Assembly: GCA_029261275.1 (NCBI GenBank)
Contig: JAJDBR010000106.1
Span: 1 to 40,342 of the forward strand
DNA length: 40,342 nt
Direction: 5' to 3'
DNA from: Nitrospirales bacterium
GTDB lineage: Bacteria; Nitrospirota; Nitrospiria; Nitrospirales; UBA8639
In this document: one piece after another, positions 1 through 40,342 of the stretch
How the letters are laid out: each line of letters opens with the position of its first letter
How positions within the stretch are numbered: the first letter of the stretch is position 1
Translations under genes and position numbers: made by a program
The notes under the pieces: model-generated
Told to the model about the DNA's origin: nothing
Databases searched by the model: none
Seen by the model: only the letters and a program-made list of their open reading frames with translations

Positions 1-242
1 TCACGGGACATACGGTCATGCGTCGACCGAGGAAGCATGCCATATTCGGCAGTGATCCATCCCTGGCCTTTATCGCGCAAAAAGGGCGGAACCTTTTCTT
101 CTACTGAGGCCGTACAGATGACTTTTGTCTCACCCATTTCAATGAGGACCGACCCTTCCGCATATTTGGTAAACGGACGCGTTATTTTGACCGGACGTAA
201 GTCATGTGGGCCTCGATTATCAGTCCTGGCAATGTCCGACAT
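1..242 (-). CDS. rph: Ribonuclease PH, N-terminal part (runs off the window)
   Basis: Phosphorolytic 3'-5' exoribonuclease that trims the 3' ends of tRNA precursors. Only the first 80 residues are in the window. The minus-strand translation shows the family's opening pattern: a [13 protein letters not shown] start, then [40 protein letters not shown] and PRSTHDRM. These match the RNase PH N-terminus closely, including the phosphate-site region near PRSTH. The ATG at 242 fits because it is preceded by AAAGGA about 12 bases upstream and opens in phase with the conserved block. A good sigma70-type promoter sits about 35 bases upstream. The gene is divergent from serS. The identification is firm; the C-terminal part cannot be judged. 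Confidence 0.93.
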
Positions 243-278
243 TGGCAAAATAATTCCTTTCAGTAAAAATGGAGACGA

Positions 279-307
279 ATTATAGAGAGCACTCCTCCAA
301 AAGACAA
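279..307 (-). promoter_or_regulatory. Sigma70-type promoter for rph
   Basis: On the minus strand TTGTCT (307-302) and a perfect TATAAT (284-279) are separated by exactly 17 bases. The predicted start of transcription is about 30 bases upstream of the rph ATG. Seen in sequence; activity is inferred. Confidence 0.6.
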
Positions 308-417
308 CACAGACTCAAGCGAGTCTCAGCACATACTCTGCTACCCGCGGCTATCCTATGCTTTGGAGGACTGCCAATGAATACGTGGAATGCCCAAAGC
401 CATGCTTTGAGACCAAC

Positions 418-528
418 TTACAAAGGATTTTGCCGCTTTTTAATTATTCGCTTCGTAATGAACAAGCCCACAATGAGCAAGACAATCCCGACGACAAATT
501 CCGTTTCATAAGGGAAGAAATAGGGCAT
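418..528 (-). CDS. Possible 36-residue single-pass membrane peptide
   Basis: A short minus-strand frame too small for most gene callers. It starts MPYFFPYETEF, continues with a hydrophobic stretch of about 17 residues (VVGIVLLIVGLFIT), and ends in a strongly basic tail (KRIIKKRQNPL). That is the layout of a one-helix inner-membrane peptide with the basic end in the cytoplasm. A GTG lies directly before the ATG and could be the start instead. No clear ribosome binding site is visible. It sits alone between rph and serS. The function is unknown, and a chance frame cannot be excluded. Confidence 0.35.
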   Translation of the reverse strand: MPYFFPYETEFVVGIVLLIVGLFITKRIIKKRQNPL

Positions 529-574
529 CACATCAGCTACTATTTAAAAAGCGAGGGGGGCTCGACTGGATTGA

Positions 575-1905
<1,331 letters not shown>

Positions 1906-1936
1906 CACCAATCGTATCCACAGAAATCACAGTTTC

Positions 1937-2024
1937 GGAGGGGTGCTAGAGTGGTCGAATAGACCGGTCTTGAAAACCGGCGTGGTGCAAGCCACCGTGG
2001 GTTCGAATCCCACCCCCTCCGCCA
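1937..2024 (+). tRNA. tRNA-Ser (anticodon UGA)
   Basis: Cloverleaf with a 7-bp acceptor stem GGAGGGG/CCCCTCC, anticodon TGA in the loop CTTGAAA, a long class II variable arm (GTGGTGCAAGCCAC) typical of serine tRNA, a T arm containing GTTCGAATCC, discriminator G and an encoded CCA. It lies directly behind serS. Confidence 0.95.
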
Positions 2025-2086
2025 CCAACCAAACGACCCCCTCAATCCTAAGATCCTTAATGAGCCTAAAATCCACGCAATAACTT

Positions 2087-2256
2087 GGTGGGATTCGAAC
2101 AGAGGTTTTGAAGGGGAGCCATTTACCAAGAGGAATTGTCCCTTTCCTTTTAACACCTGATGCTTGCAGCCGCCCGAAGACACGACAGGGCTGGTCCCTT
2201 AGTGGTTAGGTTTGATTCGAAGGCCTGCACGACTTCGAATCCCACTCCCTCCGCCA
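2087..2256. repeat. Partial copies of the tRNA-Ser 3' end (att-like scar)
   Basis: The last 23 bases of the tRNA (2002-2024, T arm to CCA) recur at 2234-2256 with a single mismatch. An inverted 14-base exact copy of the T-arm segment lies at 2087-2100. The direct copy also sits in a 9-bp perfect inverted repeat (2214-2222 with 2233-2241). Tyrosine integrases commonly use a tRNA 3' end as attB and leave such a duplication. No integrase gene is visible, so a decayed element or a tRNA-derived pseudo-copy are both possible. Confidence 0.6.
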
Positions 2257-2772
2257 TATATTTCAAGGGGTTGTGTCCTCAACTTTCCCCAATTCCAATC
2301 TAACAACCTGCCTGCTGTCATCGTATTTGTAACCTTTTGGTCTGCCAAAGACTGATTTTGCAGGGACACAGCCTTTTTCGAGTCTCCTGTACTGAGGATA
2401 TTATCTTGGAAGTTTGTCCTCTCAATTTCGGCGAGCAGTTATTTCACTTCACCAAAGCTAAGGCAGCATGGCGAGTAGAGCCCAACCAACGGCCCGATCA
2501 TTTCAAAAGGCCAACGATGTCGCTGGCCGCTCGCGGCACGATTTTTCATAACGTGAGTTTAATGAACCATTCGAAGCGAAGAGCAAGGGACACCATCATG
2601 GAGGAAATCAATAGGATCTGAAAAAATGACTAACAGGTATTTTTTCAAACTTGATCCATTAAGGAATATTCTCCCCTTTTGCAATAGTGCACTCCTTCCG
2701 AGAATGTAAGGACGTTTTTTTGGCTGGGATCTTAGTCGATTGTCAAACGACAACATCTTCAGGAGCGGGACC
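2257..2772. other. Gene-poor stretch after the tRNA scar
   Basis: About 500 bases with no recognisable gene on either strand. A 94-codon open frame on the plus strand (2337-2621) lacks a ribosome binding site and reads as low-complexity, unrecognisable protein, so it is not called. The stretch is best seen as leftover DNA between the tRNA-derived repeats and the next gene. Confidence 0.5.
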
Positions 2773-3354
2773 ATGGGGCCAATTGTCAGACACTCTTCTT
2801 CCTTCACCGTCAGGAAATTGTTGGTGGAGTGTATCCCACACCTGACAGTGGTCTCTCTCTATCTCATGATTGCTGAAGGCTCTGGTGTTCTCTCTGACGT
2901 TTTTCCCCTGTTGTTGCTTAGCCTGGGTATTCTTTCTCTCTATTATGTGGGATGGAACGCGACGTTAAAAAAACGGAGTGACAAGTCATTGAAGTATTCT
3001 TACGGCCAAGATGATCTCGCCATGGAATGCAGTTGTGTTGTTGCACTGTTCATGATGTTTGGCCTTTTCTTTCGAGACTTGCACCAACAATTTCCAGGGT
3101 TTTTCCTAGTCGAAGATGAAGTCACCTACCTGAATTGGCTGCTCTTCACCGTAGAGAATATTTTTGAATCGATTTTCGACGTGTTAAGTATTTACGACAT
3201 AAAATTTTCTGGAATTCAGCCGACGGATAATGTAGCGAAATCGGCCGTTTTGTTTTTCCGTTTCACGGTGGATGTCGTGATACTCCTTCTTCTTGTCAGG
3301 AATTGGCGAAATTTACAAACCTACTGGCAGGTCAACAAGAAAAGACATTTTTAG
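2773..3354 (+). CDS. Multi-pass membrane protein of unknown function
   Basis: About 193 residues with roughly four hydrophobic segments: two close together near the N-terminus (around HLTVVSLYLMIAEG and VFPLLLLSLGILSLYYVGW), one in the middle (CVVALFMMFGLFF) and one near the C-terminus (FFRFTVDVVILLLLVRNW). A conserved-looking stretch, NWLLFTVENIFESIFDVLSI, precedes the last helix. The open frame begins at a TTG at 2740, but the ATG at 2773 has AGGAG seven bases upstream and is preferred. The layout recalls membrane domains found beside ion-channel modules, but I cannot assign a family. It stands alone between the tRNA-linked debris and the DUF3386 gene. Confidence 0.65.
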   Translation: MGPIVRHSSSFTVRKLLVECIPHLTVVSLYLMIAEGSGVLSDVFPLLLLSLGILSLYYVGWNATLKKRSDKSLKYSYGQDDLAMECSCVVALFMMFGLFFRDLHQQFPGFFLVEDEVTYLNWLLFTVENIFESIFDVLSIYDIKFSGIQPTDNVAKSAVLFFRFTVDVVILLLLVRNWRNLQTYWQVNKKRHF

Positions 3355-3443
3355 ATTCAACGGTGACCATATCGTTGGCGTGAATCTCAGCCAGCTACGT
3401 TGTTTTGAGAGCGCAACTTCAAAATTCCAGTTTCCGGGTGAGG

Positions 3444-3473
3444 GAATCCTGCAGTTCGGTCACTCCAGGATTC
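3444..3473 (+). other. Perfect 8-bp inverted repeat after the membrane gene
   Basis: GAATCCTG (3444-3451) and CAGGATTC (3466-3473) can pair across a 14-base loop. No T-run follows, so it is not a standard intrinsic terminator. The rest of 3355-3631 shows no gene. Confidence 0.3.
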
Positions 3474-3631
3474 AGCATGCTCAATACCATTGCCGGATTA
3501 ACAGCCTTTACCCCGTATTCCTACCATCTGCTCAGGTTGTTCAGGTGAAAGGAGTTCCTTATAATGCTTCCTAGCATTCGATGAAATCTTCACCTCTTAC
3601 GCTACACGAACATTTTTAAGGAGTATGAATC

Positions 3632-4306
3632 ATGGAAACGGATATGCAAAAAGAAGAACACGCTGATGTGCACGATGACCCAAAAGCTCGAGACTTACTT
3701 CAAGCGGCTTTTGCCAAAACGGCACGATGGCAACCAGACTTCAAAGGCTTTCAGGCTGATTTACGCGTAAATGTGAATGGGAAGGAAACCAAAGGTACGG
3801 TGACCGTCAAATTGCCCCGGGACATCACGGTCACTATCGACGATGCCGACCTCCAAACTTGGGCACAAAACCAAATTGGCATGATTGCGGGTCATCGAGG
3901 CCCAAGAAATTTCCAAGAATCCGATGGAAAACATACCCTGACCTTAGGTGGCGAAGAACAACATCCGTTAGGACAACGGATTAATATTCATGGAGATGGC
4001 ATGGGCTCATGGTATCGCATCAAAGATAACCGCATTACTCAAATTAATCGCAATATGCCCCAAGCGGCGTTTACCATCAACGTCGAAGATAGCGCCATTA
4101 CCCAAGACCAACACAATTTGACCACTCGATACACCGTCTATTATTTTTCCCCGAAAGATCGCTCGCTGAAAAATGTCGATAGTTTCTCAGACACCCATGT
4201 ACGAGTCGGCAATTCGGACCTTCCTGCCACCCGGCGGATTATCTCTTATGAAGATGGAGGAGTTACCGCACGAACGTTAACTTTCGAAAACCACATGATG
4301 CTCTAA
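3632..4306 (+). CDS. DUF3386 family protein
   Basis: 224 residues, no signal peptide and no membrane segment, so probably cytoplasmic. The opening KARDLLQAAFAKTARWQPDFKGFQADLRV resembles the start of DUF3386 proteins, best known from cyanobacteria, whose role is not established. The remainder is rich in beta-type alternating segments (TGTVTVKLPRDITVTIDD-like, LTTRYTVYYFSPKDRSL), consistent with a beta-sheet fold binding a hydrophobic ligand, though that is inference. AAGGAG about eight bases before the ATG supports the start; a second Met four codons on is less well placed. A long hairpin follows the stop. Confidence 0.75.
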   Translation: METDMQKEEHADVHDDPKARDLLQAAFAKTARWQPDFKGFQADLRVNVNGKETKGTVTVKLPRDITVTIDDADLQTWAQNQIGMIAGHRGPRNFQESDGKHTLTLGGEEQHPLGQRINIHGDGMGSWYRIKDNRITQINRNMPQAAFTINVEDSAITQDQHNLTTRYTVYYFSPKDRSLKNVDSFSDTHVRVGNSDLPATRRIISYEDGGVTARTLTFENHMML

Positions 4307-4333
4307 CCGTGTGCTAAAAGCGTAAACAATCAA

Positions 4334-4377
4334 GGCGTGAGGGAGGAGAGAATAAGTTTTTTTTCCTTTCTCACGCC
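4334..4377. terminator. Long hairpin between convergent genes
   Basis: GGCGTGAG (4334-4341) pairs with CTCACGCC (4370-4377). The inner part, purine-rich on the left and pyrimidine-rich on the right, extends the stem to about 19 pairs with several G-U wobbles. It lies between the convergent DUF3386 and TPM genes. No external T-run is present, so the terminator role is inferred from position and stability. Confidence 0.45.
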
Positions 4378-4454
4378 CTGTATGTTCATTCAAGATGTGC
4401 CGAAGGCTCGGCTCAAAGACGTTCTCTTCAGAATCTAGCAGATAGATGTTTTGA

Positions 4455-5186
4455 TTACCGCAAGCCCTGGCCTCCAGTTCCACCACCAAATCCACCAAAG
4501 TTCCCGCCAAACCCCCCTTGCCCCGTCCCCCAATATTCTCCGCGTTTCCAACGGGGAAACGGATGCCGCCGTTCTGGACGAGTAAAGCGCCACAGAGCAT
4601 AGATCATACAGAACACTGCAGTGAGATTCATCCAAAAACCCGCTGATCGTGTGGGCGGGCTCTTCTCCTTTGGTGCAGGAGTCTGCGCCGCAAGTGCCGT
4701 CAACGACAGTACAGAGCGATAGACGTTCGTCCCATACTCACCCGAACCAAACATGGGTTGCAAAGATTTCAGCGAAATGTCGTCTAGTTTTTCCGGAGTC
4801 ACCACGCCTAAGAGACTTTTCCCTACCACGACCACCGCTTGCTGTTCTTTCACTGCGACGAGCAATAAAATACCCCGCTCCTGTTGTGCCGTCCCAATCC
4901 GCCACGCTTCATATAAACGCATGGCATAGTCTTGGGCATGAGGACGTGGATGGATCGAATCCAACGTGACGACTATCATCTCAACGGACGTATTGAGTTC
5001 CAAGTCTTTGCAGACGGCTCGAATTTGGGCTTGCCATTCATCATCAAGCACCTCGGCAAAATCACTGACATAGCCGAGCGGCGTCGGCAAATCTTGGTCC
5101 TGAGGAGACATCCCCCAAGACATGGAATAGAAGGCGACAACTATTCCTAGCGTCATCAAAGACGACACGGAGCGGGAGATGATCAT
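4455..5186 (-). CDS. TPM-domain membrane protein (YgcG/Psb32 type)
   Basis: 243 residues: an N-terminal signal or anchor helix (about 10-26), a TPM domain (about 35-160, with PLGYVSDFAEVLDDEWQAQI, the SVEMIVVTLDSI strand and QERGILLLVAVKEQQAVVVVG), a second hydrophobic helix (about 186-200) and a glycine-rich tail (GGFGGNFGGFGGGTGG). This is the standard layout of TPM proteins, which sit in the membrane with the domain on the outer side. Family members have been linked to photosystem repair in phototrophs and otherwise to unknown envelope functions. Its ATG overlaps the stop of the upstream nucleotidyltransferase-fold gene by four bases (ATGA), so the two are translationally coupled. Confidence 0.85.
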   Translation of the reverse strand: MIISRSVSSLMTLGIVVAFYSMSWGMSPQDQDLPTPLGYVSDFAEVLDDEWQAQIRAVCKDLELNTSVEMIVVTLDSIHPRPHAQDYAMRLYEAWRIGTAQQERGILLLVAVKEQQAVVVVGKSLLGVVTPEKLDDISLKSLQPMFGSGEYGTNVYRSVLSLTALAAQTPAPKEKSPPTRSAGFWMNLTAVFCMIYALWRFTRPERRHPFPRWKRGEYWGTGQGGFGGNFGGFGGGTGGQGLR

Positions 5187-5950
5187 GGCCGCTTCCCTTC
5201 GCCAATTTCCTGAACTCGCTTAGAGAACTTATCCAAATTTTCAAGATACCGATCATAGACCTTCATCCATTCCAAGGAGCCCGGACTGCTTAACCCTCTT
5301 TTTATGTTGAGTATTTCCAAAAACGTGGTCGAATCGAATTGCAAGGTGTCCGGAAGGCGCTTCAGTATGTCTTCATCTTTGTCTGTTGATGAATGTCCCA
5401 AAAGATAGAGGACCCCTCGAATACTCGGTAGCACGGCCGTAATAGAAAGGAGGAGTAACGCTTGAATCGCTTCTATTCGACCTTCTCCTTCTATAAACCG
5501 TTGCCGTAACCGTAGAAGATTGGCCATCAATTCTTGTTCACATTGCCAACCTAACTTGGTCGCATCGAGAGAAAACTCTCCAAACGGATCTTGACCCGCC
5601 AATACGACATGGTGTTGGTTCATTTGCAAGAACTCTAACGGAAAGAGGTTGGCTGATCTCCGGAGGTCCTCTTTCGTCATGAGCAAAGGTGCCACAATTT
5701 GATGTTTCCCCCATTCTTGATGTAGGTGACTGGCACGCTGCAAGAGATCCATTGATCGATTCGTGACGATCAACAAGATATTGATATTCGAGCGACCCAT
5801 AATGAAATCGCCTCGTGCGGCACTCCCAAACAGAACCAGTCCACTTAAATCAGCGTTCCATTGCTGATTAATTTGCGCAACAAAGCGCGTCAGAATATCT
5901 TGGGTATCTTCAGGAAGATTTAGCGAATGAGAGGGAGAAACAGACATCAT
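5183..5950 (-). CDS. MNT-type nucleotidyltransferase-fold protein with altered active site
   Basis: 255 residues. Residues 38-62 carry the minimal nucleotidyltransferase signature: VLFGSAARGDF, then GRSNINILLIV. In active members the second block reads S-D-x-D, and the two aspartates bind the catalytic metal ions. Here both are asparagine (N55 and N57, codons AAT and AAT), so catalysis is unlikely unless other acidic residues stand in. The rest is helical and resembles the C-terminal helical part found behind MNT domains. It ends in ATGA overlap with the TPM gene and starts 12 bases after the FAD monooxygenase stop, so the three form one transcription unit. The role is unknown; a nucleotide-binding or scaffold function is a guess. 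Confidence 0.8.
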   Translation of the reverse strand: MMSVSPSHSLNLPEDTQDILTRFVAQINQQWNADLSGLVLFGSAARGDFIMGRSNINILLIVTNRSMDLLQRASHLHQEWGKHQIVAPLLMTKEDLRRSANLFPLEFLQMNQHHVVLAGQDPFGEFSLDATKLGWQCEQELMANLLRLRQRFIEGEGRIEAIQALLLLSITAVLPSIRGVLYLLGHSSTDKDEDILKRLPDTLQFDSTTFLEILNIKRGLSSPGSLEWMKVYDRYLENLDKFSKRVQEIGEGKRP

Positions 5951-5962
5951 ATGACAAACATC

Positions 5963-7237
5963 CTAGAACGGTTGAGTATGGACAGGAACATGATCAGCTC
6001 GGGGATCAGGCAAGAGGCCAGCAGCCTGGAAACGATCAATCCACCCAAACGGGGCTGTCGTCCGCAAACCTGCCGTGGCTGAAAGGACCTGATATTGTAA
6101 CCGCCGATTGGCATCCATGGTTCGAAACACGCGGTCTCGTAGCATTTCAAGAATGGGATTTCCCGTATTCCAAAAAAAGACTTCTTCATCGGCTAGCTGC
6201 TGCAACATGGTCACATGTGATCGACGCGCCACTTCAAATGGCTTCAGCCAATCAACAGTCCACTTCTGTGATTGTTCACAACCCTCCAGCACATCAGCCA
6301 GTGTGATGGCATCAACCATAGCTTGCATTCTCCCTTGAGAGGCATGAGGATTCATGCCATGAGCCGCATCACCCATGATCACGGCCCGATCCTTCACCCA
6401 TGTTTTGGCACGGACCCGTCCCGTGCCCATATACGCCGTTTGTTTCCAATCCACAAATGAATCAAAAAGAGGGGCAAGGTTGGGAGCAATGGTTTGCCAT
6501 TTTTCACGCAAGGAGGGAACACCCTGCGCTTTCAACTGTTCAAGAGAATCTGACGACACCATATACAAGGCATACACTTTTTTCCCGGGAGCAGGGAACA
6601 ACCCCAAAATCGTTTGCCGCCCAACAAAATAGTGGCCTTCATGTATTTCTTCAGGAGAATCCAAGGCCGCCACTAAATAACTGTCCTTATAACGATGCAA
6701 CGAGGCCGATATCCCTATCGCCTCCCGGACTTGTGAAAAAGGACCGTCCGCTCCCACCACAACGTTTGCGCCTATCTGAACATCGGCCCCATCAATTTCG
6801 GCTTGTACCCCAATAATGTCATTTCCATCTCGAAGGAGTGATTTAAAGGTGGCATTAAAATGCAGTCCCTGAGGATTTTCCTGCTGAAGACAATCAAGGA
6901 TGGTGTGGTGGACGACATTTGGCCACATCACTAAGGCTCGATTGAACGGAGACGGCAACATGCCATAATCAATCGTACAGAGACGATTCCCTCCGCTTTT
7001 GAGAAAATGAAATAATCGCACCGATTTGGAGGCATCCGACGGCAGCGCTTCCAGCAATCCTAGATTGTGCAGCAAGGCTTGTCCATTAGGTTGTAGGATT
7101 TCTCCGCGGAGTCCTTGGGGAGGTCCAGCAGCTTGTTCCAACACCAGATTGGCAATACCTTTTCTAGCCAATGCTATTCCAAGAATAGCCCCACCACCTC
7201 CTGCACCCACAATCAGAACGTTTGTCGTGAGGTCCAT
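5963..7237 (-). CDS. FAD-dependent monooxygenase (PHBH/UbiH fold)
   Basis: 424 residues of the flavin aromatic hydroxylase superfamily. The N-terminal Rossmann motif reads VLIVGAGGGGAILGIALARKG (residues 7-27). The DG motif is GADGPFSQVREAIG (162-175). The GD motif is VIMGDAAHGMNPHASQG (286-302), which contacts the FAD ribityl chain and pyrophosphate. Such enzymes use NAD(P)H and oxygen to hydroxylate or epoxidise aromatic, quinone or isoprenoid substrates; the substrate is not readable from sequence. It heads a tight minus-strand group with the MNT-fold and TPM genes, an unusual partnership. The ATG at 7237 gives a normal N-terminus, with no strong ribosome binding site. Confidence 0.9.
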   Translation of the reverse strand: MDLTTNVLIVGAGGGGAILGIALARKGIANLVLEQAAGPPQGLRGEILQPNGQALLHNLGLLEALPSDASKSVRLFHFLKSGGNRLCTIDYGMLPSPFNRALVMWPNVVHHTILDCLQQENPQGLHFNATFKSLLRDGNDIIGVQAEIDGADVQIGANVVVGADGPFSQVREAIGISASLHRYKDSYLVAALDSPEEIHEGHYFVGRQTILGLFPAPGKKVYALYMVSSDSLEQLKAQGVPSLREKWQTIAPNLAPLFDSFVDWKQTAYMGTGRVRAKTWVKDRAVIMGDAAHGMNPHASQGRMQAMVDAITLADVLEGCEQSQKWTVDWLKPFEVARRSHVTMLQQLADEEVFFWNTGNPILEMLRDRVFRTMDANRRLQYQVLSATAGLRTTAPFGWIDRFQAAGLLPDPRADHVPVHTQPF

Positions 7238-7335
7238 GTTAAAGCGTACCGTGTAAATAAAACATATGAAACGGCATCAGGAGGGTGTTAAAAGAAAAAG
7301 AGCTAAGATGAAAAGATCGCTATCCGCAATGGCCC

Positions 7336-7710
7336 TTAGTCGGAAAAAATAGCCTGGAAATGTTCGTCGGCTTGCTGCCAGGCTTGCGGATAAGATGTCG
7401 AGAGCCAATCCCGAAGATAGAGCCTTTGTTTTACAGACAACATGTTTTTTATTTGGTGAGTGCGTCCCTGAAGAGGTTGCAGAAAACCCACTTTTTTCAC
7501 AGGATCTAATGTGGCGGTGCGAACATACACAGTGGTGTACATCGAAGGTGCCTGCTCATCCCCATCGCCCTGAAGCCAAACCGAAAGATACTTGTCCATT
7601 TGCAACCCGGAACTATCCAAAGCCGGATCAGTATCATGGAATAATTCGTTTTCCGTTTGTTCTAAGGGAACGGCATCTTCGGCTCGAAATAAAAAATTCC
7701 ACTTCCACAT
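7336..7710 (-). CDS. Unknown 124-residue protein
   Basis: A small soluble protein with no signal peptide or membrane segment. It starts MWKWNFLFRAEDAVP and contains an acidic stretch (ENELFHDTDPALDSSG) and a C-terminal helix-rich part (LSVKQRLYLRDWLSTSYPQAWQQADEHF). I do not recognise a family. The start is supported by GAAGGA about a dozen bases upstream. It lies 98 bases upstream of the FAD monooxygenase on the same strand and may be read with it. A plus-strand frame over the same DNA (7395-7748) is judged a shadow because it lacks a ribosome binding site. Confidence 0.6.
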   Translation of the reverse strand: MWKWNFLFRAEDAVPLEQTENELFHDTDPALDSSGLQMDKYLSVWLQGDGDEQAPSMYTTVYVRTATLDPVKKVGFLQPLQGRTHQIKNMLSVKQRLYLRDWLSTSYPQAWQQADEHFQAIFSD

Positions 7711-7978
7711 TATTTAACATCCTTCAGCGATTACAGATATGCGATTAAAGATAGACAGGATGGGATAGTGTCAAGGGATTTAGAAGAAAGTCAAGACATA
7801 GCATCGGCCTCTCCCTCTCATGAGGTATTAGGCATTTAAATCTGCCTTCCTTTTACGTTAGTATTATATAAATATTCCCTAATCAATGATTGTGCTTAGA
7901 ATCCCCCCCGGTTATGGGAATATTCCAACACGAACGGTTTTGAAGTTCATTGTCCCTAACCTATGGAGGACTCATTTG

Positions 7979-8629
7979 GTGAAAATATCATCCACATACG
8001 TATGGCTTTTCCGGTGTATGGTTATCAGCTTGCTATTCACGGGCTGTCAAGGCACTGGGCAAACAGTAAACTTTGATCCCCGGGCTCTTTCTCTTGATTC
8101 CAACAAATCTGGAACCATTCATGCCGAAGACTTGACGATTATCGTTGAGCCTTTTCAGGATGCCCGACCAGAACAATACCGTTTGGGTTCTCGTACGCAT
8201 TTATGGGGAGGAGTTACCAAATTTAATGCCTGGAATGGGAATATTAGCGACGGCATGGCGGATTTGGCTATCGCCTATCTTCAACAACGCCAATGGCGCG
8301 CCACGAAAAGTACAGCCGATGTTAACACCCCACACGATGTCACCTTAACCGGGACCGTTTTATCGTTACAGGCCAATGCCAAAAGTGGATTTGGGTTTAC
8401 CGACATTACCGTGACGATGCGAGTCCGATTTGAAGCTAAAAACACCAGTGATGGGAGCACCATACGGATGGTGTTAGGCGCGAATGGCTCGGATAGGGTT
8501 GCGACTTTTGCCCCTAAAGATGCTGAAGAACTCATCAATCTTGTGGCCAAAGATTTATACAAACAACTATTGCAAGACCTTACGGTGAAAGATAAAGCCT
8601 TTCATTTACAACCCGGACCTCGTTCATAG
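7979..8629 (+). CDS. Putative lipoprotein (YajG-like)
   Basis: 216 residues from the GTG at 7979, which has GGAGGA eight bases upstream. The open frame reaches 31 codons further upstream but the signal peptide begins here: VKISSTYVWLFRCMVISLLFTGC, with a lipobox-like LFTGC and the lipidated cysteine at residue 23. The mature part has IIVEPFQDARPEQYRLGSR and a later DVTLTGTVLSLQANAKSG segment, similar in style to the uncharacterised YajG lipoproteins (a V-PF-D-R strand, then a beta-rich domain). It probably sits on the periplasmic face of a membrane. Function unknown. A short hairpin with a T-run follows the stop. Confidence 0.7.
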   Translation: MKISSTYVWLFRCMVISLLFTGCQGTGQTVNFDPRALSLDSNKSGTIHAEDLTIIVEPFQDARPEQYRLGSRTHLWGGVTKFNAWNGNISDGMADLAIAYLQQRQWRATKSTADVNTPHDVTLTGTVLSLQANAKSGFGFTDITVTMRVRFEAKNTSDGSTIRMVLGANGSDRVATFAPKDAEELINLVAKDLYKQLLQDLTVKDKAFHLQPGPRS

Positions 8630-8658
8630 TCATAGCTTTTTTTACTCAAATATGCCAG

Positions 8659-8675
8659 TCTGACTGTCAGATTTT
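8659..8675 (+). terminator. Weak intrinsic terminator after the lipoprotein gene
   Basis: TCTGA (8659-8663), CTG loop, TCAGA (8667-8671), followed by TTTT. The stem is only five pairs, so strength is doubtful. Confidence 0.35.
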
Positions 8676-8859
8676 AAATGAGACCTGGGTATTTATATTG
8701 CCCTAACAAGGAGGTGCTATTCGACCGTCTCTCTTGATACATTTGAATACAGGGAATCCTTTTGCAACTTCCCAGAATGCGCTTTTTTTATTTCTCTTGA
8801 AAGATTTTTTATTTTTTCTGTCTTCATGAGGCGCAATAATTCGAAAAGGAGTTGTAAGA

Positions 8860-9861
8860 ATGAACCAAGTGTCCAATGACCCCCCTGTTCCTCAAGCCAA
8901 TATTTTAATCGTTGAAGATGAACAGGGCCCGCGCGAGGCTTTAAAACTTGTCCTCTCTCCCTATTTCAACCTCTATACCGTCGATCGCGCGGAGGTGGCC
9001 TTACAAATTCTTGCCACCCACCCGATTGATCTCGTCACTCTTGATTTAAAACTTCCCGATCAACCAGGTACCGATCTCCTTTCTAACATCCGCGAAAAGG
9101 GCCACGAGGTCGATGTCGTGATCATTACTGGTTATGGCACCTTACAATCGGCCATTGAGGCTATTCGACATGGCGTGGCAGCCTATATCCTTAAGCCCTT
9201 TAATGTTTCAGACTTATTGGAAGTCATCAAAAAAGCCCTCGAACAACGGAAACGCCTAACCTCCCTTCATGGAGCACTTCAGGCATTAGGGAACCTTTGG
9301 GCCTCTGGCATTGATGCACAAACAGCGATGACCAATATTGAAACGCTCTTGGGTGCCAAACATCCTGAACTCCTGCAACATGCCAGTCGCGTGAATTTTT
9401 ATTCCTCGTTGCTGACGGAACATCTTCAATTATCTAAAGAAGATCGAGAAGCCATCCAACTCGGAGCGTATTTGCATGATATTGGGAAGATTGGGATTCA
9501 TGATCGTCTCATTGCCGGGCATCCATCCCTCTCTGATCACGATCAAGAGTTGATGGACTGCCATCCCACCATAGGAGCACAATTCATCAGGACCCTTCCC
9601 TTTCACCCGGCAGTTGAACAAATCATTCGTTCCCATCATGAAAACTTCGATGGATCAGGTTTCCCCGAAGGACTGGCTGGTGACCAAATCCCCTTTCCCG
9701 CTCGGATTGTCGGACTTGCCAATGTCTTTGATAATTATGTAACCGGTCAGGGTATAGACCGGGCCATGCCTGTCCCGGAGGCTCGAGAGAATATTCGGCA
9801 GGAAGCTGGGAAGAGCCTCGACCCGCAATTGGCAGACTTATTTGCTAACGTCGTCTGGTGA
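8860..9861 (+). CDS. Response regulator with HD-GYP domain
   Basis: 333 residues. The receiver domain (about 14-125) has the acidic pair E19-D20, phosphoacceptor D62 (VTLDLKLPD), T90 (IITGYG) and K112 (LKPF). A linker leads to an HD-GYP domain (about 155-330) with the metal-binding HD at 206-207 (AYLHDIGKIGI) and HHE at 259-261. HD-GYP proteins hydrolyse cyclic di-GMP. The name-giving motif here reads GSGFP instead of GSGYP, a conservative change. AAGGAG precedes the ATG. The gene overlaps the hybrid kinase behind it by four bases (GTGA), so the kinase is the likely partner. The expected outcome is signal-dependent lowering of cyclic di-GMP. Confidence 0.92.
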   Translation: MNQVSNDPPVPQANILIVEDEQGPREALKLVLSPYFNLYTVDRAEVALQILATHPIDLVTLDLKLPDQPGTDLLSNIREKGHEVDVVIITGYGTLQSAIEAIRHGVAAYILKPFNVSDLLEVIKKALEQRKRLTSLHGALQALGNLWASGIDAQTAMTNIETLLGAKHPELLQHASRVNFYSSLLTEHLQLSKEDREAIQLGAYLHDIGKIGIHDRLIAGHPSLSDHDQELMDCHPTIGAQFIRTLPFHPAVEQIIRSHHENFDGSGFPEGLAGDQIPFPARIVGLANVFDNYVTGQGIDRAMPVPEARENIRQEAGKSLDPQLADLFANVVW

Positions 9862-12278
9862 ATGACACCGTTGGCAAGATTCAACATGTTCAGATCATCT
9901 TCCCCATGAACAAGACCATGACACCAATGGATCACTTAATGCATACGGATACGACCGAAAAATGGGAGCAAGCCTTTGATGCGTTAACTGATCACGTCAT
10001 GATCTTAGATCACTCAGGAAACATTGTTTGGGCCAATCGAGCCATACGCGATCAGGTTGAACCGCACATAGGCCCCATCGTGGGGCATCACTACCAACGC
10101 CCCTACTATAGAGACGTTCTTCCCAAAAACCCTCCACCTTGGGAGACCGTATTAGCGGGAGCCCTTTCGGCTATCGTCGAAACATCTTTTCCTGCAATGG
10201 CGGGAGATTTTTTAGTCTCCTGTTACCCCCTCTTCAACTCTCAGGGAACGCAGTGGGGGGCGATCTCAGTGGTCAAAGATATTACAGACCGTAAGCGGAT
10301 CGAAGTAGCCTTAAGAAAAATTGCGCAAAGCGATCCCACACCAGGAAGTATTGCGTTTTTACGATCATTGGTCAAAGACCTCTGCCAGGCGATTAATCTC
10401 CCTTACGTCATTCTCGCCGACCTTGAGAATTCAGCTCACCCCATTACACAGACAGTTGCCATTTTGGCCCATGGCACCTTTTTAGAAAACTTCATCTGGA
10501 CCCCCTCTCCCGAACTCTTTACTGAGTTGTTAAAGGTCAAAGGCTGTGCGTGGAATTCCGTTTCTACGCCCCTCTTTCCCTCAACGTCTCACCTCTCTTC
10601 GTGGGAGGTGACGAGTTACATGGGTAGTGCTCTCCGCGGCCCTGCAGGGCAAATCATTGGCATTCTTTTAGCCCTGAGCCCGAAGCCCATTGAGAATCCA
10701 CACGTGGCCAAATCCATTGTCCAATTATTTGCTGCCAAGGCTGCCAGCGAACTCCAACGTAAAAAAACGGAAGACGCCTTACGAGATAGCGAACAACGCT
10801 ATCGAGCCATCGTGGAGAATGCCTATGACCTCATCATTGAAATCAGCAGTCAGGGGGAATGCCACTACGTGAGTCCAAACTGTCATGCTGTCCTAGGATA
10901 TGATTCGGCTGACATGTTGGGGAAAAGTTTTTTTAATTTTGTGTATCCAGAAGAACGTCCAAAATTAACCGAATCATTCCATACGAATATAGGATCGCTT
11001 CAAGAAATTGATATGGTATGCCGGATACAAACAAAGCAGGGGGAATGGCGATGGTTTGAAAGCCATGTCCATCCATTCCGAACAAGCATAGGAACCGTGA
11101 AGGGTGTCATCGTGACCCGAGATATCACGGAACAAAAACGACTAGAAGAAGAGCGCTTACGGGCCACCAAGCTTGAATCAGTGGGATTGTTGGCCGGAGG
11201 AATCGCCCATGATTTTAATAATATCTTAACCTCGGTATTTGCCAACATTGGGTTAGCCAAAATCGTTGCAGCTAAAAATTCGTCTTCTCCTTCAGTGGTT
11301 GAACGCCTCAGTGCTGCCGAAAAGGCCTGCCTCAGGGCACGTGACTTAACCAAACAACTCTTAACGTTTGCTAAGGGCGGTGCACCAGTCAAAAGTACGA
11401 CGTCCATTGCCTCTATTATCAGCGATACGGTGGAATTCGCATTACGAGGGTCCAGCGTACGTTGCGGCCTGCAGATTCCTGAAGGCCTTTGGCCGGTTGT
11501 CGTTGATGAAGGACAAATTAGTCAGGTGTTACAAAATCTTGTCATCAATGCGGAGCAAGCCATGCCAGAGGGCGGTGTGATTGAGGTCACCCTTGAGAAT
11601 AATGCCATCCTCTCGCCCACTGATCTTCCCCTCAAACCCGGGAACTATGTTCAAGTCACCGTCACGGATCAGGGCATTGGTATTCCACAGGATCATCTTC
11701 CCAAAATTTTCGATCCCTACTTTACGACCAAACAAAAAGGCAGTGGACTAGGATTAGCGACCACCTATTCAATTATCAAACGCCACGAAGGATACATCAC
11801 CGTCTCCTCAGCACTTGGGAAAGGCGCCTGTTTTACGCTCTACCTCCCAGCATCATCCCTGAAAGAAGCCTCCCCAGATGAAACCCCCAAAGCATTGATT
11901 CACGGAAAAGGACGGATCCTTGTCATGGATGATGAAGACGAAATCCAAGAAATTCTAGGCAAGATGCTCGAATATCTTGGCTTTGATGTCGATTTTGCTA
12001 GTGAGGGAGAGAAGGCCTTGAGTCATTACACTACGGCTTTTGAGCAAGGCTCTCCCTACATCGCGACCATTCTGGATCTGACAATTCCGGGAGGAATGGG
12101 AGGAAAGGAAACGCTTCGGAAGATTAAGGCCTTACACCCTGAAGCTGCGGTAATTGTCTCAAGTGGGTATTCGAATGATCCAGTGATGGCTCGTTTTCAA
12201 CAATTTGGATTTTCCGGGGTGATTGCCAAACCGTATAACCTCTTAGATCTCTCAAAAGTCCTCAGTCACATTCTTTAA
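9858..12278 (+). CDS. Hybrid sensor histidine kinase (PAS-PAS-HisKA-HATPase-REC)
   Basis: About 806 residues, no membrane segment, so a cytoplasmic sensor. Order: PAS 1 (about 36-150, starting KWEQAFDALTDHVMILDHSG); a GAF-like region (about 160-300); PAS 2 (about 310-430, YRAIVENAYDLIIEISSQGE) ending in DITEQKRLEEE; HisKA with the H-box GLLAGGIAHDFNNILT; HATPase with the N-box NLVINAEQAMPEGG and G-boxes DQGIGIP and GSGLGLAT; and a C-terminal receiver (RILVMDDEDE, phosphoacceptor in ILDLTIPGG). The GTG at 9858 overlaps the stop of the HD-GYP regulator (GTGA) and implies coupled translation. ATG codons 16-23 residues further in are alternatives, but none has a ribosome binding site. Its own receiver suggests a phosphorelay or adaptation step. 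Confidence 0.92.
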   Translation: MNDTVGKIQHVQIIFPMNKTMTPMDHLMHTDTTEKWEQAFDALTDHVMILDHSGNIVWANRAIRDQVEPHIGPIVGHHYQRPYYRDVLPKNPPPWETVLAGALSAIVETSFPAMAGDFLVSCYPLFNSQGTQWGAISVVKDITDRKRIEVALRKIAQSDPTPGSIAFLRSLVKDLCQAINLPYVILADLENSAHPITQTVAILAHGTFLENFIWTPSPELFTELLKVKGCAWNSVSTPLFPSTSHLSSWEVTSYMGSALRGPAGQIIGILLALSPKPIENPHVAKSIVQLFAAKAASELQRKKTEDALRDSEQRYRAIVENAYDLIIEISSQGECHYVSPNCHAVLGYDSADMLGKSFFNFVYPEERPKLTESFHTNIGSLQEIDMVCRIQTKQGEWRWFESHVHPFRTSIGTVKGVIVTRDITEQKRLEEERLRATKLESVGLLAGGIAHDFNNILTSVFANIGLAKIVAAKNSSSPSVVERLSAAEKACLRARDLTKQLLTFAKGGAPVKSTTSIASIISDTVEFALRGSSVRCGLQIPEGLWPVVVDEGQISQVLQNLVINAEQAMPEGGVIEVTLENNAILSPTDLPLKPGNYVQVTVTDQGIGIPQDHLPKIFDPYFTTKQKGSGLGLATTYSIIKRHEGYITVSSALGKGACFTLYLPASSLKEASPDETPKALIHGKGRILVMDDEDEIQEILGKMLEYLGFDVDFASEGEKALSHYTTAFEQGSPYIATILDLTIPGGMGGKETLRKIKALHPEAAVIVSSGYSNDPVMARFQQFGFSGVIAKPYNLLDLSKVLSHIL

Positions 12279-12309
12279 ACGCCACAAAACGCTATGTTTT
12301 TGGGGGCGT
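12279..12309 (+). terminator. Hairpin directly after the hybrid kinase
   Basis: ACGCC (12279-12283) pairs with GGCGT (12305-12309), and the inner CAAAAC pairs with GTTTTTG with a bulge. It starts on the base after the stop codon. No T-run follows, so termination is inferred. It lies between genes that converge on it. Confidence 0.4.
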
Positions 12310-12403
12310 ATTGAACCATGCAATTTATTCTCAACAACCAACATTCTACGCGAAGACGGCAACATGTCGAGAACGTCGGTGAGGTTTCTTTTAATCTTCG
12401 TTC

Positions 12404-13435
12404 TTATGAAGACGCCTTAGTTGGCAATTCATGAGGGGACAAGATACCACGTTCAGTAATAATCCCCGTGATTAAGTGTGCTGGTGTCACATCAAACGCC
12501 GGGTTCCACACGGAAACTCCAGCCGGAGCGATGATCCGACTTCCATGCAACTGTGTGACTTCTGATGGATCTCGTTCTTCAATCGGAATCCCTTCTCCAT
12601 TAGCGGTTTCCAAATCAATCGTCGAAATAGGCGCAGCCACGTAGAAAGGGATTCCATGAGCTTTAGCCAAGATTGCGACGGAATACGTTCCAATTTTATT
12701 GGCTACATCCCCATTGGCAGCAATGCGATCGGCACCAACCACACAACATTGAACTCGCTGCTTTTGCATTAACGCCCCCGCCATATTATCGGTAATCAAG
12801 GTCACTGGAATTCCATCTTGTTGAAGTTCCCAGGTCGTTAACCGGGCGCCTTGAAGCACCGGACGTGTTTCATCAGCAAAGACTCGAAGTTTCTTTCCTT
12901 CTTCCCATGCTGCCCGCACAACGCCTAACGCGGTTCCATAACCAGCTGTCGCCAATGCCCCGGCATTACAATGGGTGAGAATAGCATCGCCATCTTGAAT
13001 AATGGCCGCACCATATTTCCCCAACACCTGATTCACTCGAACATCTTCTTCAAGAATGGCCAACGCTTCTTTTAGTAAACGCTGTTGACATTCTTCCACA
13101 TTCGAAATGGGATTCGCCGCCATCATTCGCTTCATGCGATCCACCGCCCAAAAAAGATTGACTGCAGTTGGCCGGGTTGCAGCAAGTACCTCACACACGG
13201 TATCCATATGTTGCTGGAAGCCATCAAGACTAGGTTGTGTATATTGTCTTGCACCCAGCGCAATCCCCAAGGCTGCTGTGACGCCGATGGCCGGGGCGCC
13301 ACGAACTTTCAATTCCCGAATGGCCTCAGCCACACAGACATAATCCGTACAGTCAAGAAAACAGACATCCCCTGGCAACAGACTTTGATCCAATATACGA
13401 ACCTGATTATCTTTCCATTCAACTGTAGGAATCAT
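12404..13435 (-). CDS. mtnA: S-methyl-5-thioribose-1-phosphate isomerase
   Basis: Methionine salvage enzyme that converts methylthioribose 1-phosphate to methylthioribulose 1-phosphate. At 343 residues it has the normal length. Family hallmarks are visible: [19 protein letters not shown] near residue 40, [20 protein letters not shown] with the catalytic cysteine near 160, [30 protein letters not shown] with the catalytic aspartate, and [20 protein letters not shown]. These also occur in eIF2B-related proteins, but the cysteine/aspartate pair and the RGAPAIG block mark MtnA. GAAAGG about eight bases upstream supports the ATG. No other salvage genes are adjacent. Confidence 0.96.
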
Positions 13436-13550
13436 GTCATAGGCCTTTCATCACACATATCCATAAGACGATAGGGAAACCTTTGAGATACCCATCACAT
13501 TGTATGATAAGAAATTACGGCACCCATTTTTAAATTTCCAATTTTGTGAG

Positions 13551-16500
13551 TCATTCCTGGTACACATTAGGATTACCTGAGTCCTTTGGTATCAAACGCG
13601 GCGACTCCGTTGAGGAAGATGTCGAGTTCGTAGAGGATCCGTTCAGAACCTTCCCAGGTGCAAGAACAATATTTCTCAACACATCAAAAGCCAATTGTGC
13701 CAATCCGGTCAACCCTTTTTTAAACGATTCTTTAGGCAAATACACAACTTGCGGTTCTTGCAATGGACCATTGAGGCTAAACAGGGCCGTAGCAATACCT
13801 TTCCGGTCTCCAGAAAAAATTGTCCCAAAAAGCGGAATGGCTTTCAAGGCGTCAGAATAGGCGCCAAAGGGACTCACCGCAATCACCCCATCCAGGTGAT
13901 CCCCTTTAAAATCATAGTTTCCCGCAGCCGTGGCATTCATCACCGGACTCCGAAGTAGAAAGTCCTTTGTCGAGAATTGTCCTTCCGCAATTGTTAACGT
14001 TGCGCCAACAGATTCATAGGGAAATCCAGTCTTTTCGAAGCTCATCTTTCCCTGAAGTACATGAGGAAAATTAAGAATTTGCAGAATTTTTGGGAGAACG
14101 GTTCCTTTTCGAACGTACCCATTTCGTAAAGAAAGTTCGACCCCGCCTTCCAATGTAGGAATGATCCCTTTTTCATCACGTCCATGCCCCTGAATTTTTC
14201 CACGAATATCTAACTGACCTGAAATCAAACGGGTTTCATCGCCTAACACCTTTAAGGTTTTTTCGAAGGGCAGATTTATCCCTTCAAAAGAAGCTCGCAC
14301 CGCAGCCGGCTTTCCTGGGGGAAGATGAACGAATAATCGGCCTTTGACATTCCCGAATTTTTCAACCAGAGCTTGAATTTTATCTATGGAGACCAAATTG
14401 TCATGAACCTTCAATTCTGCAGACAATTTATTCCCCACGAAAGATTTATAACGAGGCCGTTCAATAAAAAGAGATCCCTCTAGCCTTCCATGACTGGCTA
14501 GCCATTCTACTCCGTCTCGCAGAACGGATCGTTCATCGTTGGGAATCAATATATCAAGGTCGAATTGCGGAGCATTCCACAGCACACTCACATGAGGAGT
14601 CGTCTTCCATTGTTTAACAAATCCGGTCACCACTGCTGCACTGTCCTTAATATGAAATTCCATTCGTTTTAAATCAAGTAAATCTTTATCAATACGTAAC
14701 CGAACAAAGACATTCTCAACCGTTTCTTTTAGGCCAGGAATAGTGATAACTCCATCCGTCAAGGCCACCCAGCCTTTCATCTTCCATTTGGTCCAATCTG
14801 TACCCAATCCGTTCCCGCCTATTTGCACTTCCAAGATTCCTGATTGAATCGCATTTTCAAACAACTGAATTTTTTCAGGAAGAACTCCAATAGAAATCGG
14901 GCCAGAATCAAGGCGTCCTTCCCAGCGCCATGTTGGACGGAATCGCCCTACACCTTGGCCTCGTAGACGAAGCGGCAGCATAGCTAATTCAATTCGTTCG
15001 AAGCGAACTGTTCCTCCCGAACGGATATGTCCATCAAATTCCAAGGTTCCGGCTTGTCCCGCCTCTTTTTGCAAGACAGAAGGGATCGACAATGTCGCCT
15101 CTCTTCCGTCAATTTTCCCTTTAAGATTCAAACGATTGATCGGACCACGCATCGTGGCTGAAGCATAAAGAGGCCCGCGTATCTGAATGTCCGATATCGA
15201 TGAAGGTGTGTCCGAGGACCTAAAAAGTTCATGTCCGTCAAACCCAGCAGTCACCTTTATGGGTTCTAATCGAAGGTTGTGTTGATGGATGAGCGTCCCA
15301 TTCAATGAAAAGGGATAGGCTCCCATTTTTCCTTCGATTTCTTCCAAAACCGTGCTGTCAGGAGAAAAATAAACTTTGCCATGCCCCTGGGATAACGAAT
15401 GGGGAAGGTTAGGAATATGTAGCACCACGTTCGTCGGTTGATAGTCACCATTGTAAAAGGTCAGGCCCTGTTCACTGAACAGTTCTCCGGAAAACCGTAA
15501 TCGAAGGAGTCCATTTCCATCAGAGACGTTCCAGGTTTTCCAGCCAGAGGCCTTAGAAGAAATTGGCCTTAAATCCCGAACGAAATTCCACACTTTTTCT
15601 GCGGGAACCTGTCCTTCAATTGCGACATATCCCCACACCCCAGCTTCTTTCAACAGAAGCTCCCCTTTGGTCACTTCAACAAAAATCCCGTCATACATAC
15701 CCTGGGTCTCGGATACATGAACCCTATCAGGCTCAACTACGACCGTAGCCCGAACCTGCTCAGTCTTCGGCCATTCTGGCATGCTTAAAAATCCGTTATT
15801 TACCTGGAACGTTCCCGTCACTGACGTACCCACATCGGACCGAGTTGAACTCGTCATTCGTGCATCGACGATTTGTAATTCCCCCCCCCATTCACCTTGC
15901 TCCCAAAGGTTGGCAAGCGGATCAGGTAGCCATACCTCAGGAACCGTCTCACGAATCATTCCAAGATTCAGACTGGAAGAGCGCAAAGAAACTGACGTCA
16001 TCTGATGCCCATCTGCAAGGCCTTCGATTGTGGCATTGCCCGCGAGCATAAGAGATGAATTCGTGAGTGAAATATTCGAAAATTGGAGCTGAGACGTTGC
16101 TCCTGTTTTTACCCACTTAAATTCCGTATCCACATTGAGTCGCCCAGGCAATTGAGCGAAAACTTCCCGGTGAGACACAAACTCCGCCAATTGATTCACG
16201 GCAATATTGTTCGATTCCATATTTCCCGCAAAGGTCATTTGTTCAAAAAACACGTCCTGCTCGTTCCAGGAGGACAGGGCCACATTTGAAGTGCCTTCAA
16301 ACGTACCAGAGATTCGAAAGGAAGCAGAATCTTGAGACTGACGAAGGTTCCCGGATAAGGCAAGCGAAGAAAGAACCGTCACATCTTCGTAGGAAGTTTC
16401 TGACAAACAAGCCACATTTTCTAAAACCACGCCACGCACAGCCTCAGATGGCGATTCATCAATGACAATAATTTTTCCATTGGTGATCTCGATTTTACCG

Positions 16501-16934
16501 AGCAATAAAAACGAAGCAAGAAATGAAAGAGACGAATCCTCCTTGGAATGTCCTAAAAATCGCCAAACGCCAGACTGCTCGCGATGAATTTCTATTTCTG
16601 GATGGTTAAGAAAGAATTCCTTGACCTCAAGCTTTTTCTGTAACAATTGGCCGACACCTAACTGTAAACTCATTGATTCGGCCCGAAAGACCGCATGGGA
16701 ATCCAGCTGTTCTTTGACCACAATATCGGAGACAAGAAAATGAGGAGACGGGAACAAGGCAAACGACGTGCGCCCTACCTGCACATGTGACCCAAACGTC
16801 CGTTGAATTTGCTGTAAGACGAGGTTCTGCAGATAATCTGGATTTAAAAACCAGGGAAGAATGATCAAGAGAGCTAAAAGGCCAAGGAGGCTGAGCCCTC
16901 CCCATAGTATGGTCTTTTTCACCGAAAAACGCAC
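13551..16934 (-). CDS. AsmA-family envelope protein
   Basis: 1127 residues with one N-terminal membrane anchor (about 9-29, LWGGLSLLGLLALLIILPWF) and a long, beta-rich body with no other hydrophobic segment. The N-terminal part (YLQNLVLQQIQRTFGSHVQVGR, then FPSPHFLVSDIVV) is the AsmA start. The C-terminal part (SLRNGYVRKGTVLPKILQIL, then SPVMNATAAGNYDF and GVIAVSPFGAYSDALKAIPL) matches the C-terminal region shared by AsmA, YhdP and TamB relatives. These proteins are thought to form grooves that move phospholipid between inner and outer membrane. The start is a GTG with GGAG 11 bases upstream; a stop codon lies right before it in frame. It is one of the larger members of its class. Confidence 0.85.
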   Translation of the reverse strand: MRFSVKKTILWGGLSLLGLLALLIILPWFLNPDYLQNLVLQQIQRTFGSHVQVGRTSFALFPSPHFLVSDIVVKEQLDSHAVFRAESMSLQLGVGQLLQKKLEVKEFFLNHPEIEIHREQSGVWRFLGHSKEDSSLSFLASFLLLGKIEITNGKIIVIDESPSEAVRGVVLENVACLSETSYEDVTVLSSLALSGNLRQSQDSASFRISGTFEGTSNVALSSWNEQDVFFEQMTFAGNMESNNIAVNQLAEFVSHREVFAQLPGRLNVDTEFKWVKTGATSQLQFSNISLTNSSLMLAGNATIEGLADGHQMTSVSLRSSSLNLGMIRETVPEVWLPDPLANLWEQGEWGGELQIVDARMTSSTRSDVGTSVTGTFQVNNGFLSMPEWPKTEQVRATVVVEPDRVHVSETQGMYDGIFVEVTKGELLLKEAGVWGYVAIEGQVPAEKVWNFVRDLRPISSKASGWKTWNVSDGNGLLRLRFSGELFSEQGLTFYNGDYQPTNVVLHIPNLPHSLSQGHGKVYFSPDSTVLEEIEGKMGAYPFSLNGTLIHQHNLRLEPIKVTAGFDGHELFRSSDTPSSISDIQIRGPLYASATMRGPINRLNLKGKIDGREATLSIPSVLQKEAGQAGTLEFDGHIRSGGTVRFERIELAMLPLRLRGQGVGRFRPTWRWEGRLDSGPISIGVLPEKIQLFENAIQSGILEVQIGGNGLGTDWTKWKMKGWVALTDGVITIPGLKETVENVFVRLRIDKDLLDLKRMEFHIKDSAAVVTGFVKQWKTTPHVSVLWNAPQFDLDILIPNDERSVLRDGVEWLASHGRLEGSLFIERPRYKSFVGNKLSAELKVHDNLVSIDKIQALVEKFGNVKGRLFVHLPPGKPAAVRASFEGINLPFEKTLKVLGDETRLISGQLDIRGKIQGHGRDEKGIIPTLEGGVELSLRNGYVRKGTVLPKILQILNFPHVLQGKMSFEKTGFPYESVGATLTIAEGQFSTKDFLLRSPVMNATAAGNYDFKGDHLDGVIAVSPFGAYSDALKAIPLFGTIFSGDRKGIATALFSLNGPLQEPQVVYLPKESFKKGLTGLAQLAFDVLRNIVLAPGKVLNGSSTNSTSSSTESPRLIPKDSGNPNVYQE

Positions 16935-17274
16935 GTCAGTCGTTCTCCGTGAGAATGGTACAGTTCATAAATTTTATTCGAGCGCTAGAGAGCCGGTGGG
17001 AGTATTCCCAAGATTTATATCTTACTGGAATTTTGAGGAAATGTAAGAAGGAGACCATGAATAGGGATTTGAAAGCAATCAGTCTAAGCACATGGTACAA
17101 AAAGAAGGGTCGGGATAACCGAAGAGAACACCGTGGAAATTTTATACCGCAATAGCTCTTCTTGACCCTTTCGACAAATGTGAGATATTCTCCAACGTCA
17201 GACAGCAAAGCGATTGACGAATTATTGGGCACGCCAAATCTTAACCGCCAGGTCCGAACCATCCCCCACTTGCT
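16935..17274. other. Divergent intergenic region (340 bases)
   Basis: Lies between the AsmA-like gene and the HD-domain gene. It contains a short hairpin TGGGA-GTAT-TCCCA (16997-17010) and one plausible plus-strand promoter, listed separately. A 117-codon minus-strand frame runs through it, but it has no ribosome binding site and would cover the promoter region, so it is not called. Confidence 0.4.
17162..17189 (+). promoter_or_regulatory. Possible promoter for the HD-domain gene
   Basis: TTGACC (17162-17167) and GATATT (17184-17189) with a 16-base spacer, about 85 bases before the TTG start codon. The -10 is imperfect. Confidence 0.3.
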
Positions 17275-18129
17275 TTGAAGCCATCTCACACATTTCTGAC
17301 ACGACTCCAGGTCTCATCTCTTCTAAAATTATATGATGTCCCACATCCAGATAGCCCGCTCAAGGTTCTTTCAGGCTATGATAAGGCCCATGCCCATCGA
17401 ACTGCGCGACTGTGTGTGCCCGTAGCTACCGCGTTGGGGCATCCCCTCCCACGATTGAAGCAATTTGAAGCGACCTGCCTTCTCCATGATATGGGACGCG
17501 CCGGCCTTGACGCTAAGCTGTTCGGAAAGATCTGGTCCTGGGCCAAAAAAGCAGGAATTCCTACGCGACCACGGGAGTGGAGAGCCAAGCATCCCCAAAC
17601 GCCTTACGGACAAGAAGCACAAGCCTTTATGAAACGATACAAAAGTGAGCTCCACAACCAAGGGTTGAAACTCACGCCATCCGTCAAAGATCATATTGCC
17701 ATGCGACTCGGATTTGCTCGACGCCTCAAAAAATATCTCCGTCCAGTAAAAACCACATTACATATCCTTGACATCAAATGGACACCCTGGATGGAACGAA
17801 TCATGTTGTACTATTATTATCCGGAAAAGTTAGATGCCGCATCAGCTTGGACACATCAACTAGGAGAAATCCTTGTGGCCTGCGAACAACTCGAAGCCTA
17901 TAGCAATCATCAACGAGGACAAGATTATTACGCCAGATCTGAAGAAAGTTTCCCAGCTGCCTTCAGCTATCTTCGACAACTTACCAAACAAAAAATCGTC
18001 AGCCAAGAAGTCTTTACAATGATTTGCCGATTAACTCGCGAAGGATGTTTTACGCATACCCTACGACAAGCACGCGGTGGAAAACTTTCAAGAGCTGAAC
18101 TACGCTACCTCGCCACGGTTGCAACCTAG
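17275..18129 (+). CDS. HD-domain protein
   Basis: 284 residues with an HD-type phosphohydrolase signature: H41 in AHAHRTARL and the HD doublet H71-D72 in ATCLLHDMGRAGL, spaced as in HD and HD-GYP proteins. No GYP motif is present, and the region where it would be expected is not conserved, so cyclic di-GMP hydrolysis is not assured. The C-terminal half (KIVSQEVFTMICRLTREGCF) is helical and unassigned. The start is a TTG without a clear ribosome binding site; an in-frame stop about 33 bases upstream limits the choice. The YjbQ gene starts eight bases after its stop on the same strand, so the two probably form an operon. Confidence 0.75.
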   Translation: MKPSHTFLTRLQVSSLLKLYDVPHPDSPLKVLSGYDKAHAHRTARLCVPVATALGHPLPRLKQFEATCLLHDMGRAGLDAKLFGKIWSWAKKAGIPTRPREWRAKHPQTPYGQEAQAFMKRYKSELHNQGLKLTPSVKDHIAMRLGFARRLKKYLRPVKTTLHILDIKWTPWMERIMLYYYYPEKLDAASAWTHQLGEILVACEQLEAYSNHQRGQDYYARSEESFPAAFSYLRQLTKQKIVSQEVFTMICRLTREGCFTHTLRQARGGKLSRAELRYLATVAT

Positions 18130-18136
18130 ACGACCC

Positions 18137-18559
18137 ATGACCATTTTCTCACATTCACTACACGTGTCCATGCTAGGAGATTCTCTGATGGAGAACCTCA
18201 CGCAATCAATGCACAACCTCTTAGGCCAGTCAAAGATTCTGAACGGCACGCTAACGTTGTTTGTGAAACACACCACCGCCAGCGTCATGATTATTGAAGA
18301 CGAACCTGGCATTCGAGCGGATACACAAGACTTTTGGAATGCGACCATTCCGGCCAAAACCACTTGGGAACACAATACAAAAAATCCTGGGGAGGATAAT
18401 GGACATTCCCATTTGCGTGGACAGTTGCAAGGACCATCGCTCACCATTCCAGTCGTCCAAGGGACGATGACTCTAGGCACTTGGCAACAGATTGTCCTCA
18501 TTGATTTTGATACACGAGCGAGAACTCGTGACCTCGTTGTACAAATTATGGGTGAATAA
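18137..18559 (+). CDS. YjbQ family protein (UPF0047)
   Basis: 140 residues from the ATG at 18137. The frame opens 20 codons earlier but those overlap the HD-domain gene and do not resemble the family. Hallmarks are LFVKHTTASVMIIEDEPG near residue 42, the histidine-rich loop EDNGHSHLRGQLQGPSLTIP and the closing QGTMTLGTWQQIVLIDFD. Members form trimers with a metal site built from these histidines. Some have weak thiamine-phosphate synthase activity, but the true role is not settled. It is preceded closely by the HD-domain gene and followed by the Deg protease 71 bases on. Confidence 0.92.
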   Translation: MTIFSHSLHVSMLGDSLMENLTQSMHNLLGQSKILNGTLTLFVKHTTASVMIIEDEPGIRADTQDFWNATIPAKTTWEHNTKNPGEDNGHSHLRGQLQGPSLTIPVVQGTMTLGTWQQIVLIDFDTRARTRDLVVQIMGE

Positions 18560-18630
18560 CCAGACCTTCGGCCATAAATCATTTTAAAAAATTACGCCTC
18601 AGCATTCACGCTCTTCCTTTACTATTCCTC

Positions 18631-19758
18631 ATGAACTATCGGGCCATGTATCATTGCTTTCTACTCCTCATCATTGGAGTCATCGGAGGAGGAATCAGTG
18701 ACCTTTATTGCACCAACCTCCAGGCGCAAACTCGGCTCTCATATAAAAACCATCCTGATTCATTTCTCCATCGTACGTCGGATCAATCACTCAGCGCGGA
18801 AGAGCGTAAGACCATCGCCGTCTTTGAAAAAGCCGCCAAATCAGTGGCCTACATCACGAACTCTGCTGTTCGACGCGACTTGTGGTCTCTGAATACGTTT
18901 GAAGTGCCTCAGGGCTCAGGGTCAGGATTTATCTGGAACACCCAAGGACACATCGTCACCAACTTTCACGTGGTGTATGGGGCGGATTCTATTCAAGTCG
19001 TCTTAGACGACCAATCCACACATGATGCGCGAGTGATCGGCGTAGATCCCGATCATGACTTAGCCGTCCTACAAATCAACGCAACAAACAAACAACTCCA
19101 TCCACTCGCCGTAGGCAATTCGCAAAACCTTCGCGTCGGCCAGCATGTCCTGGCTATTGGCAATCCGTTTGGGTTGGATCATACACTGACGACAGGAGTG
19201 GTCAGCGCCTTAGGTCGGTCTATTAAATCTATCAATGACCGAACCATTGAAGGGGCCATTCAAACGGATGCCGCCATCAATCCTGGCAATTCCGGAGGCC
19301 CACTTTTAAATAGTTCAGGAAAATTGATTGGCGTCAATACACAAATCATGAGCCCGAGTGGAGGCTTTGCAGGGGTTGGCTTTGCGGTGCCTGTCGGTAT
19401 CGTCAAACGTATCGTGCCTCAACTTATTCAATATGGAAAAGTCATCCGACCTGGATTAGGCATTTCGCTCATCCCCGATTCCATTGCCAGTCGATGGGGA
19501 ATCAACGGAATCGTCATTGCCCGAATTCAACCGGGCAGCGTGGCAGCAAAAGCCGGATTGAAAAGTCTTGAGGAGCTTCGCTCGGGAAAAATTCGCTTAG
19601 GAGACATCATAATCTCAATAGACGGCGACTCAGTTCAAAATTTTGATGACCTAGCGACCATCCTAGACCGACACAATATTGGGGATTCGATTCAATTAGG
19701 CTTACGCAGAAATAACAAAGAACGCACAATACGCATTAACCTTCAAGCCGTCCAATAA
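18631..19758 (+). CDS. Deg/HtrA-type serine protease with one PDZ domain
   Basis: 375 residues. An N-terminal hydrophobic segment (about 8-22) acts as signal peptide or anchor, placing the enzyme in the periplasm. The trypsin-like domain has the full triad: H113 (TNFHVV), D143 (DPDHDLAVL) and S221 (NPGNSGGPL). One PDZ domain follows (about 270-370, with GSVAAKAGLKSLEELRSGKI and RLGDIIISIDG). One PDZ rather than two places it nearer to DegS or the plant Deg1 type than to DegP. It would degrade misfolded envelope proteins or act as a stress-signal protease. No sigmaE partner genes lie nearby, so the exact subtype is open. Confidence 0.93.
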   Translation: MNYRAMYHCFLLLIIGVIGGGISDLYCTNLQAQTRLSYKNHPDSFLHRTSDQSLSAEERKTIAVFEKAAKSVAYITNSAVRRDLWSLNTFEVPQGSGSGFIWNTQGHIVTNFHVVYGADSIQVVLDDQSTHDARVIGVDPDHDLAVLQINATNKQLHPLAVGNSQNLRVGQHVLAIGNPFGLDHTLTTGVVSALGRSIKSINDRTIEGAIQTDAAINPGNSGGPLLNSSGKLIGVNTQIMSPSGGFAGVGFAVPVGIVKRIVPQLIQYGKVIRPGLGISLIPDSIASRWGINGIVIARIQPGSVAAKAGLKSLEELRSGKIRLGDIIISIDGDSVQNFDDLATILDRHNIGDSIQLGLRRNNKERTIRINLQAVQ

Positions 19759-19946
19759 CCGTCTTCTGTTCGTCGCCTCTTCAGCTCAACCGTATTAGGG
19801 AAAATCTTATGCCACGGAATGGAAACCAATCCCCCCCCCTACCCATTGGTCCAAGTACCGCAGGCCTGTGAAGCAATAGCCCTCCAGAAGAAAAATTGCC
19901 ATTTACTCCGATTGAGCAAACCTGACTTAGAACCGGTTTTCTGTAC

Positions 19947-20016
19947 ATGGGGTTTTACGGGGTAGCCCCATCTATGGGGCAACCACTTACCAAAAACTCC
20001 AATTTTAGTTTGGTAA
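19947..20016 (+). promoter_or_regulatory. Structured leader upstream of the HDOD-GGDEF gene
   Basis: CCCCA at 19966-19970 can pair with TGGGG upstream (19948-19952) or, extended to GCCCCA, with TGGGGC downstream (19975-19980, four-base loop). The two hairpins exclude each other. A third hairpin follows: TTACCAAA (19987-19994) with TTTGGTAA (20009-20016). The rest of 19759-20153 has no gene; it also holds a run of nine C flanked by ACCAAT/ATTGGT (19825-19850). I do not recognise a known riboswitch consensus. Confidence 0.4.
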
Positions 20017-20153
20017 ATTTATGAACACGACTCCCTTTTAAATGATATTTCGAGAATTCATATCAGAGTCCTTTAGATTGGCGTAGAAAGGGACGATAGA
20101 ATACAACAAAGCTTTTCTCGATTCATCATGGAATAGGTTGGATTCTGTCCGTT

Positions 20154-21704
20154 ATGACCGAACACATTTCACCAGAACTCGAACGACAGCTCAAAACGTG
20201 CCGGGGCCTCCCGAGCCCTCCGACCTACGCTCTCAAAATCATTGAATTGGTGAATGATCCAGAATTAGATATCCGTCAAGCAGTGAAGGTGTTTTCTCTT
20301 GACCCGGTCATTGTGAGTAAAATTCTTCGAATCGCCAACTCACCGCTCTATGCCAGTCAACGAAATGTCGACACCTTACAAATGGCAATTCTCGTTCTGG
20401 GCCTCAATGCCACGATTTCTCTGGCACTCTCGTTTTCCTTAGTCAACGGCCTTCGCCACAATCAGCATGATGCAGGCCTCAATCATCCCCTCTATTGGAA
20501 ACGGACGGGACTCGCGGCTGCTGCAAGCCGGGTTCTCGGGATCTATAGTGAATTGCCATGCCTAGAAGAACTCTTTATTACCGCTCTTTTACAGGACATT
20601 GGCATGTTGGCTTTAGACCGTCTCTGTCCTGATCTGTATGGTGAGTCCACGCTTAATCAGCATCAGCATACCCATGTGATCAATCACGAGCGTCAGAAAT
20701 TGGGGTGTAGTCATGCGACCGTCGGAGGCTGGCTCTTGGCCCAATGGCGTCTCCCTGACCGGTTACATATGGCCGTCACTTATAGTGAAGACCCTTTGCA
20801 AGGGTCATCTGATGATAAACAAGCAACGTTTGTGCGGTGTGTGGCTGGGGCCGGGGCTCTGGCCGATTTCTTGCTCAATGAAGGTCAAGACAATACCTTA
20901 CGAAACACCATGGAAAAGTTAGAGACCTGGCTAGGAATCTCTCGTGAGCACCTGCCAAACCTTCTCGAAGAGATGCAACCCGTGCTGACTGAGGTAGACA
21001 ATCTCTTTGATATGAATATAAGCCAAGCGGTGCATCCAGAGGACCTCATCGAAATGGCACGTGAAAGCCAGTTGCTCACCAACCTACATATTTGTCAGGA
21101 AGTGGAGAAATTAAAAGAAGGCACGATGAATCTCGAAACCCAATACGAACAATTACAAAATTCAGCTCAACGAGATGAACTGACTAAATTGTATAATCGA
21201 AGTTTTCTCGACCAATATTTGGAGAAAATATTCAAACAATCGTTACGAGATAGGAGCACGTTTACGCTTGGATTTTTAGACCTGGATCATTTCAAGCAGG
21301 TGAACGATACCCATGGTCATTCTGTGGGTGATCAAGTCCTCAAGGCTGCGGCTGATATCCTACAAGCACAGATCAGGGGCAGTGATGTGGTCGGTCGATA
21401 CGGAGGGGAAGAATTTCTCATTGTGTTACCTGAGACCCCACCAGCCGGCGCACAGGAAGTCTTTTGCCGCATCCTGGAAACCTTTCGGCAAACACGCCAC
21501 CCTATTTCTTCCGGCCAGCAAATCGGGGTAACCGCCTCCATTGGAATCGCCACGCATTCTCCAGAACAGCCGTACTCTACTATTGGTCAACTGATTGATG
21601 CCGCCGATCAGGCCTTATACCAAGTCAAACATCATGGGCGAAATAATTTCAAGATGTGTGAGGAAAGACCAACAAGCGTCATGAGTCAAACATCACCCCA
21701 ATAG
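20154..21704 (+). CDS. HDOD-GGDEF signalling protein (diguanylate cyclase)
   Basis: 516 residues. The N-terminal HDOD domain (about 10-215) shows LPSPPTYALKIIELVNDPEL, DPVIVSKILRIANSPLYAS and ALLQDIGMLALDRL; HDOD domains bind partners rather than hydrolyse nucleotides. A helical stretch leads to a GGDEF domain (about 330-500): DELTKLYNRSFLDQYL, LDLDHFKQVNDTHGHSVGD and the active-site loop GRYGGEEFLIVLPE. GGEEF is a catalytically competent variant. An RxxD inhibitory site (RGSD) sits five residues before it, so product feedback is expected. No ribosome binding site is visible before the ATG. The gene has its own leader with potential RNA switches. Confidence 0.92.
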   Translation: MTEHISPELERQLKTCRGLPSPPTYALKIIELVNDPELDIRQAVKVFSLDPVIVSKILRIANSPLYASQRNVDTLQMAILVLGLNATISLALSFSLVNGLRHNQHDAGLNHPLYWKRTGLAAAASRVLGIYSELPCLEELFITALLQDIGMLALDRLCPDLYGESTLNQHQHTHVINHERQKLGCSHATVGGWLLAQWRLPDRLHMAVTYSEDPLQGSSDDKQATFVRCVAGAGALADFLLNEGQDNTLRNTMEKLETWLGISREHLPNLLEEMQPVLTEVDNLFDMNISQAVHPEDLIEMARESQLLTNLHICQEVEKLKEGTMNLETQYEQLQNSAQRDELTKLYNRSFLDQYLEKIFKQSLRDRSTFTLGFLDLDHFKQVNDTHGHSVGDQVLKAAADILQAQIRGSDVVGRYGGEEFLIVLPETPPAGAQEVFCRILETFRQTRHPISSGQQIGVTASIGIATHSPEQPYSTIGQLIDAADQALYQVKHHGRNNFKMCEERPTSVMSQTSPQ

Positions 21705-21894
21705 GGATAATGTCTCCCAGGGATTCCCCCCCGTACTTTAAGCCGAAAAAGTCCCCCCAACTCACCATTAGCTGGTTGGCAAACCAGGCTGACGCTCTTA
21801 TCAAAAGGCCGACCTTATCTAATCCCAACGAGATAGGCCATCCGCCATAGGCCTGCGTCAGCACGATCTAATATGGCTGACCTGGGTGGTAGGA

Positions 21895-22069
21895 GTTTTG
21901 GGTCCTTGTGCTTCCTCCCAAAGGTTTCGCTCTTCGAGACGAACCAAACAATAAGATGCGCTCTTTGAGACGCACCATGCCAAAGCTCGTCTGGCCTAGC
22001 GACACCCGGCACCTCATGAAAAAGAAAGGAAGGGTAAGATCGATGTCCGATACCGACTGTCGAGCAAGA
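21895..22069 (-). repeat. 175-bp repeat, copy A
   Basis: Shares an estimated 70 percent of bases by eye with copy B at 23410-23585 in the same orientation. Both contain GGTTTCG...GACGAACC and AAGCTCGTCTGGCC blocks. It begins 31 bases after the stop of the minus-strand DUF2934 gene. Read on the minus strand it folds into several small hairpins. The copies differ by an indel that would shift any frame, so it is not coding. The rest of 21705-22100 has no gene; a hairpin TGGTTGGCAAACCA lies near 21775. Confidence 0.7.
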
Positions 22070-22100
22070 ATTCGCCCTTGCAGGACATCACCCACTCACC

Positions 22101-22448
22101 TTATGACCTTTCAAGCATTTCCTTGGGTAGGATCTGCCGTTCAGCTTCCAGCCAATCTTCGAAATCGTGTCCGTGTTCTTGCCCTCGTTGTACATAGAGT
22201 TCATACGCCCTCGCGGCAATTCGGGCACCAAGATCTTCATAATACCTATGTTGAGATTCCGCTTGTGTTCGTGCAGGCGCACGATCTTTTTTGGGGTGGA
22301 TCGATTTCAATGAACTCTTTCGTCTCGGAACTGCTTTGAACTTAGAAGAAATTTTTTCGGCATCAGACGTTTTTTTAGGGTTTTTAGAGGGTGTTTTTTT
22401 AAGGCTTTTCGTTGGTGTTTTCTTAAGCTTTTTAGGTGGCTTTTCCAT
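22101..22448 (-). CDS. DUF2934 protein with histone-like basic tail
   Basis: 115 residues. The C-terminal 45 carry the DUF2934 pattern: IAARAYELYVQRGQEHGHDF followed by EDWLEAERQIL. The N-terminal 55 are lysine-, proline- and threonine-rich with near-repeats (KKTPTKSLKKTPSKNPKKT), like histone H1 tails, and should bind nucleic acid. DUF2934 proteins are common in Nitrospira and related soil or water bacteria; their role is not known. AGGAG about seven bases before the ATG supports the start. A repeat element (copy A) begins just behind its stop. It stands alone in a gene-poor stretch. Confidence 0.85.
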   Translation of the reverse strand: MEKPPKKLKKTPTKSLKKTPSKNPKKTSDAEKISSKFKAVPRRKSSLKSIHPKKDRAPARTQAESQHRYYEDLGARIAARAYELYVQRGQEHGHDFEDWLEAERQILPKEMLERS

Positions 22449-22572
22449 GTTTTTTCTCCTATTACCAAAAGGGTTGGGGAGGAAGCTGAACTTCCTCTGA
22501 TTTTACTGACGCATTAGCCAAACCACAATTCATGGGATAGATGCCTGAGACGTACGAGTCGACCTTCCTTAA

Positions 22573-22807
22573 CTACCTGTGGTCATCGTCTCCCGTAGGC
22601 TGAAGTTTCGTGATAGTCGTTACCACAAGGGGAGAGCCCGTCATCGTTTTCCCAAACACAGGTTCTTTCGTCGCGTGTACCTCTTGTCCAAGAATTTATT
22701 GGATGGGCTCAAGATTGTTTAGACAGGATTGGTTCTTTGTTCACCGAAACGGGTTTCCCATCCACTCCCGCGGCCGTCACCGTATATTTCACACATACGA
22801 TATTCAT
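22573..22807 (-). pseudogene. Possible remnant of a small protein gene
   Basis: On the minus strand two protein-like blocks in different frames follow each other. The first reads VKYTVTAAGVDGKPVSVNKE and then meets a TGA at 22711-22709. The second, read in another frame, contains EVHATKEPVFGKTMTGSPLV and ends at TAG at 22575-22573. The composition looks like a secreted beta-rich protein broken by at least one frameshift. The family is not recognised. The remainder of 22449-23160 shows no intact gene. Confidence 0.25.
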
Positions 22808-23166
22808 CTTATTCGTGTCCTCTTCTCTTCGTTGCCGTTCTTCATAATTTTACGAAGCCGTTGCAAGATATTGCGGCAGGTGAGGGTGGGACGGGTTATG
22901 CATGATCTTTTTCATTACTGAGTCGATGGGTGATGATACTAGGGCAAGAGTCGGTACCATCGAGCGGGCACTGAGATTTCACCAGTACAGTCGATTCTAA
23001 TTTGAAAAAGGGATAAAAGCTAGGCGGTCATTGGTCAGCGCGGAGTAGAAGAGCCCGGAGTATTATTGCGAAGAGATACCCACTGATTTTTTCAAATTAT
23101 TTGGGGACTTCTCCAGCAATTAAACGCTTTCCTGCCTGGTCTAGAGCTCAAGAGTCCTCCTTCTAT

Positions 23167-23211
23167 CTCCCAACAAGCTAACATTGTGTTGAAGTGGGAG
23201 GGATTTTTTTT
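23167..23211 (+). terminator. Intrinsic terminator without an obvious gene
   Basis: CTCCCA (23167-23172) pairs with TGGGAG (23195-23200); CAACA and TGTTG extend the stem inside with an asymmetric bulge. GGA and then eight T follow. It faces the plus strand, where no gene lies for about 1.4 kb upstream. Confidence 0.6.
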
Positions 23212-23409
23212 CCAGTTTTCTCCAGTCTAGATTGACCGCCAATATTTTTCTGTTGACCCACTCTTTGAATCCCTCCTTCCGAAAGCATCAGGAGAGCCAT
23301 AGGAAAGGGCTTTCTATGACGGCTGGTCCTGTTTGAGAGTAGCCAGTTGGGCCACCCTATTTTATTGAAACCCTTGCTTCATGTCTTAAGGCCAGACTGG
23401 GCATGAATG

Positions 23410-23585
23410 GTTTTGGGTCCTTGCGCCGCCTCATAAAGGTTTCGCACAAAGAGACGAACCAAACGATAGGATGTGCCCTTTGCGACGTACCACATCACAA
23501 GCTCGTCTGGCCGGCTGAAATCCGGCAACTCATGGAAAAGAAAGGAAGGATAAAGTGAATGCCCGATGACGAATATCGATCAAGA
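23410..23585 (-). repeat. 175-bp repeat, copy B
   Basis: Second copy of the element at 21895-22069, same orientation, starting 15 bases after the clpB stop. On the minus strand a GCCGG/CCGGC hairpin and the GGTTCG...CGAAACC stem are visible. Placement right behind a minus-strand gene is the same as for copy A. Confidence 0.7.
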
Positions 23586-23600
23586 TGGAGAAGATATTGT

Positions 23601-26201
23601 TTACGTTTCTACTTTTTCTTGGGCCGTCAACACCAACTTGCCGTCGACAAGACCCCCCACAATATGTTGGCCATCCATGGCCTTGCCCTGGATGATCAGT
23701 TTGGAGAGCGGGGTTTCAATGTCTTGTTGGATGAGGCGTTTTAATGGGCGTGCACCATAGGTATGGTCATAGCCTCGTGCTGCCAGGTCGGCCACGGCCG
23801 AAGGCGAAAGCTCAAGAGTCAATTGCCGATCCGCTAATCTAGCCCGCAATCGTTGCAATTGAATTTCGACAATTGGCCCCAGTTCCACCTGTGTTAACGA
23901 ATGAAAGACCACCACTTCATCTACGCGGTTAAGGAATTCTGGTCGAAAATATTGTTGGATTTCTTTAAGAACTAACGCACGAATTCCTTCGTATTCCATG
24001 TTTCGTTGCTGGGCATCAAGAATGTCTTGACTGCCCAGGTTGGAGGTCATAATGAGGACAGTGTTTTTAAAATCAACTGTTCGGCCTTGTGAATCGGTTA
24101 AGCGGCCATCATCTAAAATTTGAAGTAAGACATTAAATATATCACTATGGGCTTTTTCCACCTCATCAAACAAGATGACAGAGAAGGGTTTCCGCCTCAC
24201 AGCCTCCGTCAGTTGCCCGCCTTCTTCATAGCCCACATACCCCGGAGGGGCACCGATCAATCGCGCGACCGTATGTTTTTCCATGTATTCTGACATGTCG
24301 ATCCGAACCATATTGGCCTCATCGTCAAAAAGGGTATGAGACAATGCCCGCGCCAATTCGGTTTTACCAACACCTGTAGGCCCTAGGAATAAGAACGATC
24401 CAATGGGGCGATTGGGATCTTTGATGCCTGATCGTGCCCGCAACACGGCGTCTGCCACGGCCCGCACGGCCTCATCTTGTCCGATCACCCGTTGGTGTAA
24501 GTGTTCATCCAAATGGAGAAGTTTTTCCACTTCCCCTTGCATCAGCCGGCTTAAGGGAATACCTGTCCAGCGACTCACGACTTCCGCAATATCTTCTTCA
24601 TCGACTTCTTCTTTCAGGAGTCGGCTGGTCACTTGTTGGTTGGCCAATCGTTCCTCCTCTTCTTTCATGTCTTTTTCCAGCTTCGGGAGCGTGCCATAGC
24701 GCAACTCCGCCACGCGATTCAAATCATATTGTCGCTCCGCCTGTTCGATTTCTTGCTTCACTCCTTCGGTTTCTTGTCGAATTTGTTGTAATTTTCCGAC
24801 TGACGACTTCTCCGCGTCCCACTGAGTGTTCAATTCCTGTATGACGGCCTTTTTGTTTTGCAGCTCTTGCTCTAAGTTGATGAGCCGTGTTTGGCTGGCT
24901 GAATCCGTTTCCTTTTTTAAAGCTTCCCTTTCAATTTCCAGTTGCAACACTTTTCTGGATATCTCATCCATTTCGGCTGGCATACTGTCGATTTCCGTTC
25001 GCAACCTGGCTGCCGATTCATCAATCAAGTCTATGGCCTTATCCGGCAAAAATCGATCTCCGATATACCGATGAGACAGACGTGCCGCGGCCACGAGCGC
25101 CGAGTCCTTAATCCGCACACCATGATGCACTTCATAGCGTTCTCTCAGACCACGTAAAATGGAAATCGTATCCTCCACTGACGGTTGGTCAACCACAACC
25201 GGTTGAAACCGCCGCTCTAAGGCTGCGTCTTTTTCAATATGTTTTCGATATTCATCAAGGGTCGTGGCGCCAATCAAATGCAAGTCTCCACGGGCCAACA
25301 TCGGCTTTAAGAGATTGGCTGCATCCATCGCGCCTTCTGCGGCACCCGCCCCCACCACAGTGTGCAATTCATCGATAAACAACAGAATTTGTCCTTGCGA
25401 GGACTGCACTTCTTTCAAGACAGCTTTCAGCCGTTCTTCAAATTCTCCCCGGAATTTGGCTCCGGCGACCAATGCCCCCATATCCAGCACCACAAGCCGT
25501 TTATGTTTGAGTCCTTCGGGGACATCGCCCTTGATGATACGCTGAGCCAATCCTTCAACAATGGCCGTTTTTCCAACTCCGGGTTCTCCGATGAGCACCG
25601 GATTATTCTTTGTGCGTCTCGATAAAATTTGAATGACGCGTCGAATTTCTTCGTCTCGGCCGATGACCGGATCCAGCTTTCCCTGACTGGCAAATCGCGT
25701 CAGATCCCGACCATATTTCTCCAATGATTGGTACGTCCCTTCAGGGTCTTGGCTCGTTACCCGCTGATTGCCCCGCACATGCTGCAGGCCAGCTAATACT
25801 TTATCTCGCTGTAACCCTAGGCCTTGAAACACACCCCCTTCTTCGACCATCGCCAACAAGACATGCTCGACACTCAGGTACTCGTCGTGCAACTTTTCCA
25901 TCTCTGTTTCAGCCTTATTTAAAACTTGCCCCAAACGTGGGGTCAGATGCACTTGGCCAGGAGCGGAACCACTGACTTGGACTTGGGGGATTTTATTCAG
26001 CACTTGTTCGGCGGCATTGCTGACTGATTTGGGAGACACGCCCGCTTGTTCCAGAATGGGTATCGAGGAGCCATCAGCCTGTTCCAATAAGGCAACCAAC
26101 AGATGTTCGACGTCAATGCCTTGATGATTGCGACGCATCGCCAAACCGGAGGCGGTTTGTAAGGCTTCCTGTAATTTGATCGTCATTTCATTGGGATTCA
26201 T
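23601..26201 (-). CDS. clpB: ATP-dependent disaggregase ClpB
   Basis: 866 residues, the usual ClpB length. The protein has an N-terminal Clp-N double repeat (about 1-145). The first AAA+ domain follows, with Walker A GEPGVGKT, Walker B LLFIDELH and pore loop [14 protein letters not shown] long ClpB-type coiled-coil middle domain comes next (about 395-525). The second AAA+ domain has Walker A GPTGVGKT, pore loop [13 protein letters not shown] and Walker [12 protein letters not shown]. The middle domain separates it from ClpA and ClpC. With DnaK it pulls proteins out of aggregates after heat stress. A TTG lies directly before the ATG; the ATG at 26201 with GAGGGGAG upstream is preferred. A repeat element follows the stop. 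Confidence 0.97.
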
Positions 26202-26256
26202 CAAGCATTCTCCCCTCTCATCAGTGGCTCAATATTCGTACCTACGTTCTAGGAAA

Positions 26257-26284
26257 AAGATAAGCATCGTTTGAGTGGATTCAA
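26257..26284 (-). promoter_or_regulatory. Possible promoter of clpB
   Basis: On the minus strand TTGAAT (26284-26279) and TATCTT (26262-26257) with a 16-base spacer, about 55 bases before the start codon. No CIRCE palindrome or clear heat-shock sigma consensus was seen. Confidence 0.35.
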
Positions 26285-26475
26285 CCCCTCCATAAATTTT
26301 TCCTTCTAAGGAACAGTGGGAAAAAAGAGTACCTTGGATATAGGGAAACAGAATAAACTAGTTGGGCTTAGCGTGTGTGTCTTCTGTCACCAACAAGAAG
26401 GCTTAAATGCCCATTCCCACCATGGAAAGGATTGTGGAGATGACAGAACGCCTCTGGTACAACCACGGCCAGCTT

Positions 26476-28131
26476 TCAATGCTTGAGCTGGCGTTGCTCC
26501 ACGATGGCTTGATAATGATGATGGACGCTCTCAGTGTGTTGACGATAAGACGATAGTAACCCTTCAGCAGTTTGTTTAACTGTTTCCCTTTTGGGGTATC
26601 CCAATCTTATCGCACATTTGGCGATCTCCTCAGTTTTAGAAGGCAGAAGATGTGTTTGGAGTTCATGAACCATTTGAATTTTATTTTCGAGATTTCTCAA
26701 AAATATATACGAGGCCTTGAGTTGTTTCATGGCCCCAATTTTTAATTTCCCAACTCGCATTAATTTCATCAAACTTTTCAGTGTCTGGCGATCACGAATG
26801 ATTGGATACCGATAGCCCCACCGCAGCTGGAGGCCTTGCACAATAAATTCAATTTCACGAATGCCACCGATTCCCAATTTGACATTGCGTTCGAGTTCTC
26901 CTCGACGAGTTATCTTGGAGACCATTTGCGCGCGAAGACCATGAATGGCGGTCAATACCTGAGGGGCCATTTCTCTTGTCCCATACACAAACTGGTTGAG
27001 CGTCTTAATGAAAGATTGCCCAATCCGAAGATCGCCGGCAATGGGCTTGGCTTTTAAAAACGCTAATCGTTCCCAGGTCCGTCCCCGCGATTCATAATAT
27101 TGACAGGCATCTTCCACGGAACAGGCCAAGGGACCCACTTGTCCTTCAGGACGCAATCGCATGTCCACTCGAAATAAGGCCCCCTCGGAAGTGGAGACGG
27201 ACAACACGTTCGTGAGTTCCCTCGCTACCGCATGGAAATAGTCTGTGCCTGAAAGAGCCTTCTGCCCTGTACCAGCATTCGTCATTTGTTGCGAATCCTG
27301 AAACACATAGATGAGATCCACATCCGAACTATAATTGAGTTCACAGCCACCCAGTTTTCCCATGGCCAGCACCGAAAAGCCTATTCGATGTTTCGCCTGC
27401 GTTGAGATTGGAGGACCCCAGTTTCCATGCTGACGCTGAAGGTCTTGATCAACCAGTTCATAGGCTGCTTGAATCACCGCTGCCGCCAAATCTGACAGCA
27501 CCGAATAGGTTTCAATGGGCGTGGCAATACCCAGAAGATCCCGAATGCCTAGACGAAGCATTTCCCGTCGTTTTACCCTTCGCAAGGCTTCGCACTTGAC
27601 CTCATAACTTTTCACGGCTGTCAACGCCGTGTGGACAGCTCCCTTCAGATGGGTACTCGTTTGTCGGCGAACGAGAACTCGATCATCTTCGATCCAATAC
27701 ACCAATAAGGGATCTCGGATCAAGGTCTGGGCCATCGACGGGCTGTTCCCAAATACGGTTCCGAGTACCTCAATAATATGGGGCACATTCGACAAATATT
27801 GAAACAGTTGCAGACGATGAATCCCCGAGTCCACATAACGTTCCCATTCATTCAAGGCCTGATCAGGATCGGCGGTCTGTGACACACTAGAAAGTAGGCT
27901 AGGCAGAATGTTCGCAAGAGCTTTGCGAGTATTGGGCTCCCCTGCCATGGCCTGAAGATTGTGGTCGGCTCGTTTCCAATCCTGAATGCCATAGGCTTGG
28001 AGCAGTCGAGCGACTTCGGTCGAAGCCAGGTCCTTCGCGAGTAAAATCGTTGTGGGATCAGGCAACTGAGGTCGCGTCACCTTTTTTCTGCCTCCTGATT
28101 TTTGGGAAAGGTGTTGAGTAGAAGATTTCAT
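26476..28131 (-). CDS. GlnE-like protein, adenylyl-removase (AR) type half
   Basis: 551 residues equal to one half of a normal GlnE. Motifs match the AR half of the E. coli enzyme: AMGKLGGCELNYSSDVDLIY with the metal-binding D270 and D272, then FRVDMRLRPEGQVGPL, and LGIGGIREIEFIVQGLQLRW. In GlnE the AR half removes AMP from glutamine synthetase by phosphorolysis when nitrogen is scarce. The AT-type half is encoded divergently 67 bases away, and glnA lies beyond it. The -10 element of its promoter is so close to the ATG (28131) that the leader would be about five bases; an in-frame TAA inside the -10 excludes an earlier start. Domain type is from motif comparison; activity is inferred. Confidence 0.85.
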   Translation of the reverse strand: MKSSTQHLSQKSGGRKKVTRPQLPDPTTILLAKDLASTEVARLLQAYGIQDWKRADHNLQAMAGEPNTRKALANILPSLLSSVSQTADPDQALNEWERYVDSGIHRLQLFQYLSNVPHIIEVLGTVFGNSPSMAQTLIRDPLLVYWIEDDRVLVRRQTSTHLKGAVHTALTAVKSYEVKCEALRRVKRREMLRLGIRDLLGIATPIETYSVLSDLAAAVIQAAYELVDQDLQRQHGNWGPPISTQAKHRIGFSVLAMGKLGGCELNYSSDVDLIYVFQDSQQMTNAGTGQKALSGTDYFHAVARELTNVLSVSTSEGALFRVDMRLRPEGQVGPLACSVEDACQYYESRGRTWERLAFLKAKPIAGDLRIGQSFIKTLNQFVYGTREMAPQVLTAIHGLRAQMVSKITRRGELERNVKLGIGGIREIEFIVQGLQLRWGYRYPIIRDRQTLKSLMKLMRVGKLKIGAMKQLKASYIFLRNLENKIQMVHELQTHLLPSKTEEIAKCAIRLGYPKRETVKQTAEGLLSSYRQHTESVHHHYQAIVEQRQLKH

Positions 28132-28142
28132 GAAGAAAAGAA

Positions 28143-28193
28143 ATTATACGAGACCGAACCACACCTTACAATGCTATGAAATTTGAGTATACT
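28143..28193. promoter_or_regulatory. Divergent promoter pair sharing one -35 element
   Basis: Minus strand: TTGTAA (28171-28166), 17 bases, perfect TATAAT (28148-28143). Plus strand: CTTACA (28165-28170), 17 bases, TATACT (28188-28193). The two -35 hexamers overlap by five bases, so only one polymerase should bind at a time. Transcription would begin about five bases before the AR gene and almost at the ATG of the AT gene. Confidence 0.65.
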
Positions 28194-28198
28194 CCACG

Positions 28199-30460
28199 AT
28201 GATGAATTCTTCAGCTTTACTCGAACAGATTCAACACCGCGCCTCACATCTCCCCATCTCGCTAGCGAAAGATTTCCTTGCCAAGATGGACCAGGATTAT
28301 TTCGAGCAATTCCCTCTCGACACCATTCTTCAACATCTTGATCTAACCGCTCAGCTCACCTTCGCCTCTCCCTGTTCGGTGACCATCGCTCCCCTGTCCT
28401 CCAAACAATATCAGGTACATGTGGTGGCCTATGATTATTTTTCAGAATTTGCCACATTCTGTGGCCTGTTGGCCTCCTTCGGTCTCGATATTCGCGAGGC
28501 CGCCATTTTCACGTCTCGAGAGACGCCGGTTTCATCAGGTCAAAAAATTCAAGCTTCCTCAAAACTCAACCCATGGACACGTGCTCCCCTCAAGCGCCCA
28601 GCTCAGGGTTTAACTCGAAAGTTCGCCGTAGATGTCTTTCGTGTTCAAGCGGTAAAAGGGTTTGCCTTCGACTCGTCCGCCCAACATGACTTCAAACAAC
28701 ACTTGCATGCCCTGCTGCGATTGCTCCAAAAAAATCAGGTGCGCCAAGCTCGACGACAGGTCAATCTCCGTCTCATTGAAAATCTTGGGAAAACTCCAAA
28801 AAAGACAGGAGATATCCTCCATCCTGTCCATATTACGTTTTCCAATCCCTCCTCTTCGCCAGACACCGTGTTGGATATTCGGTCAACCGACACACGGGCC
28901 TTTCTCTATGCATTTGCCAATGCCTTGGCCATGCGTGGCATTTACCTGGTCAAAGCCAAAATTGAAGTCAAAGACCACCAGGTCTTGAATCGACTCTATG
29001 TCCGAGGCCGTCAGGGCGGAAAAATTCAAAGCCAAGCAGAGCAGCAGGAACTCCGAACCGCAGCCGCACTCCTTAAAGAATTCACCTATTACTTAAGTTG
29101 GGCACCCGACCCTGGAAAAGCGCTCGATCATTTTGATCAATTCCTAGATCAGCTCTTGGAGCAACCCCAGAAGGCTTCGACGTTGAGCACTTTGGGGCAA
29201 GCCTCCACCATGGAACATCTCGCACAGTTGTTTGGCAGCAGTGATTATCTCTGGGAGGATTTACTGCGGCGGCAGCATGACAATCTTTTGCCCATGATGC
29301 GGCACTATCAAAAAGGCCCCTTGGTTCGCTCCAAATTCGTGTTGACCAAAACTCTTGAGAAACGGTTGCAGCAGGCCAAGACAGTCGCACAAAAAAAGAA
29401 GGCTCTGAACCAATTCAAGGACGAAGAACTGTTCCGAATTGACATGCGTCATCTTTTGGAAACCAGTTCACTTCATGATTTTTCTCACGCCCTCACAAAT
29501 TTAGCTGATGTGATTTTAGGGCAAGCACTCGAACAATCCTATCGTGTCATGAAGCCGAAAGGCTCGCGGACACCCCCACCTCCCATGGCCATTTTTGGAT
29601 TGGGGAAATTAGGTGGGGGCGAACTGGGTTATGCCTCAGACATTGAAATTCTTTTTGTCTATGATAACCCTGAGCCATCGAAAACCCGTCAAGCATCCAA
29701 AATCTCAGCTGATTTCTATGAACGATGGTCCCAGGAATTTCTTCAATGGATTGAAGCCAAGCAAGAAGGCATTTTCCATGTCGATACCCGACTGCGTCCG
29801 AATGGCGACAAAGGCACCTTGGCTAATTCGCTAGGAGAAATTCAACAGTATTACGATAGTCAGGGAAGGGCCGCAGCATTTGAACGACAAGCCTTCATTA
29901 AGCTCCGATTTGTGGCTGGCCATCGTGCCTTAGGAAAAGCCGTTGAATCCCATCGGAATCGCTTTGTCTACGGAGCTGAACCATGGGCCCTCCCAAGCGC
30001 TCTGTACCTTCGACAGCGACAAATGGCCGAACTCGTTCAGGCTGGCTCCACACATGTGAAGTATGGCGCTGGGGGATTACTGGATGTGGAATATCTGGTG
30101 CAATATCTTCAGCTCATTCATGGGCATCAGCACCCGTCCCTTCGCACACCGAATACCTTAGAGGCCATCGAGCACCTGTGCCATGCCTCCCTCCTCTCAT
30201 TATCTGAAAGGGAAACCCTACATGAGGATTACCTTTTTTTTCGACAATTGATTGATGGTTTGCGCATTGTGCGAGGGAATGCCAAAGACCTCGTTTTGCC
30301 GCCGTCAGGATCTGACGAAATGGTGTTTCTTGCTCGCCGGTTGGGAATGGGTTCCACGGATTGGCAGAAGAGTGCTCAAACATTTGAGCAGACGACCCTG
30401 GAACGAATGTCTATTATTCACGAACGTTTTCTGAAACATTTTCCACGAAATAATGCCTGA
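28199..30460 (+). CDS. GlnE-like protein, adenylyltransferase (AT) type half with ACT-like domains
   Basis: 753 residues. The N-terminal 290 hold two ACT-like regions, about 58-106 (VHVVAYDYFSEFATFCGLLA) and 222-270 (VLDIRSTDTRAFLYAFANAL), in the style of GlnD, where ACT domains sense glutamine. The C-terminal half matches the AT domain of GlnE: FGLGKLGGGELGYASDIEIL, FHVDTRLRPNGDKGTL and YGAGGLLDVEYLVQYLQL. AT adds AMP to glutamine synthetase. The catalytic pair usually reads D-x-D; here it is D481-I-E483. An in-frame TGA 13 bases before the ATG excludes an earlier start, and the promoter puts transcription at or next to the ATG, so the message looks leaderless. The stop codon lies inside the terminator shared with glnA. 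Confidence 0.85.
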   Translation: MMNSSALLEQIQHRASHLPISLAKDFLAKMDQDYFEQFPLDTILQHLDLTAQLTFASPCSVTIAPLSSKQYQVHVVAYDYFSEFATFCGLLASFGLDIREAAIFTSRETPVSSGQKIQASSKLNPWTRAPLKRPAQGLTRKFAVDVFRVQAVKGFAFDSSAQHDFKQHLHALLRLLQKNQVRQARRQVNLRLIENLGKTPKKTGDILHPVHITFSNPSSSPDTVLDIRSTDTRAFLYAFANALAMRGIYLVKAKIEVKDHQVLNRLYVRGRQGGKIQSQAEQQELRTAAALLKEFTYYLSWAPDPGKALDHFDQFLDQLLEQPQKASTLSTLGQASTMEHLAQLFGSSDYLWEDLLRRQHDNLLPMMRHYQKGPLVRSKFVLTKTLEKRLQQAKTVAQKKKALNQFKDEELFRIDMRHLLETSSLHDFSHALTNLADVILGQALEQSYRVMKPKGSRTPPPPMAIFGLGKLGGGELGYASDIEILFVYDNPEPSKTRQASKISADFYERWSQEFLQWIEAKQEGIFHVDTRLRPNGDKGTLANSLGEIQQYYDSQGRAAAFERQAFIKLRFVAGHRALGKAVESHRNRFVYGAEPWALPSALYLRQRQMAELVQAGSTHVKYGAGGLLDVEYLVQYLQLIHGHQHPSLRTPNTLEAIEHLCHASLLSLSERETLHEDYLFFRQLIDGLRIVRGNAKDLVLPPSGSDEMVFLARRLGMGSTDWQKSAQTFEQTTLERMSIIHERFLKHFPRNNA

Positions 30461-30485
30461 GTCGATTTTGATCGACTCAGGCATT
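30452..30485. terminator. Perfect 15-bp hairpin between convergent AT gene and glnA
   Basis: AATGCCTGAGTCGAT (30452-30466), loop TTTG, ATCGACTCAGGCATT (30471-30485), a flawless stem usable from both strands. It includes the TGA of the AT gene. No T-run follows on either side, so the terminator role rests on position and stability. Confidence 0.6.
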
Positions 30486-30536
30486 CAAAGATCTATCGTG
30501 GAGAAAATTTTTATTTCCCCTATCTCTTAAAAAGTT

Positions 30537-31946
30537 CTACACGTCGTAATACATGAAAAATTCATGGGGATGCGGTCTAAGACGCATCGGATCCACTTCA
30601 TTGTCTCGTTTATAGGAAATCCAAGCTTCGACTAAATCTTCAGTGAACACCCCGCCTTTCAGGAGAAATTCATAATCATTGGCCAAATTGTCTAACGCCT
30701 CATCTAAGCTAGATGGTAACGTCTGGATATTCCCTAATTCTTCCGGTTCTAAATCATAAAGGTTCTTGTCCATAGCTTCGCCAGGATCGATTTTATTTTG
30801 AATACCATCCAATCCCGCCATCAACATGGCACTAAAAGCCAAATACATATTGCACGAAGGATCTGGGAAGCGTACTTCAATGCGTTTCGCTTTTGGGCTG
30901 GGTGAATACATCGGAATCCGAATGGCTGCCGATCGGTTGCGACTAGAATAGGCTAACATCACAGGAGCCTCGAATCCTGGCACGAGCCGCTTATACGAAT
31001 TGGTCGTGGGATTCGTTAAGGCCGCCAAGGCTGGGCCATGCTTGATAATCCCACCAATATAATAGAGGCATTGTTGAGACACGCCGGCATAATCTTTCCC
31101 AGCAAATGAAGGCTTTCCACCTTTCCAAATACTTTGATGGGTGTGCATGCCTGTCCCATTATCACCAAAGACCGGCTTGGGCATAAACGTCGCCGTTTTC
31201 CCATGACGTCGAGCCACATTGCGCACAATGTATTTATACATCATCATTTGATCGGCCATTTTGACCAGGGTGTCGAAGCGGAGATCGATTTCGGCTTGCC
31301 CTGCCGTGGCCACTTCATGATGATGCTTTTCCACACGGATACCAGCTCGTTCCATTTCGCGACACATTTCTGATCGGATATCTTGTTGCGAATCGACCGG
31401 AGACACAGGGAAATAGCCTTCCTTATGTCGAGGACGCGATCCCAGATTTTCGCCATCTTTTCCTGAATTCCAAATCCCTTCTTCCGAATCGACGAAATAA
31501 TAGCCAGAGTGACTATTTTGTTCATAACTCACATGATCGAAAATAAAGAATTCGGCCTCCGGCCCCCAGTAGGAGGTATCTCCAATCTTCGTATGCTTGA
31601 GATATTGTTCGGCTCGCATGGCCACACCACGAGGATCCCGTTCATAGATGGTGCGAGTAATAGGATCTTGGACATTGGATACCATGCTCAGGGTTGGGAT
31701 CTCCGTGAACGGATCCATCCGTGCTGTATTAGGATCCGGCACCACCAACATGTCACTGTTTTGGATGGCTTTCCACCCACGAATGGAGGAACCATCAAAT
31801 CCTGATCCTTCTTTAAATAAGTCGAGGGATAATTCGGAGGTAGGAATAGAAAAATGCTGCCATGTTCCAACCAAATCGATAAATTTTAGGTCGACCATTT
31901 CGACCTTGTTCTTCTTGGCAAAATCCAACACTTCTTTCGGGGTCAT
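30537..31946 (-). CDS. glnA: Glutamine synthetase type I
   Basis: 469 residues, the length of the bacterial dodecameric GSI-beta enzyme. It joins ammonium to glutamate with ATP. Visible blocks: [20 protein letters not shown], the metal-site [10 protein letters not shown], the ATP-site region [13 protein letters not shown], the substrate-site [20 protein letters not shown] and the C-terminal NLYDLEPEE. The last contains the tyrosine (Tyr397 in the E. coli enzyme) that GlnE adenylylates, so the target for the neighbouring split GlnE is present. GAAGGAGG precedes the ATG. It is the last gene of the porin-amtB-glnB-amtB-glnA run. No sigma54 -24/-12 pattern was found in the 85 bases upstream. Confidence 0.98.
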
Positions 31947-32031
31947 TCACCTACCTCCTTCTTCTAAAAACATTCATGTATAAAAACCAAAACTCTTGTG
32001 CAATACTCGACTATCGGCCAATGTCATCTAT

Positions 32032-33339
32032 TTAGGAATAGGCTCGTTCACTGTGCTGACTAAGGTCCAAGCCCATTTCTTCATCCTGAGGTGATATACG
32101 AAGTCCAATCGTAAGATCAATAATTTTCAGGATGATATAGGTGCCCACCACCGCAAACACTAAGGTTACCAAAGCAAGAAAGACTTGTATACCAAACTGC
32201 CCAGCATCCCCAAAAAACAAGCCGGTGGCCCCAATAGAGGCGAACAGGCCGGTCGCCAATATCCCAATAAAACCTCCAACGCCATGAATTCCGACGACAT
32301 CTAAGGAATCGTCATAGCCCAATTTCATTTTCCAGACCACGGCGATATAACACATCGTCCCGGCGACTAACCCAATAATGATGGCGGACATCGGCCCAAC
32401 AAAACCTGCTGCCGGGGTAATCGTAGCTAAGCCAGCAATAATCCCACTCGCAATTCCAAGAACAGTCGGTTTGCCTCGATGCACCCATTCAGCGCACATC
32501 CAGCTTAAGCCCCCCGCTGCCGCAGCAATATGGGTGGCAATAAAGGCCACTCCCGCACCTCCATTGGCCCCTAAGGCACTTCCGCCATTAAATCCAAACC
32601 ATCCGAACCACAACAGACCAGTCCCCAACACAGTCATGGGTAAATTATGCGGTGGCATAGGTTCTTTTCCAAACCCTTTGCGAGGACCTAACATCATGGC
32701 GCAAACCAAGGCCCCAAAGCCTGAACTGATATGCACAACAGCCCCTCCCGCAAAATCCAACGCACCCATTTGAGATAACCAACCTCCGCCCCACACCCAA
32801 TGAGCTAAAGGCGAATAAATACATAGAGACCATAAAACTGAAAATGCAAGTAACGCTTTAAAATTCATTCGTTCAGCAACCGCTCCCGTGATCAGTGCAA
32901 CAGTTATCGCAGCAAACATGAGCTGAAACACCATGAAGACTTGATGAGGAATCGTTGAGGCATACACAGGGCTTGGATCAGAACCCACGCCTTGCAACCC
33001 AATCCACTCCAAGCTTCCAATGACGCCGCCCACATCAGGACCGAAGGCCAAGCTATATCCACAAATGACCCAAACCAGAGTAATCAAACAGAGAATGACG
33101 GCCGTATGCATGATGGTGCCTAGGACGTTTTTACTGCGAACAAGTCCGCCATAGAATAAGGCCAACCCGGGAAGCATCATGCACAACACCAAGGCGGAGG
33201 ACATTAAAATCCAGGCTGTATCACCTGTATCAATGGCCAGCACAGTGTCTTCCTCAGCCAACGCTAACGACCACTCCCCCATGCCAACCATGATGGCGAC
33301 CAGGAGCCCCATCCTCATGAGCAAGTTGGATATCTTCAT
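32032..33339 (-). CDS. amtB: Ammonium transporter, AmtB type (copy 1)
   Basis: 435 residues: a cleavable signal peptide (about 1-28, ending ALAEED), then eleven expected membrane helices. Amt hallmarks: PGLALFYGGLVRSKNVLGTI at the first helices, LAHWVWGGGWL with the first pore histidine, DFAGGAVVHISSG, and DVVGIHGVGGFIG with the second pore histidine. The C-terminal cytoplasmic tail ends in LDLSQHSERAYS, the region that contacts PII protein. It conducts ammonium across the inner membrane. GAGGAGG precedes the ATG. It lies between glnB and glnA. The paralogue upstream differs clearly in sequence, so the pair is not a recent duplication. Confidence 0.96.
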   Translation of the reverse strand: MKISNLLMRMGLLVAIMVGMGEWSLALAEEDTVLAIDTGDTAWILMSSALVLCMMLPGLALFYGGLVRSKNVLGTIMHTAVILCLITLVWVICGYSLAFGPDVGGVIGSLEWIGLQGVGSDPSPVYASTIPHQVFMVFQLMFAAITVALITGAVAERMNFKALLAFSVLWSLCIYSPLAHWVWGGGWLSQMGALDFAGGAVVHISSGFGALVCAMMLGPRKGFGKEPMPPHNLPMTVLGTGLLWFGWFGFNGGSALGANGGAGVAFIATHIAAAAGGLSWMCAEWVHRGKPTVLGIASGIIAGLATITPAAGFVGPMSAIIIGLVAGTMCYIAVVWKMKLGYDDSLDVVGIHGVGGFIGILATGLFASIGATGLFFGDAGQFGIQVFLALVTLVFAVVGTYIILKIIDLTIGLRISPQDEEMGLDLSQHSERAYS

Positions 33340-33386
33340 TGTGCCTCCTCTACGTCATGACGTGGAAAAATCTGATGAATGAAAAA

Positions 33387-33746
<360 letters not shown>

Positions 33747-33846
33747 TTAAAAAACGATGGAAACATGATGAATGTGTGACCAATACGCGTCTTCATACAC
33801 ATGGTGTCTTCTTCCATTTGCCCACATAGGTATAGCATATCTGATT

Positions 33847-35148
33847 TCAACCATACGCTCGTTCGCTATGCTGCGTGAGATCGAGCCCTATGACTTCCTC
33901 TTCCTTACTCACTCGCAATCCAACAACCCCTTCCACAACTTTAAGGATCACAAATGTTCCCACACCAGCAAAGACCCATGTGGCCCCGACGCCAATAGCT
34001 TGAATAACGACTTGGCCAGGATTACCAAAAAAGAGTCCAGTGCCTCCACCAACACTCGCGAATAGTCCAGTGGCTAGGCCCCCCCACGTTCCACCGATTC
34101 CATGAATGCCTAAAACATCCAGCGCATCATCATAGCCCATCTTGTTTTTCAAAAAGACCCCTAGATAACACACAACCCCACCGCCGACCCCAATGAGAAT
34201 GGCCGAAACCGGCCCGACAAATCCTGCCGCAGGCGTAATGGCCACCAACCCAGCCACTGCGCCACTGGCTGCCCCGAGCATGGTTGGATTCCCTCGATAC
34301 CCCCATTCCACGCTCAGCCAAGCTAGCGCGCCAGCTGCGGCCGCTATTTGCGTGGCCACAAAGGCGCTGGCCGCAATACCATCGGCTGCTAAGGCACTCC
34401 CAGCATTAAACCCAAACCATCCCACCCACAATAATCCTGCACCAATCACCGTAAACGGAAGGCTGTGAGGACTCATATTATCCGTCCCATATCCATTCCG
34501 TTTTCCTAACACGAGGGCACAGACTAACGCAGCGACACCAGAACTGATATGCACAACCGTGCCGCCCGCAAAATCTAAATCTCCCAGACCCGCAAGCCAG
34601 CCGCCCCCCCACACCCAATGCGCCAATGGAGCATAAATACAGGTGACCCATAACACAGCAAACAGCACAAAGGCCGAAAACTTCATGCGCTCAGCGATCG
34701 CTCCACTTATTAAGGCCACGGTAATGCCGGCAAACATCAACTGAAAAACCATGAAAGCTAAATGCGGAATCGTCGAGCCTTCGGAAGGTTCAGGACCGAC
34801 GCCCGTTAATCCCACGAAGTCCAAGTTGCCAATCATTCCCCCAACATCGGGGCCGAATGCCAGACTATACCCCCAAAACACCCACACCACACTGACGAGA
34901 CAAATCGCAATAAAACTATGCATCATCGTACTCAACACATTTTTACTACGGACCATCCCCCCATAAAACAGCGCCAACCCGGGAACAATCATAGCCAGGA
35001 CCAGAGCCGAGGAGGTTAACACCCAACCCGTATCACCAGCATTTACAAGCGAACCTTCTTGAGCAAATGCAGAACTAATTGATTGTACAGATAAAATGAA
35101 AAACCCGAAAAAGCTTAAACCTATCTTGCGAAATTTATATGTGAACAT
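33847..35148 (-). CDS. amtB: Ammonium transporter, AmtB type (copy 2)
   Basis: 433 residues with a signal peptide (about 1-30, ending SSAFAQEG) and the Amt fold. Key blocks: PGLALFYGGMVRSKNVLSTM, LAHWVWGGGWLAGLG, DFAGGTVVHISSG, DVLGIHGIGGTWGGLATGLF with the second pore histidine, and a tail LDLTQHSERAYG. It shares layout and most motifs with copy 1 but differs in many positions, including the loop after residue 110 (GVGPEPSEGSTIP). AGGGGA precedes the ATG. It starts 27 bases after the porin stop and is followed by glnB, so co-transcription is likely. Two Amt proteins around one PII gene may serve different ammonium ranges; that is inference. Confidence 0.96.
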   Translation of the reverse strand: MFTYKFRKIGLSFFGFFILSVQSISSAFAQEGSLVNAGDTGWVLTSSALVLAMIVPGLALFYGGMVRSKNVLSTMMHSFIAICLVSVVWVFWGYSLAFGPDVGGMIGNLDFVGLTGVGPEPSEGSTIPHLAFMVFQLMFAGITVALISGAIAERMKFSAFVLFAVLWVTCIYAPLAHWVWGGGWLAGLGDLDFAGGTVVHISSGVAALVCALVLGKRNGYGTDNMSPHSLPFTVIGAGLLWVGWFGFNAGSALAADGIAASAFVATQIAAAAGALAWLSVEWGYRGNPTMLGAASGAVAGLVAITPAAGFVGPVSAILIGVGGGVVCYLGVFLKNKMGYDDALDVLGIHGIGGTWGGLATGLFASVGGGTGLFFGNPGQVVIQAIGVGATWVFAGVGTFVILKVVEGVVGLRVSKEEEVIGLDLTQHSERAYG

Positions 35149-35175
35149 CGTTTCCCCTTTTACTTCTTCAGAAAC

Positions 35176-36333
35176 TTAGAAAAGAAATATCACTTCAGTG
35201 GCTAAGGTCTCTTGATTATTGGCTGCACGTTGACCGTACTGAAAGGTATTTTTGTTGGATTTGTCATAGCGAAATTCTAGACGCGTGATTAACGACGGAG
35301 TCAACTTATACTGCAAGGTGGCCGTCCCTTCCCAAAGTTTTTGATCAGTTCCTGTCAAAAATCCATCAGCATCCTTAAACCATTCCATACGAAATCGTGC
35401 ACCCCACTGATCGTTAAAGTCGTGGATCACATACCCGGCAATTCCGTGCCATTGGGCATCTCGTCGACCCCCCAACGCCTTGTCCTGGTTGGCATAATAA
35501 CCTTCAAGAACTAAGGATGTTTGATCGGTGGCTTGCGCCGTGACAATCCCGCCCACTTGTACGAGATCGGCATTTTTTACGCCCACTCCGCCTTCTGGTC
35601 CCCAGAACCCAAAAAGCGAAACGCTCAACCAATCCATGGGGGTTAGGCCTAACAAACCTTCAATGGATTTGCTTCGATTGGTATCAGATGTCGCTCCATT
35701 CCAAGCGTTAATCACACCAAGGGAGAGGGCAACCATTTCGTTAAACTCGTACGAGGCTCGAAGGCCCGTTGTCGTAAACGGCTCACCTAACCCAAAAAGC
35801 CATGAACGGGAAAAATTAGGATTCAAGGGACTTTCAATCACTTCATACCCAATTAAGGTATTCATTCGACCAATGCGTAGATCCAATCCATTCCCAATAG
35901 GAGCAACATATTGCGCATACGCTTCTTGATAATCAAAATCACCCGAGAAGTTACCTCCAGTGAGGTTTGCATCTTCGCCAAAGTTCAGTTTAATACGAAA
36001 TCCGGTACGATCGACATTGGTTCCTTCCGACTTGGCTTCCTTCTCAAACACCAATTGCGCCATATGTGGGCGAAACGAATTGGCATCAACATCGAAAATT
36101 CTATTGGCATTCGTTTGTGAATTTGGATTATTGAAATTATGGGTATAGGACGTTTCCACATACCCATACAGGTTAAAATCTTCTTTGGTTAACAACGCCC
36201 CATAACTCACACTGCCCAACCCCACCGCGAGCAACCCTGTCATCACCATGACCGAACAAACATTTCTCATATTCCACATCATCGCCTCACAAGTTTCTTG
36301 AACAGTTAATATCAGATAGCCAGACTTCTTCAT
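35176..36333 (-). CDS. Outer-membrane beta-barrel porin (BBP2-like)
   Basis: 385 residues. After an N-terminal signal (hydrophobic VMVMTGLLAVGLGSVSYGA) the protein is built of amphipathic strands (FNLYGYVETSYTHNF, FRIKLNFGEDANL, ITRLEFRYDKS) and ends in phenylalanine (TEVIFLF), the usual barrel signal. It resembles the OmpL/BBP2 porin group. Being first in a run with two amtB genes, glnB and glnA, it may let ammonium or a nitrogen compound such as urea into the periplasm; the substrate is unknown. AAGGAGG stands five bases before the ATG at 36333, but this puts about 18 extra residues before the signal peptide. ATG codons at MMWNMRN would give a more normal signal, so the start is open. Confidence 0.85.
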   Translation of the reverse strand: MKKSGYLILTVQETCEAMMWNMRNVCSVMVMTGLLAVGLGSVSYGALLTKEDFNLYGYVETSYTHNFNNPNSQTNANRIFDVDANSFRPHMAQLVFEKEAKSEGTNVDRTGFRIKLNFGEDANLTGGNFSGDFDYQEAYAQYVAPIGNGLDLRIGRMNTLIGYEVIESPLNPNFSRSWLFGLGEPFTTTGLRASYEFNEMVALSLGVINAWNGATSDTNRSKSIEGLLGLTPMDWLSVSLFGFWGPEGGVGVKNADLVQVGGIVTAQATDQTSLVLEGYYANQDKALGGRRDAQWHGIAGYVIHDFNDQWGARFRMEWFKDADGFLTGTDQKLWEGTATLQYKLTPSLITRLEFRYDKSNKNTFQYGQRAANNQETLATEVIFLF

Positions 36334-36468
36334 TCAACCCTCCTTGGTTACTGCGGCCCAACGATTCCGCCGCCTGAATTTCCGGTGTTCACGACCAATC
36401 GCCACGCGTCATTGCCGTGACCACTTGCCCTATTAATAATCCGAACTAGTTTTCAAGATTCAAAAGAC

Positions 36469-36504
36469 AAAAAAAAATCCTCAGCCAGAATTTCTGGTTG
36501 AGGA
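36469..36504 (-). terminator. Strong minus-strand terminator upstream of the porin operon
   Basis: A 13-bp stem with one G-U pair (36478-36490 with 36492-36504) followed on the minus strand by nine T (36477-36469). It lies 135 bases before the porin start, so it ends a short transcript or acts as an attenuator. The other intergenic DNA, 36334-36824, has no larger gene. Confidence 0.7.
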
Positions 36505-36600
36505 CTTCGTCGTCCGGACTCTCAATAGTTCGCGACATGAAACGTCATTGTCTCATATCGACGACTGTATGGGATTTTTTACCATTGCAATCTCTAGGTG

Positions 36601-36630
36601 TCAAGAGAAAATATAGGCAAGAATCGTCAT
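36601..36630 (-). CDS. Possible 9-codon leader peptide
   Basis: On the minus strand AAAAGGAGG is followed four bases later by ATG and a short frame, MTILAYIFS, then TGA. About 100 bases downstream is the strong terminator, and beyond that the porin operon. The ribosome binding site is far better than expected for a chance frame. The peptide has no run of one amino acid, so a classical amino-acid attenuator is not evident. Confidence 0.3.
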   Translation of the reverse strand: MTILAYIFS

Positions 36631-36824
36631 CGCGCCTCCTTTTGTACGATAAGATCAAAGAAGCAATCCCTAAAACCTATGTTCTTTTTTTATCCCAATC
36701 TTCATCGTTCATGACACCCTACTTGGCATTGGTGCCTTCCCTTGTAAGAATACCAAAGAAACACGTCCTGACAAGATGAAAAAAGTCAACATTATAGCCC
36801 GATCAAACATAAGGAGAGCACGGC

Positions 36825-37745
36825 ATGGAGCACTTGATCAACGAACAACTTTCCCCGTTTCTGGCGCACAAATCCATAGAGATTCTCGAAGGCAGCCTTC
36901 GCATACTATTAATTGCGATAGTCGCGTATGTGGCTATTCGAGCACTCAGATTCGGACTAGGAACACTCGAACAAGTCTTACTGAACTGGCGCGAGCGAGA
37001 AGACAAAGAACGCATCGCCAATGAGAAAAGGATCAAAACCCTCACGGGGATGTTACGAACGATTTGCCTCACCCTCGTCTGGGTAATCGGGATCATCATG
37101 AGTTTGGATCAAATTGGTCTGGATATTACCCCCATATTAGCTGGTGCGGGTATTGTAGGATTAGCGGTGGGTTTTGGCGCACAGAATCTGGTACGCGATG
37201 TCATTAACGGATTTTTCATGATTTTGGAAAATCAAATCCGCGTCGGCGACGTCGCCGTGGTAAATGGGACAGGAGGATTGGTGGAAACGATTAGTTTTCG
37301 GACCATCACACTTCGAGATCAAGCAGGCACCGTGCACATTTTCCCGAACGGCACGGTCACAACCTTAGCCAACATGACAAAAGAATGGTCAGCCTACGTG
37401 ATGAAGATCGGCGTGGCGTACAAGGAAAACACCGACCGCGTGACCGAGGTCATGCGTGAGGTAGGGGAAAATCTACGGCAAGATCCGGAAGTTGGAAGAA
37501 AAATACTGGAACCAATTGAAATCATGGGAGTGGATGCGTTTGGGGAATCAGAAGTCGTGATTAAAGCACGAATCAAAACATTACCTATCGAACAATGGGC
37601 GGTGGGGCGAGAATACCGACGACGCCTAAAACAAGCCTTTGATCGAGAAAAAATTGAAATCCCTTTCCCACATCGCACCCTCTACATGGGAGAAGCCAGC
37701 CCACCATGGCTCGTGAAAAATATGGTCTCAGCAACAGCTTCTTAA
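36825..37745 (+). CDS. MscS-family mechanosensitive channel
   Basis: 306 residues. Hydrophobic segments at about 25-45 and 85-105 precede the pore helix ILAGAGIVGLAVGFGAQNLV, the Gly/Ala-rich TM3 of MscS, followed by VRDVINGFFMILENQIRVGD and the beta domain FRTITLRDQAGTVHIFPNG. The C-terminal vestibule (VMREVGENLRQDP to KARIKTLPIEQW) is present. With about three membrane helices it is of the small MscS size. It releases solutes upon osmotic downshock. AAGGAGA lies eight bases before the ATG. The gene is divergent from the porin operon and convergent with the DUF423 gene 24 bases behind. Confidence 0.93.
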   Translation: MEHLINEQLSPFLAHKSIEILEGSLRILLIAIVAYVAIRALRFGLGTLEQVLLNWREREDKERIANEKRIKTLTGMLRTICLTLVWVIGIIMSLDQIGLDITPILAGAGIVGLAVGFGAQNLVRDVINGFFMILENQIRVGDVAVVNGTGGLVETISFRTITLRDQAGTVHIFPNGTVTTLANMTKEWSAYVMKIGVAYKENTDRVTEVMREVGENLRQDPEVGRKILEPIEIMGVDAFGESEVVIKARIKTLPIEQWAVGREYRRRLKQAFDREKIEIPFPHRTLYMGEASPPWLVKNMVSATAS

Positions 37746-37769
37746 TGGACACTTTGGAAAAACGTCCGT

Positions 37770-38183
37770 TTAGATTTCTTCCTTAATCCCTGAAGGCACG
37801 AAAGCCCGAGTGAGAGGTCCCTTCCAATATCCCCTGGCCAAGAGCCCCCAACCGATGAGAAAGGCCAAGCCTCCGAAAGGCGTGAGCATACCCAAGGTCC
37901 GAATGTCCGTGAGGGCCATGGTATAGAGACTCCCCGAGAAAATGAGAATACCGATCAAGAAACTCCAACCGGCTTTGAGAAACACAGGATGCTTAAACCA
38001 ATGCGCACTTAACCCGGCAATGAGCATGGCTAACGCATGCACCAGATGATAGCGCACGCTTGTTTCAAACACGGCCATCATTTTTTCCGAAAGGATCGGC
38101 CGAAGACCATGTGCCCCGAAGGCGCCTGCTGCGACCCCGATGCCCGCCATTAACGCCCCAAGGACTAAGAGACGATTGCTCAT
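37770..38183 (-). CDS. DUF423 membrane protein (YgdD type)
   Basis: About 137 residues with four hydrophobic helices. The N-terminal LLVLGALMAGIGVAAGAFGA and HGLRPIL, the VRYHLVHALAML helix and the GGLAFLIGWGLLA end are the DUF423 pattern. Small inner-membrane protein of unknown function. Several starts are possible: the ATG at 38183 (GAAGGA upstream) gives the family's normal N-terminus; the ATG at 38198 (GAGGA upstream) adds five residues; the longest frame to 38264 overlaps the DUF2061 gene and is unlikely. Probably co-transcribed with DUF2061 and the Rrf2 regulator upstream. Confidence 0.88.
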   Translation of the reverse strand: MSNRLLVLGALMAGIGVAAGAFGAHGLRPILSEKMMAVFETSVRYHLVHALAMLIAGLSAHWFKHPVFLKAGWSFLIGILIFSGSLYTMALTDIRTLGMLTPFGGLAFLIGWGLLARGYWKGPLTRAFVPSGIKEEI

Positions 38184-38212
38184 ATTCGTTTCCTTCATGT
38201 GTTGATCCTCAT

Positions 38213-38434
38213 TTAGGGGGAACTCGTGGGAGGAATGTTTCGCCCCCAGGCCACCGTTTGCCATAGCCGTTCATGTCCCCAAAACAGGCCGATTTTTACG
38301 ATAGAATCACTCAACCCTGCAAACAACGCCATGGACACTTCTCCGGAGATGAGCCAGACCACGATAGTCGTGACCAAGGTTGCAATCACCCGCCAACTCA
38401 TCCCTTTCGCGACACTGCGTAAATGCGTTTCCAT
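38213..38434 (-). CDS. DUF2061 small membrane protein
   Basis: 73 residues from the ATG at 38434 (AGAGG upstream); 13 further codons upstream in frame have no support. The pattern SVAKGMSWRVIATLVTTIVV, SMALFAGLSDSIVKIGLFWG and HERLWQTVAWGR is DUF2061. Two membrane helices are expected, with the conserved HERLW near the C-terminus. Function unknown; in other bacteria the domain is sometimes found with sulfate-assimilation genes. It lies between the Rrf2 regulator and DUF423 on the same strand. Confidence 0.88.
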   Translation of the reverse strand: METHLRSVAKGMSWRVIATLVTTIVVWLISGEVSMALFAGLSDSIVKIGLFWGHERLWQTVAWGRNIPPTSSP

Positions 38435-38534
38435 ATCGTGCCTCTTACCGAATGTGTAAATAGGTTCATTCAAAAAATAGAAAAAAATCGTGGCTCCACA
38501 ACTTTACGAAAAATCCTCATTGCCCATCCTGGCC

Positions 38535-38987
38535 TTACGGTTTTGCCTTGAATGGTGAACCCTTTTTGGCATAGACAAAATCTTCTAACGAAAAATGGTC
38601 CAATACCGAGGCTATGGCATTCCGAACGTCCAACATAATCCCTTGAATGGGACAAGTCGTGGTTTCCGCATGCGGACAATCTTCACATTTTTGATAGGCG
38701 GTTTGACTTACACACGCAATCGGGGCCAACGGGCCATCCAAAATGCGAATGATTTGCCCCAACGTAATTTCCTTGGGCGCCTTAATGAGAAAGACCCCGC
38801 CATTCATGCCACGACGACTTCCTATCAACCCAGCATTTTTTAACGCTAATAGGATGGTTTCTAGAAAACCCAGTGGGATCTTTTGGCGATCGGCTAACCC
38901 TTTTCGCTGGACCAATCCATGCCCATATTCTTGGGTCAATTCGATCATCGCCCGCAATCCATATTCACTTTTCTTTGAGAAACGCAT
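38535..38987 (-). CDS. Rrf2-family transcription regulator with Fe-S type cysteines
   Basis: 150 residues. The N-terminal winged helix-turn-helix (MRFSKKSEYGLRAMIEL to LIGSRRGMNGGVFLIKAP) is typical Rrf2, including the wing RRGxxGG. In the middle, IACVSQTAYQKCEDCPHAET followed by TTCPIQ supplies four cysteines; three (usually C-x5-C-x6/7-C) bind a Fe-S cluster in IscR, NsrR and RsrR, so a redox, NO or iron-sulfur sensor is likely. The spacing here differs from classic IscR. No ribosome binding site is visible. A 13-bp palindrome lies 15 bases before the ATG, and the two small membrane genes behind it may be its targets. Confidence 0.92.
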   Translation of the reverse strand: MRFSKKSEYGLRAMIELTQEYGHGLVQRKGLADRQKIPLGFLETILLALKNAGLIGSRRGMNGGVFLIKAPKEITLGQIIRILDGPLAPIACVSQTAYQKCEDCPHAETTTCPIQGIMLDVRNAIASVLDHFSLEDFVYAKKGSPFKAKP

Positions 38988-39001
38988 TTAATGCCATAAA
39001 G

Positions 39002-39014
39002 TTAACTAAGTTAA
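39002..39014 (-). promoter_or_regulatory. Likely Rrf2 operator palindrome
   Basis: TTAACTAAGTTAA, a palindrome around its central base, lying between a weak -35 (TTGTTT on the minus strand) and the Rrf2 start codon. Position suggests autoregulation; binding is inferred. Confidence 0.45.
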
Positions 39015-39077
39015 TAAACAATTGTACCATAAATTCGGTCCCTCATGCCACGCCAACCTTCTTTTTTTTCGATTATT

Positions 39078-40342
39078 CTAATACGCGCAGGGTCGGCGAC
39101 CAATTTCAGGCACGTGACAAATTCGACCATCAACCCTTGGTGCAATAGGATCTGGGCGGTCATCGAGGGTTAATCGAATTCGTTCTTTAAGCGATCTTTC
39201 AACTGATTCCCAGTCCAAATTCTTGAGCATCGAATAGCCGTCTCCACCTTCAATGAGAAATTTATTCGTAACAATCTGTAGAGGCCGATTGGGCAACTCT
39301 CTCATTGTTCCATTTTTGAAAAGTCGAATATCTGCAACACGATGCCCTTCCGGATTGCGAGGGTCATGCTTAAAGGCCACCCCACTGATTTGAAGCCAAT
39401 GGCCTTGCCCTACCCAATCCTCTGCCGACCGTTCGAGCACGTCGTCCAATTCTTCTTTCGTGAGGTCCGCTCGAACTAACTCACTATCATAGAACAATAA
39501 TTCTTCTAGCTGACGTCGAGTGATAGGTCCAGGCGGAATGGTTTGATTCACTCAAAGTGCGCCTGAATTGATAAAAGCCATATCGGCACCAGGAACAGCC
39601 GCCCGAACGTGATCAGCCACCCAATTGCCCAGATTGGTTTCATACCTTCGAATTTCCAGTTCTTCACCATTCAGCGGAACCCTTGTCTCCCCAACCGTTT
39701 GTTGAAGACATTCGCCCTCCTCATCATTTGTCGAACAAAACCACTCCTCATGCTCCTTTAGAAATTGATCGACTTTCCCCTTCATCAAAGGATCTGGGTG
39801 AAGCTCTCCACCTTCTAGGAATCGATACCCAAAAGAAATAAATGGCTCCATCCCGATCAACCGTATGCGTACCACCGTAGCCGTCCGCGCGTCCGCATCG
39901 GCTTTCAAAATCCACCGTCCATCGATCTCAACATGATGCCGTTGATGTTCGTGACCTCCAATAATGAGATCTGGCCCGCGCTCGCCAAGTGTCTCCAGAA
40001 TTCTACGATCCTTTTTAAGTTCGAGATGCGTCAGAGCAATCACCACTTCAGCTCCTTGCGCACGTAATCGTTTCGTTTGCTCCTCTGCGACATCAACGGG
40101 ATCAAGGAACTCCTCTACATAGGCAATCTGGTTCGCAGGCTTTCTATCAGTTGTCAGACCAAAAATCCCCACCTTGACACCCCCGCTTTCGACAATTCTT
40201 GAAGCCTGCAAATTATTCGAAGCCACTAACGGCTTCCCCTCTTCCTGAGCAAACCGAATATTCGATCCAAGCCATTGAAACTCCGATTGATCAATCCGTG
40301 CTTGAAGAAGAGTCGCATGTTTTTGTTGTGACCGATCAAATT
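39078..40342 (-). pseudogene. 5'-nucleotidase/UshA-type metallophosphoesterase with in-frame stop (5' end outside the window)
   Basis: The minus-strand frame enters the window at FDRSQQKHATLLQAR, the usual region after the GNHEFD metal motif, and runs through ALTHLELKKDRRI and IIGGHEHQRHH (metal-binding histidines), so the N-terminal metallophosphatase domain is intact. The C-terminal nucleotide-binding domain reaches MAFINSGAL and then meets TGA at 39554-39552. The same frame continues for 157 codons with PGPITRRQLEELLFYDSELV and VTNKFLIEGGDGYSM to a normal end. In relatives the residue after NSGAL is an arginine that contacts substrate; CGA to TGA is a one-base change. Either a recent pseudogene, a sequencing error or, less likely, readthrough. 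A GTG right after the TGA could restart translation. Confidence 0.8.

Follow-up and report, generated by a model that had tools for sequence, protein, structure and literature searches.

The window analysed here, the whole stretch of 40,342 nt of contig JAJDBR010000106.1, derives from a Nitrospirales bacterium whose genome assembly (GCA_029261275.1) is 90.3% complete and consists of 283 contigs. At its centre of interest lie two divergent genes. The minus-strand gene (26476..28131) encodes a protein of 551 residues that its open reading frame, Pfam, NCBIfam GlnE models and tree position mark as an AR-type half of GlnE, the putative GS-AMP deadenylylase, while the plus-strand gene (28199..30460) encodes a protein of 753 residues that its open reading frame, Pfam, NCBIfam and AlphaFold2 mark as an ACT-ACT-AT fusion. 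The two ATG codons are separated by an intergenic region of 67 bp (28132..28198), which holds back-to-back sigma-70-like elements at the level of consensus matches. The neighbouring genes are all located on the minus strand: glnA for a type I glutamine synthetase (30537..31946), besides which no PF00120 gene was found in the genome, an ammonium transporter gene (amt; 32032..33339, Pfam), a gene for PII (GlnB/GlnK; 33387..33725) with Tyr51 at 33573-33575, and a second ammonium transporter gene (33847..35148). Both divergent proteins contain one PF03710 and one PF08335 domain each, with Pfam E-values from 1e-12 to 1e-65 that are far past chance, and a profile search of the available genome found no PF03710 genes beyond this pair. 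The initial annotation had read the arrangement as a GlnE divided over two divergent genes, with the motifs ELNYSSDVDL and GGIREIEF in the minus protein, ELGYASDIEI and GGLLDVEY in the plus protein, and the target tyrosine of GlnA kept in NLYDLEPEE. Both open reading frames and all of these motifs were recovered, the target tyrosine is residue 397 (30756-30758), and no other full-length glnE was found in the 90.3% of the genome that is available.

In the minus protein, the PF03710 domain spans residues 122-375 and the PF08335 domain residues 411-543. The D-x-D pair of catalytic acids is formed by D270 and D272 (27316..27324) and the third acid is D323 (27163-27165), so that the acids that characterise a GlnE half are all present; they do not vary among 25 of 25 relatives. 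In a careful tree, for which 26 of the 92 rows were left out (the actinobacterial L215 and L216 plus those of 11 other locus prefixes), the minus protein fell within the clade formed by the N-terminal (AR) halves from fused GlnE proteins, with a support of 100/99. Together with the signature ELN-[YF]SSD-x-D, this position bears out the proposed AR type of the protein. The Asn residue preceding [YF]-x-SD was present in 19/19 minus proteins and 27/27 N-halves, and it was replaced by Gly in 19/19 plus proteins. Nothing in the AR half pointed to a loss of function.

The catalytic part of the plus protein comprises an AT-type PF03710 nucleotidyltransferase domain (residues 339-583; 29213..29947), which structurally matches 1v4a and 3k7d, and a PF08335 helical domain (residues 618-743; 30050..30427). 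Its D481-x-E483 pair (29639..29647) and the third acid D529 (29783-29785) were each invariant in 26/26 relatives. However, the second carboxylate sets these proteins apart, since D-x-E was found in 118 of 119 plus proteins as opposed to D-x-D in the other halves, including 27/27 C-halves of fused proteins; the pattern of the wider superfamily permits either D or E at this position. In the careful tree, the plus protein belonged neither to the clade of N-halves (100/99) nor within the 17 C-halves (96/91 split), its clade forming a long branch of 1.3 outside the other C-halves, and a quick tree joined the plus proteins to the C-halves with a support of 60. The earlier assignment to the AT type is thus weaker than that to the AR type: the motifs and the exclusion from the AR clade speak for it, but the lack of nesting among the C-halves and the Glu at the second carboxylate weaken it. 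A recent lineage-specific duplication of one half is not supported, as plus and minus proteins never join in either tree. In the quick tree, the actinobacterial rows L215 and L216 place their N- and C-halves together. The cut-offs of the whole-protein NCBIfam GlnE models were missed, the best scores being 415.7 bits against a cut-off of 724, and 338.9 against 487.

The N-terminal part of the plus protein begins with a helical linker (residues 1-52; 28199..28354), for which AlphaFold2 predicts helices and which from residue 23 onwards aligns with the linker that precedes the first ACT domain of GlnD. This is followed by ACT1 (residues 59-177; 28373..28729), with a disordered loop at about residues 106-141, and by ACT2 (residues 211-299; 28829..29095). 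ACT1 was delimited by AlphaFold2 and by alignment to GlnD, and ACT2 by AlphaFold2 and GlnD profiles. Residues 23-288 matched positions 620-844 of the NCBIfam GlnD model TIGR01693 (E-value 3.9e-17), and NCBIfam GlnD models matched the N-termini of 26/26 relatives, even though the window protein itself missed the Pfam ACT cut-off (best model PF24931, 15.8 bits versus 27). AlphaFold2, run with 26 homologues, predicted the succession beta-beta-alpha-beta-beta-alpha twice, once in each of the two regions (pLDDT 87.8, pTM 0.85), and the ACT domains of aspartate kinase, GDH180 and threonine deaminase were among the top matches in the Foldseek and VIA comparisons. The two GlnD-type ACT regions that the initial annotation had suspected are therefore well founded, and the structure prediction it had called for over residues 1-290 indeed returned an ACT fold. 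In a quick tree, the ACT regions of the 26 plus proteins formed one clade (99) that was separate from the GlnD rows, so a recent capture from the organism's own GlnD is not supported.

On balance, and with modest confidence, we favour the view that this is a divided adenylyltransferase (ATase) with an amino-acid sensor built into its AT half. The two genes would together fulfil the role of a single GlnE, with the minus protein as the deadenylylase that removes AMP from Tyr397 of glutamine synthetase and the plus protein as the adenylyltransferase that adds it. The AT half sits behind the linker and tandem ACT of a GlnD C-terminus, and the ACT pair could serve as a built-in effector domain that binds an amino acid, most likely glutamine, when nitrogen is plentiful, and thereby raises AT activity, with PII still tuning one or both halves. 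Such a response would let the signal reach glutamine synthetase without uridylylation of PII. The genes, their domains, the ACT fold, the absence of a fused glnE from the available genome, the conservation across the class and the intact catalytic acids and tyrosines of GlnA and PII are observations; which reaction each half catalyses, what the ACT pair binds and whether binding raises or lowers activity are inferred. E. coli GlnE is itself said to respond to glutamine with no ACT domain, and direct glutamine input alone would hence not be new. Taken as a whole, the initial interpretation is partly supported.

That the ACT pair reads glutamine, as the initial annotation had suggested, is unproven because the usual ligand glycine is mostly lost. 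In other ACT domains, this glycine marks the ligand loop (PMC3173338). It was retained in ACT1 of only 1/26 and in ACT2 of only 3/26 plus proteins, and is absent from the window protein, whereas GlnD kept it in 52/55 and 55/55 cases; this count leaves out the GlnD rows L240 and L280, which look like wrongly picked frames but remain in the ACT tree. The main alternative, which we regard as possible but rather doubtful, is that the split of GlnE is real and that the ACT pair, instead of binding glutamine, responds to a different amino acid or acts as a module for dimerisation or for docking that holds the AR half, PII or GlnA. Besides the loss of the glycine from both ACT domains, this would fit the clade-specific loop A-[YF]-D-Y-[FLY], in which A77, D79 and Y80 are invariant, and the ACT branch, which is up to 1.39 long and lies outside all GlnD rows compared. 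It fits less well with the D-[TS]-x-[AG]-F-L loop that ACT2 has retained, and with the fact that all 26 N-termini match profiles of the GlnD C-terminus while no other ACT family exceeded its cut-off.

The window genome also carries a separate, full GlnD. Among 80 of the 88 class-level genomes (G239, G243, G246, G260, G262, G264, G272 and G274 were left out of this search), GlnD exceeded the cut-off in 62 and was lost from 15, all of which retain the pair, PII and GlnA. Since most genomes of the class keep GlnD, the ACT fusion is not simply a replacement for it. Tyr51 of PII was retained in 15/15 GlnD-less genomes, in a survey that did not include L318. This retention of the pair, Tyr51 and GlnA would be anticipated if the AT half gives glutamine a point of entry. 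The retention of Tyr51 would also suit a plus protein that modifies Tyr51 of PII instead of GlnA, as an ACT-regulated nucleotidyltransferase backing up or replacing GlnD, and so would the joining of the ACT end of GlnD to a nucleotidyltransferase and the second-acid Glu that separates the plus protein from the halves that modify glutamine synthetase. We nevertheless consider this very unlikely, as the catalytic domain is of the GlnE type (PF03710, 4e-44) and as no AT half would be left although the target tyrosine of GlnA is kept, along with an AR half that bears no sign of lost function. Moreover, Tyr51 is also retained in PII proteins that are never uridylylated.

At least two PF03710 matches were found in 80 of the 88 class-level genomes, which makes the pair a trait of the class, and 20/20 loci examined in other classes of the phylum encode a single fused GlnE without ACT domains. 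The two genes were adjacent at 74 of 80 class loci, the remainder being 5 contigs without the AR half and 1 locus with only a fragment of the plus gene. In family f1, the pair adjoins glnA, amt and the PII gene. The divergent orientation is not universal, because the genes are convergent at 4 of the 5 class-level loci examined outside the order. As regards a fusion outside the phylum, GlnE matches were obtained in 30 plasmid records and all of them start at query residue 338 or beyond, but this sample is both small and biased. The dN/dS values in five genome pairs (about 0.11-0.27 for the ACT part, 0.04-0.10 for the nucleotidyltransferase part and 0.12-0.18 for AR) reveal purifying selection on all three, the nucleotidyltransferase part being the most constrained. 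This constraint and the invariance of D481, E483 and D529 argue against another very unlikely scenario suggested by the unusual D-x-E and the long branch, in which the plus protein has no catalytic activity and regulates the AR half, so that glutamine synthetase undergoes deadenylylation only, or is never adenylylated. Moreover, an AR half would have nothing to act on if there were no AT half. A single glnE broken in two by assembly or annotation can be dismissed, since nothing was found in its favour and the genes lie on opposite strands, have full open frames and recur in the same arrangement in many independent assemblies, including closed chromosomes.

The proposed divided ATase can be compared with several known systems. 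With GlnE (E. coli b3053; 1v4a, 3k7d), both halves share the domain pair, the catalytic acids and the target tyrosine of glutamine synthetase; the AR identity and, with less certainty, the AT identity follow from tree and motifs. GlnE is, however, one chain, whereas here two genes on opposite strands are involved with no fused central linker, and it lacks the tandem ACT and the D-x-E active site of the present AT half. The similarity to GlnD, the PII uridylyltransferase/uridylyl-removing enzyme, extends from the linker through both ACT domains; the nucleotidyltransferase of GlnD lies outside the match and no HD domain was detected by Pfam. Unlike in GlnD, the ACT domains precede the catalytic domain and have mostly lost the ligand-loop glycines. 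Jaggi et al. reportedly found in 1997 that engineered AT-N and AT-C fragments of E. coli GlnE act as separate polypeptides; the division described here instead occurs in nature, is of ancient date and goes along with a fused sensor. GlnD-like tandem ACT domains also occur outside GlnD in the plant ACR proteins, of which ACR11 is co-expressed with a gene for glutamine synthetase, but these proteins lack a nucleotidyltransferase domain and have retained the glycine of the ligand loop (PMC3173338). Our literature search, which covered open-licence PMC papers, found no description of a divided or ACT-fused GlnE. In a review on comammox Nitrospira, a figure legend names GlnA, GlnB and GlnD, and GlnE was not found in the available portion of section 6 (PMC6311188); two neighbouring N. 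moscoviensis genes are named GlnEB in another paper (PMC6131200).

Reversible adenylylation of glutamine synthetase is the classic textbook example of a bicyclic cascade, and Nitrospira are major nitrite oxidisers as well as complete ammonia oxidisers. The present findings suggest a rewiring of glutamine control in this group of nitrifiers. It is conceivable, though we hold it to be rather unlikely, that the classical GlnD-PII-GlnE cascade has shrunk from two tiers to one in the GlnD-less ammonia-oxidising Nitrospira, glutamine sensing having passed from GlnD to the AT half, with the ACT-AT protein as the only GlnD-type glutamine sensor left and glutamine switching off glutamine synthetase without uridylylation of PII. 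The GlnD-less lineage in any case amounts to a natural experiment that probes the need for the uridylylation tier, and the pair provides AR and AT as separate proteins ready for biochemical work. If true, the natural separation of two opposing activities and the transfer of a GlnD sensor to one of them would illustrate how a bicyclic cascade gets rewired.

The two divergent reading frames of the initial annotation were confirmed by an ORF check as a minus-strand gene of 551 aa (26476-28131) and a plus-strand gene of 753 aa (28199-30460), with start codons 67 bp apart. The proposed division of GlnE into two genes holds as well: PF03710 and PF08335 are present in each protein (Pfam), GlnE models match both (NCBIfam), and a PF03710 search of the whole genome (90.3% complete, 283 contigs) returned only these two genes, with no second or full-length glnE. 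A further PF03710 gene could have been overlooked, but this is unlikely judging by the relatives. Each half is a relative of GlnE; however, GlnE is one chain with a D-x-D motif, whereas here there are two genes, with D-x-E in the plus protein. Plus residues 23-288 correspond to the last part of GlnD (TIGR01693 positions 620-844, E 3.9e-17; NCBIfam), but the plus protein is no GlnD because the catalytic and HD domains of GlnD are absent. A full GlnD is present elsewhere in the genome, on contig C121. We found no description of a divided or ACT-fused GlnE in the open-licence literature, and an excerpt of one paper indicates that such a pair may carry gene names in genome annotation (PMC6131200). 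Between the two genes (28132-28198), sigma-70-like matches are placed back to back. Since the plus-strand match stops just five bases upstream of the ATG, the plus transcript may have almost no leader, or may begin further in.

The ACT fold expected in plus residues 1-290 was recovered: AlphaFold2 (26 homologues) predicts helices followed by two ACT units for residues 1-305 (pLDDT 87.8, pTM 0.85), and GlnD models match 26/26 plus N-termini, the alignment spanning GlnD from its pre-ACT linker through ACT2. The region matches the ACT domains of GDH180, aspartate kinase, threonine deaminase and CASTOR1 (Foldseek, VIA-align), and the full-length plus model (pLDDT 79.6) resembles 1v4a and 3k7d in structure. 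The plus ACTs form one clade separate from the GlnD rows, as a single old fusion would predict. According to excerpts of a published account, the ACT domains of GlnD are regarded as glutamine sensors, and the ACT ligand site is marked by a first-loop glycine that hardly varies (PMC3173338). This glycine occurs in 1/26 plus ACT1 and 3/26 plus ACT2 units, against 52/55 and 55/55 in GlnD; the first loop of the plus ACT is strongly conserved, in a different form. A GlnD-like ACT pair is thus present, but that it reads glutamine, as initially proposed, is a tentative reading; the loss of the glycine is the strongest evidence against glutamine being sensed directly. From the parts, their conservation and the intact residues, all of which are observed, we infer the two activities, the ligand and the sign of the response: the plus protein would AMPylate GlnA, the minus protein would deAMPylate it, and the AT half would respond through the ACT pair to an amino acid, most likely glutamine. 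Because of the altered ligand loop and the D-x-E active site, we lean only slightly towards this mechanism. The same altered loop speaks for a tentative alternative, in which the ACT pair takes another ligand or has a docking role.

The gene order clpB, AR, ACT-AT, glnA, amt, PII, amt recurs in family f1. The GlnA near the pair, the only PF00120 gene found in this genome, retains the target tyrosine (Tyr397), as had been noted, and the motif is also present at 20 neighboring loci. The PII gene is flanked by two ammonium transporter genes (32032-35148), and a second, weaker PII-like protein (33 bits) is encoded in the same genome at G000:C42:1766-2056. PII retains Tyr51; that PII is the substrate of the plus protein seems improbable, and GlnA remains the favored target.

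In E. coli GlnE, deAMPylation is assigned to the N-terminal and AMPylation to the C-terminal half, as stated in an excerpt of PMC12409994. A careful tree built from 66 halves groups the minus proteins in a single clade (100/100) within the N-halves of fused GlnE (100/99), nearest to those of loci L183 and L184 (95/87). The plus proteins also group together (100/100), but their branch is long and lies outside the N-half clade, between it and the 17 C-halves, without nesting in the latter (96/91); a larger quick tree joined them to the C-halves at just 60. The residue preceding [YF]-x-S-D is N in 19/19 minus proteins and 27/27 N-halves, and G in 19/19 plus proteins, with N in only 1/27 C-halves. 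These motifs agree with a predicted AR role for the minus and AT role for the plus protein; the earlier assignment therefore stands well for the minus protein, but less firmly for the plus protein, which lies outside the C-halves and has D-x-E. Its second catalytic acid is Glu in 19/19 plus rows and Asp in 73/73 other rows, and D-x-E recurs in 118/119 plus proteins of a wider set, L073 not fitting the pattern. That the AT half is dead is, in our judgment, a little less probable still than PII as its substrate. The plus GG-x-x-D-x-E acid (D629 in this protein) is Thr in 14/128 and Ala in 2/128 ORFs (e.g. L050, L055). L183 (genome G077) and L184 (G069) carry fused GlnE of family f14. Their N-halves are the sister group of the split AR proteins, their C-halves likewise stand apart, and these fused proteins are a candidate for the pre-split state.

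Among 59 relatives (this genome included; PF03710 match types counted by hand), 45 combine a strong AR-type match with a weaker plus-type one, 3 have the plus type only, 9 weak GlnD-kind matches only and 2 none; no frame holding both halves was seen among them. A scan of genome contigs gave 80 loci, titled Nitrospirota or Nitrospira save one labelled Nitrosospira, of which 74 showed both halves, divergent every time; the AR half was absent from five contigs, and one locus had just a fragment of the plus gene. An artefactual split is hardly conceivable. In a phylum survey of 245 genomes, at least two PF03710 matches occurred in 80/88 class-level genomes, whereas outside the class both halves lay in one frame at 20/20 loci read, none of which matched the plus-ACT-region profile. 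Division and ACT fusion therefore go with one class, Nitrospiria by its named members, and the sister classes have the fused form. At class-level loci outside the order, the pair is divergent in 1/5 and convergent in 4/5 (L201, L202, L203, L205), the AR and ACT-AT genes being adjacent there too. Three genomes of genus code g4 (G022, G029, G032) have extra weak PF03710 matches in frames of ~785-837 aa, e.g. G032:C28:36905-37504.

GlnD was over cut-off in 62 of the 80 class-level genomes covered, partial in 2 and absent in 15, with nothing matching in G225. Conversely, G281, G203, G216 and G278 have GlnD (in pieces in G216) without a strong PF03710 match, in line with streamlined Great Lakes Nitrospira reported to be without glnE in an excerpt of PMC9239080. 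In these four and G225, all without a strong PF03710 match, GlnA persists with LYEL, LYDL or LYAL at the target site; the tyrosine thus outlives the enzymes. The 15 GlnD-less genomes (G043, G046, G049, G051, G136, G142, G147, G150, G189, G193, G211, G218, G232, G250, G256) share one genus code (g12) and are 93-99% complete, G189 being closed in one contig; their match to GlnD comes from the plus ACT region. All 15 have two PF03710 matches and a PII with Tyr51, and the GlnA tyrosine is kept in 14/14 with the GlnA end available. PII and GlnA are separated by 91-94 bases in 12/14 measured and by 112 and 276 bases in the remaining two, against ~2770 with glnD in between in G053 and G203; the absence is therefore a clean loss that brought PII and GlnA together, and this spacing rules out an assembly gap. 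Both parts of the plus protein are still under selection: among pairs of GlnD-less genomes, the ACT part has a dN/dS of 0.11-0.16 and the catalytic part one of 0.04-0.06. Because 11/15 GlnD-less genomes carry ammonia monooxygenase, against 6/40 others tested, the loss of GlnD seems to track a comammox lineage.

Follow-up and report, generated by a model that had tools for sequence, protein, structure and literature searches.

The locus and its genes

The window analysed here is the whole 40,342-nt contig JAJDBR010000106.1 of assembly GCA_029261275.1 (Nitrospirales bacterium; source genome 3.8 Mb), and its nearest relatives are Nitrospirota/Nitrospirales MAGs. It carries two divergent genes which both match the GlnE and GlnD_UR_UTase families, and which appear to encode the deadenylylase half of GlnE (AR) on the minus strand and, on the plus strand, the adenylylating half (AT) fused to a GlnD-type ACT region (Table 1). 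Downstream of this pair lie the gene for a type I glutamine synthetase, which is the probable substrate, genes for two ammonium transporters, and a gene for PII. A canonical GlnD is encoded separately from the ACT-AT gene.

Table 1 Genes and predicted promoter elements at the divergent glnE locus (positions within the window)
Feature	Position	Strand	Remarks
AR half of GlnE (deadenylylase/N-half)	26476–28131	−	551 aa; PF03710 + PF08335; N-half clade 100/100
AR start codon	28129–28131	−	at 11 nt from its -10; not preceded by a Shine-Dalgarno sequence
Predicted minus -10, TATAAT	28143–28148 (read 28148–28143)	−	17-nt spacer; exact in 73/76 loci
Predicted plus -35, CTTACA	28165–28170	+	overlaps minus -35 at 28166–28170
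Predicted minus -35, TTGTAA	28166–28171 (read 28171–28166)	−	TTGT at 17 nt conserved
TT at -18/-17 of predicted plus promoter	28182–28183	+	T in 36/47 and 42/47 loci
Predicted plus -10, TATACT, with conserved G before it	28188–28193	+	17-nt spacer; exact in 73/76 loci
Likely ACT-AT start codon	28202–28204	+	8 nt after -10; alternative ATG 28199–28201, 5 nt after -10
Probable GlnE AT half, GlnD-type ACT region at its N-terminus (residues ~23–288)	28202–30460	+	nucleotidyltransferase motif SDIE
Type I glutamine synthetase with adenylylation-site motif (probable substrate)	30537–31946	−	motif with target Tyr

To place the two proteins with regard to fused GlnE, we used a domain tree. The minus protein grouped with the N-halves of fused GlnE (100/100) and its motif, SDVD, fits SDxD, which marks the gene as a clear GlnE N-half by sequence. 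The plus protein fell outside the N-half clade (100/100), on a long branch that also lay apart from the C-halves, and because of this exclusion and the long branch its probable identity as a diverged AT half is reached by elimination. The sequence-only reading had named the genes as the AR and AT halves of the enzyme; the tree bears this out for AR, whereas for AT, with its long branch and SDIE motif, the name stands only by elimination. Assignment of AT by best PDB match failed, both halves scoring higher against the AR structure 1V4A than against the AT structure 3K7D.

SDIE replaces SDxD in all 27 plus-protein sequences compared, with D481, E483 (not D) and D529, the candidates for the three catalytic acidic residues, invariant among them. 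Glutamate is permitted at the acidic position of the nucleotidyltransferase motif in this superfamily. Residues 23–288 match residues 620–844 of GlnD, the C-terminal ACT pair (E 3.9e-17), and 21/27 relatives have an ACT-like Pfam match; the structural model (mean pLDDT 78) matched ACT-like folds at weak E. The plus gene can thus be described as a chimera of GlnD-type ACT and GlnE nucleotidyltransferase, with SDIE and not SDxD, that is conserved across Nitrospirales, and no report of such a GlnD-ACT/GlnE-AT chimera was found in the literature searched.

Distribution of the split glnE

In the 48 genomes of the order with both glnE halves on one contig, the halves were on opposite strands in every case (48/48, counted from the table of genomes), and they remain head-to-head while their neighbours (glnA, amt, glnK) vary between genomes. 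Several Nitrospirales genomes contained neither half. Elsewhere in Nitrospirota both domains are, as a rule, encoded within one frame of 929–1170 aa. A split, divergent glnE is the usual state in Nitrospirales and was not seen in the rest of the phylum sampled. Like the bifunctional GlnE (ATase) of E. coli and most Nitrospirota, the Nitrospirales version comprises AR and AT nucleotidyltransferase domains and occurs with a glutamine synthetase bearing the target Tyr motif; unlike it, this version is split into two divergent genes, its AT carries a GlnD-type ACT, and SDIE stands for SDxD. A literature search covering a split GlnE as well as leaderless transcription in Nitrospira returned nothing relevant.

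Predicted promoter elements between the glnE halves

A re-reading of the sequence shows that the 67 bases separating the glnE halves hold both predicted promoters, each strand having a -10, a -35 and a 17-nt spacer. The near-symmetric -35 box CTTACAA reads CTTACA on one strand and TTGTAA on the other, so that five bases (28166–28170) are common to both -35 boxes and the elements of the two strands physically overlap. Each of these -35s matches the sigma70 consensus at 4/6 positions. On re-reading, the hexamers initially claimed (TTGTAA-17-TATAAT and CTTACA-17-TATACT), together with the 5-base -35 overlap, proved exact, as did the in-frame stops near the starts, namely TAA at 28146–28144 inside the minus -10 and TGA at 28184–28186 for the plus gene. 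Elements, spacing and conservation agree with the proposal of two sigma70-type promoters with a common -35 in the window.

In a consensus scan of 20 kb, the minus promoter (10/12) ranked best of 20 matches. These 20 promoter-like matches compare with 24.4 ± 4.5 in shuffles and are not above random; because hexamer matches are no commoner than in shuffles, the promoter claim rests on conservation. About 0.1 pairs this good with overlapping -35s are expected per 40 kb of first-order random sequence, against two in the window. The other of these promoter-like divergent pairs, at 14376–14427, lies inside a long minus-strand ORF (13551–16934) and is probably due to chance.

Conservation across Nitrospirales

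We compared 76 related Nitrospirales loci with the divergent pair, the window counted among them, across which protein identity falls to 42–50%. Both -10s (ATTATA...TATACT) are exact in 73/76. Conservation of the hexamers in relatives had been set beforehand as a check on the promoter proposal, and non-conservation was not found. Among the 73 loci the distance between the -10s is 37–40 nt in 67, 63 nt in three, 19 nt in two and 32 nt in one. Additional Nitrospirales genera gave both exact copies and exceptions. Since the loci were anchored on the -10s, base counts for these elements are biased upward, a bias of which the -35, spacer and start-codon results are free.

Once near-duplicates were removed (47 loci), the TTGT placed 17 nt away from the minus -10 was kept in 43–47/47 loci per base. 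A G in front of each -10 and the predicted plus promoter's TT at -18/-17 were also conserved. AT-rich sequence near -18 has been described as making up for an absent -35 (PMC12825309). The C and G directly flanking the minus -35 hexamer (28164–28173) are likewise conserved, in 40/47 and 42/47 loci, and are not accounted for by sigma70 recognition alone. The sequence elements, their spacing, their conservation and the coupling of the gene pair are direct observations. Searched with 30–50 nt between its halves, the -10 pair pattern had a single occurrence in every one of three Nitrospira genomes, at the glnE locus.

Some loci depart from the common layout. In L017, L021, L079 and L151 a distance of 63 nt separates the -10s and there are two copies of the ACAATG box, and in L018 and L025 there are 19 nt between the -10s, the common box is deleted and the plus ATG lies farther off. 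Contig G000:C204, unlike other contigs, has several AT-rich pattern matches and is possibly foreign to its genome bin.

Extent of -35 sharing

To evaluate how widely the -35 is shared, matches to TTGACA were scored at every spacer length on both strands. In the window's family, represented by 13 non-redundant loci, each strand scores highest at exactly 17 nt (4.0/6), and in seven other loci of 39–40 nt both again peak at 17 nt (3.0 and 3.14). In contrast, among 18 loci of the 37–38 nt type the minus strand peaks at 17 nt (3.17), whereas the plus strand has no peak there (2.11), and most Nitrospira sensu stricto have a plus -35 that is out of register. Loci of the 37–38, 63 and 19 nt types show no sharing. 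Sharing thus characterises the window's family and certain other groups, including some Nitrospira, and not the whole order. The common -35 of the sequence-only reading accordingly stands for the window's family and for some Nitrospira; it does not for the 37–38 nt type, which has the minus -35 only, nor for the 63-nt lineage.

The sister genus g2 has lost the minus -10 and still has CTnACA at a 17-nt distance from the plus -10 (mean 3.4/6, pulled down by a wrong-strand match at locus L130). Because g2 keeps the plus -35 alone and most Nitrospira the minus -35 alone, the box can serve either direction. The g2 loci (L123, L124, L128, L130–L134, L136 and L137), with the minus -10 lost and the plus promoter kept, offer a natural test of the common box.

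Start codons and leaders

For start codons, the ATG was traced by reading backwards from each protein's conserved region, and the tallies were counted by hand from the table of loci. An in-frame ATG lies 6–15 nt after the -10 for AR in 37/44 loci, having been lost near the start in 7/44, and 5–11 nt after it for AT in 38/44, lost near the start in 6/44. Across the 44 loci a Shine-Dalgarno sequence is missing before the near-start ATGs, with one exception. For the plus gene we favour 28202 over 28199, since the ATG of relatives falls 7–8 nt after the -10. A GTG at 28080 (minus strand, inside the AR gene, with an SD-like AGGAGG before it) was considered as the AR start and rejected, as it is not conserved in relatives.

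If transcription starts ~7 nt after each -10, the leaders would be 0 to ~8 nt long and both messages would be leaderless or nearly so. The leaderless messages proposed at the outset thus fit, in a near-leaderless form, both the -10-to-ATG spacing and the missing Shine-Dalgarno sequences, with starts that are predicted. The glnE genes resemble known leaderless mRNAs in that their -10s stand just 5–15 nt before the start codon, with no Shine-Dalgarno sequence, but few genes of this kind occur in the genome stretches sampled. Leaderless genes as a general habit were rejected, being only a few of the 277 and 161 called genes in the stretches surveyed (400 kb of N. moscoviensis and ~250 kb of the window's own genome).

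Comparison with known divergent promoters

Overlapping back-to-back divergent promoters are known from lambda PR/PRM, where the upstream elements abut or overlap. Unlike that system, the glnE pair includes no regulator gene, and its products are two halves of one enzyme. In the bidirectional promoters of E. coli and Salmonella, as would apply at glnE, opposite polymerases cannot bind together and a near-symmetric element serves both strands (PMC12825309, PMC10268837). However, in the bidirectional promoters of Warman, Grainger and colleagues the -10 is shared and divergent starts are 7–25 bp apart (PMC10268837), whereas the glnE gap shares a -35. With its separate -10s and predicted starts ~64–66 bp apart, the gap falls outside the bidirectional promoters as Warman et al. 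define them. We therefore accept the predicted architecture as a variant of overlapping divergent promoters.

Proposed mechanism and alternatives

Based on these comparisons, we consider it probable that back-to-back housekeeping-type promoters on one near-symmetric -35 drive two mRNAs that are nearly leaderless, of which one encodes the deadenylylase half of GlnE and the other its ACT-fused adenylylating half. In this way a single compact site would keep both parts of a once-fused enzyme expressed. The predicted starts (~28136 and 28200–28202) are closer than two polymerase footprints allow, and, judging from known footprints, one polymerase should therefore exclude the other. Both promoters would be active and their exclusion may matter for the AR:AT ratio. 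Competition for one site would make the ratio of firing independent of polymerase level, which renders a fixed ratio plausible, and the fixed or mutually exclusive ratio first suggested for the two halves is in our view conceivable. A more specific version, where the common -35 acts as ratio-setter, AR:AT is set by the -10/-35 strengths and buffered against polymerase level so that the switch stays balanced despite the split, and ACT-AT adds direct glutamine sensing, we regard as unlikely.

Counting against the shared, back-to-back arrangement are the -35 matches to the consensus, at just 3–4/6 positions among loci, the gap types that share no -35, the near-start ATGs lost at some loci, and the conserved C and G beside the minus -35. 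The same weak -35 matches would suit promoters that are real but weak, brought together by a compact gap only and firing independently, with no measurable interference or ratio control. To this we give an even chance; it is compatible with the shared architecture and contests the regulatory effect only. In E. coli, basal firing of bidirectional promoters is usually too weak for competition, although activating one side can repress the other (PMC12825309). All five that were tested (5/5) lacked the basal strength needed for polymerases to compete, and exclusion at one site therefore need not mean measurable interference (PMC12825309). The 63-nt lineages also part the two promoters yet retain the gene pair. 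Against independent firing, however, 37–40 nt are kept in 67/73 loci, beyond what independence needs, and to this lineage kinship contributes.

The remaining alternatives concern the box itself. It could be the -35 of the minus promoter only, with the plus promoter working by its -10 and the TT at -18/-17, as holds for most Nitrospira (in the 37–38 nt type the plus score at 17 nt is 2.1/6 versus 3.17 for minus) and as the conserved TT would suggest; we think this improbable as an account of the window, given the single plus-strand peak at 17 nt (4.0/6) in its family and the CTnACA that genus g2 retains at 17 nt with the minus -10 gone. That the box is chiefly the binding site of a putative regulator of both genes, its likeness to a -35 being secondary, would suit the conservation beyond the hexamer (CRTTGTNNG) and the two copies of the ACAATG box in the 63-nt lineage, but seems quite improbable: nearly all loci place the box at a distance of exactly 17 nt from the minus -10, and no dyad was seen. 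As a regulon motif, CCTTACAAYG was rejected, with no enrichment over the reversed control in the genome stretches, where the extended promoter pattern with one mismatch was just slightly above control and not clearly enriched. Mere chance likeness to promoters within a short, AT-richer gap, in keeping with the frequency of matches in shuffles, is extremely improbable, since both -10s and their spacing are kept across genomes at ~42–50% protein identity and the pattern was found once per genome in three Nitrospira genomes, always at glnE.

Implications

The opposing activities of a bifunctional enzyme, normally held at 1:1 in one chain, are in this nitrifier order encoded by two genes with predicted overlapping promoters. 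The natural variants of the gap (-35 shared, shifted or separated, or minus -10 lost) are a ready test series. The GlnD-ACT/GlnE-AT chimera suggests that glutamine sensing has been rewired in Nitrospira, and, should the AR:AT ratio be set by the promoter overlap, the overlap would be a promoter-level substitute for gene fusion.
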